Translations under genes and position numbers: made by a program | The notes under the pieces: model-generated | What the model was told of the DNA's origin: nothing | Databases searched by the model: none | Seen by the model: the letters and a program-made list of their open reading frames with translations, nothing else | In this document: positions 1 through 64,000 of the stretch, one piece after another | Numbering within the stretch: position 1 is the first letter of the stretch | Layout: each line of letters opens with the position of its first letter | Assembly (NCBI GenBank): GCA_947305795.1 | Contig: CAMZEK010000005.1 | Span: 28,643-92,642, forward strand | Length of the DNA: 64,000 nucleotides | Origin: an uncultured Bacteroidales bacterium | GTDB lineage: Bacteria; Bacteroidota; Bacteroidia; Bacteroidales; F082 | Direction: 5' to 3'

Positions 1-1
1 C

Positions 2-1036
2 ACCTACCATCTCGGTAAACGCACCCGTCCCCCGCAAGTTGCTTATCCTGCTTACAACGAAGGGCAATACAACACTTACGGGGTAGAGCGTTTTCAAGAT
101 AGTTTGGTGTTTTCTGTCAACGGGAAGCGGACGTTTTGCTACCCACGCTACCGTGAAGGCGAAGACGGACAATTCCCCTTCAGTAACTACAGTTACTACC
201 TGATTCTCGATGCGCAATTGGGCCGCGACAATTCGCCTTACATCGACACCGCCAAGCTGCCTGTCGCGCTTCGGGTGGATTACGTGCGCTACTACGAACT
301 CGACACAAAGACGGACATTATCCCAGAACCAAAAGATTTTCAATCACTTAGCAAGAGAAGATTCAAGTTAAAAAGAGTAAAAATAGACTCAAGAACCGTT
401 TTCGAGAACCCCGATGAATACCATCTTGTCATAAAGCGAGGCAAAGTCACCATCGCGGGCAATACGACTTGGGCGAAAAGTACCCTCGCCCAACTGACCG
501 ACGAGGACGGCAAGGTGCCCGAGGTGGAAATCCACGACTGGGCGGCTTGTCCATATCGCGGAATTGCAATCCGTCCCAAAAGCTACCCTGCGTCAGTCGA
601 AGAGTTGACGGAACTGCTTGATTTGATGGCTTTTTACAAGTTGAATTGTCTCCAATGGGACGCGGAAAGCAATTTTTCCAAGGAAGTAGCAAACACCATG
701 AGGGAACTTGCCCGCAATCGAGGCATCACGATGTTTGCCAGCCTTAGCGATTTAGATTTCTTTGAATGTACTGAAACACAAGCCCTTCCGCTTCCAATTC
801 GGATTTTCCTCCACACTGCGGCGACCCAAGGTGGCTTGCTCGGTTTGAGCCAAAACGAAATGACGGAGGCAGTGATGGCACTTTCCGAACGCTATTGGCG
901 CGGCGACGATGCAGACGTAACGGAAAACGAGGACAAGATTCCCGATTCGTTGACGACGGTAGGTTCAAAGTTGGCCAACTTCGAGGAGAAAATGGCCTTG
1001 CACCGCGCCCGTTTCCACAAAGACAAGATGCGATAG
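2..1036 (+). CDS. 5'-partial protein: C-terminal part of a GH16-like (laminarinase-type) domain followed by a shortened GH20-like (beta-hexosaminidase) region
   Basis: Frame is open from base 2 (TYHLGKRTRPP...YNTYGVERFQDSLVFSVNGKRTF). YYLILDAQLG...LRVDYVRYY is GH16-like. DWAACPYRGIAI...VEELTELLDLMAFYKLNCLQWD resembles the start of a GH20 catalytic domain. Confidence 0.6.
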   Translation, partial: TYHLGKRTRPPQVAYPAYNEGQYNTYGVERFQDSLVFSVNGKRTFCYPRYREGEDGQFPFSNYSYYLILDAQLGRDNSPYIDTAKLPVALRVDYVRYYELDTKTDIIPEPKDFQSLSKRRFKLKRVKIDSRTVFENPDEYHLVIKRGKVTIAGNTTWAKSTLAQLTDEDGKVPEVEIHDWAACPYRGIAIRPKSYPASVEELTELLDLMAFYKLNCLQWDAESNFSKEVANTMRELARNRGITMFASLSDLDFFECTETQALPLPIRIFLHTAATQGGLLGLSQNEMTEAVMALSERYWRGDDADVTENEDKIPDSLTTVGSKLANFEEKMALHRARFHKDKMR

Positions 1037-1077
1037 ACAGCTCATTTGCGAATCAGCTATGGCATCAGCAAGCAGAC

Positions 1078-4041
1078 TTAGAGCTTACGTGCGATTTCCT
1101 TCTCGGTATAGCCTTCGATGATGTCGCCGACCTTGATGTCGTTGAAGTTCTCGATGTTGAGGCCGCAGTCCATGCCGGCGCTGACTTCCTTCACGTCGTC
1201 CTTGTAACGCTTCAGGGAGCCGAGGTTGCCCGTGTAAATCACGATACCGTCGCGGATGAGGCGGATCTTCGTGTTGCGGGTAATCTTGCCATCCAAAACC
1301 ATGCAACCAGCGATGGTACCGACCTTGCTGATCTTGAAGGTCTCGCGGATTTCGAGGTTGCAAGTGACCACTTCCTCGATTTCGGGAGCCAACATGCCTT
1401 CGATGGCTGCCTTGATCTCCTCGATTGCCGTGTAGATGATGGAATACAGACGGATGTCAATCTTCTCATTATCAGCCATCTTACGAGCCTGTGCCGTAGG
1501 ACGCACATTGAAGCCCACGATGACGGCATTGGAGGCCGAAGCCAGCATGATGTCGGACTCGCTGATGGCACCCACCGACTTGTGGATGACATTGACCTGC
1601 ACCTCCTCGGTGGAGAGCTTCAGCAAGCTGTCGGCCAAAGCCTCGACGGAACCGTCCACATCAGCCTTGACGATGATGTTGAGTTCCTTGAAGTCACCGA
1701 TGGCGATACGACGTCCGATTTCGTCCAAGGTGATGTGCGGGCTGGTGCGACGGGTCTGTTCACGTTGCAGCTGTTCACGACGGTTGGCGATGGCTTTCAC
1801 TTCGCGCTCGTCGGTCATCACATTGAAAGCGTCGCCAGGCATAGGTGCACCGTTCAAGCCGAGCAACAGCACAGGTGTTGAAGGACCAGCCTCTTTCACT
1901 TGTTTGTTATGGTCGTCGAACATGGCCTTCACCTTGCCGTAAGTGGTTCCAGCCAACACCATGTCGCCTACACGCAGCGTACCGTTCTGCACCAAAATCT
2001 TGGCCACATAACCACGGCCTTTGTCCAAAGCCGACTCAATGATGGTACCCTTAGCCAGACGTTTGGGATTGGCTCTCAAATCAAGGAACTCAGCCTCCAG
2101 CAACACCTTTTCGAGCAAGGCATCGACATTGGTACCGATTTTGGCTGCGATTTCCTGTTCCTGATACTTTCCGCCCCAGCTCTCAACGAGGATGTTCATC
2201 TTGGCCAACTGCTCGCGAATACGGTCAGGTTGGGACGTAGGCTTATCTATCTTGTTCAAAGCGAAGACGATAGGAACGCCAGCCGCCTGCGCGTGGTTGA
2301 TGGCCTCAACGGTCTGCGGCATCACATTGTCGTCAGTAGCGATGACGATGATAGCCACGTCCGTAATCTTGGCACCACGGGCACGCATGGCAGTAAATGC
2401 CTCGTGACCGGGGGTGTCCAAGAAGGTGATTTTCCTTCCGCTCTCGGTGGTGACTTCGTATGCACCAATATGCTGTGTGATACCGCCAGCCTCGCCAGCC
2501 ACCACATTGGTATTACGGATGTAGTCCAACAATTTGGTCTTACCATGGTCGACGTGACCCATGACGGTGACGACAGGCGCACGCGGCACGAGGTCTTCCT
2601 CACGGTCTTTCTCTTCCGTCTCGGCGATGGCTTCCTGCACATCGGCACTGACGAAGTCGATTTGGTAACCAAACTCCTCAGCCACCACAGTAAGAGCTTC
2701 AGCATCAAGACGTTGGTTGATGGAAACGGGCATACCAAGGCTCATGCAGGTGCCGATAACCTTAACGACAGGCACATTCATCATGGTTGCCAATTCGTTG
2801 GCCGTCACAAACTCAGTGACTTTCAGCACCTTCTTCTCCTCTTCCTGTCGGATCATCTCTTCCATCAGGTTGCCCGCCACATGTTGACGTTTCTCACGGC
2901 GGTGCTTTGATGTCTTGGATTTGCCCATCGGCGACAAGCGCGCCAAGGTGTCCTTGATTTGCTTCGAGATTTCCTCTTCGCTCAGCTCCTCCTTCTCCTC
3001 ACGTCTCAGCTGTCTGTTTCTGTCTTTCTTATTCAGCGGTTTGCCTCCGTCGCGCTGGTTCTTCTTCGAAGAATCGTTGTTTTGTTGCTTGGAGCCTTGG
3101 CCTTTATTGGATTTTCCGCCCTCAGCCTTATTCCCGCTTTCCGACTTCTTGTTGCCTCCGGCATTGACATTCGGACCTGTCGGGTTCTCCGACGAGCCTT
3201 CAGGCTTGCCCGTGATGCGCTTACGTTTCTTCTTGCGTTCGGAGGTTCCGGGCTTACCGTGTTTCTTTTCGTCAGGCAACTCAATCTTATCCAAGATTTT
3301 AGGTCCTTCCAGCTTCTGCACTTCGACCTTGATGAACTTGGGTTCAGCGGGTGCAGGTTGTTGCGGAACAGACTGTTGCGGAGCAGGCTGATTGGCTGTT
3401 ACATCAGCCTTCTCCTCTTTCTTAGGCTTGGCTTGTTGCTGCTTGGCCTGCTGTTGCTTGTCATTATTGTCGGCCTTTGGCTCCTTTTTGGTTTTTTCTT
3501 TGGCTTTATCCTTCTTGGGATTGAGGCTGTCCAAGTCGATTTTGCCTAACACCTTGATGGAGGCACTGGCAGGTTTCTCCTCGGCTCCAGCCATTTGTTG
3601 GGATTTTTCAGCCTCTTCTGTTGGCGTTTGGACTGGCGTGGATTCCGTCTTCTCTTCCGACAAATCCGTTGGTTTTGTTTCTTCGGTATTCTTGGATTGC
3701 TTTGAAGCGCGTTTCGCCGGTGTTATGGTGTTCGTTCTGATGAACACCTCTTCATGTTCCTCTTCCTCATCGACTTTCTGCGGTTGCATTGCCGAATCAA
3801 CGGAAACAGTACCACCCTTATAAGAAATGCTGCCCAGTTTCTTGGCCTCATTCTTCACTTCCTTTTCGCCCTGATACTCTTTCACGAGCAGTTCATACAT
3901 CTCTGCCGTGAGCTTCGCGTTCGGCGACGAGTCCACCTGGAATCCCTTCTTGCCAAGAAATTCCCGGATAGTCGTCACGCCGACGTTGAATTCTTTTGCC
4001 GCTTTCGACAATCGAATGGTGAAATTTGTTTCTTCGGACAT
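1078..4041 (-). CDS. infB: Translation initiation factor IF-2
   Basis: 987 aa. GTPase motifs [28 protein letters not shown]; long charged N-terminal region; next to nusA/rimP. Confidence 0.98.
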
Positions 4042-4088
4042 AGTTTCTCTTTTGTTTCTCGTTTTATTATTCTTTCAATGCCTTGGCA

Positions 4089-5348
4089 TCATTCGGCATC
4101 GGCTTCAAATTCGGCTTTAAGTACACGGAACACTTCCTTGACGGTTTCTATCTCAAGATCGGCGCGTTTGGCCACGTCTTCAGGCGTATGTGCCAGCACG
4201 TCCTTGGCCGTATCACAGCCCATGCGGACGAGTGCGTCGATAACCCACTGGTCGATTTCGTCAGAGAATTCTTGCAAGTCAACGTCTTCCTCGGTGTTAT
4301 TGGCTTCGCTGTTGCGATAGACGTCAATCTCATAGCCTGTCAATTTGCCAGCCAGCTTGATGTTGTAGCCACCTTTACCGATGGCGAGGCTGATTTGGTC
4401 GTTTTCCATGTAAACGTTGGCCATGGTTCCGTCTTCGCTGAGGACGATGTTGGTGATTTTGGCTGGGCTGAGGGCACGAGAGATGAACAACGACGGGTTG
4501 GTGGTGTAGTTGATGACGTCGATGTTCTCGTTACGCAGCTCGCGGACGATGCCGTGGATGCGCGATCCTTTCATACCCACGCAGGCTCCCACGGGGTCGA
4601 TGCGGTCATCGTAACTTTCGACAGCGATTTTGGCCCTCTGTCCAGGTTCGCGGACAATCTTCTTCACGGTGATGAGACCGTCATAAATCTCAGGAACTTC
4701 GGCTTCGAGCAAACGCTGCAGGAATACCTCGGAGGTGCGCGAAAGCGTGACCACCGGTGAACCGTTGATGCTCTCCACACTCTTCACGATGGCACGGACG
4801 GTGTCGCCCTTCTTGAAGATGTCGTTGGGAATCTGCTCACTCTTGGGCAGCGACAATTCAATGCCTTCGTCATCCACCACCACGGTCTCGCGTTTCCACG
4901 AATGAACCACCTCGGTAGTGATGATTTCACCCACCTTGGCTTTGTATTTCTGGAAAATGCTTTCCTTCTCATACTCAGCCACTTTGGTCTGCAGGTTTTG
5001 GCGCAAGGCCAAAATGTCGCGGCGACCGAAGCTCTCGATGCGCAACACCTCACTCACGTCGTCACCGACCTCGAAGTCGGGCTCAATCTTGATGGCATCC
5101 GACAGCTTGATTTCGCGTGCGGGGTCGTTCAACTCATCGTCTTCCACAACGGTGCGGTTGTGGTAAATCTCGAAATCGCCCTTGTCGACATTCACGATGA
5201 TGTCGATAAAGTCCTCAGTGTCAGTCTCGAACTTCTTGTTCAACATGCCTCTGAAAACGTCTTCGATGATACGCATCATGGCCTCGCGGTCGATGTTCTT
5301 GAATTCCTTGAATTCGGAAAATGTTTCTACTAATTTGTAATTATCCAT
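4089..5348 (-). CDS. nusA: Transcription termination/antitermination factor NusA
   Basis: 419 aa. S1/KH features (VGACVGMKGSRIHGIVRELRNENIDVI), operon context with infB and rimP. Confidence 0.97.
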   Translation of the reverse strand: MDNYKLVETFSEFKEFKNIDREAMMRIIEDVFRGMLNKKFETDTEDFIDIIVNVDKGDFEIYHNRTVVEDDELNDPAREIKLSDAIKIEPDFEVGDDVSEVLRIESFGRRDILALRQNLQTKVAEYEKESIFQKYKAKVGEIITTEVVHSWKRETVVVDDEGIELSLPKSEQIPNDIFKKGDTVRAIVKSVESINGSPVVTLSRTSEVFLQRLLEAEVPEIYDGLITVKKIVREPGQRAKIAVESYDDRIDPVGACVGMKGSRIHGIVRELRNENIDVINYTTNPSLFISRALSPAKITNIVLSEDGTMANVYMENDQISLAIGKGGYNIKLAGKLTGYEIDVYRNSEANNTEEDVDLQEFSDEIDQWVIDALVRMGCDTAKDVLAHTPEDVAKRADLEIETVKEVFRVLKAEFEADAE

Positions 5349-5399
5349 TGTATATTAGTTATTTAAAATTTCAAATTTAAAGATTTAAAATTCAATTGT

Positions 5400-5888
5400 T
5401 TAGAATATGATTGCTGGTTTCACCTCAGCTTTTTTGCGTTCGATAACTATATTGGCAGGTTCTTCGACAGGTTTCTTCTTCGAGGTTTTCTTGGGTGCAG
5501 GGGCAATTTCCACCTTTTCGGCATCGAAACTCACGAGCTTGCCTTGCAGCCTGCCCATTTCTTTCGTCTTCACGTCCACGTCCTTACCCACATACTTCTG
5601 AAGCTGACGGTCCATCTTGAGCGCGCCGCTGAGACCCCATGAGAGCACGCTGAGTTCGAAGTCCTCCACGTCGCGGTCGAGCTTGCCTTCGATGAAGCGG
5701 CTGATTTCCACACAGTTGTCGATATTGATGGCCGTGTCGGAATCCACATAGACCTCAATCACGTTGTTCGGTTTCACCTTCACTTCCACAAGGAAGCGGT
5801 CGCTACCCGCGAGGGCTTCTTCGCACAGGGTTGCAATTTGTTCTTTTGTTATCATCTCAAGACTCTCAATTTCAAGTTCTTCTATCAT
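5400..5888 (-). CDS. rimP: Ribosome maturation factor RimP
   Basis: 162 aa upstream of nusA in the canonical rimP-nusA-infB order; RimP-like (VEVYVDSDTAINIDNCVEISRFIEGKLD...). Confidence 0.93.
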   Translation of the reverse strand: MIEELEIESLEMITKEQIATLCEEALAGSDRFLVEVKVKPNNVIEVYVDSDTAINIDNCVEISRFIEGKLDRDVEDFELSVLSWGLSGALKMDRQLQKYVGKDVDVKTKEMGRLQGKLVSFDAEKVEIAPAPKKTSKKKPVEEPANIVIERKKAEVKPAIIF

Positions 5889-5962
5889 TGCTTGAAGGTA
5901 GGAGACTTATAATAAAAAGACCTGTTACTCAAAGTAGCAGGTCTTCCATCTTCCACCTCAAG

Positions 5963-6033
5963 TTGTCGAGCAAGGATTCGAACCTTGACAGGCAGAACCA
6001 AAATCTGCAGTGCTGCCATTACACCACTCGACA
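5963..6033 (-). tRNA. tRNA-Gln (TTG anticodon)
   Basis: Reverse complement TGTCGAG...CTCGACA acceptor arms; anticodon stem GCAGA/TCTGC with loop TTTTGGT (anticodon TTG); T-arm GGTTCGAATCC. Confidence 0.93.
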
Positions 6034-6305
6034 TCATCCGTTTCCGAATGCGGCTGCAAAAGTACAACTAATTTTGTTACGCGCAAGCATTTTTCTCTAT
6101 TTTTTTCAAAAAAAGTCCTTCGACACCGAAAAAACTTGTATTTGTTTGTTATTATACTGAGAAACTAATACTGCACCAAAGCCTTTTTCAGACTCTCTCG
6201 GACAGATGGTACTCCCCTGTCGATGGAGCTTTAGGGACGGCAGGTGATGCGCGACCGTGTGGCATTACATTTCCATGCAGCGTATTAGTTATTGTGATTT
6301 TTTTG

Positions 6306-6313
6306 TATTTTTG
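6306..6313 (+). promoter_or_regulatory. Bacteroidales -7 promoter element (TATTTTTG) upstream of first DUF1016 gene
   Basis: TAnnTTTG consensus, 23 nt before the ATG at 6336. Confidence 0.5.
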
Positions 6314-6335
6314 CGATTCACAAAAGAATGGAAAC

Positions 6336-7462
6336 ATGACAGAAGTAGATTTGACTCGCAGTTACGATTCGTTGTATTCCGATACTTGTCTAATCATTGA
6401 GGAAGCGCGTAATTATGCCTATCGTGCCGTCAATGTTGCTTTGACGCTCCGCAACTGGCAACTTGGCGAGCGTATTGCCCGAGAAAACTTTGATGGTGCG
6501 GAGCGGAATATGGAAAGAAAGTTGTCGCAATGCTCTCAACAGACCTTACCAGCAAATATGGCAAAGGGTTTGATAAAAGCACTTTATATAGGTATATCCT
6601 CTTTTACCGAATGTTTCCAAAGATAGTGGCCTCAGTGCGGCCACAATTCCAAATAGTTGACGCAGTGAGTCAACAATCCGAAAATATGGCCGCAGTGCGG
6701 CCACAATTCGAGATTTTGGCCTCAGCAAGTCAAAAATTGCTTCCGTGGACCCACTATCGTGAACTCATCCGCGTGGAAGATGCTGAAGCCAGAAGCTGGT
6801 ACGAGCAGGAAGCCCTGCGGGAAATGTGGAGCACCCGCACATTGCACCGCAACATCTCGTCGCAATACTACTATCGTCTGATGAAGTCCGGAAACAAAGA
6901 GAAGGTGACTGATGAGATGCACCGTTTGACACAATCCATGCAACAAGACAAACTGGAATTTATGAAGAATCCTGTGGTGGCAGAGTTTCTTGGATTGCAA
7001 CCCAATGCCGATTTTACTGAAACAGAACTGGAAGGCAGTATCATCAGCCATCTGCAAAGCTTTATCATGGAGTTGGGCAAGGGATTCGCTTTTGTGGCCC
7101 GGCAAAAGCATATCCGCACGGATATGGGTGACTTTTATATTGACTTGGTGTTCTACAATTATATCTTGAAGTGCTTCTTTTTGATTGATTTGAAGACACA
7201 GCAAATCACCCATCAGGATGTTGGACAAATGGATATGTATGTAAGGATGTATGACCAACTGATGCGTACGGAGGGCAACAATCCCACCATTGGCCTGTTG
7301 CTTTGCTCAGAAACCAGCGAAGATATGGCGCGATACAGCATCCTGCATGATAGTGAACAATTGTTCCAAGCAAAATATCTCACCTACTTGCCCACTGAGG
7401 AGCAATTGCGCCAAGAGATAGAACTGCAAAAACAAGTCTTTTTGGAACAGAGGAGCAAATAA
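6336..7462 (+). pseudogene. DUF1016 / YhcG-type PD-(D/E)XK nuclease, interrupted by a frameshift near 6504-6506
   Basis: Frame ending ...RNWQLGERIARENFDGAE continues in another frame as AEYGKKVVAMLSTDLTSKYGKGFDKSTLYRYILFYRMFP... to the C-terminal nuclease domain (DFYIDLVFYN...FFLIDLKTQQITHQDVGQMDMYVRMYD). Confidence 0.75.
6626..6733 (+). repeat. Tandem ~30-bp repeats, each with an internal inverted repeat, inside the DUF1016 linker
   Basis: Units start at ~6626, 6656, 6686, 6716. GTGGCC-7-GGCCAC, GTTGAC-7-GTCAAC, TGGCCGCA-g-TGCGGCCA. Translates as IVASVRPQFQ/IVDAVSQQSE/NMAAVRPQFE/ILASASQKLL. Confidence 0.75.
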
Positions 7463-7495
7463 AGAAAGCGTACGAAAAAAGATTTCGCACAATGT

Positions 7496-7518
7496 TTGTA
7501 CTTTTGCAAACGAAAAAC
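7496..7518 (+). promoter_or_regulatory. Promoter region (copy 1 of TTGTACTTTTGCAAACGAAAAAC)
   Basis: Contains -7-like TACTTTTG; identical 23-mer at 9830-9852. Confidence 0.65.
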
Positions 7519-7526
7519 CGAACAAT

Positions 7527-8588
7527 ATGCCTGCAAACAAAAACGCTGTAACACGCTACTACATCCTCGACAAGCTGTTGGCCAATCGCTATCACCATTA
7601 TTCTACTGAGGATTTGGTAAGACTTGTCAATGAGGAGTTGACAGAAATGAATCAAGAGCCTGTCAGTCGTCGAACCATCGAACTTGACCTTAATTATATT
7701 GAAAACGAAGGGCCTTTTTTGGCGGAGATAGAACACTATCAGGTTGATGATGTCAGCCAGCGAACCCTCAAGACCATCAAGAAAAGCTGCCACCGCTATG
7801 CTGACCCATCGTTTTCCATATTTACGCAGAAGCTTACTGACGACGAGAAACACCTGCTTGGAGAGGCTTTCACACTTCTCGGGCAATTTGACGGTCTGTC
7901 CGATCTTGCAGGCTTGGAAAGGCTGAGGGAAAGCCTCAAAGTAAAAACCGACCGCCAGATAGTGTCATTCACAAAGAATCCTTTGGAAGGCAAGAACCTG
8001 CTGGGTGAATTGTTCACGGCAATCTCACAGAAACAGGTGGTGGAATTGCATTACCATCGGTTTGACACGCCTGATGAGGACCGCAAAACCGTTGTGCATC
8101 CTTACCTGCTTAAAGAATACAACCGCCGTTGGTATCTTATCGTTGCCGCCGACAATGATGGCAAAATACTGTCGTTTGCGCTCGACCGTATCGATAAGTT
8201 TGTCCCTTTGCCTTCTCGTAGTTATAAGGAATACGATGGCGACCTCAACGAGCGCTTTGAGGACATCATCGGGGTGACACTCATCGACGGCAATCCGTTG
8301 CAGACCATCATGTTCTGGGTGAGTGATTTTTCCAAGGATTATGTGGCCACCAAACCCTTGCATGAGTCTCAGCGGCATTACAAAGGGGAAAGAGAAATGG
8401 AATTGCGCCAACAATACCCAAAGCTCGAAGGAGGCGCATTCTTCTCCATTGACTGCATAGAGAACTATGAGCTTATCCGTGAATTGTCCTCTTTTGGAAA
8501 AGACCTGTTGGTTCTCTCGCCAGCCGACATCCAGCAGAAGGTACGCGACCGCGTTGCGGCACAATTCCATGCATATCAGATGCTGTAA
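7527..8588 (+). CDS. WYL-domain transcriptional regulator
   Basis: 353 aa; N-terminal HTH-like (VSRRTIELDLNYIENEG) and WYL-type core (VVELHYHRFDTPDEDRKTVVHPYLLKEYNRRWYLIVAAD). Confidence 0.88.
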   Translation: MPANKNAVTRYYILDKLLANRYHHYSTEDLVRLVNEELTEMNQEPVSRRTIELDLNYIENEGPFLAEIEHYQVDDVSQRTLKTIKKSCHRYADPSFSIFTQKLTDDEKHLLGEAFTLLGQFDGLSDLAGLERLRESLKVKTDRQIVSFTKNPLEGKNLLGELFTAISQKQVVELHYHRFDTPDEDRKTVVHPYLLKEYNRRWYLIVAADNDGKILSFALDRIDKFVPLPSRSYKEYDGDLNERFEDIIGVTLIDGNPLQTIMFWVSDFSKDYVATKPLHESQRHYKGEREMELRQQYPKLEGGAFFSIDCIENYELIRELSSFGKDLLVLSPADIQQKVRDRVAAQFHAYQML

Positions 8589-8599
8589 AGAGTTTATTT

Positions 8600-8607
8600 G
8601 TATCTTT
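8600..8607 (+). promoter_or_regulatory. Bacteroidales -7 promoter element (TATCTTTG) before second DUF1016 gene
   Basis: TAnnTTTG match ~25 nt upstream of the ATG at 8631. Confidence 0.5.
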
Positions 8608-8630
8608 GCATTTCACTAATCCTTAAAAAG

Positions 8631-9815
8631 ATGAGCGACAAACCGACATTCGTATCCCGTGACATGATGACCGCCGACGAGGGCTATGTGCAATGGATGG
8701 CAGACATCAAGCAACGTTTCCGCCAAAGCCAAGTCAAGGCGGCGGTTCGAGTGAACACTGCCATGCTTGAGTTTTATTGGAGCTTGGGAAGAGACATGGT
8801 GGAACTACGGGCAGAAAGCAAATGGGGCAGCGGTTTCTTCGATCAGTTGAGCCTTGATTTGAGGACTGCTTTTCCCGAAGAAACGGGTTTCTCAGTGACC
8901 AACCTCAAGTATATGAAGCGTTGGTATGCCTTTTATAATGAGAGAGTTGCAAATCGTCAACGACTCGTTGACGAAATTAGTGCTGTTCAAAGTGATGAAC
9001 CAAATGTTGTAATTCGTCACCAAGCTGGTGACGAATTAGATATCACAATTGGTCAACGACTCGTTGACGAAAAAGGCCAACGACTCGTTGACCAATTAGA
9101 GATGCCTGAGCTTTTTGGACGAGTGCCATGGGGACAGCATATCGATATTATTTCAAGATGTGAGACATTAGATGAAGCTCTTTTCTATGTTCAGCAGGTA
9201 GTGGACGGAGGGTGGTCGCGCCCCAGGCTTAATGCCAATATTGACAAACATTTGTATCAATCTCAAGGGGCAGCCGTGACCAACTTTGAGCACACGCTTC
9301 CGGCGCCACAGAGCCAGTTGGCCAAGGAGATACTGAAAGACCCTTATCATTTCGGCTTCCTCTCGATGAGCGAGGAGTACGAGGAGAAAGACTTGGAGGA
9401 TGCGCTTGTTTCGAATGTCACGCGCTTCTTGATGGAGTTGGGCAAGGGCTTTTCGTATGTGGGGCGACAGATGGAGTTGCAGATGCCTGGCGGACAGACC
9501 TTCTTCCCCGATTTGTTGTTCTATCACATCCCGCAGCACCGCTATGTCGTCATTGAGCTGAAGGTGGTGAAGTACATCCCCGAGTTTGCCGGCAAGCTGA
9601 ATTTCTACGTTACCGCCGTTGACGAGCTGCTGCGTGGCGAGGGCGACAATCCCACCGTGGGACTGATCATCTGCAAATCGACCGACAAGACCGTTGTGGA
9701 ATGGTCGTTGCGCGACATCAACAAGCCGCTTGGCGTATCCACCTACCAGCTTGAACAGGTGGTGGAGCGCACGGTGAGGGAACTGGAACTGAAAAAAGAA
9801 AATTTGCGAAAATAG
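8631..9815 (+). CDS. DUF1016 / YhcG-family PD-(D/E)XK nuclease domain protein
   Basis: N-terminal FYWSLGRDMVELRAESKWGSGFFDQLSLDLRTAFPEETGFSVTNLKYMKRWYAFY; C-terminal LMELGKGFSYVGRQ...FFPDLLFYHIPQHRYVVIELKVVKYIPEFAGKLNFYV. Confidence 0.92.
   Translation: MSDKPTFVSRDMMTADEGYVQWMADIKQRFRQSQVKAAVRVNTAMLEFYWSLGRDMVELRAESKWGSGFFDQLSLDLRTAFPEETGFSVTNLKYMKRWYAFYNERVANRQRLVDEISAVQSDEPNVVIRHQAGDELDITIGQRLVDEKGQRLVDQLEMPELFGRVPWGQHIDIISRCETLDEALFYVQQVVDGGWSRPRLNANIDKHLYQSQGAAVTNFEHTLPAPQSQLAKEILKDPYHFGFLSMSEEYEEKDLEDALVSNVTRFLMELGKGFSYVGRQMELQMPGGQTFFPDLLFYHIPQHRYVVIELKVVKYIPEFAGKLNFYVTAVDELLRGEGDNPTVGLIICKSTDKTVVEWSLRDINKPLGVSTYQLEQVVERTVRELELKKENLRK
8954..9093 (+). repeat. Array of four short palindromes inside the DUF1016 linker
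   Basis: TCGTCAACGA-c-TCGTTGACGA (8954-8974); AATTCGTCACCA-agc-TGGTGACGAATT (9011-9037); GTCAACGA-c-TCGTTGAC (9052-9068); GGCCAACGA-c-TCGTTGACC (9075-9093, one mismatch). Confidence 0.85.
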
Positions 9816-9829
9816 GTTGCGCGGCAGGG

Positions 9830-9852
9830 TTGTACTTTTGCAAACGAAAAAC
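9830..9852 (+). promoter_or_regulatory. Promoter region (copy 2 of TTGTACTTTTGCAAACGAAAAAC)
   Basis: Identical 23-mer to 7496-7518; upstream of the 817-aa kinase gene. Confidence 0.65.
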
Positions 9853-9900
9853 GACAATTTCCTCAAGACTTAAAGTATCAACCAACAAAAAAAAGAAACC

Positions 9901-12354
9901 ATGCAGAACGCACAGAACAACTACACAGAAGAAACCCTCGGAGTCATATTTGACAAAATTGACACACTCGTTGACAAATATCGTAACTATGTAAACGAGC
10001 ATTGCCCAAAGACTCTTGATAGCTATGTTGAAAAAGGTGAAGTTTTTCAAGTCTTGACACCATTTGACCCCGATGGAAGTGCAGACGAGCAATTGATAAT
10101 AACCTTGTATAAAGAGGTAACTGGAAATAATGCTGATGTGCAAATCGTAGAGGCATTGTCTCAATATGCAGAAAAGTTCTATGATAAAGCACTCTCAGAG
10201 GAGGAAATGTCTTTTCTGTGTGAGAATTTCTCAGCAGTGATTACTTATGAGTTTCTCGTTCGAGATCAATGGTTATCAGGATGTTCTGGTCAACATATTT
10301 CTGAAGAACGCATTAGGCTTGTCAAAGAGCATGTAAAGCCCGAAAAGGGGGCAAGAATATTCATTGCCGACACAGAATACTGTGATCTTGCTGTTCTCTT
10401 TCCAGATTGTATTATATCTGGTTTTACAGGCATGAACTATGATCAAAAGAAAGTATGGGCTCTGGGACAAATTCGTCTTTTTGCCGCAGGCATTCACTCT
10501 GAAATTGTTTCAGGTGAGGAAGTAAATGACGAATACTCATATACGTTGCCTGCAAAGGGTACTGTAGACATGGTTATTTTCCGCGTCAATGAGCAAAAAT
10601 ATGCTGCTCAAAAATTATTCGGAACAGAATGCAAGGATTTAGAAGCATTATATGACCTTCTAAAGCCAAACGGGAAAATGCTGTTTTTCTCTGAGTTTAT
10701 ATCAGAAATGGCTGGAATGAAAGCTGAAATGTATGAGGCACCCATCATTGATTTTCGCGTTCGTAGAACTAAAGAAAAAGCTATTTCTTCTATTGTTGCA
10801 TACAAGGATAAGGGCTTTTTTGGCAACAATTATATTATGCTTGCATTATGCAAAGCTGAAAATTGCAAAGTCTACATTAAGGACGAATTGAAGTCCAGGT
10901 CTAAATATATTAATGCCGATGAACTAGATTCTGAGATTTTATGGCCTAGTTACTATTGGACTAATCAACCAGCGGATGGTAATCCATTATCTTCTATTGT
11001 AAAACACCAACAGGTAAGACTCTTAAAGGAAAAAGAGCTTGCAGATTTTGTTAAGGGAGAAGGATGGATCCTACACGAAAAGGCAAAGAACATGCCATTA
11101 GTTCTGCCGGACATGCTTAGAGACAGTTACAAAGATGCAAATCTTTGTAACAGAATTGTCAACATTGTTAGTGACCCTGGTATTGAGGAAGAACAGGCAA
11201 AACTATGTGTGGCAAAAGAGCCTTATGTTCTTCTGAGTAATAGTACAGAGGACTTTAGAGTTGGGTATGCAACAGAAGTACCTGATGGAGGCATCGCCTA
11301 CATGAAAGCTTGTTGCATAGTTCCGCTGGACGGAATTGATGTTCGTTACATTGCAGCTTTACTGTTTGAGCCATCTGTCAAAGAACAAATTTTGACAATT
11401 TGTGATGGGCATAACATTAACCTTGCCTTGCCCTTGGTTATGGACAAAATCATCGTACCTAATCATGATGAAAAAGAACGTTTAGCTTTTTTGGCTGAAG
11501 CAAACTATGAGGCATTGCTATCTTCACAAGAAGAGTTGAAACAAGAACATAATAATTATATCAAAGCAGTTCGAATGCGTAAACATGCTCTAACTCAATC
11601 CTTATCTTCTATAGGAGCTAAATTCAATGCTTTGAATAAATGTCGAATTCGCCAAAATGGAGAATTGTCTGATGATAATGTTATTAATCCATTACGAGGG
11701 ACTACCGTAAAAGAAATATTTGAATTTCTTTCTACAAGAATAGAAGAGATGATGCCTGTACTGGAACATATTGCAGACGTAGAATACTCATTCTTGAACC
11801 CTGAATCTATTGACCCAGAGGAATTCATAGAAAGTTACATCAAAAAAGAAGAAAAAGGCTGGCTGAATTTCAAGCCAATCGTATCATGGAAGGAAGGCAA
11901 CAATAAGGGGTTGAAAGTCACCAAAGATAAAGATGGTAATGTTATTAAAGAAAAGATATCACTGATCACTTTTAAGTTCCCAAAAGATGCATTAGAAAAA
12001 ATATTCGACAATATTCTTTCCAATGCAAAGGCTTATGCTTTTACAGAAGATAATCGAAAAGACTATCAATTGAAATTTTCGTGGCGCACTGATGGAGTGT
12101 CATTGATTATCGAGATTGAAAACAATGGAACGCCCATACCAGAGAATCGAGACACTGCCTCACTGCTTGAATATGGTGTATCAACAGCTCTTCACCAAGA
12201 CGGGCATAACGGTATTGGTTGTAACGAAATTAAGGATATAATGACCCGATATAATGGAAGAGTGGAGATAGTATCTACACCAAAAGAAGAATACACAGTC
12301 AAATATGTTTTGACGTTTAGTAATGCATTTATTTTTAGACAACAACAAGAATAG
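9901..12354 (+). CDS. Degenerate type I methylase/specificity-like (HsdM/HsdS-like) N-terminal region fused to a C-terminal histidine-kinase ATPase
   Basis: N-half resembles N6-methylase fold (KPEKGARIFIADTEYCDLAVLFPDCIISGF...GTVDMVIFRVNEQKY...DLLKPNGKMLFF) without an NPPY-type motif; mid region resembles an HsdS half (RYIAALLFEPSVKEQILTI...LALPLVMDKIIVPNHDEKERLAFLAEANYEAL). H-box-like RKHALTQSLSSIGAKFNAL (H562), N-box DNILSNAKAYAF, G-box GHNGIG. Confidence 0.7.
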   Translation: MQNAQNNYTEETLGVIFDKIDTLVDKYRNYVNEHCPKTLDSYVEKGEVFQVLTPFDPDGSADEQLIITLYKEVTGNNADVQIVEALSQYAEKFYDKALSEEEMSFLCENFSAVITYEFLVRDQWLSGCSGQHISEERIRLVKEHVKPEKGARIFIADTEYCDLAVLFPDCIISGFTGMNYDQKKVWALGQIRLFAAGIHSEIVSGEEVNDEYSYTLPAKGTVDMVIFRVNEQKYAAQKLFGTECKDLEALYDLLKPNGKMLFFSEFISEMAGMKAEMYEAPIIDFRVRRTKEKAISSIVAYKDKGFFGNNYIMLALCKAENCKVYIKDELKSRSKYINADELDSEILWPSYYWTNQPADGNPLSSIVKHQQVRLLKEKELADFVKGEGWILHEKAKNMPLVLPDMLRDSYKDANLCNRIVNIVSDPGIEEEQAKLCVAKEPYVLLSNSTEDFRVGYATEVPDGGIAYMKACCIVPLDGIDVRYIAALLFEPSVKEQILTICDGHNINLALPLVMDKIIVPNHDEKERLAFLAEANYEALLSSQEELKQEHNNYIKAVRMRKHALTQSLSSIGAKFNALNKCRIRQNGELSDDNVINPLRGTTVKEIFEFLSTRIEEMMPVLEHIADVEYSFLNPESIDPEEFIESYIKKEEKGWLNFKPIVSWKEGNNKGLKVTKDKDGNVIKEKISLITFKFPKDALEKIFDNILSNAKAYAFTEDNRKDYQLKFSWRTDGVSLIIEIENNGTPIPENRDTASLLEYGVSTALHQDGHNGIGCNEIKDIMTRYNGRVEIVSTPKEEYTVKYVLTFSNAFIFRQQQE

Positions 12355-12356
12355 AT

Positions 12357-13673
12357 ATGGAAAATCATAGCTTTATTCAAGTTCTTTGGGTTGAAGACGA
12401 CCCAGAAGTATTAGGAAGCTATCCAGATGAAGCTTCTCAAGATGGTTTGCAACTAGTTTCGAAACAATGCTGGGATGATGCCAAAGCAGCTTTGGAAAGT
12501 GAGTTTAATAGGTGGTCTGCTATTATACTTGATGCTAAATGCAAATACCATCGGGATAGTGCAGACAATGCAGTCGAGTTTTTGCGTGAAGCGTTGGATG
12601 ACATTTCTACTATTTGTGAGAAAAAAGGCCGAATTATCCCTTGGTACGTCTTAACCGCTGGCTCCGAAACAGAGGTCTCTGACTCAATTAACGACAAACG
12701 CGAGAAATGGGATTCTGATTGGACTGAAAAAAAACACAAGAAGTTCTATTACAAGGGTACCGACAGAGAAGAATTATATAAACGGATCAAGGCCCATGCC
12801 CAAAAATCAAGTAGATTTCAGATACAGGAAATGTATCGAGAGACATATGATCAATTGTCTAACTTCAATGACGATGTCTGTGAAGACATTTTGACCATTA
12901 TAGAAGCCATTCACTTTCCTAACTCACACCAGGATTTCAATCCAAAGTACTTCTATAACCCACTTAGAAAGGCCTTGGAGCAAATCTTTAGGTCTTTGGG
13001 GAAAGCAAACATCATTCCAGATACGTTTTTCTCTAATGGCAGGGTTAATTTTAATCAATGTTTTATGTTTTTAATAGGCAACGAAGCAGTAATACTAGGA
13101 TATAAGCATGAGGAAGGAAGAATAATTCCAAAACATATACAAAACATGATGTCTTTGATTATGGATTTGGGAAATTCGAACTCCCATTCCTCAGTCGAAT
13201 TAAGCGAAGAAGAAATTCAAAATTACGACAATCAAATTAAAACCATAGGCGGCAATTCAAGGCTTTTGGTTTTTAGCATTGCACTCCAGTTCTGCGAGAT
13301 ACTTCAATGGATGAATAAGTATTTAAAAAACCATCCAGATAAAGAAGAAAATCGTAAAAAGTGGGTGAAGTTGGATAAGACAGAGCAAGAGGGAGTAGAT
13401 TCATCAGGAACAAATGTTAAGGCACCTCCGTTACAGTCTAAAGAACTTGAAAATGGTAAATATTATGAAGGTATAATAGTAGAGGTCGAAAATCATTTTG
13501 GAACTTTTTTGAATGTAAAATGTGAATTATATCCGTTCCCTCTCCAAATTAAGCCAAGACATAATAATCTAATAAAGGACAAAGTGGTAACATTCAAGGC
13601 AATCCAAGAGCCAAACAAGAAAGATCCCAGCAAACCTTTTTGGATTGCCACGGATGTTCGTCGAAAAGAATGA
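12357..13673 (+). CDS. Response-regulator receiver (REC) domain protein with HEPN-like middle region and OB/cold-shock-like C-terminus
   Basis: REC residues present: VEDD, D59 (IILDAKC), T100 (YVLTAG), K133 (FYYKG). Middle region RKALEQIFRSLG...IMDLGNSNSHSS is HEPN-like. C-term GKYYEGIIVEVENHFGTFLNVKCE... is OB-like. Starts 2 nt after the kinase stop. Confidence 0.65.
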   Translation: MENHSFIQVLWVEDDPEVLGSYPDEASQDGLQLVSKQCWDDAKAALESEFNRWSAIILDAKCKYHRDSADNAVEFLREALDDISTICEKKGRIIPWYVLTAGSETEVSDSINDKREKWDSDWTEKKHKKFYYKGTDREELYKRIKAHAQKSSRFQIQEMYRETYDQLSNFNDDVCEDILTIIEAIHFPNSHQDFNPKYFYNPLRKALEQIFRSLGKANIIPDTFFSNGRVNFNQCFMFLIGNEAVILGYKHEEGRIIPKHIQNMMSLIMDLGNSNSHSSVELSEEEIQNYDNQIKTIGGNSRLLVFSIALQFCEILQWMNKYLKNHPDKEENRKKWVKLDKTEQEGVDSSGTNVKAPPLQSKELENGKYYEGIIVEVENHFGTFLNVKCELYPFPLQIKPRHNNLIKDKVVTFKAIQEPNKKDPSKPFWIATDVRRKE

Positions 13674-13713
13674 GTGTGGCTTATATTAAGGTGTTTGTTT
13701 ATTAAATACAAAC

Positions 13714-13750
13714 AAAAGGGTTGTGCAGGTTTGTACAGCCCTTTTGTTTT
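13714..13750 (+). terminator. Rho-independent terminator after the REC gene
   Basis: AAAAGGGTTGT-gcaggtttgt-ACAGCCCTTTT followed by T-rich tract. Confidence 0.7.
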
Positions 13751-13826
13751 TGCCGCTGCTTTCTAAATCAGCGAAAATTGGTTTCGCACCACAGTCATAC
13801 TTTTGCCATCGAAAACGAAAACAACG

Positions 13827-15884
13827 ATGGAGAAAGAAGGTTTTACAATTGACCCGACCAACCTCGAGCAGCAAAAGGCTTTCGACCTTGTGGCTAACAC
13901 CAACACCAGTTTGTTCATTACAGGTAAGGCCGGTACGGGTAAAACCACCTTTGTCAAGAGTATTCAGGAGCAAATCAAAAAGAGCTTTTTGGTGCTGGCT
14001 CCAACTGGCATTGCCGCCATGAATGTCGGGGGACAAACCATCCACTCGTTTTTCGGCCTTCCTTTTGAGGCAATAGGACCGGAAACAAAGATGGAAGTTT
14101 CTTTGGAGAAGCGCAAGACCCTTGAACATATCGATACCATCATTATCGATGAAGCCTCTATGGTGCGTTGCGATTGGGTGGACGGCATCGACCGCTTCCT
14201 CCGCGCTTTGATGCACACCCATCTTCCTTTTGGCGGTAAGCAAGTGGTGTTTGTCGGCGATCTTTTTCAGTTGCCCCCAGTGGTGAGACGCGGAAGTGCC
14301 GACGATATGATGCTGTGTTATATGTACGGCAACGGTACTCCATATTTTTACAAGGCAAACGTGATGAAGCGGATGAATCTGCCCAAGATAGAGTTCCAAA
14401 AGGTGTACCGTCAAGAGGATTCGGAGTTTTTGGACATTCTGGATAGGATGCGCTTGGGGGAGAATACGGAAAATGACTTGGATGTCCTTAACCGTCATGT
14501 GAGCTCCGATGATAAAGTGGGCGATTACTCAGTTATTCTGACTGCCCGCGTGAATACCGCAGACGGCATCAATGATCAGAAACTGAATGAAATCGAGTCG
14601 GAGGAGTTTTGCTATGAGGGCGAGATTTCGGGCAAGTTCAAGTCTCAGGATGTTCCTGTCCCGATAACGTTGAAGCTTAAGGTCGGCGCTCAGGTCATTT
14701 TCTGCCGCAACGACTATCCTCGTGGCGTTGTGAACGGCACTATTGCCAAAGTTGTGGCTTTGGAGGACGATACAATCAAGGTCGCCTTGAAGGATGGAGA
14801 AGAAATCGAGGTGGAAAAGATGACATGGGAGACTAAGGAAAGCGTTTATGATGAAACGACCAAAACAGTGAAGTCCGAAGTCGTCGGATCCTTCACGCAA
14901 TACCCGCTGAAATTGGCCTGGGCCATCACGATACACAAATCCCAAGGCATGACTTTTGACCGGATGCACTTCGACCTTACTCGCGGAACTTTTGCAGCGG
15001 GGCAGTCATACGTGGCCATCAGCCGTATGCGCTCATTGGATGGATTGACGTTGAGCAGAAAGATTTTCAAAAACGACATTTTGCAGAATGCGGAAATCAA
15101 GGCTTTCGCCAACTCGTTCAACGATGTGGCAATGATTGACGACGAGCTGTCGTTTGGCGAAGAATTCTACAAGCATCTCGCCAAAAAGGACTATGACAAT
15201 GCGGCCAGGATGTGCCTGCTTCACTCGATGGAAAAGATGAAGTTGGGCGACTATCGCAGTGCTGCACTCTTGGCCAAGAAGATGTTTGATGTGATGCTTG
15301 ATGACAAGTGCCTGAAAGGGATGACAAACGATATTCCGCTGCTGAAGGATTGTAGCACGTCATGCCATTTCCTCAACGCTGTAGTATGTCTATATGGCGA
15401 TCATTTAGAGGAAGCCATCGGTTATGCCAATATGGTGCTTGACCGCAGGCCTTGCCTCGAAGCCATGTTTATCAAGGGAAAAGCCTTGTTGGCATTAAGC
15501 CGCTACGATGAAGCAATGGAAATGGCCCAGCTGATTCGTATTGCCGGCAAAGAGTCGGTTGACAAAGTTGCCATCGACAAGAAACAATATCTCTTTGAAG
15601 CTGAACTCAATGAACAGTTAGGGAACACCAACATTGACACGTGCAAACAACTGCTGAAACTCTGCCCTGAATATCTCCTTGCCTATGTGATGCTGCGGAA
15701 AGAAGCCATATTGGAAGGACTGGCTTTAGAGGTGCTTGAAGGTGCGGATGAAAACGCTCTTGTGTCGGCTTTCAATAATGAAGCAGTTTCTGACGATGAT
15801 TTCAAGGCGATGCTATACGAAGCCGATAAGACCAGCGTAACATTCAAGTTGTTTGCGCTAAGGGCCCGGAAAATCAAAATGTAA
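13827..15884 (+). CDS. PIF1-like / RecD-type superfamily 1 helicase with C-terminal TPR-like extension
   Basis: Walker A GKAGTGKTT, Walker B IIIDEASM, GDLFQLPPV, LAWAITIHKSQGMTF, YVAISRM; helical repeat-like C-terminal ~230 aa. Confidence 0.88.
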   Translation: MEKEGFTIDPTNLEQQKAFDLVANTNTSLFITGKAGTGKTTFVKSIQEQIKKSFLVLAPTGIAAMNVGGQTIHSFFGLPFEAIGPETKMEVSLEKRKTLEHIDTIIIDEASMVRCDWVDGIDRFLRALMHTHLPFGGKQVVFVGDLFQLPPVVRRGSADDMMLCYMYGNGTPYFYKANVMKRMNLPKIEFQKVYRQEDSEFLDILDRMRLGENTENDLDVLNRHVSSDDKVGDYSVILTARVNTADGINDQKLNEIESEEFCYEGEISGKFKSQDVPVPITLKLKVGAQVIFCRNDYPRGVVNGTIAKVVALEDDTIKVALKDGEEIEVEKMTWETKESVYDETTKTVKSEVVGSFTQYPLKLAWAITIHKSQGMTFDRMHFDLTRGTFAAGQSYVAISRMRSLDGLTLSRKIFKNDILQNAEIKAFANSFNDVAMIDDELSFGEEFYKHLAKKDYDNAARMCLLHSMEKMKLGDYRSAALLAKKMFDVMLDDKCLKGMTNDIPLLKDCSTSCHFLNAVVCLYGDHLEEAIGYANMVLDRRPCLEAMFIKGKALLALSRYDEAMEMAQLIRIAGKESVDKVAIDKKQYLFEAELNEQLGNTNIDTCKQLLKLCPEYLLAYVMLRKEAILEGLALEVLEGADENALVSAFNNEAVSDDDFKAMLYEADKTSVTFKLFALRARKIKM

Positions 15885-15916
15885 GAAAAATAGTAAGTAC
15901 AACCCCCAAAAAAAGC

Positions 15917-16486
15917 ATGAAAAACAAGAAACAGGATACTATTCTAAAGGCTATTGTTTTGGCCGCATCATGGCTAATGTTTTCACTGCTTTTTCTCATC
16001 CTTGACGGGCGGTGGAAGCTGCTTCCGAAATGGCTGCGCATTGTGTTGTTTTTGGTTTCACCGATGATGCTGTATGCTATCGTGATGGTCCCGATATCAT
16101 GCTATTTCCAGTATTGGGGATATTGGTATCCTAGGCATCATTTTGTCAAGCCAAAGGTGATTGAAAATATTACTGGAGTTCGATTGCCGAAATATAAAGT
16201 GGTTGAATATGAGCAAGGTGAACGTCATTTTAATGGGGATTATTCGGACAGTTTTACATTGGAGTTTAAGGAAATGCCAAATACGGATTTCTATGATGAA
16301 CTTGACAATTGCTTTAGGCAATCAGACAATGCGACAATTAGTGATTCGACAGTCTTCGTGTGGAGTAAACTTTGGGGTAATGGAATAGAACCGCCAGAAG
16401 GAGAATTAGAATCTGGAGATTATGAATTTAGTATTGGAATAGAAAGAGGTTCCAAAACATTTCACATCAGTGTGACACGATGGTGA
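15917..16486 (+). CDS. Hypothetical membrane protein
   Basis: 189 aa; two N-terminal hydrophobic segments. Confidence 0.6.
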   Translation: MKNKKQDTILKAIVLAASWLMFSLLFLILDGRWKLLPKWLRIVLFLVSPMMLYAIVMVPISCYFQYWGYWYPRHHFVKPKVIENITGVRLPKYKVVEYEQGERHFNGDYSDSFTLEFKEMPNTDFYDELDNCFRQSDNATISDSTVFVWSKLWGNGIEPPEGELESGDYEFSIGIERGSKTFHISVTRW

Positions 16487-16572
16487 TACCAATTGATGCC
16501 ACTCAAAAGCATTAGCAAATAAAATATGAAAGAAAAACCATCGTTAATTAGAGACGAATACATGTACTTCTT

Positions 16573-17181
16573 ATGTCCAAAACGAAGAAAACAATAAAAC
16601 AAGCTTTCTGGGTCTTAATGGCGATAATGGTAACGGGACTTGCCATTGTCGTAGGTTGCGAACTGGCTGTGTACAACGCCTCAAAAGGTCGCGTGTATTC
16701 CGATGTGGATGAAATCCCACACAGAGAGGTCGGACTACTGCTGGGTACCAATCCCAAGGGTCGTAGAGGAGGCGTCAATATGTTCTATAACTATCGCATT
16801 GATGCGGCGGTGGAGCTGTATGAAGCCGGGAAAGTCGACCGTTTTATCATCAGCGGAGCCAAGAAGGGCCCCGATTATGACGAGCCGCAAGCTATGCGCG
16901 AGGCATTGGTCACCAGGAATGTGCCTGACACCATACTCGTCCTTGACGGACAAGGGTTCCATACCATTGAATCCATTGTGAGGGCAAAAGAGGGTTTTGG
17001 AGTGGATACGCTGACCATCATCTCGCAAGAGTTCCACAACAGGCGGTCTCTCTATATGGCCAAACGCAACGACATGGATGCCATTGCCTATAATGCGCCC
17101 AACACCACCATCCTCAGATGGCGAATCATCATGTTCCTACGCGAGCGGGCCTCACGGGTGAAGGCTGTATTGTTGGGTTAG
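16573..17181 (+). CDS. SanA/YdcF-like (DUF218) membrane protein
   Basis: 202 aa; VGLLLGTNPKGRRGGVNMFYNYRIDAAVELYEAGKVDRFIISGA...DEPQAMREALVTRNVP...TIESIVRAKEGFG...SQEFHNRRSLYMAKRN. Confidence 0.88.
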   Translation: MSKTKKTIKQAFWVLMAIMVTGLAIVVGCELAVYNASKGRVYSDVDEIPHREVGLLLGTNPKGRRGGVNMFYNYRIDAAVELYEAGKVDRFIISGAKKGPDYDEPQAMREALVTRNVPDTILVLDGQGFHTIESIVRAKEGFGVDTLTIISQEFHNRRSLYMAKRNDMDAIAYNAPNTTILRWRIIMFLRERASRVKAVLLG

Positions 17182-17316
17182 CGGTAGGCTTCATGAAAAC
17201 GGGAGAGAATACTGGTTTTTCTTATTTTATTAGCTTAGTAAGCCAAAATTCCCTATTTTTGCCGTTTGGCAAAGCCAAAATCCAAGCGATAATCAACAAA
17301 AATTTTCGATAAAACC

Positions 17317-20300
17317 ATGACATTCAAAAAGTTAAACAACATTACAGGATGGTTGGCAGGCATCATCGCCACCGTCGTGTATTTCCTCACGCTTGAGCCT
17401 ACCGTGAGCTGGTGGGACTGCGGTGAGTACATTTCAACGGCTTACAAACTTCAAGTGGGTCACCCGCCTGGGGCACCTTTGTTCCAAATGATTGGACGTT
17501 TCTTCACGCTCTTTGCTGGCGGCGACGTCACCAAGGTGGCCATGATGGTCAACGTGATGTCGGCCATTTGTAGTGGTCTCACCATCGTCTTCCTTTTCTG
17601 GACCATCACAATGATGGCCCGGAAAGTTTGGATGAAGGAAGGTGAAGAGGCTCCATGGGTAAATAAAATAGGTGTGCTGCTGGCTGGCTTCGTCGGTGCC
17701 GTGGCCTACACCTTCACCGAGTCATTCTGGTTCAACGCCGTAGAAGGCGAGGTATATGCCATGTCATCATTCTTCACCGCCGTCACCTTCTGGGCCGTCC
17801 TGAAATGGGAGCAAGTGGCTGACGACCCGAAGAGTACCCGATGGATTATCTTTATCGCTTTCCTCATTGGCCTGTCCATCGGCGTACACTTGCTCAACCT
17901 GTTGTGCGTGCCCGCTTTCGTATATGTGGTTTACTTCAAGAAGTGGAAAAAGACCTCGTTCAAGGGATTCGTGCTGGCTGGCGTGGTTTCAGTGGCCTTA
18001 TTGTGGTTCCTCAACATGTTCCTCGTGCCGCAGGTCATCAACCTGGCGGGCAAGATAGAGCTGTTCTTCGTGAACACCCTTCATGCGCCGTTCAACCTTG
18101 GCACCATCGTGTATTTCGCCATCATCATTGGCTTAATTGTTTGGGGATTGTGGTTCACTTCCAAACGCGGCAAGGTGCTATGGAACACCGCCATCCTCTC
18201 CCTCATGTTCATTCTGATTGGCTACTCGTCGTTCTTCATGTTGATCATCCGCGCCAACACCAACACGCCCATCAACGAGAACGAGCCGAAGGAAGCCCTT
18301 TCGATGTTGGCATACATCAACCGCGACCAATACGGCAATTGGCCCCTCCTCTACGGTCCTTACTACAACGCCCCCATCACGGAAGTGAAGGACGGCAAAC
18401 CCATTTACGTCAAGGACAAGGAAGCCGGACGCTATGTCATCACCGATGACAACAAATATCGCCTGCCCGAATATCCGAAAGAGATGAAAACCCTCTTCCC
18501 GCGCATGTGGAGCACACAAAAAGGCTCCCATTCCGACATGTATGATAGCTACCGTAAAAACAAAAACGGCAACATCGTCGGCGAAACCATGAAATTCAGG
18601 AACTTGCGTGGGCAGACCGTCACTGTGAGCAAGCCCACCTTCGGACAGAACATGAGGTTCTTCATCAGCTACCAATGCAATTGGATGTATTGGCGCTACT
18701 TCATGTGGAACTTCGCAGGCCGTCAGAACGACATCGAGGGCCAAGGCGAGCTGAACCACGGCAACTGGATTAGCGGCATCAGTGCCATCGACAATGCCCG
18801 ACTCGGCAACCAGGACAACATCCCTGCCAGTCTGCAAAACCCAGGCCGGACAACCTACTATTTCCTGCCGCTCATCCTCGGTCTCATCGGCCTTTTCTGG
18901 CTGCTCAAGCGCGACCTGAAGCAAAGCTGGATCATCTTCCTGCTGTTCTTCATGACGGGCTTGGCCATCGTCATCTACCTGAACCAAACGCCGCAACAGC
19001 CCCGCGAACGTGACTACAGTTACGCCGGCTCGTTCTATGCTTTTGCCATCTGGATCGGCTATGGCGTCATCGCCCTCATCGACATGATAAACAAGCTGAC
19101 CAAGAAAAGCAGCATGATTACCACGGTGGCCGTCGGTTTGGTCTGCTTCTTGGCCGTGCCTTGCGTATTGGCCGCCAACGGTTGGGAAGAGCACAACCGT
19201 GCGGGCAAGGCCTCGGCTCGCGACTGGGCGAAGAACTACCTCGCCCAACTGCCGCCCAACGCCGTCATCTTCACCCGTGGCGACAACGACACCTTCCCCT
19301 TGTGGTACGTGCAAGAAGTAGAAGGCTTCCGCACCGACGTGCGCGTGGTCAACTATATGCTTTCGGGCGGCTATTGGTATGCCCACCAGATGGCCCGCAA
19401 GGTGTACGACTCGGAGCGGTTGCCGCTCACGCTGACCCCCAAGGAATACGACAACGGCGTTAACGACCCCATCCCCGTCGAAGAAGAGGACTACTTCAAG
19501 GGCAAACGCGTGGAGCTGAAACAAATCATCGACTTCATCCACAACCCCAAGGCCGTGAAACGCGCATACGGCGTCAGCTATAATTATGTACCTTGCCGCA
19601 ACGTGAAGCTCACCGTCGACAAGGAAGCCTGCATCAAGAACGGCATCGTACCCGAAAACATGGCCGACCGCATAGTGGACGAAATCACCTGGGAAATCAA
19701 GGGCGACAACCTTTGGAAGAACTCCCTGCTGCTGTTGGACTTCATGGCCACCAACAATTGGGAACGTCCTGTGTACTTCACCTCGTTCAGCGACATGTCA
19801 AGCGTGCTCGGCATCGACAAGTACCTTCACATGGAAGGCTTGGCCTACCGCTTCATCCCCGTTGAGGCTGAGGATTACAGCAAGATTTACCGTGGCGGCG
19901 TGTATCGCGAAGGAAGCTATGACCTGTTGGTCAACAAGGCCAACTGGGGCAACCTGAACCAAGAAGGCGTGGTGCCCGACCGTGAGAGCGTCCGCGAAGC
20001 CCAATACGCCCAACAAGCCTACTCGCGCCTCGCACAAAGCCTCACCAACCATGGTCAATATGACTCCGCCGTCATCGTGATGGACAAATATGTCGAGTTC
20101 TTCCCGAACGAAAAGTTCCCCTTCGACCTCCGCCAATACCAATATCCTGAGATGTACTACGTCTGCGGCGCCACCGAGAAAGGCGACCAATTCCTGCAGA
20201 CCATCGTGCAGAACTTCTGCGACAAGATTGAGTATTACGGCGAAATGAAGCCCAAGTTCAAGTCTTATTATCAGGAAGATATCGAAGAAGCCATGTCGCT

Positions 20301-20403
20301 GCTGCAACATTGGGGTGAAGTGGCCAAACGCTATGAGCGCACCGAGCTGTCGCAACAGATTTTAGACCGCATGACCGAATACCTGACTTTGTACTACAAC
20401 TAA
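17317..20403 (+). CDS. DUF2723 (GT117-like) multi-pass membrane protein
   Basis: 1028 aa; [38 protein letters not shown] and many TM segments. Confidence 0.9.
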
Positions 20404-20420
20404 GCAACCCAAAAGAAAAA

Positions 20421-21788
20421 ATGGCACAAAAACCCAGCATACCCAAAGGTACCCGTGACTTCCTTCCGGAGGTCATGGTGCGCCGCAACTATATCTTCGA
20501 CACCATCAAAGGCGTCTTCAAACGCTTTGGTTTCCAGCCGATTGAGACCCCATCGATGGAAAACCTGAGCACCCTGCTCGGCAAGTACGGCGACGAGGGC
20601 GACAAGCTCCTCTTCCGTGTGCTCAACAGCGGCGACTTCATGTCGGGCGTAGAACAGAACGGCGAGCCGCTTGAATCCTTGAAACTCGCCAGCAAAATCA
20701 GTGAGAAAGGCCTGCGCTACGACTTGACCGTGCCTTTTGCGAGATTCGTCACCATGTACCGCGACCAGATTGCATTCCCTTTCAAGCGCTATCAGATTCA
20801 ACCCGTTTGGCGCGCCGACCGCCCGCAGAAAGGCCGTTACCGTGAGTTCTACCAATGCGACGTCGACATCATTGGCAGCGATTCTCTGCTGAACGAAGCC
20901 GAGTTGGTGCAGATCGTGGATGAAGTATTTGGCGCATTGAAAATCAACGTGATGCTGAAAATCAACAACCGCAAAGTGTTGGCGGGCATCGCGGAATATA
21001 TCGGCAAGTCGGATGCTTTGGTCGACATCACCATCGCTATTGATAAGCTGGACAAAATCGGCATTGAGGCTGTCAACGCTGAACTCGCCGAAAAAGGTTT
21101 GGAGCAAGCCGCCATCGACAAGCTGCAGCCCATCCTCTTCATGAAAGGCAACACGCGCGAAAAGATGGCACAATTGAAACCCTTGCTCGACAACGAAGTG
21201 GGCCAAAAAGGCATAGAGGAATTGGAAACCTTGTTCGACTACATCGACGACATGGACTTAAAGATTGACACCGAACTCGACCTCACCCTCGCCCGTGGCC
21301 TGAACTACTACACCGGCGCCATCTTCGAGGTGAAAGCCAAGGACTTCGCCATCGGCAGCATCTCGGGCGGCGGTCGCTACGACAACCTCACAGGCATCTT
21401 TGGTCTGCCCAACGTCTCCGGCGTAGGCATCAGCTTCGGTGCCGACCGCATCTATGATGTCCTCGAAGGCCTCAACCTCTTCCCCGAAACCATGTCGGAA
21501 AGCACCAAGGTCATCTTCCTGAATTTCGGGAAGAATGAGGAAAAATATTGCCTGAAATATTTGAACCAGGTGCGCAAACACGGCATCAACGCGGAGATCT
21601 ATCCCGATGCCGCCAAGATCCAAAAACAGATGAAATATGCCAACCAACGCGCCATCCCGATCGTCGTCATCGCTGGCGAAAGCGAGGTAGCTGTGCAGAA
21701 GTTCACTGTGAAATGGATGAAGGAAGGTAAACAAGAAACTGTGGAAGCCAACAAATTGGTGGAAATAATTTTGAATCTTAAATCTTGA
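20421..21788 (+). CDS. hisS: Histidyl-tRNA synthetase
   Basis: 455 aa; [49 protein letters not shown]-like motifs, [18 protein letters not shown]. Confidence 0.97.
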
Positions 21789-21807
21789 ATCTTAAATAAC
21801 AAATAAT

Positions 21808-23319
21808 ATGAAAACCCATAAAATCTCATCGAAGGAACTGACCTTCAAGCAGGTAAATGAAATAATCACCAAGGGCTACAAGCTCGAACTCAGCGCCGAC
21901 GCCATCAAGCGCATTCAGAAATGCCGCGACTACCTCGACAAGAAGATGGAGAACCCAGAGAAACCCATCTACGGCGTGACCACCGGCTTCGGCTCCCTCT
22001 GCGACCACAGCATCTCGAAGGAAGACCTGAGCACCTTGCAGAAGAACCTCGTCATGTCGCACGCTTGCGGCACAGGCGAAATGGTGCCCGAGGAAATCAT
22101 CCGACTGATGCTATTATTAAAGGTGCAGAGCCTCAGCTACGGCAACAGCGGTGTGCAGGTCGTCACCGTCCAACGTCTCATCGACTTCTTCAACAACGAC
22201 GTGCTGCCCGTGGTTTATAATCAAGGCTCGCTCGGTGCCTCCGGCGACTTGGCACCTTTGGCCAACCTCATGCTGCCCTTGCTCGGCTTGGGTGAGGTGC
22301 ACTTCGAAGGCAAAATCTATCCCGCTGAGAAGATTCTGAAGAAATTCAAATGGGAACCCATTACTTTGCAGTCGAAAGAAGGCTTGGCCCTGCTCAACGG
22401 CACGCAGTTCATGAGCAGCTATGGCACCTACGTCTTGCTGAAGGCTTTCCGTCTCAGCTATCTCGCCGACCTCATTGGCACCGTTTCTCTCGAAGCCTTC
22501 GACGGCCGCATCGAGCCTTTCTTCGACCAAGTGCATCAAATCCGTCACCACAACGGACAAATCGTCACCGCCAAGCGCGTGCGTGAGTTCACCAAAGGCA
22601 GCGAACTGATTGTCAGGGAGAAGAAACACGTGCAAGACCCCTACTCCTTCCGTTGCATGCCGCAGGTGCATGGCGCCTCGAAGGATGCCATCGATTATGT
22701 GGCCTCCGTGTTCAGCGAGGAAATCAACGCCGTCACTGACAACCCGACCATCTTCCCCGATGAGGATTTGGTCATCAGCGCAGGCAACTTCCACGGTCAG
22801 CCTTTGGCCATCACCTTGGACTTCTTGGCCATCGCCATGGCGGAGCTGGGCAACATCAGCGAACGCCGTATCTATCAACTGATCGGTGGCAAGCGCGGTC
22901 TGCCGTCCTTCCTTGTTGCCGAGCCTGGCCTCAACAGCGGCTTCATGATCCCACAATACGCAGCCGCCAGCATCGTCAGCCAAAGCAAGCAGCTCTGCAC
23001 ACCCGCTTCGGTCGATAGCATAGAGTCGTCGCAAGGCCAGGAAGATCACGTCAGCATGGGTGCCAACGCCGCGACGAAAGCCTTGCGCGTGGCCGAAAAC
23101 CTGGAACGTGTGTTGGCCATCGAATTGTTCAACGCCACACAAGCCCTCGAGTTCCGCCGTCCGCTGAAGTCGTCGCCCATCATCGAGAAATTCGTTGCCG
23201 AATATCGCAAGGAGGTGGAATTTGTACGCATCGACAAGGTGATGTACACTGAAATCGCCAAGTCGGTTGATTTCGTAAAGAATTATCCGCTGGATTTCGA
23301 CACATTGAAGAACGAATAA
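21808..23319 (+). CDS. hutH: Histidine ammonia-lyase
   Basis: 503 aa; YGVTTGFGSL, GSLGASGDLAPLA (MIO-forming ASG), QEDHVSMGANAATKA. Confidence 0.96.
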   Translation: MKTHKISSKELTFKQVNEIITKGYKLELSADAIKRIQKCRDYLDKKMENPEKPIYGVTTGFGSLCDHSISKEDLSTLQKNLVMSHACGTGEMVPEEIIRLMLLLKVQSLSYGNSGVQVVTVQRLIDFFNNDVLPVVYNQGSLGASGDLAPLANLMLPLLGLGEVHFEGKIYPAEKILKKFKWEPITLQSKEGLALLNGTQFMSSYGTYVLLKAFRLSYLADLIGTVSLEAFDGRIEPFFDQVHQIRHHNGQIVTAKRVREFTKGSELIVREKKHVQDPYSFRCMPQVHGASKDAIDYVASVFSEEINAVTDNPTIFPDEDLVISAGNFHGQPLAITLDFLAIAMAELGNISERRIYQLIGGKRGLPSFLVAEPGLNSGFMIPQYAAASIVSQSKQLCTPASVDSIESSQGQEDHVSMGANAATKALRVAENLERVLAIELFNATQALEFRRPLKSSPIIEKFVAEYRKEVEFVRIDKVMYTEIAKSVDFVKNYPLDFDTLKNE

Positions 23320-23326
23320 ATTAGGA

Positions 23327-23397
23327 TTGTAGGGCTGTCGTATCACGGCAGCCGCTTTGTGGAAATCGGCGGCTGCCACGGTGTGACAGCCCTACAA
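23327..23397. repeat. 71-bp palindromic intergenic element (copy 1)
   Basis: 13-bp perfect terminal inverted repeats TTGTAGGGCTGTC ... GACAGCCCTACAA; similar copy at 47396-47467. Confidence 0.85.
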
Positions 23398-23408
23398 AAC
23401 ATAACGAT

Positions 23409-23921
23409 ATGGAACCCACCGAACAAAAAAAACGCCCCACAGGAATGACCATCCTTCTCGTGCTGTCGTTCATCAACGCCTGCTGGAACATTCTGCGTTC
23501 CATCATCATGTATTTCAGCACGCCAATGATCGCCAAGATGATGGAAAACGGTGAATTTGAGGACGCTATGGAGCCTTTCGTCACCACCTTCGGCGAAGAG
23601 ATGCGCCAGTCAATGATGGACAGCATGACCCTTTTATCCAGCATCGACCCGAAGTATTACCTGTTTCTGCTGGTGCTGTTCATCGGCTCGTTGGTAGGTG
23701 TGTTACGCATGTTCAAGGGTGACAAACGCGGTTTACACATCTACGCTATCTCGCAGATACTCATGCTCATCAACGCCTCGGTGTTCGTGTATCCGCTGCA
23801 AAAGCCCTCGCCGTTCACCTACGACCTGCTGCTCACGTTGATGTTCATCGTGGTTTACTATCTGTTTTTCAAGCGAATGGAAATGTCGAACGACCTACCC
23901 CAAAGCCCTGAACAGCCATGA
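23409..23921 (+). CDS. Hypothetical membrane protein
   Basis: 170 aa, multiple hydrophobic segments; overlaps next start by 4 nt. Confidence 0.75.
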   Translation: MEPTEQKKRPTGMTILLVLSFINACWNILRSIIMYFSTPMIAKMMENGEFEDAMEPFVTTFGEEMRQSMMDSMTLLSSIDPKYYLFLLVLFIGSLVGVLRMFKGDKRGLHIYAISQILMLINASVFVYPLQKPSPFTYDLLLTLMFIVVYYLFFKRMEMSNDLPQSPEQP

Positions 23922-24442
23922 GCAAGAAGCCCAACGAAGGAAAGATTTTCAACCTCAAGCCCCAACTGACGCTCGCCATGAAGCTGGCAGCCAGTTTCGC
24001 CATCACCTACTATGGCCTGTTGCTCGTCTTTGAAATCTTCACCGTGGTGTACAGACGCTATTATTTCGATGCGGTCTATCTCAACCAAGAAGAACTGTCG
24101 CTGAATTCGCGTGATTTCCTCATCCAAATTGCCCAATTGATATTATCTATTTTATTGGTTTTCAGTCTGATACAAATCTTCCGCAAGAAAGTGTACGGCA
24201 AGGCTATCTTCGTATCGGCCTCCCTTATACTCATGGGGTTCCAACTGTTCTTCACCGGTCCTTTTCCTTTTCTGAAATACATCCTCGAAGCCCTGATGTT
24301 ACTCATCATTGCACCCATCCGTGTCAAGAAGAAGATTCGGATGAAGGACGGTAAAATCTCCATCGAGGAGGTGAAGGAAGAGCCGCCGACCGAGGAAACA
24401 ACCGCGAATGAAGCCACGGAAGAAAAACCTGCTACGACATGA
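23918..24442 (+). CDS. Hypothetical membrane protein
   Basis: 174 aa, several hydrophobic segments; translationally coupled to neighbours. Confidence 0.75.
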   Translation: MSKKPNEGKIFNLKPQLTLAMKLAASFAITYYGLLLVFEIFTVVYRRYYFDAVYLNQEELSLNSRDFLIQIAQLILSILLVFSLIQIFRKKVYGKAIFVSASLILMGFQLFFTGPFPFLKYILEALMLLIIAPIRVKKKIRMKDGKISIEEVKEEPPTEETTANEATEEKPATT

Positions 24443-24942
24443 AAAAGACACTCTTTGCCTCCATCCTCCTGGCACTTGGCGTCTTAACGGCTTGCCACAA
24501 AGTGAATTACAACGGACAAACAGGCAAGATCCTGCACAAGAAACACAATCCCGCACTCACCATCAGCTACGTCATGGACACCGTGGCGCAAACCTGGGAT
24601 ACCCTCAGGCTCGACCTCGACCAAGACAATACGACCGACCTGAAAATCTGTTTCCAGTACGATACACCTTATATTATAGGCTCGAAAGACTGGGAGCTCA
24701 GCGTCGCAGCCGATGTCTACATCAGCGAAGTGAATTGGTGGAGCCGCGATTACCCTGTTTATTGGGGACAAGTCTTGCCCATTTGCATCAGGCACACCAC
24801 CGAGGAAGGGCCTTGCTACGGTTGGCTGGACTGCTATTCCACGATAGGCAGCGAAGGCCAAGTGGATGCCATCCGGTTCTACCTTCGAGAGACGGCCTAT
24901 TGCACCTGCCCGAATTACCCGCTCAAATGGGGAGAGAAATAA
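24439..24942 (+). CDS. Hypothetical lipoprotein-like secreted protein
   Basis: 167 aa; signal MKKTLFASILLALGVLTAC. Confidence 0.75.
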   Translation: MKKTLFASILLALGVLTACHKVNYNGQTGKILHKKHNPALTISYVMDTVAQTWDTLRLDLDQDNTTDLKICFQYDTPYIIGSKDWELSVAADVYISEVNWWSRDYPVYWGQVLPICIRHTTEEGPCYGWLDCYSTIGSEGQVDAIRFYLRETAYCTCPNYPLKWGEK

Positions 24943-24976
24943 CGAAAAACGCCCGACAACAGCGGGCGTTTTTCGT
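24942..24976. terminator. Bidirectional terminator hairpin
   Basis: ACGAAAAACGCCCG-acaaca-GCGGGCGTTTTTCGT between convergent genes. Confidence 0.9.
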
Positions 24977-24996
24977 TGATGAATGTGTTTACACGG

Positions 24997-25566
24997 TCAT
25001 TTCGTGGCCTGCTCGTAACCGGCGCGCACGGCCTGGATGTTGAGGTCGACGACCTCTTGGCCTTTCTTGCCGAAGATGTGGGCGATGGCCTCTTCAATCT
25101 TATCCATCTCGATGCCGAGGTAAGGCACTGTGGCACCCAGCAGCACCATGTTGGAACGGGCCTTCAGTTGCTTCGCGATTTCGTTGGCATTGAAGGAAAC
25201 CACATGTTCGAGTTTGCCCAACTCAGCATTAATCAGCTCCATATCAGGATAGTTGCCAATGTTGACGAAAGGATCGTTGTTGGTGATGACCCAGCCTTCC
25301 TTGCCCAGCCAAGGCAGATAGCGCAGGGCTTCCATCGGCTCGGAGGACAGGATGATGTCGGCCTGACCTTCGGGAATGACATCGGCGAAAATCTCGTTGT
25401 CGGACAAACGGAGGTGTGAGAACACCGAGCCGCCACGTTGCGACATACCGTGGATTTCGCTCTGTTTCAGGTTCATACCCATATTGAGAGCAGCGTCAGA
25501 GATGATTTTGGCCACCGAAACGATGCCGTCGCCACCCACGCCGCATAATACTATGTCTTTTTTCAT
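24997..25566 (-). CDS. iorB: Indolepyruvate oxidoreductase subunit beta
   Basis: 189 aa; VLCGVGGDGIVSVAKIISDAALNMG...EIHGMSQRGGSVFSHLR; next to iorA. Confidence 0.92.
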   Translation of the reverse strand: MKKDIVLCGVGGDGIVSVAKIISDAALNMGMNLKQSEIHGMSQRGGSVFSHLRLSDNEIFADVIPEGQADIILSSEPMEALRYLPWLGKEGWVITNNDPFVNIGNYPDMELINAELGKLEHVVSFNANEIAKQLKARSNMVLLGATVPYLGIEMDKIEEAIAHIFGKKGQEVVDLNIQAVRAGYEQATK

Positions 25567-25621
25567 TGTTGAATTGTTTATTGTTTAACCGTTTAATTGT
25601 TGCTTTTGGCTCGTTTGGCTT

Positions 25622-25710
25622 AGCTATTAGCCGTTAGCTATTAGCTTGGTAGCTCCTAAGCTAATGGCTGATTGCTAACAGCTAATAGCCCCTTGCCAAC
25701 GGCCAATAGC
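25622..25710. repeat. AGCTATTAGC-type palindromic/direct repeat cluster
   Basis: Repeated TAGCTATTAGC / GCTAATAGC / GCTAATGGC variants in the iorA-iorB gap. Confidence 0.65.
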
Positions 25711-25711
25711 C

Positions 25712-27292
25712 TTACTTCTTCAGATGCTTTTTGAGTTCCACGATGCAGGTGCGGTGCGGGATGATGACCGACACGCCGTTATAATTCACCTCTTCCTCAA
25801 TGATCTTGACGTTCTCCTCGTGGTTCTTAGGCAGCGGGATGATGTCGCGGATGTGCTCCGGCTCCACGCCGAGGCCTTCGCAGATGCGGCGGATCTTGTT
25901 GTGTGCCGACGAAGGCTGACCGCCCGTCATGGCGGTGATGTCGTTGTCGAGGATCATGACCACGACGTTGGCCTTCTCGTTGACGCAGTCCATGAGGCCC
26001 GTCAGGCCGCTGTGACCGAAGGTACCGTCGCCGATGACGGCCACGCTCGGGAAGATGCCCACCTCGCTGGCGCCCTTGGCCATGGTGATGGAGGCACCCA
26101 TGCACACGGTCGTGTTGATGGCGCCCATGTTGAAGCCGAGGGTGTAGCAGCCGATGTCGCCAAACACTTTGCCGTCCTTGTGGTTGGCCATCACCGCGTT
26201 GAGGGCGGTGTAGCTGTCGATGTGCGGGCAACCCTGGCAGAGCGCGGGCGGACGGTTTGTCACAACCTCCGGCACCTTATATTGTGCGGGGACGTCCATG
26301 CCGAGGGCCTTGGCGACCTTCTCGGCGTTGAGCTCACCGTCGCGGCGGATGGTCTCGTCCAAACGGCCCATCACGTTCTTGCCCTTGCCGAGGAAGCCTT
26401 TGATCAGCTCTTCCACAAAGGGTTGGCCGTCTTCGAGGACGAGGATTTCGTCGCACTCGTCGTAGAGCTTGTTGATCATGTCGTAAGGCAACGGATACTG
26501 CGTGATCTTCACGACGGGATAGGGGCATTGGCCGTCGGGGAAATTCTCCATCAGGTAGTTGTAGGCGATACCCGTGGTGATGATGCCGAGGTTTTTCTTC
26601 GTGCCGGCGAAATACTTGTTGTAGCCCGAGTTGACCGAAGCCTTTTCGAAAGCAGGTTGCTTGTCGATGAGGTCGCGATAGAGGCGTTTGGCGTTGGCGG
26701 GCAGCAGCACGAACGACCTGGCGTCGGCGGGCTCGGTCAGCTCGTTTTGCGGACGCACGGGCTTACGCACCACACCCGCGCGGCTGTGGGCCAGACGGGT
26801 CGGGATGCGGTAGAGCACCGGCGTGCCAAGTTGCTCACTCAGCTCGTAGCCGTAATGCACCATGTCGTAGGCCTCTTGTTGGTTGGACGGTTCCAGCATG
26901 GGGATCATGGCCCAGTGACCGTAGAAGCGGCTGTCCTGCTCGTCCTGCGACGAAAACATGCTCGGGTCGTCGGCCACCACGACGAGGACGCCCTTCGTGC
27001 CGATGATGGCGGCGTTCATGAAGGGGTCGCCGCACACGTTGAGACCCACGTGCTTCATGCAGGTCATGGCGCGTTTGCCAGCGTAGGCCACGCCGATAGA
27101 GGCTTCGAGGGCCGTCTTCTCGTTGGCGCACCAGTTGGCAATCACGCCCTGTTCCTTGGCCTGCTTCGAGTTGATGACATACTCCGTGATTTGGGTTGAA
27201 GGCGTGCCCGGATAGCTGTTGATGGCCGAGCCGCCTGCGTCGATGAAGCCCTGTGCAATGGCCTCATCGCCTAAAAGCAGTAATTTCTCCAT
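25712..27292 (-). CDS. iorA: Indolepyruvate ferredoxin oxidoreductase subunit alpha
   Basis: EKLLLLGDEAIAQGFIDAGGSAINSYPGTPSTQITE; ThDP-binding-like IGDGTFGHSGLTGLMDCVNEKANVVVMILDNDITAMTGGQ. Start chosen at internal M (ORF extends to 27310). Confidence 0.93.
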   Translation of the reverse strand: MEKLLLLGDEAIAQGFIDAGGSAINSYPGTPSTQITEYVINSKQAKEQGVIANWCANEKTALEASIGVAYAGKRAMTCMKHVGLNVCGDPFMNAAIIGTKGVLVVVADDPSMFSSQDEQDSRFYGHWAMIPMLEPSNQQEAYDMVHYGYELSEQLGTPVLYRIPTRLAHSRAGVVRKPVRPQNELTEPADARSFVLLPANAKRLYRDLIDKQPAFEKASVNSGYNKYFAGTKKNLGIITTGIAYNYLMENFPDGQCPYPVVKITQYPLPYDMINKLYDECDEILVLEDGQPFVEELIKGFLGKGKNVMGRLDETIRRDGELNAEKVAKALGMDVPAQYKVPEVVTNRPPALCQGCPHIDSYTALNAVMANHKDGKVFGDIGCYTLGFNMGAINTTVCMGASITMAKGASEVGIFPSVAVIGDGTFGHSGLTGLMDCVNEKANVVVMILDNDITAMTGGQPSSAHNKIRRICEGLGVEPEHIRDIIPLPKNHEENVKIIEEEVNYNGVSVIIPHRTCIVELKKHLKK

Positions 27293-27366
27293 ATCGTTTC
27301 GTTGATTCAATAATTGTGATTCAAGATTTAAAGATTCAAAGATTTAAAAATTCAAAATTCAAAATT

Positions 27367-27443
27367 CCCAACTTCCAACTATCAACTATCAACTCCCAAC
27401 TCCCAACTATCAACTCCCAACTATCAACTATCAACTATTAACT
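27367..27443. repeat. Heptanucleotide tandem repeat (~11 units of ATCAACT / CCCAACT)
   Basis: CCCAACT TCCAACT ATCAACT ATCAACT CCCAACT CCCAACT ATCAACT CCCAACT ATCAACT ATCAACT ATTAACT. Confidence 0.9.
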
Positions 27444-27613
27444 CCCCCTTTTTCCTCGCAGGGCAAAATTACGCTTTTTTTCGATACGACCAAGAAAAAT
27501 GAGAAGGATTTTGTTCTTTTTCGGGCAGCGGCCTACACCTTATATTAATTAATCCTTGCCGTTTTTCCCGCCCTTCGAAGACCTTTTTGACGGGAAAACG
27601 ACGGCTCCGCGAC

Positions 27614-27813
27614 AAAATTCCGCAAGTTTTCCCTTATCCTTCATAAACCCATGAATTTCAGAAAACAAGAAGTTTTCAACAGCTATGGATAACTTTTTCA
27701 AATTCGTCCTTTGCGCCTCTTATATATCTAGAATTAATTAATTGTTTATCTTTGTAGCCTGAAAAACTACCCTACAAAGGTAGGTTTTGAAATAGAAGAT
27801 TAAAAATATATAA
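27614..27813 (+). repeat. Leader/promoter-type direct repeat, copy A (~200 bp)
   Basis: AAAATTCCGCAAGTTTTCCCTTATCCTTCATAA...TATCTTTGTAGCCTGAAAAACTACC...; matches copy B at 28612-28811. Confidence 0.88.
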
Positions 27814-27877
27814 GTAGATGGGCATATTTAGTTTACATATAGAGATTCTACACAGGATAGGTCTATCTTATGCCTTT

Positions 27878-27971
27878 TACCGTCATGGCGGACAAGGATC
27901 TGCCATCTCCAGTGCGGGAAGACGAAACCTTCCCACGTAGGAGATTGCGGGTCAAGCCCGCAATGACGGTT
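27878..27971. repeat. MITE-like palindromic insertion
   Basis: Ends TACCGTCAT ... ATGACGGTT with inner hairpins GGCGGACAAGGATCTGCC-type and TTGCGGGTCAAGCCCGCAA; sits between copy A and the antitoxin-like gene. Confidence 0.6.
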
Positions 27972-28086
27972 AACGGTCAAGTTCAATGTTCCCATGTCAA
28001 ATTGAAGATTAATTTAGAATAGTTACTTAAATTATTAAATATCAATAAATTAAAGCCAAAAAAAATCGAAAGAAAGGGCAAAAACA

Positions 28087-28350
28087 ATGAGCAAAGCGAC
28101 ACTGACAAGCCTTCTTGAATTTCTGTACGGACTTCTCTCTTCAGAAGACAAGCGTTGGATTGGCGAGCAATTGATTGAACAAGCCAATGCGGAAGACCTG
28201 AAGCCTTACACCATTGAAGAGCTTCACGAAAGGATAGCCAAATCGGAGCGTGATTTCGCTGAGGGGCGCTATTATACTGATGATGAGGTCTTTGCCGACC
28301 TTGATGAGTATGAAAAGCAGGAAGAACTTCAATATGCTAAAGCTATATGA
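28087..28350 (+). CDS. Small antitoxin-like protein next to ParE/RelE-family remnant
   Basis: 87 aa acidic protein; position immediately before and overlapping a ParE-like reading frame. Confidence 0.55.
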   Translation: MSKATLTSLLEFLYGLLSSEDKRWIGEQLIEQANAEDLKPYTIEELHERIAKSERDFAEGRYYTDDEVFADLDEYEKQEELQYAKAI

Positions 28351-28603
28351 TGAAAGTAAAATGGAGTCCAGACGCAAGAGAGAGAATGGATAAAACCGCT
28401 GCGATCTTTTAAAAGCCAATCCTTATTTAGGCCCCGTTGAGCCTCTGTTAGAAGACTTACCCCTTGGATACCACAGTATTGTGGTGAGCCACCTGAATAA
28501 GATGGTTTATTACATTGCGGACGACACCATCCATATCGCCGACTTCTGGGACACCCGCCGCGAGCCCAAAGCCCAAGCACAACAAGTGAAAGATAAATCC
28601 TGA
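28350..28603 (+). pseudogene. ParE/RelE-family toxin remnant
   Basis: MKVKWSPDARERMDKTAAIF* then a shifted frame: ANPYLGPVEPLLEDLPLGYHSIVVSHLNKMVYYIADDTIHIADFWDTRREPKAQAQQVKDKS*. Confidence 0.75.
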
Positions 28604-28611
28604 AACCCTTA

Positions 28612-28811
28612 AAAATTCCGCAAGTTTTCCCTTATCCTTCATAAGCCCTTGAATTTCAGAAAACAAAAAGTTTTCAACAGCTGTTGATAACTTTTTTAAA
28701 TTTGTTTTTGCACCTCTTATATATTCAGAATTAATTGTTTATCTTTGCAGCCTGAAAAACCACCCACAAAGGTTGGTTTTGAAATATTGGATTAAAAATA
28801 TGTAAATTATT
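28612..28811 (+). repeat. Leader/promoter-type direct repeat, copy B, upstream of the 1534-aa T9SS protein
   Basis: Same layout as copy A, including TATCTTTG (28740-28747) and a short leader hairpin (AACCACCCACAAAGGTTGGTT). Confidence 0.88.
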
Positions 28812-28846
28812 AAATATCAACAAATTAAAAAACAACAAAACTAAAA

Positions 28847-31800
28847 ATGAAAAGGAATTTTACCTTTATGATTGCAGCCATTGTGCTGCTTACTTTCCTC
28901 GCAGTTCCTATGGGGATGTGGGGACAGACAACGGACACCTATAGCCTGACACCAGATCAATCTAGTACAGGTAGTAGTGCAACTTCCTACATTACCAGTT
29001 TGACTGAATTTACTTATAGTGGAGTTACTTGGAAAATGAATCAATGGAATCCCTCTACGCTCCAAATAAAAACCAATCAAAGTTCTGCCGCTTCAGAGTT
29101 CAGATTCTATAACAATAGTGCATTTGGAGGAAGGATTACAAAGGTAGTCCTCAAATTTTCTGCTTTGACTTTGTCTAATATGAACAATACAGGTTTTATG
29201 TTTGTTGGAGGAACATCTGCTATTACTGCTACCACAGGTGGAACAGCAGGGGTTTGGAATTCCGATGAAAAGACTATAACTTGGACACCTAGTGCTTCAG
29301 ACAATTATACTTATTTTGCATTCTATCAGAATGGTAAGGTCGCAACTGGAACAAACAAACTGGCTACAGCAGATGCTATTGTGGTAACTTATGAAACTGG
29401 TGGCGGCACTGACCCCACTATCACTGTTGCCTCGTCGTTGACTGTTTCTCCCAAAGCAGTTACCAATGCCGAATTGGCTGTCACTTACAGCAATTTAGGA
29501 ACATTGACCAGCGGCACTGTCACGCTCTACGACAGCAATGACCAAGTGATTAACCCCGCATGGTTCTCGGCCGCTTTTAACAACGACTATAGCAAGGTGA
29601 TTTACACCACCACAAACAATACGTCTGGTGCCGAAAACTCGCTCCGTATGCACCTTGCCGTGAGTGACGGAACTAACAATGCCACTGCGGACGTGGCCGT
29701 AACGCAAGATTTCATTCTCACCACGATGGATCAGATTTTCGCTCGTGCCACTGCCAACGGAAGTACTGCGAAAGAAGTGACCATCGATTTCAACGATTGG
29801 GTGATTACTGGTCATAATGGTGGTAGTTCATATTCAACTGCCCAAAAAGCATGGTTGACAGACGGCACCAAAGGTTGTGCTGTCTTCGGAAACACCTCTG
29901 CCACTTATCCACAATTCCAAGCTAACGATAAACTAAACGGTATAATAACTTGCAATTTGCAATTATATACCAGTTTTGCAGAAATTACAGGCGTTAAAAA
30001 AGGAATGACGGGGCTTTCCACAACAAGCGATGGTGAAGTAACCCCTGTTACAAATCAAACGATTACTGGTTTAAACGCAATTAATACTGGTTCTGTGGTG
30101 ACACTCACCAATCTGACTTACAGTAGCTCTACACAATTGCTCTCGGATGAAAATAGCAACACCATCAAACCCGTCAGTCAGATTTATTCATCCATGTCCT
30201 TCACAGACGGTAAGACATACAATGTTACTGGTGTTTTTGAAACGTCTTCTAGTAACCCTACAAAGAGAATCTACCCTCGCAATGGTGCCGACATTGTAGA
30301 AGTGGTTCCCACCACCCCGACGGTTTATGTCAATCCCACTACGCTTTCGAGTTTCACCTATGTTGAGGGCAACGGCCCTAGCACGACGCAATCCCTTACT
30401 GTTAGCGGTATCAACCTCACTGAAAGCATTGGCATCGCTCTCACCAACGGCAACGCGTTTGAGCTTTCAACCGACCAAAGCACTTGGTCAAGCTCACTTA
30501 CCCTTACCCAAACCAATGGAACAGTGAATGAAACCCCAGTATATGTTCGCATGAAAGCTGGCTTGTCCATCCTCGCATACAACGATGTCATTACCTTTAG
30601 CTCAACAGGAGCAACAAGTGTAACCGTGAATCCTACTGGCACTGTAACACAGCCTTGTGTCACTTGGAACTTGGCTACGAATTCATACGTGAGCAATCCT
30701 GCCCCAACCGAAGACCTCATCCAATGGACTAGCAATTATGTTACCATGAAAAACGAAAAGGGCACTGGTACTAAAGTCAACAACTATATTCCACCGACTC
30801 AAAATAGTACTCGTTTTTACAATGGCAATGATTTAACCATTACTCCAGCTACAGGCTATGCAATTACAAGTGTGGTGTTTACAGCAACCACATCCGGCTA
30901 TGCTAACGCATTAGCCAATAGCACTTGGACAAATTCTACAGCTTCAGCATACACCACTTCTACTCCATATACAGTGACAGTTACACCTACCGATGGGGCC
31001 AAAGATATTGAAGCATCCATTGGAGGCACCTGCGGTTTTACCGAGGTTAAGGTTTATTATGAAACAGTTGCTGTCGCCCCGACTTGGTCAACGTTGCCAA
31101 CACCGACCATCAACGCTGGCTCAAATTACATGTTGGACTTGTCGGATTATGTCACTGGATCACCAACACCGACCATCACCCTGACATCAACCACAGCCAC
31201 CAATGGTTATGTTTTCGAGGCTGATGTTTTGGATTTCACTCCAACTGCAAACGGCACGTATACTTTCACTTTTACTGCCACCAATACAGCTGACTCGGCC
31301 AACGCCACACTTACCATCACCGTCACCACGATTTATACAATTCTATACTCCGTAAATGGTGCAGACGGCGGCGAAGCCAGCGTGGTCGCTGGCAATGCCA
31401 TCGGTACACTGCCTGTCCCCACGGAGAATATCCCCACGGGATTTACCTTCGTCGGCTGGATGGAATCACCAGCCCATCCTTACTACAATGCCACCACAGC
31501 TCCCACCATGGTAACATCAGCCACCATTCCCTCCGGCGACATGATGCTTGACGCAGTGTTCTGCAGCGGTACATCAACCACCACTTGGACAAAGAGTTCA
31601 TCGGCACCAGCCAATGATGAACAAGTTATCGTGGCCACTCTTGACGGAAGCAAATATTATGCAATGAATGGCCCTGAAGGCATAGAATTCACTGTCTCAA
31701 ACAATACAATAACAGGCACCGTGCCTGCGGCAGTGTTTACAGCAGAAATTAGTATGGAGGGCAGCTATCTTAAAAATGATAATGGTTACTTGCATTTTAA

Positions 31801-33451
31801 TAGTAAAGCTTTGAAAGTTGCTTCTGGAACTACGAATGGTGATATTACTTATGCAACATTAAACGATGGCTTCAGTTTGACTGCTAACGACAGAGTTATG
31901 ACATACGATAATGAAAATCATAATTTTGGCGTCAGTGCAACAACATCTGATGCTGCAACAATGTATGTCTTCAAATCCACAACAACTACAACCGCAAATG
32001 ATTACACTACCTCGGTCATCAGTCATGCAGACCAGACATTCATTGCCGAAAACGATAATGAAACCTTATATGGTATCCATTACATTAACGGCTATGTGCT
32101 GGCTGGCAACAATGTCACCAATGGCGGCAAACTTGTTATCAATAATGGAGGAATATTGGATATAAGTATTTTAGGTGTAGGATTTACTAATGCCACTGCC
32201 GCCAACCTCATCATCGAAGACGGCGGACAACTCATCACAACCAGTTTCAATGTGGCTGCCACGGTGAAGAAAAACATTACGAGCCGTAATAACGGTGGCG
32301 GCTGGAACTTCATCGCATCGCCTATAAAAGGTACTACTGGTATTTCTCCAGCTGTAGCAGGCCTCGTTACCGATGATCTTGGAAGCAATGCCAATACAGA
32401 GACTGCCAGTTACGATTTATACAAATTTGTGGAGAATCCTTATGGTGATGGTGATAATGGCAAAGAATGGAAGAACTATAGAAATAATAGTTTTAACCTT
32501 ATGAGAGGCACAGGTTACCTTTATGCCAACGTGAATGACGTTACCTTAACCTTCACGGGTACCCTCGACCCTTCTCCCTCTGTAGGTCTTACTTATACTG
32601 CAGGTGTCGAGTTTGCTGGATGGAACCTTGTGGGCAACCCACTCCCCTGCAACGCTTACCTCAGCGGAGGTTTCTATGCAATTGACGGTCCCAATCAGCC
32701 CGTGACAGCTCGTCCAAACACAACACCTATTGCTCCATGCACGGGCGCTATGGTACAAGCCTCTGGACCAGATCAAAGCGTCTCCTTTAGCAAGACAGTC
32801 CCTTCATCTGCCAAAAACGGCAATCTGCAAATGACCGTGGCCCAGCAAGTGGTCACGAGAGGAGAGGCCCAGTCGCAGCTGCAAGACAACGCCATCGTGA
32901 GCTTTAACGAAAACAGCCAGCTTGAGAAGTTCATCTTTGATGTCAACAATGCGAAGCTCTACATCCCGCAGAACGGTAAGGACTACGCCATCGTCAGCGC
33001 CCAGGCCAACGGCGAAATGCCCGTCAGTTTCAAGGCCACCGAAAACGGCACCTACACGATTACCGTCAGCCCCGAGAACGTGGAAATGAACTACCTCCAC
33101 CTCATCGACAACATGACCGGTATGGACATCGACCTGCTCCAGACCCCGAGCTACACCTTCGAGGCCTCCACTCGCGACTACGAAAGCCGCTTCCGCCTCG
33201 TGTTCAATGCCAACAACGCAAACGGCACCGCCAACGCCGAGACCTTCGCCTACTACAACGGCAACGAGTGGGTCATCGCCAACGACGGCACAGCCACGCT
33301 GCAAGTGGTCGACATGATGGGTCGCATCGTCAGCACCCAGACCGTCAACGGCAACACCGCACTGAGCACCAACGGCATGAGCACGGGCGTCTACGTCATG
33401 CGCTTAGTGAACGGCAACGACGTGAAGACACAAAAGATCGTGGTGAGATAA
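28847..33451 (+). CDS. Large secreted multidomain protein with T9SS type A C-terminal sorting module
   Basis: 1534 aa; signal peptide; Ser/Thr-rich Ig-like repeats; C-term LQVVDMMGRIVSTQTVNGNTALSTNGMSTGVYVMRLVNGNDVKTQKIVVR. Confidence 0.85.
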   Translation: MKRNFTFMIAAIVLLTFLAVPMGMWGQTTDTYSLTPDQSSTGSSATSYITSLTEFTYSGVTWKMNQWNPSTLQIKTNQSSAASEFRFYNNSAFGGRITKVVLKFSALTLSNMNNTGFMFVGGTSAITATTGGTAGVWNSDEKTITWTPSASDNYTYFAFYQNGKVATGTNKLATADAIVVTYETGGGTDPTITVASSLTVSPKAVTNAELAVTYSNLGTLTSGTVTLYDSNDQVINPAWFSAAFNNDYSKVIYTTTNNTSGAENSLRMHLAVSDGTNNATADVAVTQDFILTTMDQIFARATANGSTAKEVTIDFNDWVITGHNGGSSYSTAQKAWLTDGTKGCAVFGNTSATYPQFQANDKLNGIITCNLQLYTSFAEITGVKKGMTGLSTTSDGEVTPVTNQTITGLNAINTGSVVTLTNLTYSSSTQLLSDENSNTIKPVSQIYSSMSFTDGKTYNVTGVFETSSSNPTKRIYPRNGADIVEVVPTTPTVYVNPTTLSSFTYVEGNGPSTTQSLTVSGINLTESIGIALTNGNAFELSTDQSTWSSSLTLTQTNGTVNETPVYVRMKAGLSILAYNDVITFSSTGATSVTVNPTGTVTQPCVTWNLATNSYVSNPAPTEDLIQWTSNYVTMKNEKGTGTKVNNYIPPTQNSTRFYNGNDLTITPATGYAITSVVFTATTSGYANALANSTWTNSTASAYTTSTPYTVTVTPTDGAKDIEASIGGTCGFTEVKVYYETVAVAPTWSTLPTPTINAGSNYMLDLSDYVTGSPTPTITLTSTTATNGYVFEADVLDFTPTANGTYTFTFTATNTADSANATLTITVTTIYTILYSVNGADGGEASVVAGNAIGTLPVPTENIPTGFTFVGWMESPAHPYYNATTAPTMVTSATIPSGDMMLDAVFCSGTSTTTWTKSSSAPANDEQVIVATLDGSKYYAMNGPEGIEFTVSNNTITGTVPAAVFTAEISMEGSYLKNDNGYLHFNSKALKVASGTTNGDITYATLNDGFSLTANDRVMTYDNENHNFGVSATTSDAATMYVFKSTTTTTANDYTTSVISHADQTFIAENDNETLYGIHYINGYVLAGNNVTNGGKLVINNGGILDISILGVGFTNATAANLIIEDGGQLITTSFNVAATVKKNITSRNNGGGWNFIASPIKGTTGISPAVAGLVTDDLGSNANTETASYDLYKFVENPYGDGDNGKEWKNYRNNSFNLMRGTGYLYANVNDVTLTFTGTLDPSPSVGLTYTAGVEFAGWNLVGNPLPCNAYLSGGFYAIDGPNQPVTARPNTTPIAPCTGAMVQASGPDQSVSFSKTVPSSAKNGNLQMTVAQQVVTRGEAQSQLQDNAIVSFNENSQLEKFIFDVNNAKLYIPQNGKDYAIVSAQANGEMPVSFKATENGTYTITVSPENVEMNYLHLIDNMTGMDIDLLQTPSYTFEASTRDYESRFRLVFNANNANGTANAETFAYYNGNEWVIANDGTATLQVVDMMGRIVSTQTVNGNTALSTNGMSTGVYVMRLVNGNDVKTQKIVVR

Positions 33452-33528
33452 ACCGGCCAGAGGCCAAAAGAAAACAACGAACATACAATTAAACAACTAG
33501 ATAACTAAATAGCTTAACAACAAAAAAA

Positions 33529-33783
33529 ATGAAAAAATTTGCATTGACAGTGGCCATCATCCTGACTATGGGATTGGGTGCTTACGCACAAGGCGGCGGT
33601 TTACTCGGATTTGGCGAAAGCAACGACGACTACGTCAAAGGTGACAATTCCGGTCTGACCACCCCGAAACTCCCCGCGTTTGGCGAAACCGACGACCAGG
33701 GTGCTACTCCTTTGGGCAGCGGCGTCGCTGTGCTCATGGGTTTGGGTGCTGCCTACGCCTTCAGCAAGAAGCGTAAAGATTGA
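33529..33783 (+). CDS. Small exported protein with C-terminal hydrophobic/basic anchor-like tail
   Basis: 84 aa; signal peptide MKKFALTVAIILTMGLGAYAQ and C-term PLGSGVAVLMGLGAAYAFSKKRKD. Confidence 0.75.
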   Translation: MKKFALTVAIILTMGLGAYAQGGGLLGFGESNDDYVKGDNSGLTTPKLPAFGETDDQGATPLGSGVAVLMGLGAAYAFSKKRKD

Positions 33784-33836
33784 ATCTTCCTAACGGAGAC
33801 ACAAGCCCTTGCAGGCATTGCGTCTCTAATCGCAAC

Positions 33837-33864
33837 AAGCCGACAGCAATGTCGGCTTTTTTTT
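33837..33864 (+). terminator. Rho-independent terminator
   Basis: AAGCCGACA-gcaa-TGTCGGCTTTTTTTT. Confidence 0.9.
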
Positions 33865-33937
33865 CGCCTAAAACAGAAAAATCGGCCTTCGTAGGGTAAT
33901 ATTCCCTATCTTTGCAGCAACATAAAAACTACAAACA

Positions 33938-36900
33938 ATGACACGACACTACTTGTATCGCTTCGTGCTGCTCCTGCTCGCCGTGACAGCAGGCCGCCTT
34001 GAAGCACAAATCCCGTCCGGCTACTACAACAACGCCACTGGCAAGACCGGCGACGAACTGAAAATCGCCCTGCACGACATCATCGACGGGCACACCACCA
34101 TCTCCTACCAACAGATTTGGAGCGCCTTCTGGAGCACCGACAACAAAGGCAACAACGTGGTGTGGGACATGTATTCCGACGGAGCCAATTACACCTATAG
34201 TTATTATAATGGCGACCAATGCGGCGAATACGCGCAGGAAGGCGACTGCTTCAACCGTGAGCATTCCTGGCCGCAAAGCTGGTTCGGCAACGCTAACACG
34301 CCGACCACCGACCTTCACCACATCTTCCCCACCGACGGCTTCGTGAATTTCAAAAGAAGCAACTATCCCTTTGGCGAAGTGCAATCGGTCACCTGGACTT
34401 CACAGAACGGCTCGAAATTGGGAACTTGCAAGTCTTCCTTGGGTTATACAGGCACCGTGTTTGAGCCTATCGACGAGTATAAGGGCGACTTCGCCCGCGC
34501 CCTCATGTACATGAGTGTGCGCTACTACGGCGAGGACTCCGATTGGGGCAGCAGCGGCATGACCAACAAGTCCGTCATCAAGCCTTGGGCCATCGACATG
34601 CTGTTAGACTGGAGCGACAACGATCCCGTCAGCCAAAAAGAAATCGACCGCAACAATGCCGTGTATGGCATACAAGGCAACCGCAACCCCTTCATCGACC
34701 ATCCGGAATACGCCCATATCATCTGGGAAGAAGGCTGGACAGGCGTCACCTACAACATTGCCTGTGCCAGTGTCCAACATGGTAGCATTTCGGCACCGGC
34801 GACCGCCGTGGAAGGTACTATGGTGAGCCTCACCGCCACACCTGCACAAGGCTATATGCTCGGCAGTTGGAATGTCTATAAAACTGAAGACACCAGCACC
34901 ACCGTTCCGGTGAGCAACAATGGCACCTTCACCATGCCCTCCTTCAACGTCACGGTTAGCGCAACATTCGTTCAGAATACCACCTTATATAATATCACCT
35001 GCGCCACAGGCCTTTCGCACGGCAGCATCAGTGCCAACCTTAGCAGTGCCCAGTCGGGAACCACCATCACCCTCAGCAACACCCCAGCGAATGGCTACAA
35101 CCTGTATTCCTATTACGTTTACAAGACTGGCGACATCAACACCATCGTCTATTCCGGCTCAAGCAACACCTTCATCATGCCCGCTTTCGACGTTACGGTG
35201 TCGGCCTCGTTCGCACAACCTTCGAGTTATTCCTACGTAAAGGTCACGGCTGCACCTACGAATTGGAGCGGCGAGTATTTGATTGTCTATGAAACAGACA
35301 GCAAGGCCTTTGACGGCAGTTTGACCACGTTGGATGCAACCAACAATACCATCTCCGTTACCATCAGCAGCAATTCGATTGCCTCTACGACAGCGACAAA
35401 CTCCTCCAAGTTCACCATTGCTAAATCGGGCAACAACTACACCGTCAAGTCGGCAAGCGGCTACTATATTGGACAAACGAGCAACAACAATGGAATGGCA
35501 ACAAACCAAACGCAAGCTTACACCAATACGATTTCGTACAACACTGATGAAAGCAGCGTTAACATTATCAGTTCAGGTGGAGCTTATCTGAGATACAATG
35601 CCACTTCAGGGCAAGAGCGTTTCCGTTATTTCAAATCTGGCACCTATTCCCAACAGCAGCCCGTCCAACTTTATAAAAAGACAGGCAACATCGTTACGCC
35701 CACTCACACCATCCAGTTCAACTCCAATGCGGGCAGCAATTCAACGCAAACGCAAACCGTGAACGAGTTTGAGCCTACAGCATTGCAGGCCAACACCTTC
35801 ACTCGTGAAAACTATGCCTTCGACAGTTGGAACACCGCTGCCGACGGCACAGGCACCACCTATTTCGACGGGGCTACGGTCACCTTGCTGAACGACCTCA
35901 CCCTCTATGCCCAATGGAAACAGCTCTTCACTATTACGCTGGCGACCGTCGAGAATGGCACCATTACTGCCAGCCAGAACCAAGCTGTGGAGGGCGACGT
36001 CATCACCCTGACGGCCACGCCTGCCGCCACCTACGAGTTTGACCATTGGACGGTTATGGATGCCTCCGAAAACCCAATCACCGTAACGGAAAATCAGTTT
36101 GAGATGCCTGCCTCTGACGTCACAGTCAGCGCGACATTCGTCTATGTGGGACAACCTTTTGAGCAAGAATACCATTTGGTCACTTCCACCAACCAACTGG
36201 TGGCCGGCAGAACCTATTTGATTGTCAACACCTCTGCGGAAAAAGCCCTTGGAACCACACAAAACAACAACAACCGCGCGGCAGCAAGTGTCACCATCAG
36301 CAGCAACACGATTTCCAACATTGGAAATGATGTCTGCGAACTGACTTTGGGCGGCTCCACAGGCGCTTGGACGTTCTTTGACGCGAATTGGGGTGATAAT
36401 GGCGGCTACCTCTACGCAGCCAGCAGTTCAAACAACTACCTGAAAACCCAAGCTACCAATAATGCCAATGGGGAATGGAGTATTAGCTTCAGCAACAGCA
36501 TCGCCACGATAACCGCACAAGGCTCGAACACGCATAACCTGTTGAAATACAACAACCAAAGCGACCTGTTTTCTTGTTACACCTCTGGCCAATTAGATGT
36601 CAGCATCTTTATCCGCAGCGAGGAATTTGACCACACCGAAAGCGAGACCATCGCCCACCTCTTCCCCTTCGACAAGCATACGGTTTACAGCGGTGCCACG
36701 CTTACCGTCACGGGAACAGCGACCTGCACTGAAGCCAGCCACCTTGTCATTGAGGAAGGCGCACAATTCGTCCACCATACTGATGGCGTCAATGCCTTGG
36801 TGAAAAAAAGCATCACGGGGTATTCCGGCGAATCTGGCTGGTACACCCTTGCCACCCCGTTCACCAATGCCGACCTGACTTGTCTGACCGCAACTAACGA

Positions 36901-37918
36901 TTTTGACCTCTATACCTACGACGAGGACGCTGAGCTTGAATGGCAAAACTACAAAGCAGACCTGGACAATTTCGTCATCAACCCAGGCTATGGTTACCTC
37001 TATGCCCACAATCCCGCTCTCACGCTTCGCATGAATGGCACCCTGAACAACGGCGACTACTCCCCGACCATCCAACTCAGCTGGGCCAACGACGACGAAG
37101 ATCTACGCGGTTTCAATCTCTTGGGCAACCCCACGACACACGCCATCAACTTCACGAAGACCGACAACGTCGCTGACGGATACTATTGGGTTGAAAACGG
37201 CTCCACCTTGACATACGAAACAGGGAACACCGTTCCTGCGGGAAGAGGATTCTTTGTCAAGGCCAACGCTACGAATCAGTCCGTCACCTTGAACAGTGGC
37301 AGCCGCCGAGATAGCCAACAGGAAGAAGGACAATACCTTTGCATCGACATCGATGGTGACAAAGTCTACGTGAAGCAAAACGAAGGCATCAGCATGCCTT
37401 TGTTCAGCCTGAATGGAAAGCGTCAAAGCCTATCGCTGAAGCACGAAGGCAAGCCCTACGTGATGCTCGTCCGCAACGAGGCCACTGAAATGCCACTGAA
37501 CTACAAAGCACGCACCAACGGCACTCGCACCCTCAGCGTCAGTCTCAACAATGCGAACTTGGATTATCTCCACCTCATCGATAACCTCACGGGCGCCGAC
37601 ATCGACCTGTTGCAAACGCCCGAATACCGCTTCACCGCCAGGACGAAAGACTACGCCTCGCGGTTCAGATTGTTGTTCGCCGACAGTGCTTCTTCAGGCA
37701 CAGAGGCTGCGGAGACCTTCGCCTACTACAACGGCAGCGAATGGGTCACTGCCAACAACGACAACGCCACGTTGCAGGTTGTCGACATGATGGGGCGCAT
37801 CATCATCAGTAGAGACGACGTACACTCCATCTCTACAAACGGAATGGCACCCGGACTGTATGTCCTCCGCCTCATCAGTGGCAACGATGTAAAGGTTCAA
37901 AAAATCTTGGTGAAGTAA
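33938..37918 (+). CDS. Secreted endonuclease I-family nuclease with InlB B-like repeats and T9SS C-terminal module
   Basis: 1326 aa; QCGEYAQEGDCFNREHSWPQSWF...TTDLHHIFPTDGFVNFKRSNYPFGEV; ITLATVENGTITASQNQAVEGDVITLTATPAATYEFDHW; C-term LQVVDMMGRIII...GLYVLRLISGNDVKVQKILVK. Confidence 0.9.
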   Translation: MTRHYLYRFVLLLLAVTAGRLEAQIPSGYYNNATGKTGDELKIALHDIIDGHTTISYQQIWSAFWSTDNKGNNVVWDMYSDGANYTYSYYNGDQCGEYAQEGDCFNREHSWPQSWFGNANTPTTDLHHIFPTDGFVNFKRSNYPFGEVQSVTWTSQNGSKLGTCKSSLGYTGTVFEPIDEYKGDFARALMYMSVRYYGEDSDWGSSGMTNKSVIKPWAIDMLLDWSDNDPVSQKEIDRNNAVYGIQGNRNPFIDHPEYAHIIWEEGWTGVTYNIACASVQHGSISAPATAVEGTMVSLTATPAQGYMLGSWNVYKTEDTSTTVPVSNNGTFTMPSFNVTVSATFVQNTTLYNITCATGLSHGSISANLSSAQSGTTITLSNTPANGYNLYSYYVYKTGDINTIVYSGSSNTFIMPAFDVTVSASFAQPSSYSYVKVTAAPTNWSGEYLIVYETDSKAFDGSLTTLDATNNTISVTISSNSIASTTATNSSKFTIAKSGNNYTVKSASGYYIGQTSNNNGMATNQTQAYTNTISYNTDESSVNIISSGGAYLRYNATSGQERFRYFKSGTYSQQQPVQLYKKTGNIVTPTHTIQFNSNAGSNSTQTQTVNEFEPTALQANTFTRENYAFDSWNTAADGTGTTYFDGATVTLLNDLTLYAQWKQLFTITLATVENGTITASQNQAVEGDVITLTATPAATYEFDHWTVMDASENPITVTENQFEMPASDVTVSATFVYVGQPFEQEYHLVTSTNQLVAGRTYLIVNTSAEKALGTTQNNNNRAAASVTISSNTISNIGNDVCELTLGGSTGAWTFFDANWGDNGGYLYAASSSNNYLKTQATNNANGEWSISFSNSIATITAQGSNTHNLLKYNNQSDLFSCYTSGQLDVSIFIRSEEFDHTESETIAHLFPFDKHTVYSGATLTVTGTATCTEASHLVIEEGAQFVHHTDGVNALVKKSITGYSGESGWYTLATPFTNADLTCLTATNDFDLYTYDEDAELEWQNYKADLDNFVINPGYGYLYAHNPALTLRMNGTLNNGDYSPTIQLSWANDDEDLRGFNLLGNPTTHAINFTKTDNVADGYYWVENGSTLTYETGNTVPAGRGFFVKANATNQSVTLNSGSRRDSQQEEGQYLCIDIDGDKVYVKQNEGISMPLFSLNGKRQSLSLKHEGKPYVMLVRNEATEMPLNYKARTNGTRTLSVSLNNANLDYLHLIDNLTGADIDLLQTPEYRFTARTKDYASRFRLLFADSASSGTEAAETFAYYNGSEWVTANNDNATLQVVDMMGRIIISRDDVHSISTNGMAPGLYVLRLISGNDVKVQKILVK

Positions 37919-37936
37919 GTTCTGTAGAGAGACGAT

Positions 37937-37974
37937 AAAAAACAGGCAGGGGTGTCAACCTCTGCCTGTTTTTA
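37937..37974. terminator. Bidirectional terminator
   Basis: AAAAACAGGCAG ... CTGCCTGTTTTT between convergent genes. Confidence 0.9.
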
Positions 37975-37977
37975 TAA

Positions 37978-38688
37978 TCATTCCGCCATCAAATCCGCCA
38001 TTGTAAAACAACCGTGTTTCCCGACAAGAAATTCAGCGGCAGCGAGGGCACCTTGGGCCAAGCCCTGCCGGCTGAAAGCCTCATGAGTGATTGTGATTTT
38101 GTCGGCCGACGACTCAGCACTCACGCTATGGATGCCAAACACCTCACCCTCACGCTTCACATTGATAAACAAAGTGCGCTCGGCGGGCGCGTCGATACTC
38201 CAGCGGTTGTATTCGCTGTTGACAGCCATAATGTCTTTGGCCAGCTTCACGGCGGTTCCGCTCGGCTTGTCAAGCTTGTGGATATGGTGCGTTTCCGAAA
38301 GTGACAGCTGGTAACCGTACCGCTCGGCAAGACGTGCCAACTGCTTGTTGAGCAAAAACATGATGTTCATCCCGATGCTGAAGTTGGGCGCAGTGAAGAG
38401 GCTCTGTCCTTCAGCCAAACAACGAGACTTGACCTCCTCGAAATGGTCTTGCCACGCCGTGGTACCGACGACAATCGGGATATGCAAGTCGAAGCAGCGG
38501 TGGATGTTGGCCACCACTTGATCGGGCTGGCTAAACTCGATGGCGACGTTAGCTTGTTTCAGCAAGTCGAGGCGTTCTTCCCATTCTTGCGCGTTGTCGA
38601 TGGTGACAACGACTTCATGCTGGCGGGCGAGAGCGGCTTTCTCCACCTCGTGGCCCATTTTTCCGTATCCGATTAAAGCAATTTTCAT
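37978..38688 (-). CDS. dapB: 4-hydroxy-tetrahydrodipicolinate reductase
   Basis: 236 aa; MKIALIGYGKMGHEVE, LIGYGKMG, ETHHIHKLDKPSGTA. Confidence 0.96.
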   Translation of the reverse strand: MKIALIGYGKMGHEVEKAALARQHEVVVTIDNAQEWEERLDLLKQANVAIEFSQPDQVVANIHRCFDLHIPIVVGTTAWQDHFEEVKSRCLAEGQSLFTAPNFSIGMNIMFLLNKQLARLAERYGYQLSLSETHHIHKLDKPSGTAVKLAKDIMAVNSEYNRWSIDAPAERTLFINVKREGEVFGIHSVSAESSADKITITHEAFSRQGLAQGALAAAEFLVGKHGCFTMADLMAE

Positions 38689-38848
38689 GGCTGTTTTTTT
38701 GTCACAAAACCTTCAAAACTCACAAAACCTCTTTTCGGTTTTTGGGAAACCTGCCAACCGGCAGTTTCCCGGCGGCTGCACGGTTGTGCCAGCCGCAGCA
38801 CCTTGTTTAAAAGATTGTTTTGCATTGTTTTGTAGGTTTTGTGGAAAA

Positions 38849-39487
38849 TTAAAAATTCAGTTGAAAAGACAATCCGACTTGGGCATATTGCGGCAACTTC
38901 AGTTCTTGCGGCTGATACGGTCGCAGATAAGGATCGACGCTGAAGCTGAGGTCGTCGCTGATGTCGTAGGTATAGAGGTGCCCGTCCACGCAGGCATCCA
39001 GGATATTGAGCCCGTACCAAGCCACGGTGATTATGGTAAACAACTCAAAATCACGTCGATACGATTCCTTGTAAGTCTGTAGCTGACTGCTGGAATAATG
39101 CACTGCAAGTTGGGCGGCTTGTTCACTCACTTCGGTGAGGTCGCCCGTGCTGTATTCATAAGCTTCCAGATAGAGGCGGTAGTTGGAGTAATTGCTGTAG
39201 ACCATGTAGCCGAGGCCGCCAAAACCGGCATAGACGATAGGCACCTTCCACCATTTTCCATTGTACACCTGACCCAATCCAGGGAGGCAGGCCGACATGA
39301 TGGTGGCTGCTGTCGGACTATGGGATTTCTTTTTCTTTTTTGTCGATTTGGAGCTTCTTACAACGGTATCGGCTGTAATTTGGGTATTACCCACCGTGTC
39401 AAACACCACAACTTGCGCTTCGGCCTTTTGAAAACCGATGAGCGCAACCAAGCCGATGAGAAGCAAGAAGCGGCGCCACATCGTCAC
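38849..39487 (-). CDS. DUF5683-domain protein
   Basis: 212 aa; SPTAATIMSACLPGLGQVYNGKWWKVPIVYAGFGGLGYMVYSNY; between parB and dapB as common in Bacteroidales. Confidence 0.85.
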   Translation of the reverse strand: MTMWRRFLLLIGLVALIGFQKAEAQVVVFDTVGNTQITADTVVRSSKSTKKKKKSHSPTAATIMSACLPGLGQVYNGKWWKVPIVYAGFGGLGYMVYSNYSNYRLYLEAYEYSTGDLTEVSEQAAQLAVHYSSSQLQTYKESYRRDFELFTIITVAWYGLNILDACVDGHLYTYDISDDLSFSVDPYLRPYQPQELKLPQYAQVGLSFQLNF

Positions 39488-40371
39488 TTGTTGTTGAACA
39501 GTTCCATGATGCGGTCGAACTCGGCCTCGTCCTTGAAGTCGATGACGACGCTGCCTTGGCCCTTGATGTTGCGTTTCACCTTTACCTTGGTGTTGAGGGT
39601 TTGCGACAGCGTCTTGATTTTGCTCTTGAAATGCTCAGGCAAGAAGTTGGTCTGCTTGCGTTCCCTGCCGCTGTTCTTGGCTTTGTCGGCCAATTCCTCG
39701 GTCTGGCGCACATTCATTTCTTCCATGATGATCTGCTGCAAGAGCTTGAGTTGTTCCTCCTTGTCGCTGATATTGATGAGGGCGCGGGCGTGCCCCATGC
39801 TGATGTGGCCATCGCGGATAGCAATTTGCACCTCGGCAGGCAACTTCAACAGTCTCAAGAAGTTGGCTACGGCACTGCGGCTCTTGCCGACCTTATCGCT
39901 CACTTCCTCCTGAGTCATGCCACACTCGTCGATGAGACGCTGGTAGGAAATGGCCACTTCGATGGCATTAAGGTTTTCACGATGGATGTTCTCGATGAGG
40001 GCGAGTTCAAGCATTTGCTCGTCGTTGGCCACGCGGATGAAGACAGGAATCGTCTTGAGTCCAGCCATCTTAGAGGCCCTCAAACGGCGTTCACCAGAGA
40101 TAAGTTGGTATTTGTTGTAGCCCAATTTCCTGACCGTAACAGGCTGAATCACACCTTGTTCTCTGATAGACTGAGCCAATTCACGCAAGGCCGTCTCGTC
40201 AAACTCGGTTCTGGGTTGGAAGGGGTTGGTCTCGATGAGATTGACATCGATTTCAGCGATGGCACCAGCCACGTAATTGCCGCTGATGTCCTTGCTGGTG
40301 ATGTCGGTTTCGGGGCTTTGCAGTATGGCGTCGAGGCCGCGGCCCAAGGCTCTCTTGTTCTTGTCAGGCAT
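39484..40371 (-). CDS. parB: ParB/Spo0J chromosome partitioning protein
   Basis: 295 aa; NPFQPRTEFDETALRELAQSIREQGVIQPVTVR, YQLISGERRLRASKMAG. Confidence 0.96.
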   Translation of the reverse strand: MPDKNKRALGRGLDAILQSPETDITSKDISGNYVAGAIAEIDVNLIETNPFQPRTEFDETALRELAQSIREQGVIQPVTVRKLGYNKYQLISGERRLRASKMAGLKTIPVFIRVANDEQMLELALIENIHRENLNAIEVAISYQRLIDECGMTQEEVSDKVGKSRSAVANFLRLLKLPAEVQIAIRDGHISMGHARALINISDKEEQLKLLQQIIMEEMNVRQTEELADKAKNSGRERKQTNFLPEHFKSKIKTLSQTLNTKVKVKRNIKGQGSVVIDFKDEAEFDRIMELFNNK

Positions 40372-40373
40372 GG

Positions 40374-41156
40374 TCAGGCGTTTTGGGTTGTGATGTGGTT
40401 CTTTTCAAGGATCTCGCGGGCGAGGTTGAGGTAGTTGATGGCCCCTGTGCTGCCCGCGTCGTGCATGATGATGGTCTTGCCGAAACTAGGGGCCTCGCTC
40501 AGACGCGTGTTGCGGTTGATGATGGTGTTGAAGACCATATCCTGGAAGTGCATTTTCACCTCTTCCACCACCTGTTTCGAGAGGCGCAGACGCGTGTCGA
40601 ACATGGTGAGCAGAATGCCTTCGATGTCCAAGTCAGGATTGAGTCGGGTTTGGACTATCTTAATGGTATTCAACAATTTGCCAAGACCTTCAAGGGCAAA
40701 ATACTCGCATTGCACAGGGATGATGACCGAGTCGGCAGCGGTGAGTGAGTTGACGGTGACCAGCCCCAATGACGGTGAGCAGTCGATGATGATGAAGTCG
40801 TATTCATCCTTGAAAGGCGCAAGAGCCTTCCGCATCATCTGTTCACGCTCAGGCAGATTAATCATCTCGATTTCAGCACCAACGAGGTCGATGTGCGCCG
40901 GCAGCAAAAAGAGGTTCGGCGTCTCCGTCTCCACGATGACGGTCTTTGGGTCCACCTCGTCGATGATACACTCATAAATGCTGGTTTCCACGGTTTTAGG
41001 GTCGATGCCCACACCCGAAGTAGCGTTAGCCTGCGGGTCGGCGTCGATAAGGAGCGTTTTGTGCTCCAACACGGCCAAGCTGGCCGAAAGGTTGATGGCA
41101 GTGGTGGTCTTGCCCACGCCACCTTTCTGATTTGCAATCGCTATGATCTTGCCCAT
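40374..41156 (-). CDS. parA: ParA/Soj chromosome partitioning ATPase
   Basis: 260 aa; [24 protein letters not shown]. Confidence 0.97.
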
Positions 41157-41318
41157 TTCAATCTGTTTTACGCTACAAAATTACGCCAAAACCCTTGAAA
41201 TATTGCAGTTTCAACGGGAAAGTTATCAACACTATGACGTTTTGTTGATAAATTTTCCCGCACAACAAAAAAAGGCCACGACTACGCGTGGCCTCCTTGT
41301 CAAAAAATCAACTATAAC

Positions 41319-41705
41319 TTACTTGTCAAGGCTGTCAAACCACTTATCAATTGCGCTGTCAATCGCGCTATGGGGTTTCTCGGCATCCACATTGTCGTAA
41401 CGGCGCGGAGTCGGCTCCGGCTCGTCATAGTAGTCGGCGGGATATTCTCCCGTCTCCACGAAATTGATGGCATCGTTCAAACCCTTGGATACCTTCTCAA
41501 AGTCTTCCTTGTAGAGGAAAATCTTGTGCTTCTCATAGAAGAATTGGTTCAACTGGTCATCGAAACGACGCTTGCTTTCGGTTATGGTGATGTACTTTTC
41601 GTCATTTTTCGTGGCTTTCACATCGAAAAAATACGTCCTCTTTCCTGCTTTGACGGCCTTCGAGAACAGACCGTCCTTTTCCTTCATTTCTTTGTCTTCC
41701 ATCAT
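41319..41705 (-). CDS. DUF3276 (PUR-like nucleic-acid-binding) protein
   Basis: RTYFFDVKATKNDEKYITITESKRRF...HKIFLYKEDFEKVSKGLNDAINFV; start chosen at MMEDKEMKEKDG. Confidence 0.85.
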   Translation of the reverse strand: MMEDKEMKEKDGLFSKAVKAGKRTYFFDVKATKNDEKYITITESKRRFDDQLNQFFYEKHKIFLYKEDFEKVSKGLNDAINFVETGEYPADYYDEPEPTPRRYDNVDAEKPHSAIDSAIDKWFDSLDK

Positions 41706-41830
41706 GTCTTTCAATAATTTGATGTCTAATTCTTGTTCTTTGTTGGTTGAAAAAGTGGGGCAAAAGTAGGAAATTTTTGGATTGCCGAGCGAATTATGTG
41801 TTATTTTTGCATTCAAAAATCACAAACAGT

Positions 41831-42649
41831 ATGGAACTGAACCTGAAACGCCCCATCGCCTTTTTCGACCTTGAAACGACCGGCCTCAACACTTCACACG
41901 ACCGCATTGTGGAGATGAGCGTGCTGAAACTTAATGTGAACGGCGAGGAAGAACAGCGTGTTTGGCTGCTCAATCCTGAAATGCCGATTTCGGAGGAGTC
42001 CTCTTCGGTGCACGGCTACACCAACGAAATGGTGACCGACAAACCGACATTCCGCGAAAAGGCCAAGGAAATTGCCCTATTCATCGGCAACGCCGACCTC
42101 GCGGGCTACAACATCCTGAAGTTCGACCTGCCCGTTTTGATGGAAGAGTTTCTCCGCGTCGACTACGACTTCAACCTCAAAGACCGCCATTTCATCGACG
42201 TGATGAACATCTACATGAAGATGGAGCCGCGCACGCTGAAGGGAGCCTATCGTTATTTCTGTCACGCCGAACTGGAGGGCGCGCATGGTGCCATGACCGA
42301 TACTCGTGCCACCTACGATGTACTTCGTGCCATGCTCGACCATTACCAAGGCGTTGATTATGAAGACGCAAGGGGCAACCGGTCACAAGGACCTACCAAT
42401 AATATGGAACAATTGGCCGAGTTTTCGGCACACCACAAGAACGCCGACCTCTCCGGACAAATCATCTTCGACGAGGAAGGCAAAGAGGTCTTCATGTTCG
42501 GCAAGTACAAAGGCCAGCGTGTGGAAGACATCTTCCGCAAGGAACCTGCCTATTACGACTGGATCATGAAAAACGACTTCCCGCGTTACACGAAAAAGGT
42601 AGTGACGGCCATCCGCCTGCGCATGGGTGGAAAGATGGTAAAACACTGA
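41831..42649 (+). CDS. 3'-5' exonuclease (DnaQ/DEDDh family)
   Basis: RPIAFFDLETTGLNTSHDRIVEMSVLKLN; HGYTNEMV; AHGAMTDTRATYDVL. Confidence 0.93.
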   Translation: MELNLKRPIAFFDLETTGLNTSHDRIVEMSVLKLNVNGEEEQRVWLLNPEMPISEESSSVHGYTNEMVTDKPTFREKAKEIALFIGNADLAGYNILKFDLPVLMEEFLRVDYDFNLKDRHFIDVMNIYMKMEPRTLKGAYRYFCHAELEGAHGAMTDTRATYDVLRAMLDHYQGVDYEDARGNRSQGPTNNMEQLAEFSAHHKNADLSGQIIFDEEGKEVFMFGKYKGQRVEDIFRKEPAYYDWIMKNDFPRYTKKVVTAIRLRMGGKMVKH

Positions 42650-42654
42650 AAATC

Positions 42655-43266
42655 ATGAAGATTATCTGCATAGGGCGAAACTATCTGGCACACATCAAAG
42701 AACTCGACAACGACCTGCCGAAGGAGCCGATGTTTTTCATGAAGCCCGAAACGGCGTTGTTGCCAGCGGGCGAACCGTTCCCTTATCCCGACTTCAGCAA
42801 GGAAGTCCACTACGAGACAGAATTGGTGCTACATATCTGCAAATCAGGGAGAAACATTGCAGAATCACAGGCTTTTGAATATTATGATGCCCTCACCGTC
42901 GGCATCGATTTCACCGCCCGCGACCTGCAAAGCCAATGCAAGGCCAAAGGCCATCCATGGGAAATTGCCAAGGCTTTCGACTATTCCGCACCGATGGGCA
43001 GCTTCAAGAAAATCAGCGCATTGAAAAATCCTTCTGACATCTCCTTCGGGATGAAGCTCAACGGCGAATGGAAGCAGCAAGGCCACAGCCGCGATATGAT
43101 TTTCAGCTTCGACCGCATCATTTCCCATGTTTCATGTTTTGTCACACTCCAAGAAGGCGACCTTGTTTTTACGGGCACGCCCCAGGGGGTTGGTGAGGTG
43201 CATGTGGGGGATGTTTTGGAACTGTTTTTGGAAGGGGAAATGGTGTTTGGTCTTGAAGTGGTCTGA
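42655..43266 (+). CDS. Fumarylacetoacetate hydrolase family protein
   Basis: 203 aa; MKIICIGRNYLAHIKEL, YETELVLHI, TVGIDFTARDLQ, GDLVFTGTPQGVG. Confidence 0.93.
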   Translation: MKIICIGRNYLAHIKELDNDLPKEPMFFMKPETALLPAGEPFPYPDFSKEVHYETELVLHICKSGRNIAESQAFEYYDALTVGIDFTARDLQSQCKAKGHPWEIAKAFDYSAPMGSFKKISALKNPSDISFGMKLNGEWKQQGHSRDMIFSFDRIISHVSCFVTLQEGDLVFTGTPQGVGEVHVGDVLELFLEGEMVFGLEVV

Positions 43267-43274
43267 AAAAGTAG

Positions 43275-43282
43275 TATATTTG
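43275..43282 (+). promoter_or_regulatory. Bacteroidales -7 element (TATATTTG) upstream of MntA/HepT module
   Basis: TAnnTTTG match 20 nt before ATG at 43303. Confidence 0.55.
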
Positions 43283-43302
43283 CAGCACAAAACACATTAG
43301 AG

Positions 43303-43605
43303 ATGAGCACACAAACACAAACAATGGTTCAAATCATTGCCAACTATTTCAAAACGCAACCTGTCCTCAAGGCTTGGCTTTTCGGCTCTTTTGCGAGAGG
43401 TGAAGAAAAGCCTTGGAGCGATTTGGACATACTCGTTCAATATGACCGGAGCCAATCCATCGGATTACTGAAAATTGCTGGGATGCAGCTTGACCTCGAA
43501 GATTTGTTGGGTCGCGAGGTCGACCTTGTTGAAAACGGGACACTTCGTCCGTGGGCCATAGAGAGTGTGAACAGAGAAAAACAACTTATTTATGAGAGAG
43601 CATAG
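43303..43605 (+). CDS. MntA-type minimal nucleotidyltransferase antitoxin
   Basis: 100 aa; GSFARGEEKPWSDLD fits GSX10DXD. Confidence 0.9.
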   Translation: MSTQTQTMVQIIANYFKTQPVLKAWLFGSFARGEEKPWSDLDILVQYDRSQSIGLLKIAGMQLDLEDLLGREVDLVENGTLRPWAIESVNREKQLIYERA

Positions 43606-44098
43606 CAGAGACAAAGGCCGGTTAGAGGATATCAGACAATATGCGTTGAACGTTGAACAGATTCTAGATGGGGTTATATTCGATGAGTTTGTTCGTGACA
43701 TCCGAATCTATTATTCTGTAATGAAGAATATAGAAGTTATTGGAGAAGCTGCCAACATGTTAACTAAAGACTTCAAAGAACAGCATACAGAATTGCCTTG
43801 GCGACAAATCGTCAAAATGCGCAATGTGTTGGTTCACGGTTACGCACAAGTGAGTGATGCCGACTTGTGGGATACGGCCTACAATGACATCAAACCTTTG
43901 CGTATGCAAATCGAGCAATATCTCGCTGAAATAGATTGGAATGCGTGGAAAAATGTTGAAAACACATTTTCTGAAATGGACAATACCTTATATAACAATG
44001 CAATACAGACAGCACGCAAAATGAAAGCGAAAGGCTTTGCTGTTGCTGACATCGCTGAAATCACGGGACTTTCCCTCGAGGAAATAAACAAATTGTGA
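43592..44098 (+). CDS. HepT-like (DUF86) HEPN toxin with Rpn-like C-terminal tail
   Basis: 168 aa; RNVLVHGY fits RX4HXY; C-term TARKMKAKGFAVADIAEITGLSLEEINKL; overlaps mntA by 14 nt. Confidence 0.88.
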   Translation: MREHSRDKGRLEDIRQYALNVEQILDGVIFDEFVRDIRIYYSVMKNIEVIGEAANMLTKDFKEQHTELPWRQIVKMRNVLVHGYAQVSDADLWDTAYNDIKPLRMQIEQYLAEIDWNAWKNVENTFSEMDNTLYNNAIQTARKMKAKGFAVADIAEITGLSLEEINKL

Positions 44099-44126
44099 TT
44101 TATTATTAATTGTAAATCAATTTATT

Positions 44127-47100
44127 ATGAAAAAAATACTCATCATCGCCCTCCTCACAGCGACCCTAAAACTCTCCGCCCAGCCCCTATGGATGCGCGA
44201 CAACGTGATTTCGCCTCAAGGCGACAAAATTGCCTTTTGCTATAAAGGCGACGTGTATGTGGTGAACGCCAACGGCGGTAAAGCCTTGCAAATCACCACG
44301 AACAGCTCTTACGAGACCTCGCCCGTTTGGTCGCCGGACGGTAAACAAATCGCCTTCGCCTCCGACCGCAATGGCAACTTCGACATCTATGTTGTGGCTG
44401 CCGAGGGCGGCGTGGCCCGGCGCGTTACGACTAACTCCGCTACTGAAATGCCATTGGCTTTCTCCCTTGACGGCAAAGAAATCTATTTCTCCGCCCAAGT
44501 GATGAAAGGAGCTGAGAATGTGCAGTTTGCCGCCGGATGGATTACAGAATTATATAAGGTGAGCGTCAATGGTGGTCGACCTGAACAAGTGGTGGCCGTG
44601 CCCGTGTGCAGCATGTCGTTCGACAAGGACGGCAAGTCGTTCCTTTATTACGACCGCAAGGGCAGCGAGAACATTTGGCGCAAGCATCACACCTCGTCCG
44701 TGGCGCGCGATGTGGTGTACTACAATGCCAAGAAAAAGACGCATACCATCCTCACAACCAATGTCGGAGAAGACCGTGACCCGCGTTATCTGAATAATTA
44801 TCAAGATGTTGTGTTTTTGAGCGAACGCAATGGTGGTAGTTTCAATGTTTACAAGGCACCCGCCAACAACCTCGAAAACGCGGTCAAAGTGACGGACTTC
44901 AAGACGCACCCCGTGCGCTTCTTGAGTGTGGCCAACAACGGCCTTTTGTGCTACGGATACATGGGCGAAATCTACACACAACGCATTGGCAATGAGCCAC
45001 AAAAGGTAAACATCGAAATTGTCAACGACCAAGAATCGGAACAGTTGGTAAAGCAAGACTTCAAGGGTGCGGGCAGCTTCGACTTGAGCGATGATGGTAA
45101 GCTGATTGCCTTCGTTTCGCGCGGCGAAGTCTTTGTCACGGGCGTGGACGAATACGCCACCACCAAGCAAATCACGCACACGCCGCAGGCTGAGCGCAGC
45201 CCTTCCTTCTCAAAGGATGGCCGCACGCTGGTCTATGCCTCGGAGCGTGATGGCTATTGGAACCTCTACCAAGCCACCATCGTGCGCAAGGAAGACTACA
45301 ACTTCGCCTACGCCACCCTAATCGACGAGAAGCCGCTGTTCGACAACGACGGCATCGAGCGCAGCAATCCCGACTATTCGCCTGATGGAAAGGAAATCGC
45401 CTTTATCGAGAATCGCAATATCTTGAAAGTCTACAATATAGACTCCAAGGAAGTACGCCAGATTACCGATGGCACACAGCATTACGGCAGCATAGACTAT
45501 GAATGGTCGCCGGACGGCAAATGGTTTGCCGTGACCCTGATTACCCACATGCGCGACCCCTATTCCGATGTCGCCATCGTGTCGGCCAGCGGCGACAAGA
45601 AAATGTACAACATCACCGAGAGTGCCTACTTTGACGACGACCCGCAATGGGTTTTGGATGGCAATGCAATTATCTACAATTCAGATAGGTATGGCATGCG
45701 ATCTCATGCCTCATGGGGCAGTCAAAGGGATGCCTTCATCGCTTTCTTGAACCAAGAAGCTTACGACAAGTTCCGCCTCAGCAAAGAAGAATACGCCCTG
45801 CTGAAAGAGACTGAAAAGAGCAGCAAAGACGCCAAGAAAGACGAGCCGAAGAAGGACGAAAAGAGCGACAAGAAAAAAGGCAACAAAGACGAAAAAAAGG
45901 ACGAGAAAGAGGATAAACCTAAAGAAGACAAGAAGATAGAAGTGGACTTGGAGCATTTGCAAGACCGTGTCATCCGTCTGACACCCATGTCGTCGAACCT
46001 GAGCGGCATGGCTCTTTCCAACGATGGCGAGAAGTTCTACTTCATGACCTCGTTCGAGAAGGGCTACGACCTTTGGGAACTCGACGTACGCGAAAAGTCG
46101 ATGAAGATTTTGAAGAAGATGGGACAAGGCGGTGCGCGTTTGGCCATGAAGGACGACAACATTTTCCTGCTTTCGGGCGGCAACCTGCAAAAAGTGGACA
46201 AGGGCGGCAAATCGACGTCAATCAAATACGATGCCACCATGGAACTCGACCTCGCCGCCGAGCGTGAGTACATGTTCAACCATGTGTTCCTGCAAACCGA
46301 GAAGCGTTTCTTCATGAAAGACCATCACGGCGTTGACCTTGAGATGATGAAGGAGGCTTATCGCCCGTTTTTGGCGCACATCAACAACAATTACGACTTC
46401 TCTGAAATGCTGAGTGAGATTTTGGGTGAATTGAACGTGTCGCATACAGGTTCGGGCTACCGTCCTTCAAGCAAGGGCGATGCCACGGCAGAGTTTGGCG
46501 TTCTCTTAGACCTCGACTACAAGGGTGATGGCCTGAAAATCGACGAGGTGGTGGAAGGCGGCCCCTTCGACAAGAAAAACTCAAAGGTAAAAGCGGGTTG
46601 CATCATCCAAAAGATTGACGGCGTGGAGATTACGAAAGCCATGGACTATTATCCCCTGCTGAACAACAAGAGTGGCAAGACCGTCCTCGTGACACTTTCC
46701 GACGGCGGAAAGACTTGGGAAGAGACCGTGAAGCCCATCAGCCACGGCGCAATGAACGAACTGCTTTACGACCGTTGGGTGAAGCACAACGAAGAGACCG
46801 TGAAAAAGTTGTCGAACGGGCGTTTGGGCTATGTCCACATCCGCAGCATGGGTGACGCGAGCTACCGCGATGTATATTCGCAAATTCTTGGCAAGTACAA
46901 CCTTTGCGACGGCATCGTCATCGACACGCGCTTCAACGGCGGCGGTCGCCTGCACGAGGACATCGAAATCCTCTTCAGTGGTGAGAAATACCTCGAACAG
47001 GTCATCAACGACAGCGTGGCTTGCGTGATGCCTTCGCGGCGCTACAACAAGCCCTCGGTGATGATTATCGGCGAGGCCAACTACAGCAACGCGCACGGCA

Positions 47101-47393
47101 CACCGTGGGTCTACAAGTACAAAAAGATGGGGTGCCTCGTCGGAATGCCCGTGCCTGGCACCATGTCGAGTGTGACTTGGGAAACGCTGCAAGATCCGTC
47201 ATTGTATTTCGGCCTGCCCGTGGTCGGCTATCGCACTGAACAAGGCAATTGGTTGGAAAACACCCAGTTGGAGCCTGATGTCAAAGTGCGTAACACACCT
47301 GAGAAGATGGCGAAAGGCGAAGATGAACAGTTGGAAGCCGCCGTCAGAGAACTGCTAAAGGAAGTGAAAGATTTCCATTATTGGGGGAAATAA
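44127..47393 (+). CDS. Tricorn-like S41 family protease (WD40-like beta-propeller, PDZ, S41)
   Basis: 1088 aa; SPVWSPDGKQIAFASDRNGNFDIYVV repeats; PDZ-like and S41 region IDTRFNGGGRLHEDI; K/E/D-rich linker. Confidence 0.93.
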   Translation: MKKILIIALLTATLKLSAQPLWMRDNVISPQGDKIAFCYKGDVYVVNANGGKALQITTNSSYETSPVWSPDGKQIAFASDRNGNFDIYVVAAEGGVARRVTTNSATEMPLAFSLDGKEIYFSAQVMKGAENVQFAAGWITELYKVSVNGGRPEQVVAVPVCSMSFDKDGKSFLYYDRKGSENIWRKHHTSSVARDVVYYNAKKKTHTILTTNVGEDRDPRYLNNYQDVVFLSERNGGSFNVYKAPANNLENAVKVTDFKTHPVRFLSVANNGLLCYGYMGEIYTQRIGNEPQKVNIEIVNDQESEQLVKQDFKGAGSFDLSDDGKLIAFVSRGEVFVTGVDEYATTKQITHTPQAERSPSFSKDGRTLVYASERDGYWNLYQATIVRKEDYNFAYATLIDEKPLFDNDGIERSNPDYSPDGKEIAFIENRNILKVYNIDSKEVRQITDGTQHYGSIDYEWSPDGKWFAVTLITHMRDPYSDVAIVSASGDKKMYNITESAYFDDDPQWVLDGNAIIYNSDRYGMRSHASWGSQRDAFIAFLNQEAYDKFRLSKEEYALLKETEKSSKDAKKDEPKKDEKSDKKKGNKDEKKDEKEDKPKEDKKIEVDLEHLQDRVIRLTPMSSNLSGMALSNDGEKFYFMTSFEKGYDLWELDVREKSMKILKKMGQGGARLAMKDDNIFLLSGGNLQKVDKGGKSTSIKYDATMELDLAAEREYMFNHVFLQTEKRFFMKDHHGVDLEMMKEAYRPFLAHINNNYDFSEMLSEILGELNVSHTGSGYRPSSKGDATAEFGVLLDLDYKGDGLKIDEVVEGGPFDKKNSKVKAGCIIQKIDGVEITKAMDYYPLLNNKSGKTVLVTLSDGGKTWEETVKPISHGAMNELLYDRWVKHNEETVKKLSNGRLGYVHIRSMGDASYRDVYSQILGKYNLCDGIVIDTRFNGGGRLHEDIEILFSGEKYLEQVINDSVACVMPSRRYNKPSVMIIGEANYSNAHGTPWVYKYKKMGCLVGMPVPGTMSSVTWETLQDPSLYFGLPVVGYRTEQGNWLENTQLEPDVKVRNTPEKMAKGEDEQLEAAVRELLKEVKDFHYWGK

Positions 47394-47395
47394 GG

Positions 47396-47467
47396 TTGTA
47401 GGGCTGTCGTATTACGGCAACCGCACATGCCATAAAATGCGTCTGCCACGGTGTGACAGTCTTATAA
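47396..47467. repeat. 72-bp palindromic intergenic element (copy 2)
   Basis: TTGTAGGGCTGTCGTATTACGGCA...CTGCCACGGTGTGACAGTCTTATAA, related to 23327-23397. Confidence 0.8.
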
Positions 47468-47493
47468 ACTAATGTACAATTTTAGCACGATTC

Positions 47494-48546
47494 TTGCGTT
47501 TCATTGGGGAAAACGGGATCCTCATGCACAAGTATGTTCACCTCTTAGTATTATTGCTCCTCACCGTGTCGGCCTCGGCGCAAACCGACAACTGGTTCAC
47601 CGTGCGGCATTCTTGGGACTGCAATGGGAAAAACTATTCCATTGAACTGGAAATCAGCGAGGAACTATATGACTATTACCAAAACGAGCGCGAGCATTTG
47701 GCCTATCATTACAAGATTGAGGACGCTGAAACGCCCGTCAATTTCTACAGCTTTATCCTCTCCGACTACGACCGACCTTTCATCCGCGAACTGGCTGACC
47801 GCTTTTCCGAACGGGCCTTCACGGACTTCGACAAAGTGAATCTCGCCATGACCATCGTGCAGTCGTTTCCTTACGCCTACGACAACGACTCAAAAGGCGA
47901 AGAGGAGTACGTGCGCTATCCCATCGAGACGCTGGTGGACGGCAGCGGCGACTGCGAGGACAAGGTGGCTCTGCTTGCAGCCATTTTGCACGAGATGGAC
48001 ATCGATTTCATCCTGCTTTCGTTGCCTGAGCATCTGGCTTTGGCGGTGCACTGCGATGGCGTGAAGGCGGAACGCTACATCCAGTTTCGGAATAGGAAGT
48101 ATTACTACATCGAGACCACGATGGAAGGCTGGCAAATCGGGCAAGTGCCGCCCGACTACGCCTTCACGGAGGTGGAAGTCTATCCCTGCGAAGCTACGCC
48201 TACCCTATTAATAAAGGAGATGCAGTTCGAATCGGAGGCGACACCCGTGTACGAGAAAGCTGACTGCACCTTTCGCGTCGAATTGCACAACTTGGGTCCA
48301 GGCAGGGCGACAGGGCTTCAACTCCACATTTGGATTTACGAAGGAACGCTCAACAACGCAAGGGTGATTACCGAGGAACTTTTTGACCTCGACGACCTTC
48401 CCGAAGGCATCCGCCGCACAGAGACATTGCCCTTCCGAAGCTTCATCAAGGAAAACGCCAAGCTCTATATCGAACTCACCGGCGACGACATCGAGACACA
48501 GCATTTCGAGCTGTCGCTGAACTACAGCAAAGTAAAGGCTTATTGA
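47494..48546 (+). CDS. Transglutaminase-like domain secreted protein
   Basis: 350 aa; YPIETLVDGSGDCEDKVALLAAILHEMDIDFILL is transglutaminase-like Cys motif. ORF start may be at MHKYVHLLVLLLL (47524). Confidence 0.75.
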   Translation: MRFIGENGILMHKYVHLLVLLLLTVSASAQTDNWFTVRHSWDCNGKNYSIELEISEELYDYYQNEREHLAYHYKIEDAETPVNFYSFILSDYDRPFIRELADRFSERAFTDFDKVNLAMTIVQSFPYAYDNDSKGEEEYVRYPIETLVDGSGDCEDKVALLAAILHEMDIDFILLSLPEHLALAVHCDGVKAERYIQFRNRKYYYIETTMEGWQIGQVPPDYAFTEVEVYPCEATPTLLIKEMQFESEATPVYEKADCTFRVELHNLGPGRATGLQLHIWIYEGTLNNARVITEELFDLDDLPEGIRRTETLPFRSFIKENAKLYIELTGDDIETQHFELSLNYSKVKAY

Positions 48547-48634
48547 GATCATTGCCCCGCGCTCATACTATTGAACAACCGCCAACTTTTTTGAAAAAAA
48601 ACGATCTTTCCTCTTGCGCCTTTCATTTTTTGGT

Positions 48635-48642
48635 TATATTTG
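48635..48642 (+). promoter_or_regulatory. Bacteroidales -7 element (TATATTTG)
   Basis: TAnnTTTG match upstream of 48708 CDS. Confidence 0.55.
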
Positions 48643-48707
48643 CAGCGCATTTTATGCCTTGGTAAACTCAACACAATTAACCTAATACTAACTAAAACTT
48701 CAACAAA

Positions 48708-51221
48708 ATGAAAAAAGTATCTTTACTCATTGCGATGATTGCCTTCGTATTTGGCAATGCTTTCGCACAGTCGCTGTACTTTGATTTCAACGACTGTCCC
48801 GCAGGCGCTAAAATAGCGCAAACCCTTGGCGATCCCTGGACAACTTGGTCAAATGCACCTGGCGGTAATGAAGACGGTGTCTTTGCCGAAGCAGGTGGCA
48901 CCATGGCTGCCCACTTCACCTTTGGCAACGACCAAGTCCTGAAACTTGGCGGCATCGAGACGGGCGTTTTCGACCTCGTTTTTGACGCTTTCGTTCCGAA
49001 TGGCAAGAACGGTTACTTCAATGTGTTGCACCACTTTGCTGGTGGTGGTTCCACTTGGGCTATGCAGGTTTATCTCTGCTGCACCAATGATGGTCAGAAC
49101 ACTACGGCTTTCGGCGAAGGCTTGGGCACTGTTCACGCTGGTAGCAATGGCACTGTTGAAATCCCTTGCGTCTATGATCAATGGATGCAGTACAGAGTCC
49201 ACATCGACATGGACCAAGACTTGGCCACTCTTTACTGGAACATCGCTGGCCAACCCGAGCAGGAAATGTGCTCATGGCAATGGAGCTTGGACAGCTTCGG
49301 TGAGAACACCGTTGGCCGTACCCTTGATGCCATGGATTTCTATCCTCCTGAGAATGCAGCCACTTCTGAGTTTTACATCGACAACATCGGTATCATCAGT
49401 GGCGCTGACGACCAAGTGCTGATTGACGACGATTTTGAAGCCTATCCTCTTGGTGGCAAGATTGCCCAAAGCGCTATTGATATGGGAATCGATTGGTGGA
49501 CCACATGGACCAACAACCCAGGCAGCAACGAAGACGGCATTATCGCTGAAGCTGGCGGCACCCAGTGCGGCTACATTTCTGGCTCCAACGACAACGTCCT
49601 CCTTCTCGGTGGTCAGGAATCTGGTGCCTACGACCTTGAGTTCGCCATTTTCTGCGACGAAGGCAAGTATGGTTACTTCAACATCCTTCACGAGTTCAAT
49701 GGCGGCGGTTCCACATGGGCCATGCAGGCTTACCTGAATGCAACAAACGATGGAAGCACAAGTTCAACTACCTATTCTGTTGGCCATGGTACCGTCCACG
49801 CTGGTGCCAATAGCAATGGTGACATCCCGGCAGTCGTGAACGAGTGGATGTTCTTCAGAATTCACGTTGACTGCGACCTTGACGTTGCAGAACTCTTCTA
49901 TCGTTCCGAGACAACACATCCTACAGAGACTTCAATCGTAAGCTGGCAGTGGAGTTTGGACAGCTTCGGTGAGAACGTGGTGGGCCGTAAGATGGATGCC
50001 ATGGATTTCTATGCACCTCATGCTACACTCGGTTGCTACTATCTTGACAACTTCAGATACACCAGAATCGGCCAGGAAACTGCCGCTTCGCTGGAATTCG
50101 ACACCGACGAAATCTTTGTTGAACTCATGGAAGACGATGCCAATTCTGTCGACATCGAAATCAGCAATGAAAATGGTACTTCCATCGGTGACTGGACTGC
50201 ATGGATTGACTTTGGCATGAGCGCTGGTGGTTCTAGCACTTCACAAATCAATTATGACGTTGAGCCGAACGATGAATCTTCGTTTGTCGGCTTCAGCTGG
50301 GAAGAACCCACTTTGGTTGAAGTTGCCGCCATGTTCCCTGGCGCCTCTTACGCTGGCGCTGCTATGGGTTGCCAAATCGTGAGCGCCCAGTATTTCATCG
50401 TTCCCACCACTTCCGGCTTTGGCATTGAACCTGGCACCGACCTCACCTTCCGTATCTATGGTCAAGGCATGAACGGTCAACCTGGCGAAGTCCTGGCTGA
50501 GAAAGTCGTTCCTTATGCCCAAATCAACCAAGAGGATTGGACGGTTGCCACCTTCGACACCCCTGTCGATTTGACTGGCTTCAATGTTTGGGTGACCGCT
50601 GAATTCACTCAAGCTGTGGATGGTTATGCTATGTCTTTTGATGGTATGTCATACCTGCCCAATAGCGGCTTCTATCGTACCAACGGCGGCGGTGCCTTCA
50701 ATTCACTCGGACCCGACAATTTGAGCAGCGACTATGGTTGCCTCCATCTGCGCGCCAACATCCAAGGCAATCCTGTTCCTTCAACTTGGGCTACCTTGAG
50801 CAAGCCTGAAGGCTCCATTGCCATCGGTGATACCGACGTCGTCACGGTCAACTTCAACTCCATTGGCTTCAACGACCAGTCCGAACTGGAAGCTAATGTC
50901 ATCTTCAAGACCAACGATCCTAATAATGAAGAGTATCTTATCCCGATTCACCTGAAGATTGACTACACTGCGGTCGAAGAAAATGGTATGCAGCAATTGG
51001 CTAAGATTTATCCTAACCCTGCCACCACCAATGTCACCCTCACTGGTGAGAACCTGAACACTGTGGCCATCTACAACGTGTCGGGTCAGTTGGTTCGCAT
51101 CGTGAAGTTGGACAGCGCAATCAACAACATCGATATGAATGTGGAGGCTGGTGTTTACTTCTTCAGCATCTACGACAACAACGGCAACAACAGCGTACAG
51201 CGTGTTGTCATCACCAAGTAA
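48708..51221 (+). CDS. Secreted protein with two homologous ~200-aa N-terminal domains and T9SS C-terminal module
   Basis: 837 aa; repeated GGGSTWAMQ, SWQWSLDSFGEN(T/V)VGR, DAMDFY; C-term IYPNPATTNVTL...GVYFFSIYDNNGNNSVQRVVITK. Confidence 0.87.
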   Translation: MKKVSLLIAMIAFVFGNAFAQSLYFDFNDCPAGAKIAQTLGDPWTTWSNAPGGNEDGVFAEAGGTMAAHFTFGNDQVLKLGGIETGVFDLVFDAFVPNGKNGYFNVLHHFAGGGSTWAMQVYLCCTNDGQNTTAFGEGLGTVHAGSNGTVEIPCVYDQWMQYRVHIDMDQDLATLYWNIAGQPEQEMCSWQWSLDSFGENTVGRTLDAMDFYPPENAATSEFYIDNIGIISGADDQVLIDDDFEAYPLGGKIAQSAIDMGIDWWTTWTNNPGSNEDGIIAEAGGTQCGYISGSNDNVLLLGGQESGAYDLEFAIFCDEGKYGYFNILHEFNGGGSTWAMQAYLNATNDGSTSSTTYSVGHGTVHAGANSNGDIPAVVNEWMFFRIHVDCDLDVAELFYRSETTHPTETSIVSWQWSLDSFGENVVGRKMDAMDFYAPHATLGCYYLDNFRYTRIGQETAASLEFDTDEIFVELMEDDANSVDIEISNENGTSIGDWTAWIDFGMSAGGSSTSQINYDVEPNDESSFVGFSWEEPTLVEVAAMFPGASYAGAAMGCQIVSAQYFIVPTTSGFGIEPGTDLTFRIYGQGMNGQPGEVLAEKVVPYAQINQEDWTVATFDTPVDLTGFNVWVTAEFTQAVDGYAMSFDGMSYLPNSGFYRTNGGGAFNSLGPDNLSSDYGCLHLRANIQGNPVPSTWATLSKPEGSIAIGDTDVVTVNFNSIGFNDQSELEANVIFKTNDPNNEEYLIPIHLKIDYTAVEENGMQQLAKIYPNPATTNVTLTGENLNTVAIYNVSGQLVRIVKLDSAINNIDMNVEAGVYFFSIYDNNGNNSVQRVVITK

Positions 51222-51239
51222 TATTCCCCATTCGGAATA

Positions 51240-51277
51240 AATGAAAAAAACCGCCTCATTTGGGGCGGTTTTTTCAT
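51240..51277. terminator. Bidirectional terminator
   Basis: AATGAAAAAACCGCC-tcattt-GGGGCGGTTTTTTCATT. Confidence 0.9.
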
Positions 51278-52695
51278 TTACCAAAGAACTCCTCCTTGAA
51301 ATTCACGAAATAGACCCGCTGCTGCGCTCGAGTCAGGGCGGTGTAAATCCAACGCAAGTCCTCCAACTCCAAGGCATCCTTTTGGTTGAATGAAGAATCT
51401 ATGAAGACCGTGTTCCATTGGCCACCTTGTGTCTTGTGACAGGTCAGCGCGTAGGCAAACTTCACCTGCAAAGCGTTGAACCACGGATTCTTGCGCATTT
51501 CCTTGTAGCGTTCTCTTCGATTCGGAATGTCCATATAGTCCTCCTCAATGGCTTGAAACAGCCTATGGTTTTCGTCTTCCGTCAGCGAGGCGCTGTTGCT
51601 GTAAAGTGTGTCCAAAAGAATCTTCGCCTCCAGATTGGGCGCATCGGGATAATCAACAAAGTTGAGTTCTACATCAGCGAAACGAAAGCCGTACATTTCT
51701 TCGAACCGCTTGATTTTTCTAAGTTCAGCCATGTCGCCGTTCGCGATAAAACTGATATTGGAATTGCCTTCAGCCCAATGGTAATTGTTTTTTACCACCA
51801 TCAAGCGGTCGCTGGTAGCCAACTCCCCTTCAATGTTGAGAATGCGCCCACGGATAGCTTGGTTGAACAGGTTAGCCCGCTTGTTCGATTTGCACACGAT
51901 GACGGCTTCATTATCTGCATTTTCAGAAAAGACACGATAAAGCAACTCTTCAAACACCTCAGGTTCAATTCTTTGAATATCGTCAAACCCCTCAAGGGTG
52001 AAGATAGGCAGGTCGTAAGAAGACCGTTGTTCCTTTATACGCTCCCTGATTGTTGTGGCGTTGTAGAGGATCCCCGATGCCAAGGCCTGACGCTTCACTT
52101 CAGTGAGTTCATAGGTCGCCACAGTGACGGGGAACTCGGCTTTCAGATACTCGCAGTCCAAGGCAGGACTCTCACTGCTTTCAACGGGTGGCAGCTGTGC
52201 CGTGTCGCCGATGAGGAGCAAGCGGCAATTCTCGCCGCTGAAAACATACTCCAGCAAGTCATCCAAAAGGCTTTTACTCCCAAATTCGCGCTGTTCGCCA
52301 ATCATGGAAGCCTCGTCAACGATGAACAATGTGTTTTTGCTTTTGTTCTCCGCTCGCGTGATACGGAAGCTGCCATCAGGAAAGGCTTGGGCTTGATAAA
52401 TGCGGCGGTGTATCGTGGAAGCGTCCTTTTGCGTATAACTACTCAACACTTTGGCCGCCCTACCCGTCGGAGCGAGAAGGACATGCCTCATTCCCAACAT
52501 GGGCAACATCTTTACCAATACTCTGACCAAAGTGGTCTTGCCCGTTCCAGCATAGCCTCTGAGGATGTAAGTGGGATTGGATCTTTCCGAAAGCAGAAAA
52601 GCCGAAAGATGACGCAACGCAATGGCTTGTCCTTCGGTTGGCTCAAAGCCGAAACTTTGGAGCAGCATCTGATATAAGTCGTTGCGGCTCAACAT
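51274..52695 (-). CDS. RecD2/UvrD-like ATP-dependent DNA helicase
   Basis: 473 aa; LRGYAGTGKTTLVRVLVK, FIVDEASMIG, LIGDTAQLPPV, FAYALTCHKTQGGQW, YTALTRAQQRV. Confidence 0.92.
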   Translation of the reverse strand: MLSRNDLYQMLLQSFGFEPTEGQAIALRHLSAFLLSERSNPTYILRGYAGTGKTTLVRVLVKMLPMLGMRHVLLAPTGRAAKVLSSYTQKDASTIHRRIYQAQAFPDGSFRITRAENKSKNTLFIVDEASMIGEQREFGSKSLLDDLLEYVFSGENCRLLLIGDTAQLPPVESSESPALDCEYLKAEFPVTVATYELTEVKRQALASGILYNATTIRERIKEQRSSYDLPIFTLEGFDDIQRIEPEVFEELLYRVFSENADNEAVIVCKSNKRANLFNQAIRGRILNIEGELATSDRLMVVKNNYHWAEGNSNISFIANGDMAELRKIKRFEEMYGFRFADVELNFVDYPDAPNLEAKILLDTLYSNSASLTEDENHRLFQAIEEDYMDIPNRRERYKEMRKNPWFNALQVKFAYALTCHKTQGGQWNTVFIDSSFNQKDALELEDLRWIYTALTRAQQRVYFVNFKEEFFGK

Positions 52696-52701
52696 ATTGT
52701 G

Positions 52702-55038
52702 TTAGAATGGATAACCGATGCCCACGTTCAATCTGAAATTGTCCCCTTTCCCAAAACGCCAATAACTGCCTTCACTATTGGGGAACGGATTGCGCATGGC
52801 GTAGGCCAAATCGACACGGAGAATGAGGAACGAGACATCAATGCGCAGACCAAAGCCCGCATCCATAGCGATTTGTTTGTAGAACTCTCCGAACCTAAAC
52901 TCAGAATACGGCGTCATAAAATTAGGATTATAGGTCCATACGTTGCCTGCATCGAAAAAGACGGCACCATTAATGACGTTATAAAGAGGAAAACGGAGCT
53001 CGGCATTCAGTTCCAACTGCATGTCTCCAATGCATTCCATATCGCTCATAGACGCATCGAAACCACCTGGTCCTACGCCATGGTAAGTCCAGCCACGCAG
53101 ACTGTTGGCACCTCCCGCATAGAAACTGCGCTCAAAGGGCAAGTCTTCAGAGTTGCCGTAAGGAATGCCAAGACCGATAAACTGCCTGAAAACCAACCAT
53201 GTATCATGACCAAGGTCGAGATGCTCACGCAAATCGAAACAAGTCCTGACATATTGTGAATAGCGGATGCCAAAAAGGTTATAGTGTCCGTTGTCCTCGG
53301 TCATCAGCTTGGTCTTATTGAACAAGGAAAGCAGATTTCCGCTCGATTCCAAGTCAGCCCTAAGGTAAATGAAACTGCCTTCTTTATTGATGTTTTGTGT
53401 GTTGTAAATCAATGAATAGCGCGTCCCAAGGATGAGATGACTGGTGTATTGGTTTTTCTTGCGTTGATTTGACTCCGCGTCAAGGAAGGCCTGGAATGTG
53501 GAGTCGATATTGTCGATTTTCACGCCGTTGACATAGACTGGCATGAATGTGTGCTTCATGCGGTAACTGCTCTTCCAGTCATAGCCAAACGAAGCCGAGG
53601 AAATGTAGCGCGAATAGTAATACCTGATTTGCATATTATAACCCAAGCCAATGGTCGTGGTGGGCTGATAATCTCTCGCTATGTTACGCAAATGGATGGG
53701 ACTCAAGAATTTGGGGAAAGTCAAACTAGTAGTAACACCAAATTCTCTAGTATTGAACTTTTTAGATTGGCTTTCGCTACCATTCAAACTGATCAGTTTT
53801 TGGGCTTCAAGACCACCCCTGATGCCAAATTGGAAGGTTTCCGCCCCATGAAAAATGTTCTTATTGGTGTATGACAAGCTTCCCTTGACACCCAAATCAC
53901 CGTCTGAGTTGGTAGCTTCGGTCTGAAGGGTGACGGAATGCACGTCGTTTTGCTGCATGGTGATTTTGCAATCAAGCAGGTTAAGCGAGTCATTGCTGTT
54001 GGGCACTGTGTCAAACTCAATGTTCACATTGCCAAACAGCCTGAAATTGTTGAGGTTTTGGTAGGTTCCCGTAACGCTTCGTAGGTTGTAAGGCATCCTC
54101 TGCATGATTTGGATGGAGCGTGAGAAAGTCTTGGGCTTCACATTCTGTTTACCGAAATAATAGAAATCCAAAGTGTTGAGCATGTTTCTCCGCCCTACCC
54201 TCATAGTCAACGAGGCAGAATCGCTGGGACGGTCGTGTATCCGGAACAAAGAAAAGTTAGGATAAATGCTGATGCGATTGATGTAATATCGTTTGTGGGA
54301 AAGTGGCTCTTTCGAAACATGCATCGTAACGGAGAGGCTGTGGTTGAGGAAGTTACTGTCCACTTCGAAGGTAATGTCGTTACGGCTGAAATAGTAATAG
54401 CCTGAGTTTCTGAGTCTCTCGGTCATCATATCGCGGTCGTCACCAAGCAAAAACTCGTTGTAGATATCGCCTTCCTGGAGGGTAAATCTCGATTTGTCAC
54501 GCATAAGATAGACTCTCATGAGACTGTCCTCAACGACGTATTCCATCTTGTTGACACGGTAGGGCTCTGTGGGCGTGACAAAATATTTCACCTTAGCTCT
54601 TTTCCGTCTGGTACTCACTTCGTGACGCACCTTCGAATGGAAATAACCGACTTTGTTCAGATAACGCATCATCTGCTCAGCAGAACGGTTAGCTTCCGAC
54701 TTCTCATAATAAACCGGCTCTCTTCCAAACTTTTCATTTATCCATTTCCAGATCTTGCTGTTGGGCCTTCTCTCCGACTTGTAGTAAATCCAAGTGGGCA
54801 CATTGGTCTGAAGAGAGTTTTTGTACGGCTTCTGCACAATGTATGACGAAAGTTTCGATTTGCTGATTTCTGTTTTCTTTTTCTCAATAACCACGGTATT
54901 GCTCTTCACCAAATATTTCCCTTCCGGCACAAAGCGGTTGATGTTGCATGAACTCAACACAATGCAAACTAGTGCCAAAAAGATGATATGAAGCCTCTTA
55001 CCTTGCAAAACGGGTGATATTTGGCGCAAAGGTAACAA
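52702..55038 (-). CDS. BamA/TamA-family outer membrane protein
   Basis: 778 aa; lipoprotein-like start, POTRA-like region, C-term FYAGGANSLRGWTYHGVGPG...FFDAGNVW. Confidence 0.9.
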   Translation of the reverse strand: MLPLRQISPVLQGKRLHIIFLALVCIVLSSCNINRFVPEGKYLVKSNTVVIEKKKTEISKSKLSSYIVQKPYKNSLQTNVPTWIYYKSERRPNSKIWKWINEKFGREPVYYEKSEANRSAEQMMRYLNKVGYFHSKVRHEVSTRRKRAKVKYFVTPTEPYRVNKMEYVVEDSLMRVYLMRDKSRFTLQEGDIYNEFLLGDDRDMMTERLRNSGYYYFSRNDITFEVDSNFLNHSLSVTMHVSKEPLSHKRYYINRISIYPNFSLFRIHDRPSDSASLTMRVGRRNMLNTLDFYYFGKQNVKPKTFSRSIQIMQRMPYNLRSVTGTYQNLNNFRLFGNVNIEFDTVPNSNDSLNLLDCKITMQQNDVHSVTLQTEATNSDGDLGVKGSLSYTNKNIFHGAETFQFGIRGGLEAQKLISLNGSESQSKKFNTREFGVTTSLTFPKFLSPIHLRNIARDYQPTTTIGLGYNMQIRYYYSRYISSASFGYDWKSSYRMKHTFMPVYVNGVKIDNIDSTFQAFLDAESNQRKKNQYTSHLILGTRYSLIYNTQNINKEGSFIYLRADLESSGNLLSLFNKTKLMTEDNGHYNLFGIRYSQYVRTCFDLREHLDLGHDTWLVFRQFIGLGIPYGNSEDLPFERSFYAGGANSLRGWTYHGVGPGGFDASMSDMECIGDMQLELNAELRFPLYNVINGAVFFDAGNVWTYNPNFMTPYSEFRFGEFYKQIAMDAGFGLRIDVSFLILRVDLAYAMRNPFPNSEGSYWRFGKGDNFRLNVGIGYPF

Positions 55039-55046
55039 TAAATCTG

Positions 55047-56333
55047 TTACACTACTTCGGCCACGGTGAAATTGCTGCCGCCGATGAAAACCACATCGCC
55101 GAAATGGGCGTTGTTGACCGCCGAACGATAAGCGTGACTTACGGATTCATAAACCTGGCCGCGAAGCCCCATGTCGAAAGCCTTCTCAGCCAAAATGTTG
55201 GCATCCAGGCCCCTGGGAATATCGGCCTTGCAGAAATAATACTCGCAATTGTGAGGCAACAGTTGCAAAACACTGTCAATGTCCTTGTCGTTGACCATGC
55301 CAAGGACGAAATGCAGCTTATCGTATTGCATTTCAGACAATTGCCGTACCACCTCAGTGATGCCAGCCACATTGTGTCCCGTGTCAGCGATAGTCAGCGG
55401 GTCTTTGCAGAGAATTTGCCAACGACCCATCAGGTGGGTGTTTCTGACCACTTTGGCAATGCCGTCGCGGATGTCGTTTTCAGAGAGGTTGAACTTCTCG
55501 CGAAGCAAATCCAAAGCACACATTACGGTGGCGAGATTTTTCTGTTGGTAGTTGCCCATCAGCGGAATCTCGAGGGCCTCCGTGTATAGCTCACTGTTTT
55601 TCCAAACGTCAAATTTCTGCTCGGTATAAGACTCTATATGGATTTTGTCGCAGTCGAAGATTTGGTCGGCAAAATAGATGGGGCTGTGGCATTCTTGGGC
55701 CTTGTCGATGAAGACTTGAGCGGTCTCGGGATGCGTCTCGCCTATGACGACAGGAATGTTCGGCTTGATGATACCAGCCTTCTCGTAGGCGATTTTAGCT
55801 CGCGTGTCGCCCAAAAACTTCATGTGGTCGAAGTCGATGTTGGTAATGACGCTCAACTCAGGCGTGATGAGGTTGGTGGAATCCAATCTGCCGCCCATGC
55901 CCACCTCAACAATAGCAATGTCAACTTTTTCTTTAGAGAAATAGTCGAAAGCCATACCCACGGTCATCTCGAAGAAGGAAAGTTCCATCGCCTCGAACCT
56001 ATCTTTGTAAGTGTCAATGAATTGCACCACATTCTCCTCAGGAATCATTTCCCCGTTGATGCGGATGCGTTCGCGAAAATCGCGCAGGTGGGGCGAGGTA
56101 TAAAGGCCAGTCTTATAGCCTGCTTCTTGAAACACGGAAGCCAGCATGTGGGAAACGGAGCCTTTGCCATTGGTGCCCGCCACGTGCACCGACTTAAAGT
56201 CGTTTTGCGGGTTGTTGAGGAGGTCGAGAAGTTGGATGGTGTTGTTCAAGTCAGCCTTGTAAGCGGCGGCTCCAATGCGTTGATACATCGGGAGCTTGTT
56301 GAACATCCATTCGAGGGTTTCTTGGTAGGTCAT
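55047..56333 (-). CDS. folC: Bifunctional folylpolyglutamate synthase/dihydrofolate synthase
   Basis: 428 aa; VAGTNGKGSVSHMLASVFQEAGYKTGLYTSPHL. Confidence 0.96.
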   Translation of the reverse strand: MTYQETLEWMFNKLPMYQRIGAAAYKADLNNTIQLLDLLNNPQNDFKSVHVAGTNGKGSVSHMLASVFQEAGYKTGLYTSPHLRDFRERIRINGEMIPEENVVQFIDTYKDRFEAMELSFFEMTVGMAFDYFSKEKVDIAIVEVGMGGRLDSTNLITPELSVITNIDFDHMKFLGDTRAKIAYEKAGIIKPNIPVVIGETHPETAQVFIDKAQECHSPIYFADQIFDCDKIHIESYTEQKFDVWKNSELYTEALEIPLMGNYQQKNLATVMCALDLLREKFNLSENDIRDGIAKVVRNTHLMGRWQILCKDPLTIADTGHNVAGITEVVRQLSEMQYDKLHFVLGMVNDKDIDSVLQLLPHNCEYYFCKADIPRGLDANILAEKAFDMGLRGQVYESVSHAYRSAVNNAHFGDVVFIGGSNFTVAEVV

Positions 56334-56350
56334 GTTTTGTTTTTAAGGTT

Positions 56351-56486
56351 CATCCCTACGGGATGTTGGTCACTGATTGATGTTTTTTACCGAGCGAGCA
56401 TCCCTCTGGGATGCAAAGTTTTCCCGAGGGAAAGCGTTCGGTGGAATTATGTCGTTCAAAGGCTTTGTCGCATCCCATCGGGATGC
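56351..56486. repeat. Cluster of short GCATCCCnnnGGGATGC palindromes
   Basis: CATCCCTACGGGATG (56351-56365), GCATCCCTCTGGGATGC (56398-56414), TTTCCCGAGGGAAA (56420-56433), GCATCCCATCGGGATGC (56470-56486). Confidence 0.8.
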
Positions 56487-56497
56487 ACCCTGGTTCT

Positions 56498-57253
56498 TTA
56501 TTTAATGACAAATGTGTAAGTGATGGTGCCGTGCTGTTCTTCGGGCGCGTCGGCAGCCTCCACAAAGGACGAACGCAATGCGGCTTGAACGGCACGTTGC
56601 CGCATCTCACTGTTAATCAATGTAGTGCCTTTGGTAGCCACTTCTGCCCTGACCACTTTCCCTTCCCGATTGACCCATATATCCACCACAATGGTGCCTT
56701 CCTCGGTGAAGTCGTCGCTGGGGCGGTGCAACGATTTTGCGCCACGGCCGCCAAGGCTGTAGCCTGGACCGTTGCCCTTGCCGCCATTGCCTTCGTACTG
56801 CTTGATGCCGGCCAAACCGTTGGGCTTGCCTTGGTCGCCAGGCTGACCCGTGATGCCTTCCGAGCCACCCGCTTGTGGCGTGTCGCCGCCCTTGAATAAA
56901 GCCTTCTGATTCACAGCGGGTTGAGGCTGTTCAACAGGCTTTTCCTCCTTGGGTTTGGTGGCCTTCGGCTTCTCGATGGCAGGGGCTTCTTCGTCATTTT
57001 GCGTGAGGTTTTCCTCCTCGCTCTTCTCCTGTTTTTCCTGCGGCGAAGCAGTTTGCGGCACAGCAGGCTTCTCAGGCTGGATGTTGCCCATGCCTTGGTC
57101 CATCATGCCCAAATCGACCTCCACGCCTTCTTCACCAGGCAATGGCAAAGGTGTCCTGAAGGCCATCAGGAACAAAATCAGCACAGCCAAGGCGTGAACC
57201 AAAATCGTTCCGCCAATCGCTATGCCTTTGTCTTTCTTTTCGTTTTTGTCCAT
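56498..57253 (-). CDS. tonB: TonB-family energy transducer
   Basis: 251 aa; N-terminal TM, Pro/Glu-rich linker, C-term VVDIWVNREGKVVRAEV...AALRSSFVEAADAPEEQHGTITYTFVIK. Confidence 0.92.
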   Translation of the reverse strand: MDKNEKKDKGIAIGGTILVHALAVLILFLMAFRTPLPLPGEEGVEVDLGMMDQGMGNIQPEKPAVPQTASPQEKQEKSEEENLTQNDEEAPAIEKPKATKPKEEKPVEQPQPAVNQKALFKGGDTPQAGGSEGITGQPGDQGKPNGLAGIKQYEGNGGKGNGPGYSLGGRGAKSLHRPSDDFTEEGTIVVDIWVNREGKVVRAEVATKGTTLINSEMRQRAVQAALRSSFVEAADAPEEQHGTITYTFVIK

Positions 57254-57264
57254 TTCAAAGCCTC

Positions 57265-57678
57265 CTATTTCTTTGGCGCGGTGGCCAAGATGACCTTGTG
57301 GTTATTGTCAGTCGCGTTATTGATTTGGTTCACCGCATCAATTACGTTTACAATGTATTGCACAGGAACAGACTTGTCCGAACGGAGCACCACGGTGGCC
57401 TCGCTGTCGACCCCGATTTTGTCGTTGATGAGTTCCATGAGCTGGCTCTCATCGGCGGGCGTTTCGTCAACGAAATAGGTCATTTCCTCGTTGATGTAGA
57501 CGGTGACGGTCTGCTTGGCCATGGTCTTGCTACTACTCGACGGCAACATGAGCTTGATGGCGTTCGGCGCGACCAAAGTCGAGGTCAACATGAAGAAGAT
57601 CAACAGCAGAAACACCAAGTCCGACATGGACGAGGAGTTGAACGCCGGTTCTACCTTATTTCTTGCTTTGATAGCCAT
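57265..57678 (-). CDS. exbD: ExbD/TolR biopolymer transporter
   Basis: 137 aa; NSSSMSDLVFLLLIFFMLTSTLV. Confidence 0.94.
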   Translation of the reverse strand: MAIKARNKVEPAFNSSSMSDLVFLLLIFFMLTSTLVAPNAIKLMLPSSSSKTMAKQTVTVYINEEMTYFVDETPADESQLMELINDKIGVDSEATVVLRSDKSVPVQYIVNVIDAVNQINNATDNNHKVILATAPKK

Positions 57679-57691
57679 AACGCACTGATAT

Positions 57692-58390
57692 TTAAGCGGG
57701 TTCGTTCAGCACATCCATAAACTCAGTCGCCTTGGCCTCAAGCAGGTTGACGACCTTTTGGATTTTCGTCGTGATGACGGCATGGAAAATGTAAGCGATA
57801 ATGCCGACAATCAAACCGCCGACGGTGGTCACCATAGCTTCGTAAATGCCCGATGAGAGCAGCTCGATGTCAATGTTGTTGCCTGCCATCGACATGTTGT
57901 AGAAGGCACGAATCATTCCCGTCACGGTGCCGAGGAAACCAATCATGGGGGCGGCACTGGCAATCATGGCAAGGATGCTGACGCCCCTCTCCAGTTTCGC
58001 AACTTCCAAATTTCCAACGTTTTCGATAGTCGAGTTGATGTCGTTCAACGGGCGTCCAATGCGCGACAGACCTTTTTCAATCATGCGCGAAATGGGAGTG
58101 GAATTGCCTCTGCATAAGGCCTTGGCCGAATCGAGTTTGCCGTCTTTCATGTATTCGCGGATGCGGTCCATGAAGCCGTTGTCGTATTTTGTGGCACGCG
58201 AAACAGTGATGTAACGCTCAATGAAAATGTAAACCGCGACAATGGAAAGGATGGCCAAGACAATCATAATCCAGCCGCCTTTGGTGGCGAGTTCGAGGAT
58301 GGAGAGCTTGAATTCGGTGGGTTGTGTTGCGGTTTCTGCCGCTGCTGTTCCTAAATCGTTGACAGCCTGTTGGATTTGAAGGAGATTCAT
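57692..58390 (-). CDS. exbB: MotA/TolQ/ExbB proton channel
   Basis: 232 aa; MIASAAPMIGFLGTVTGMIRAFYNM; IYEAMVTTVGGLIVGIIAY. Confidence 0.94.
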   Translation of the reverse strand: MNLLQIQQAVNDLGTAAAETATQPTEFKLSILELATKGGWIMIVLAILSIVAVYIFIERYITVSRATKYDNGFMDRIREYMKDGKLDSAKALCRGNSTPISRMIEKGLSRIGRPLNDINSTIENVGNLEVAKLERGVSILAMIASAAPMIGFLGTVTGMIRAFYNMSMAGNNIDIELLSSGIYEAMVTTVGGLIVGIIAYIFHAVITTKIQKVVNLLEAKATEFMDVLNEPA

Positions 58391-58447
58391 ATTGTTTAAT
58401 TGTTGATTCGTTGATTTGTTTAACTGAAAACTAAGCTATTTATTGCG

Positions 58448-59071
58448 TCAGCGCATATCAATCACTTCCACATTGGGGTGCGCCTTGGCATCGAAGGTGA
58501 AGAATTTATCGTCCAAATCTTGGTCGAATTTCATTTCCTCGACAGTAAGAACGAACTTGCTCCCATCCTCCAAATAAATGTCAATGCTCTTGATTTCAGT
58601 TGTTTTCGTATTGATTTTCAATGTTATGCGCTTATATTGCCCCTTAGGGTTAGCCAGTTCTATGGTCGCCATGCCCTTCTCATCAATCTTGGCGATGGTA
58701 GCGGCATAATTCTGATCCAAAGAGGTGAGAAGCTTCAAAGGCGTGTTGTCCTCGCCTTCGGTGGCATTGCTTACCATAACCTCTTCTTCATCAATAAGAT
58801 ACAACCAAATCGTATTGCCGTCGGAGATGGTTTGCTGGTCAGCCATTTCAATCTTGTAGGCCTCGCCTTGCAGCCAAGCCTGGCCTTTTTGTGCATTGTC
58901 AAAATTTTTCCCGTCGGGACTGATTTGATAGCTGAATTGCATCTCAAGGTTCTTGTGCGCCCTGAGTTGCTCAACGATGCCGCGAACAAGGACATCCGCG
59001 CTGTTTTGTGCCGTAAGCACCTGTGTCGCAAATAATAAGAACAGACTGGCGATAATGTTTCTCATTTTCAT
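58448..59071 (-). CDS. LolA-like outer membrane lipoprotein carrier
   Basis: Signal MKMRNIIASLFLLFATQVLTAQ; MQFSYQISPDGKNFDNAQKGQAWLQGEAYKIEM; start chosen at MKMRN. Confidence 0.88.
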   Translation of the reverse strand: MKMRNIIASLFLLFATQVLTAQNSADVLVRGIVEQLRAHKNLEMQFSYQISPDGKNFDNAQKGQAWLQGEAYKIEMADQQTISDGNTIWLYLIDEEEVMVSNATEGEDNTPLKLLTSLDQNYAATIAKIDEKGMATIELANPKGQYKRITLKINTKTTEIKSIDIYLEDGSKFVLTVEEMKFDQDLDDKFFTFDAKAHPNVEVIDMR

Positions 59072-59072
59072 T

Positions 59073-61811
59073 TTAGATTCCGTTGTCTTTGTTGTCCAAA
59101 TCCCGCAAAATCTGTTCCAAAGCAAACTCATCCTTCACTTTCACCTCGCGCGACTTGCTTCCAGAGAACGGCCCGACGATGCCAGCAGCCTCCAACTGGT
59201 CGATAATACGACCTGCGCGGTTGTAGCCAAGCTTCAGTTTGCGCTGAATCATCGAGGTGGAACCTTGCTGGGTCTGCACCACAATATGAGCGGCTTCCTC
59301 GAAGAGACTGTCACGCTCGCCTTCATCATCAATATCAACGGCTTCGCCCTCTTCTTCAGGCACTTCGGGCAATAGGAACGGTTCGGGATAACCACGTTGC
59401 GCACCAATGAATTCGGTAACGGCTTCCACCTCAGGCGTATCGATGAAAGCACATTGCAAACGAACGAGGTCGTTGCCCGTGGAAAGCAGCATGTCACCAC
59501 GCCCAATGAGTTGGTTGGCACCGCTTTGGTCGAGGATGGTCTTCGAGTCGACCTGCGAGATAACGCGGAAAGCAATACGGGCCGGGAAGTTGGCCTTGAT
59601 GGAACCCGTGATGATGTTGACCGAAGGACGTTGCGTGGCGATGATGAGATGGATACCGACGGCACGCGCCAATTGGGCGATTCGGGCAATCGGCGCCTCC
59701 ACTTCTCGGCCTGCGGTCATGATGAGGTCGGCGAACTCGTCCACGACAAGCACAATGTAGGGCAAGAAACGATGTCCCTCGGTAGGCAGTAGCTTGCGCG
59801 CCTTGAACTTCTCGTTGTATTCGATAATGTTGCGGCATTCGGCCTGCTTTAACAGTTCGTAACGCTGGTCCATCTCGATGCACAAGGAATTGAGTGTGCG
59901 CACCACTTTCTTCACATCGGTAATGATAGCATCCTCAGAATCAGGAAGTTTGGCCAAATAATGCCGTTCAATGCGGTTGTATAGCGTCAGCTCCACCTTT
60001 TTCGGGTCAACCATAACGAACTTCAGTTCCGACGGGTGCTTACAGAAGAGCAAAGAAGCCACTATCGCGTTGAGTCCCACCGACTTACCTTGTCCTGTAG
60101 CACCTGCCATAAGGATGTGTGGCATCTTGGCCAGGTCGAAGACGTAGGTCTCGTTGGAAATGGTCTTTCCGATGGCGCAAGGCAGTGCGTACTTCGAGTT
60201 TTGGAATTTCTCGGAAGCCAACACACTGCGCATCGAAACGGTTTCGGGCTTGCTGTTCGGCACCTCAATACCGATGGTGCCCTTGCCTGGAATCGGAGCG
60301 ATGATGCGGATGCCCAAAGCGGCCAAACTCAGTGCGATATCGTCCTCCAAGTTCTTGATTTTCGAGATGCGGACACCCGCCGCAGGCACAATTTCATACA
60401 GCGTCACCGTTGGGCCGATGGTCGCCTTGATTTTGTCGATGGCGATGCCGTAGTTGCCCAAAGTCTCCACAATCTTGTTCTTGTTGGCCTCCAATTCCTC
60501 GTTGTTGATTTCGGATTTCTTGTCACCATAATCTTTCAGCATGTCCAGCGTCGGGAACTTGAAGTCGCGCAGTTCATAACGGGGATCAAAAGGCGTATCA
60601 AGCGTGTGATGTTCCATGTTTTTGGGCTTCTCCACAATTTCTTCTTTCGGTGTCTGCTCAATTTCCAACTTCACATCGCTCTCGGTCTCCGCAGGCTTCT
60701 CGGGCTTTATAGGTGTGTTTTCAACAGGTTTGGTGCTATTCGTTGGGATGACGATGTCTTCCACCGTAAAAGTTGGATTCTGATGGCTTGTCTTATTTTC
60801 AACGAACTGATTTTCATTATTTTGTGTGCGGAAAAATGTATTTTCCTTAGCCACTTGCTCTCCTTCATTCGTCACAATCTCCAAATCAGGCGTGCGGGTG
60901 TAGGAAGTGACAGGTGGCAGGTTGCTGTGGTCGTCTTTGCCCAAATTGGTACTGTCTTCATTGGGATCGAAACCATTGTCTTTATTGCTGCTTTGCTGGT
61001 CGTGTTTAAGCTCTTCCATGATGCGTTGCTCGGCAAGAATGGCAGCTTGGTGGCGTTGTTCTTCCTCGCGTTTTTCGCGCAACTGCTTGATGTAATTGAA
61101 AGTGAGGTTGAATTGGTAGACGGCAAACACGAGAAACAAGAATACCAAGATGATGATGGTACCCGCTTTGCCGACATAATTGTTCAATATAGTGTTGAGC
61201 CACATTCCTACCGCACCACCAAAAATAGCACATTGTGGGGTCGAAAGAGCAATGAAAGCAAAAAACAGCGGTATCCAAACAAGGCTCACGAGCGCATATT
61301 TCCACACGCTCCACATCTTGATGCGGGCATTGTCAGTTAAGGTCAATCCAATGAGTGCCAGCAAATAAACGAAGAAAAACGACCCGATGCCAAACGACTC
61401 CTTAACGAGGGTCTGACCTAGAAATGCGCCAAGTGCACCCGTACGATTGTCGAGTTGGATGTTTTGATTAAATATCTGATAGCCATACTCTTGATGGTTT
61501 CCGCTAAAGAAACTGAAGAAATACGACAGCAGCGCGATGAATAAGTAAACAGCCAAGCAAATAAATAGCACTCCGACGATGCGCTTGATTTTGCCATCGG
61601 ATATTTTTGGCTCTTTCTGAGGCTTTTGCGGCTTCGGCGTCTTGTTTTTTGGCGTCTTTTCCGTTTTTTCGCTCTTTTTCGGAGCTTCCTTTTTAGGCTT
61701 TTCCTCTATTTTCGGTTCTTCAGCGATGATTTCCCTTTCCTCCACAATCTCAGGTTCAAGCTGGGTTTTCGGCCTGAAAGTGTTCTCTTTTCGGTTGTTT
61801 CCTGCGGTCAT
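59073..61811 (-). CDS. ftsK: DNA translocase FtsK/SpoIIIE
   Basis: 912 aa; HILMAGATGQGKSVGLNAIVASLLF, VDEFADLI, IIATQRPSVNIITGSIKANFPARIAFRV, gamma winged helix. Confidence 0.97.
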   Translation of the reverse strand: MTAGNNRKENTFRPKTQLEPEIVEEREIIAEEPKIEEKPKKEAPKKSEKTEKTPKNKTPKPQKPQKEPKISDGKIKRIVGVLFICLAVYLFIALLSYFFSFFSGNHQEYGYQIFNQNIQLDNRTGALGAFLGQTLVKESFGIGSFFFVYLLALIGLTLTDNARIKMWSVWKYALVSLVWIPLFFAFIALSTPQCAIFGGAVGMWLNTILNNYVGKAGTIIILVFLFLVFAVYQFNLTFNYIKQLREKREEEQRHQAAILAEQRIMEELKHDQQSSNKDNGFDPNEDSTNLGKDDHSNLPPVTSYTRTPDLEIVTNEGEQVAKENTFFRTQNNENQFVENKTSHQNPTFTVEDIVIPTNSTKPVENTPIKPEKPAETESDVKLEIEQTPKEEIVEKPKNMEHHTLDTPFDPRYELRDFKFPTLDMLKDYGDKKSEINNEELEANKNKIVETLGNYGIAIDKIKATIGPTVTLYEIVPAAGVRISKIKNLEDDIALSLAALGIRIIAPIPGKGTIGIEVPNSKPETVSMRSVLASEKFQNSKYALPCAIGKTISNETYVFDLAKMPHILMAGATGQGKSVGLNAIVASLLFCKHPSELKFVMVDPKKVELTLYNRIERHYLAKLPDSEDAIITDVKKVVRTLNSLCIEMDQRYELLKQAECRNIIEYNEKFKARKLLPTEGHRFLPYIVLVVDEFADLIMTAGREVEAPIARIAQLARAVGIHLIIATQRPSVNIITGSIKANFPARIAFRVISQVDSKTILDQSGANQLIGRGDMLLSTGNDLVRLQCAFIDTPEVEAVTEFIGAQRGYPEPFLLPEVPEEEGEAVDIDDEGERDSLFEEAAHIVVQTQQGSTSMIQRKLKLGYNRAGRIIDQLEAAGIVGPFSGSKSREVKVKDEFALEQILRDLDNKDNGI

Positions 61812-61889
61812 TTTCTGTCTTCGTTAACGGTGTGCAAAAATACACAAAAAGTTGGTTTTTGTGAAGTGACTTTTCAAGAAAAATCACCA

Positions 61890-62258
61890 TCAGACCCCTA
61901 AAACTATCCCCGCGTCAATATTCAGTTTTTGGCTGATGGTTCGAGCGAGCGAAAGGGAGGGTTCCGTCTTGCCGTGCATGATTTCGCTCATTCTCGGTGC
62001 ACTGATGCCGAGCAGGGCAGCAACGGCCTGTTGTGTAAGACCCATTTCGTACATGCGGAGTTTGATGATTTCGATGAGTGTGGGTTTGCCGATGGGATAA
62101 TGGATGTCCTCATATTCAGCAACAAGTTCAGAAAGGAGTTCTAACTCAATGTTTTCAGGCGAATCTTCTGGTGTTCCGTCTTGCCAAGTAAGAGGAAGCA
62201 ATTCATCAATTCGGGCCATCGTTGCCTTGTATTCTTTTTCTGTCTTAATCTGTGCCAT
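61890..62258 (-). CDS. HigA-like HTH antitoxin
   Basis: 122 aa; ELLSELVAEYEDIHYPIGKPTLIEIIKLRMYEMGLTQQAVAALLGISAPRMSEIMHGKTEPSLSLARTISQKL. Confidence 0.9.
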   Translation of the reverse strand: MAQIKTEKEYKATMARIDELLPLTWQDGTPEDSPENIELELLSELVAEYEDIHYPIGKPTLIEIIKLRMYEMGLTQQAVAALLGISAPRMSEIMHGKTEPSLSLARTISQKLNIDAGIVLGV

Positions 62259-62261
62259 ATC

Positions 62262-62558
62262 TCAAATGTTTTTGATGTCCTCAATTTTGTCGTATTCCGC
62301 ATGAGTGCCAATAAATCGGATATAGACATTCTGCGGAGTGAATTTTATAACCACCACCAAGCGATAATCGTTGCCTTTGATATTGAATACATAGTGCTGA
62401 TTTCCAACATAATCGACCGAGTTGAAGGTTTGCTTGATGTCAGAAAAACTATGCCATTCGGCTTCTTCGGTTTTCTTGTACCATTCCATCAAAGCGGATT
62501 TTGCTTTCGGGTTTTTGGTGTAATACTCTACTATTGTGTTTTTTGCGATGATTCTCAT
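62262..62558 (-). CDS. HigB-like mRNA interferase toxin
   Basis: MRIIAKNTIVEYYTKNPKAKSALMEWYKKTEEAEWHSFSDIKQTFNSVDYVGNQHYVFNIKGNDYRLVVVIKFTPQNVYIRFIGTHAEYDKI; toxin-first order. Confidence 0.92.
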   Translation of the reverse strand: MRIIAKNTIVEYYTKNPKAKSALMEWYKKTEEAEWHSFSDIKQTFNSVDYVGNQHYVFNIKGNDYRLVVVIKFTPQNVYIRFIGTHAEYDKIEDIKNI

Positions 62559-62612
62559 ATTTAGGAGTTGTCCTATTTTACGCTGCAAAGATACTACAAT
62601 TATTCCAAAAAC

Positions 62613-62647
62613 CGAAACAATCTTACAAAATTTGTAAGATTGTTTCG
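62613..62647. promoter_or_regulatory. 35-bp perfect palindrome (17-bp arms, 1-nt centre) between lepB and higBA
   Basis: CGAAACAATCTTACAAA-a-TTTGTAAGATTGTTTCG; could be operator and/or terminator. Confidence 0.75.
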
Positions 62648-62678
62648 TGATTAGTATAATAGTTCCCTTTTTTATTTA

Positions 62679-64000
62679 CTATCTCGGGATCCTAAACATC
62701 CTCTTCCAACGAATACCACCATTTTCCTTGTCCATCGAGAGCCAAACGAGCACGGGCTTGCCAACGATATGGTTTTCAGGGACAAAGCCCCAATAGCGCG
62801 AGTCGGCGGAGTTGTGGCGGTTGTCGCCCATCATCCAGTAGTAGTCCATCTCAAAGGTGTAACTGTCGGCGGGCTTGCCGTCGATGAGGATTTGGTTGCC
62901 TTGCACCTTCAGGTCGTGCAACTCATAGGCATGAATGATGCGCTCGTACAATGGTAAAGTGTTGACATTCAATGCTACTGTAACGCCTTTCTTTGGGATG
63001 TAAAGCGGCCCGAAGTTGTCCACATTCCAAGGATAGAGGTCGGGACGGTTGGGGAATAGGCTTGTGCTGGTGCCTTGGCCGGGAGCCTGGATGTTGCGCA
63101 TCACCGAGGTGATGAAGGGCAACTTGATGAGTTCGTCAGCCACCTTTGCGCTAATATTGAGGATGAAAGTATTCGGGTCGGGGGTGCGGTAACCCTCGGT
63201 GATGTTGTACTTGTCCAAGGTCTGCTTGTTGATGCCGCCGTTGGTGGTTACCACGGTGTAGTTGTATTGCATGTTCTCGGGTTCAAAGGCTTTCTCGCCA
63301 TTGATAAACACCACGCCGTCAATGATTTGCAGACTATCGCCAGGCATGCCGATGAGACGTTTCACATAGTTTTCGCGCTTGTCGACGGGATGGCTGATGA
63401 CCTTGCCAAAATTGGCATGGTCGTTCCAAACTTGCTGGCGACCATACTCGCGAACAAGGTCATAATAGCTGATGCTGCTTTGGAAGACATCGCAAACGGT
63501 ATCTCCAGCGGGGTAATTGAACACGATGGGGTCGTAACGCTTCATGGTGGAGACGCCTGGATAGCGGTGATAGGGCAACTTGATCCATTCCACGTAGGAT
63601 TTCTTGGTCTTGCTCAAAGGTAAAGTGTTATGCACAAAGGGGAATGACAACGGTGTGTTAGGACGTTTTGGACCATAGTGTATCTTGCTGACAATCAAGT
63701 AATCGCCAACACAAAGCGACTTCTCCATGCTGGAGGTTGGGATGGTGAAGGCCTCGAAAACATAAGTCCTTATTATCAATGCGGCGACTACGGCAAAGAC
63801 GATAGCATCGAACCACTCGCGGGCGGTCGACTTCTTGGGTCTTTGGGTCGTTGCGGGATCTTGATATTCGTCATCCTTGGCGATAACGGGGAAGAAAACA
63901 AAAGGTAAAATGGCAGCCATGCCTTCCTCCCAAACCTTGAACCTTCCGAAGCACTTGCCCAACTCGACGAGCATGAGCAGCAGCATGAAGATGTTGATGT
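62679..64000 (-). CDS. lepB: Signal peptidase I (5' end outside window)
   Basis: AFTIPTSSMEKSLCVGDYLIVSK; KRENYVKRLIGMPGDSLQI; YWMMGDNRHNSADSRYWGFVP; frame stays open to the window edge. Confidence 0.95.
   Translation of the reverse strand, partial: INIFMLLLMLVELGKCFGRFKVWEEGMAAILPFVFFPVIAKDDEYQDPATTQRPKKSTAREWFDAIVFAVVAALIIRTYVFEAFTIPTSSMEKSLCVGDYLIVSKIHYGPKRPNTPLSFPFVHNTLPLSKTKKSYVEWIKLPYHRYPGVSTMKRYDPIVFNYPAGDTVCDVFQSSISYYDLVREYGRQQVWNDHANFGKVISHPVDKRENYVKRLIGMPGDSLQIIDGVVFINGEKAFEPENMQYNYTVVTTNGGINKQTLDKYNITEGYRTPDPNTFILNISAKVADELIKLPFITSVMRNIQAPGQGTSTSLFPNRPDLYPWNVDNFGPLYIPKKGVTVALNVNTLPLYERIIHAYELHDLKVQGNQILIDGKPADSYTFEMDYYWMMGDNRHNSADSRYWGFVPENHIVGKPVLVWLSMDKENGGIRWKRMFRIPR

Follow-up and report, generated by a model that had tools for sequence, protein, structure and literature searches.

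A candidate defence two-component system with a type I methyltransferase-like sensor kinase in Bacteroidota

Introduction

In Detocs, a receiver is fused to an effector within one protein. The family comprises three genes and degrades ATP in defence (PMC11249213). PrrC, which accompanies EcoprrI, is an effector gene inside a type I hsd operon, and both PrrC and PARIS fire upon inhibition of restriction-modification (RM) (PMC3710099, PMC12707154). CapW/BrxR-type WYL regulators react to ssDNA or to DNA damage (PMC13373217). Here we describe a gene pair, KIN and RR, that resembles each of these in part and that probably forms a sensor arm of antiphage defence not described before, since its Bacteroidota relatives sit inside RM operons. 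The pair lies in a 64,000-nucleotide stretch (the window, i.e. all the DNA analysed) of contig CAMZEK010000005.1 from an uncultured Bacteroidales bacterium.

KIN-RR shares with Detocs a kinase and a receiver-effector without a DNA-binding domain, as well as a connection to phage defence, which for KIN-RR is predicted, but it has two genes, its sensor is an HsdM/HsdS mimic and its output is helical plus OB instead of PNP. Membership of Detocs or of a PADLOC system was rejected given two genes rather than three, no PNP domain in Pfam and only weak PADLOC scores. Like PrrC and PARIS, KIN-RR is found within hsd operons at most loci, but it has neither an ABC nor an AAA15 ATPase nor a canonical HEPN motif, and its sensor is a methyltransferase-like histidine kinase. 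The fold and domain order of the N-terminal half of KIN are those of type I HsdM/HsdS, whereas its catalytic motif is mostly lost, only one recognition domain is present, a kinase has been added and resident specificity is not followed. A kinase pair and a WYL regulator beside immune operons also recall CapK-CapS and CapW/BrxR; CapK, however, phosphorylates a serine of a STAS-HTH repressor, whereas KIN-RR is predicted to relay phosphate from His to Asp and lacks a DNA-binding partner. Our literature search returned no type I RM-linked pair of a kinase and a response regulator, and no description of KIN-RR. A DefensePredictor figure legend names predicted HATPase and REC domains; its text is insufficient to identify the system.

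Results and discussion

The KIN-RR gene pair

9901-12354, + strand: KIN, a pseudo-type-I-methyltransferase histidine kinase (817 aa), assigned from domain matches, family profile, invariant residues and model
12357-13673, + strand: RR, a response regulator (438 aa), assigned from receiver residues and fold
13710-13749, + strand: intrinsic terminator-like hairpin at the end of the KIN-RR transcript (-25.5 kcal/mol, z -5.96)

Both open reading frames are present and 2 nt apart, as a preliminary description of this DNA had stated. KIN fuses HsdM-like and half-HsdS-like regions to a histidine kinase, while RR has a complete receiver followed by a helical domain that is conserved and then by an OB tail. 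The two genes occur together at 65 distinct loci, all in Bacteroidota except for one unannotated 'phage' record. Because order and strand are the same at every one of them (65/65, with gaps mostly between -14 and +12 nt), the two-gene pattern is far beyond chance. Neither KIN nor a subset of the RRs found relatives when scanned against viral contigs; on plasmids, tblastn with KIN gave no match, whereas RR did give matches. KIN is under purifying selection, with a dN/dS of 0.22 between the window copy and that of a related locus, L033.

A methyltransferase-like histidine kinase

10216-10935, + strand: HsdM-like methyltransferase region (approximately residues 106-345; best structural profile match HsdM 3lkd; also placed by motif survey)
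11098-11463, + strand: HsdS half-subunit (TRD)-like region (approximately residues 400-521; best structural profile match HsdS 5ybb_D/3okg)
11464-11652, + strand: continuous helix, residues 522-584, running from the TRD-following helix into the DHp helix (model, moderate confidence)
11584-11586, + strand: codon of H562, the phosphoacceptor histidine, in a register that fits HisKA (RHEIAGPLRNI in locus L008)
11968-12315, + strand: HATPase (CA) domain, with model matches to YycG and HK853

The preliminary description had read the N-terminal half as a type I methylase with a specificity module in which the catalytic NPPY motif is gone, and both parts of that proposal hold. KIN homologues match N6_Mtase with E-values as low as 1e-45 and Methylase_S with values as low as 3.8e-6, the family profile finds solved structures of HsdM (3.9e-40), HsdS (2.7e-10) and histidine kinases (9.6e-13), and the model of the window KIN, of moderate confidence (pLDDT 64.9, pTM 0.39), has a match in the M subunit of type I-like PacII. 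KIN thus combines the N6_Mtase fold and the specificity domain that together mark a type I methyltransferase. A catalytic (N/D/S)PP(F/Y/W) motif was not found in the window KIN, where the local sequence reads VIFRVNEQ; NPP(F/Y) is kept by 47 of 47 neighbouring HsdMs versus 22 of 61 KINs. The window's clade has lost both the SAM motif and NPP(F/Y), and in most KINs outside this clade the SAM-loop motif is altered but conserved (NPFAGLASFG). Because those 22 sequences keep a catalytic-looking motif, some members of the family may still methylate. Between the window and L033, the methylase-like and TRD-like regions are the best-conserved parts of KIN, with identities of 85% for the former and 90% over residues 346-545.

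The kinase half likewise agrees with the ATPase, N-box, G-box and H562 first noted there. HATPase_c matches residues 696-802 above its curated cut-off (E 1.9e-6), and the N and G boxes are N704/N708, G743 and G771/G773. H562, N708, G743, G771 and G773 are invariant across the 61 full-length homologues (61/61), so that KIN has the H-box histidine and the N and G boxes within a HATPase domain that are expected of a HisKA kinase. In the model, H562 is carried by the 522-584 helix.

A receiver with a helical and OB-like output

12357-12776, + strand: receiver (REC) domain (D59 codon at 12531-12533)
12804-13370, + strand: helical output domain, HEPN/DUF4145-like at most (R204 in 65, E208 in 66 and H277 in 67 of 67 homologues; H277 codon at 13185-13187)
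13455-13664, + strand: OB / S1-cold-shock-like tail

RR was expected to have a complete receiver active site and an OB/cold-shock-like tail in place of a DNA-binding output, and both are present. Among 67 homologues the aspartate acceptor D59 occurs in all, and D14 of the acidic pair, T/S100 and K133 in 66 each, completing the receiver set of acidic pair, Asp, Thr/Ser and Lys. The RR model has a receiver fold, matching PDB receivers with TM-scores of up to 0.77, and an OB-like tail with beta strands at residues 369-436; S1CSD-TOTE-2 is matched by 9 of 43 homologues (best 7.2e-6) and OB_RNB by 7 of 43. RR contains no DNA-binding output domain. A Foldseek resemblance to PorX was considered, and assignment to that family was rejected in view of the absence of a PglZ domain in Pfam and low full-length TM-scores (0.24).

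The suggestion that the middle region is HEPN-like survives only in part. GNSNSH is present at residues 272-277 and its H277 is invariant, but the catalytic HEPN RNase motif, defined as Rx4-6H (PMC3710099), is found at H277 in just two of the 67 homologues, and on this motif an active HEPN RNase was rejected. DUF4145 similarity is marginal (3 of 43 homologues, best E 0.014), and a profile of the output domain matched nothing credible in the PDB and no HEPN. Aligned by hhalign with the DUF4145 domain of HsdR, the output domain gives a weak match (E 0.0065, probability 5.8) in which the aligned residues are suggestive.

Association with hsd operons and coevolution

The preliminary description had likened the pair to defence systems, and genomic context, of which it made no mention, supports this: relatives lie inside type I RM operons, whereas the copy in the window occupies a defence slot predicted to be controlled by a WYL-YhcG module. 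A WYL gene is present at 50 of the 65 loci, hsdM is near 45 and all three hsd genes are near 29, typically in the order WYL-KIN-RR-hsdM-hsdS-hsdR. The co-encoding with type I RM that would mark an RM guardian is thus seen at 45/65 loci and not in the window, which is one of some 11 loci that carry KIN-RR without neighbouring hsd genes. As the window genome has type I RM loci elsewhere, KIN-RR may conceivably act on an RM system in trans.

Similarities of the KIN DHp/CA domains and the RR receiver are strongly correlated across loci (r 0.93-0.97); KIN and RR are partners, with phosphotransfer between them predicted from this coevolution. The methylase and TRD regions of KIN evolve as one block (r 0.92). 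By contrast, Mantel tests of the KIN N-terminal, methylase and TRD regions against local HsdM and HsdS gave no correlation (r about 0), the sole exception being DHp-HsdM (p 0.02, partial r 0.13). Since KIN and RR coevolve yet are uncorrelated with local HsdM/HsdS, these comparisons indicate that KIN does not read resident RM specificity. The earlier idea that it may sense DNA or methylation state therefore finds no support as far as marks left by the resident RM are concerned. A mimic with a general cue to report would be expected to show such independence.

A strict sensor of DNA or methylation state, in which the recognition domain binds one fixed sequence and the degenerate pocket reports methylation, would fit the high conservation of the methylase- and TRD-like block, the NPFAGLASFG motif outside the window clade and the NPPF/Y-like residues of 22 KINs. 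We consider it unlikely, as the KIN TRD is 75-90% identical between loci whose HsdS share ~24% and tracks neither HsdS nor HsdM, and the SAM and catalytic motifs are both gone in the window clade. KIN-RR could instead be a regulatory subunit that docks on resident HsdM/HsdS/HsdR and tunes their activity, for example in restriction alleviation during stress. Most loci embed the pair in hsd operons, its HsdM/HsdS-like surfaces could co-assemble and RR faintly resembles the HsdR DUF4145 domain; this role nevertheless seems improbable, because the cassette does not covary with the hsd genes, near-identical KINs adjoin HsdMs of ~27% identity and the window locus and its like have no hsd neighbours.

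Proposed mechanism

We tentatively favour reading KIN-RR as a cytoplasmic two-component system for defence, in which a methyltransferase-mimic sensor kinase drives a nucleic-acid-directed effector. The sensor would be a degenerate type I methyltransferase, with an HsdM-like domain and a single HsdS-like recognition domain, in which the coiled-coil helix after that recognition domain has become the helix pair on which a HisKA-type kinase is phosphorylated; given this conversion, a KIN dimer might imitate an M2S1 methyltransferase core. The most likely ligands would be DNA associated with phage and anti-restriction factors that phages direct against type I methyltransferases; the SAM level would be a less likely one. 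In the proposed switching direction, binding would move the shared helix and promote autophosphorylation at H562; transfer of the phosphate to D59 of RR would then free the helical-OB output, a dormancy-inducing or abortive effector whose target would be nucleic acid, probably RNA. The WYL regulator would induce the operon.

A bolder version, possible but doubtful, makes KIN-RR a stand-alone immune signalling system. The decoy that receives phage DNA or anti-restriction proteins would be a counterfeit type I methyltransferase, and a His-Asp relay would lead from it to a nucleic-acid-directed suicide effector; as an exchangeable cassette, the pair would have spread among Bacteroidota RM operons.

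If the favoured reading is right, type I RM, among the commonest antiphage machineries, would be coupled to two-component signalling via a methyltransferase-mimic sensor, and H562, D59 and H277 would provide a mutable system for how bacteria detect attack on restriction enzymes. It would also explain a gene pair that recurs in the hsd operons of Bacteroidota, labelled 'N-6 DNA methylase plus hypothetical protein' and treated in annotation as a second methylase.

Promoter elements, operator-like sites and the defence slot of the window

7499-7516, + strand: promoter element TACTTTTGCAAACGAAAA upstream of WYL, of the Bacteroidota -7 type (TAnnTTTG)
7527-8588, + strand: WYL-domain transcription regulator (353 aa; WYL 3e-13, WCX 1.1e-5)
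8634-9815, + strand: YhcG-like (DUF1016) PDDEXK nuclease, accessory gene of the front module (393 aa from ATG; YhcG_C 1.6e-53; PADLOC PDC-S02 2.4e-132)
9806-9822, + strand: palindromic operator-like site GCGAAAATAGGTTGCGC
9833-9850, + strand: promoter element TACTTTTGCAAACGAAAA upstream of KIN, with the same sequence as the WYL copy
13771-13787, + strand: palindromic operator-like site GCGAAAATTGGTTTCGC upstream of the PIF1-like helicase gene (site search)
13798-13815, + strand: promoter element TACTTTTGCCATCGAAAA upstream of the PIF1-like helicase gene (promoter-element search)
13830-15884, + strand: PIF1-like helicase (PIF1 4e-36), sharing its operator with KIN

The promoter element has only three copies in the 64 kb at <=1 mismatch (chance expectation 0.00), and the operator-like site two (0.22 expected). 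In the window's genus, KIN-RR fills the slot behind the WYL-YhcG module and the shared promoter/operator; the WYL-YhcG block is 93% identical at the DNA level to that of G505. Elsewhere the same slot holds retron, DISARM-helicase (DrmD-helicase) or AAA-ATPase genes, and the GCGAAAATAGGTTGCGC site also precedes retron, AAA-ATPase and KIN cargo in relatives. The PIF1-like helicase is probably in the same WYL regulon, and its functional link to KIN-RR is putative. Phosphorylated RR might control YhcG or PIF1 rather than act itself, as both adjoin the pair in the window and PIF1 has the same operator; we regard this as very unlikely, with YhcG near KIN-RR at only 9 of 65 loci and several stand-alone pairs having neither gene nearby. 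An ordinary stress two-component system merely hitch-hiking in islands would have the standard phosphorelay residues seen here, and the phage link is a predicted one, but KIN-RR has a methylase-mimic sensor, belongs to type I RM operons and occupies a defence-cargo slot with a shared operator, which makes this explanation very unlikely. In sister genomes, AriA/NsnB-like ATPases hold the same operator-controlled slot. The sequence GCGAAAATNGGTTTCGC is a candidate binding sequence for the WYL protein.

A kinase–receiver pair in an exchangeable defence slot

In the window, the genes for KIN, an HsdM-like and half-HsdS-like (TRD) region fused to a histidine kinase, and RR, a receiver (REC) protein with a helical output domain and an OB tail, are separated by 2 nt:

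7527-8588, WYL regulator gene, upstream of KIN-RR
8634-9815, YhcG/DUF1016 nuclease gene, between the WYL gene and KIN
9901-12354, + strand, KIN ORF, 817 aa
12357-13673, + strand, RR ORF, 438 aa
13710-13749, strong hairpin terminator at the 3' end of KIN-RR (z -5.96)

The next gene past the terminator encodes a PIF1-like helicase. A further YhcG/DUF1016 nuclease gene lies upstream (6294-7462), in two frames (6294-6626 and 6530-7462) and apparently frameshifted. The genome containing this DNA (2.56 Mb, 80% complete) has two HsdM genes side by side on contig 18 (L043:7538-10584).

Among 100 genomes of the genus, no fewer than 15 carry the WYL-YhcG block at essentially full length, and the cargo 3' of the block is exchanged between them: a retron reverse transcriptase (PADLOC RT-Protease_XI, 4e-109) plus NERD/UvrD helicase, AAA ATPases similar to NsnB/AriA, a DrmD-like DISARM helicase, KIN-RR, or KIN-RR-hsdMSR. 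A 491-aa retron-type reverse transcriptase gene follows the block in five genus genomes (scanned in L131; ORFs in L129, L133, L137 and L138 judged similar by eye), some of which add a NERD/UvrD-helicase gene, and at L139:4362-9036 a DrmD-like helicase and then a 520-aa actin/Hsp70-like protein stand behind it. The promoter element TACTTTTGCNNNCGAAAA has only three copies in the 64 kb, before WYL, KIN and PIF1 (chance 0.00). Upstream of KIN and PIF1 it is preceded by the palindrome GCGAAAATNGGTTTCGC, a weaker version of which lies upstream of the WYL gene, and the same arrangement precedes the cargo in most relatives. We infer that the palindrome serves as the operator for WYL, whose regulon would include KIN-RR. 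Because the PIF1-like gene bears the operator and promoter common to defence cargo (13771-13815; likewise in L032, L033, L136 and L141), its membership of this regulon is also suggested. WYL repressors that control immune operons are responsive to ssDNA (as cited in PMC13373217).

KIN combines a methylase-like half with a kinase

When the window's KIN is searched by itself, HATPase is the sole domain detected. Its homologues carry, on a single chain, matches to N6_Mtase (down to 1.8e-45), Methylase_S (down to 3.8e-6) and HATPase_c, the family profile matches solved structures of HsdM, HsdS and histidine kinases in the same order, and the window's structure model matches the PacII methyltransferase and the YycG/HK853 kinases. 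Homologue domains and family profile thus agree with the preliminary description of the N-terminal half as a type I methylase plus specificity module without its catalytic motif. NPP(F/Y) is retained in 47/47 neighbouring HsdMs, and the equivalent motif in only 22 of 61 KINs; the window's clade has lost the SAM loop as well. Between the window and homologous locus L033, the methylase-like half is 85-90% identical versus 57-64% for the kinase part, with an overall KIN dN/dS of 0.22. This half is under strong constraint despite motif loss, and appears to be kept for a purpose other than catalysis. Residues 1-105 are by far the most variable part of KIN (~30% mean identity versus a CA mean of 69%), do not match the local HsdM, and may form an arms-race surface.

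Across all 61 KIN homologues, neither the predicted phosphoacceptor H562 nor the core ATPase motifs vary, and the H-box follows the HisKA register (RHEIAGPLRNI in L008). In the structure model, of moderate confidence, residues 522-584 form one unbroken helix that begins where the TRD-like part ends and continues past H562.

RR has a complete receiver and a tail that some homologues lack

The receiver proved complete, as first described: D14, D59, T/S100 and K133 are present in 66-67 of 67 homologues, and the model shows the expected fold. The OB/cold-shock-like tail was likewise confirmed, resembling S1/cold-shock domains with an S1CSD-TOTE-2 match in 9/43 homologues; since a minority lack it (shortest ~295 aa), the core of RR is receiver plus helical domain. 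R204, E208 and H277 of the helical domain are nearly or fully invariant. A HEPN-like identity, proposed earlier for this domain, is not established: 2/67 homologues contain R-x4-6-H, DUF4145 scores are marginal, and comparison of the RR profile with the HsdR DUF4145 domain aligns R, E and H within a weak overall match. At L041 (6303-9419), an RR homologue accompanies a 367-aa HATPase kinase without the methylase half and a 290-aa partner, from which the family may pair with other sensors. At L039 and L042, the neighbours of the RR homologues are HARE-HTH/GIY-YIG proteins (there RR contains stop codons) or a 463-aa protein without a known family.

Partnership and proposed mechanism

Because similarities among DHp, CA and receiver correlate at 0.93-0.97, KIN and RR are best regarded as cognate partners. 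The methylase and TRD parts correlate at 0.92, and only at ~0.7 with the DHp/CA/receiver block, which argues for one sensing unit. This unit is not matched to resident RM specificity, since correlation of KIN-RR with the resident HsdM or HsdS is about zero and KINs with TRD-like regions 75-90% identical adjoin HsdS proteins of ~24% identity.

Building on the observed architecture, intact relay residues, partnership and genomic context of KIN-RR, we propose that a KIN dimer would imitate the M2S1 core, that clamp movement would reach the kinase via the shared helix, and that a general trigger, e.g. phage DNA or an anti-restriction protein, would release a nucleic-acid-directed RR output. Such a decoy reading is reasonable by analogy because RM guardians of like logic exist, namely PrrC in EcoprrI and PARIS (PMC12707154; PMC3710099). 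KIN-RR would operate as a defensive two-component system does, and may also act in the manner of an RM guardian. Membership of Detocs was rejected. The pair as such is covered by no Pfam, NCBIfam or PADLOC model, and no description of it was found in searches of a full-text collection containing only a minority of subscription papers and preprints.

Distribution and type I RM neighbourhood

RR was found in 6/396 genomes of a phylum sample and 11/174 of a family sample. Scanning 85,462 species genomes yielded 52 loci, without exception in Bacteroidota, with search patterns built from Bacteroidota sequences that may miss other phyla. Within ~10 kb of the 65 loci with both KIN and RR, a WYL gene is present in 50, hsdM in 45, and hsdM, hsdS and hsdR together in 29, the commonest order being WYL-KIN-RR-hsdM-hsdS-cargo-hsdR. 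About 11 loci, including the window's, have no adjoining hsd genes and no contig end cutting them short. L040, from the window's genus, bridges the two arrangements: its WYL-YhcG block shares 93% identity with that of the window and is followed by a diverged KIN-RR and then hsdMSR. The commonest order is likewise carried by a mobilizable Myroides plasmid and by an element from human faeces whose record lists it as phage. In L009 (MT835483.1), a record called phage, a 726-aa TraG/VirD4 coupling protein-like ORF (by eye) adjoins the WYL-KIN-RR-hsd set, so this may be a conjugative element.
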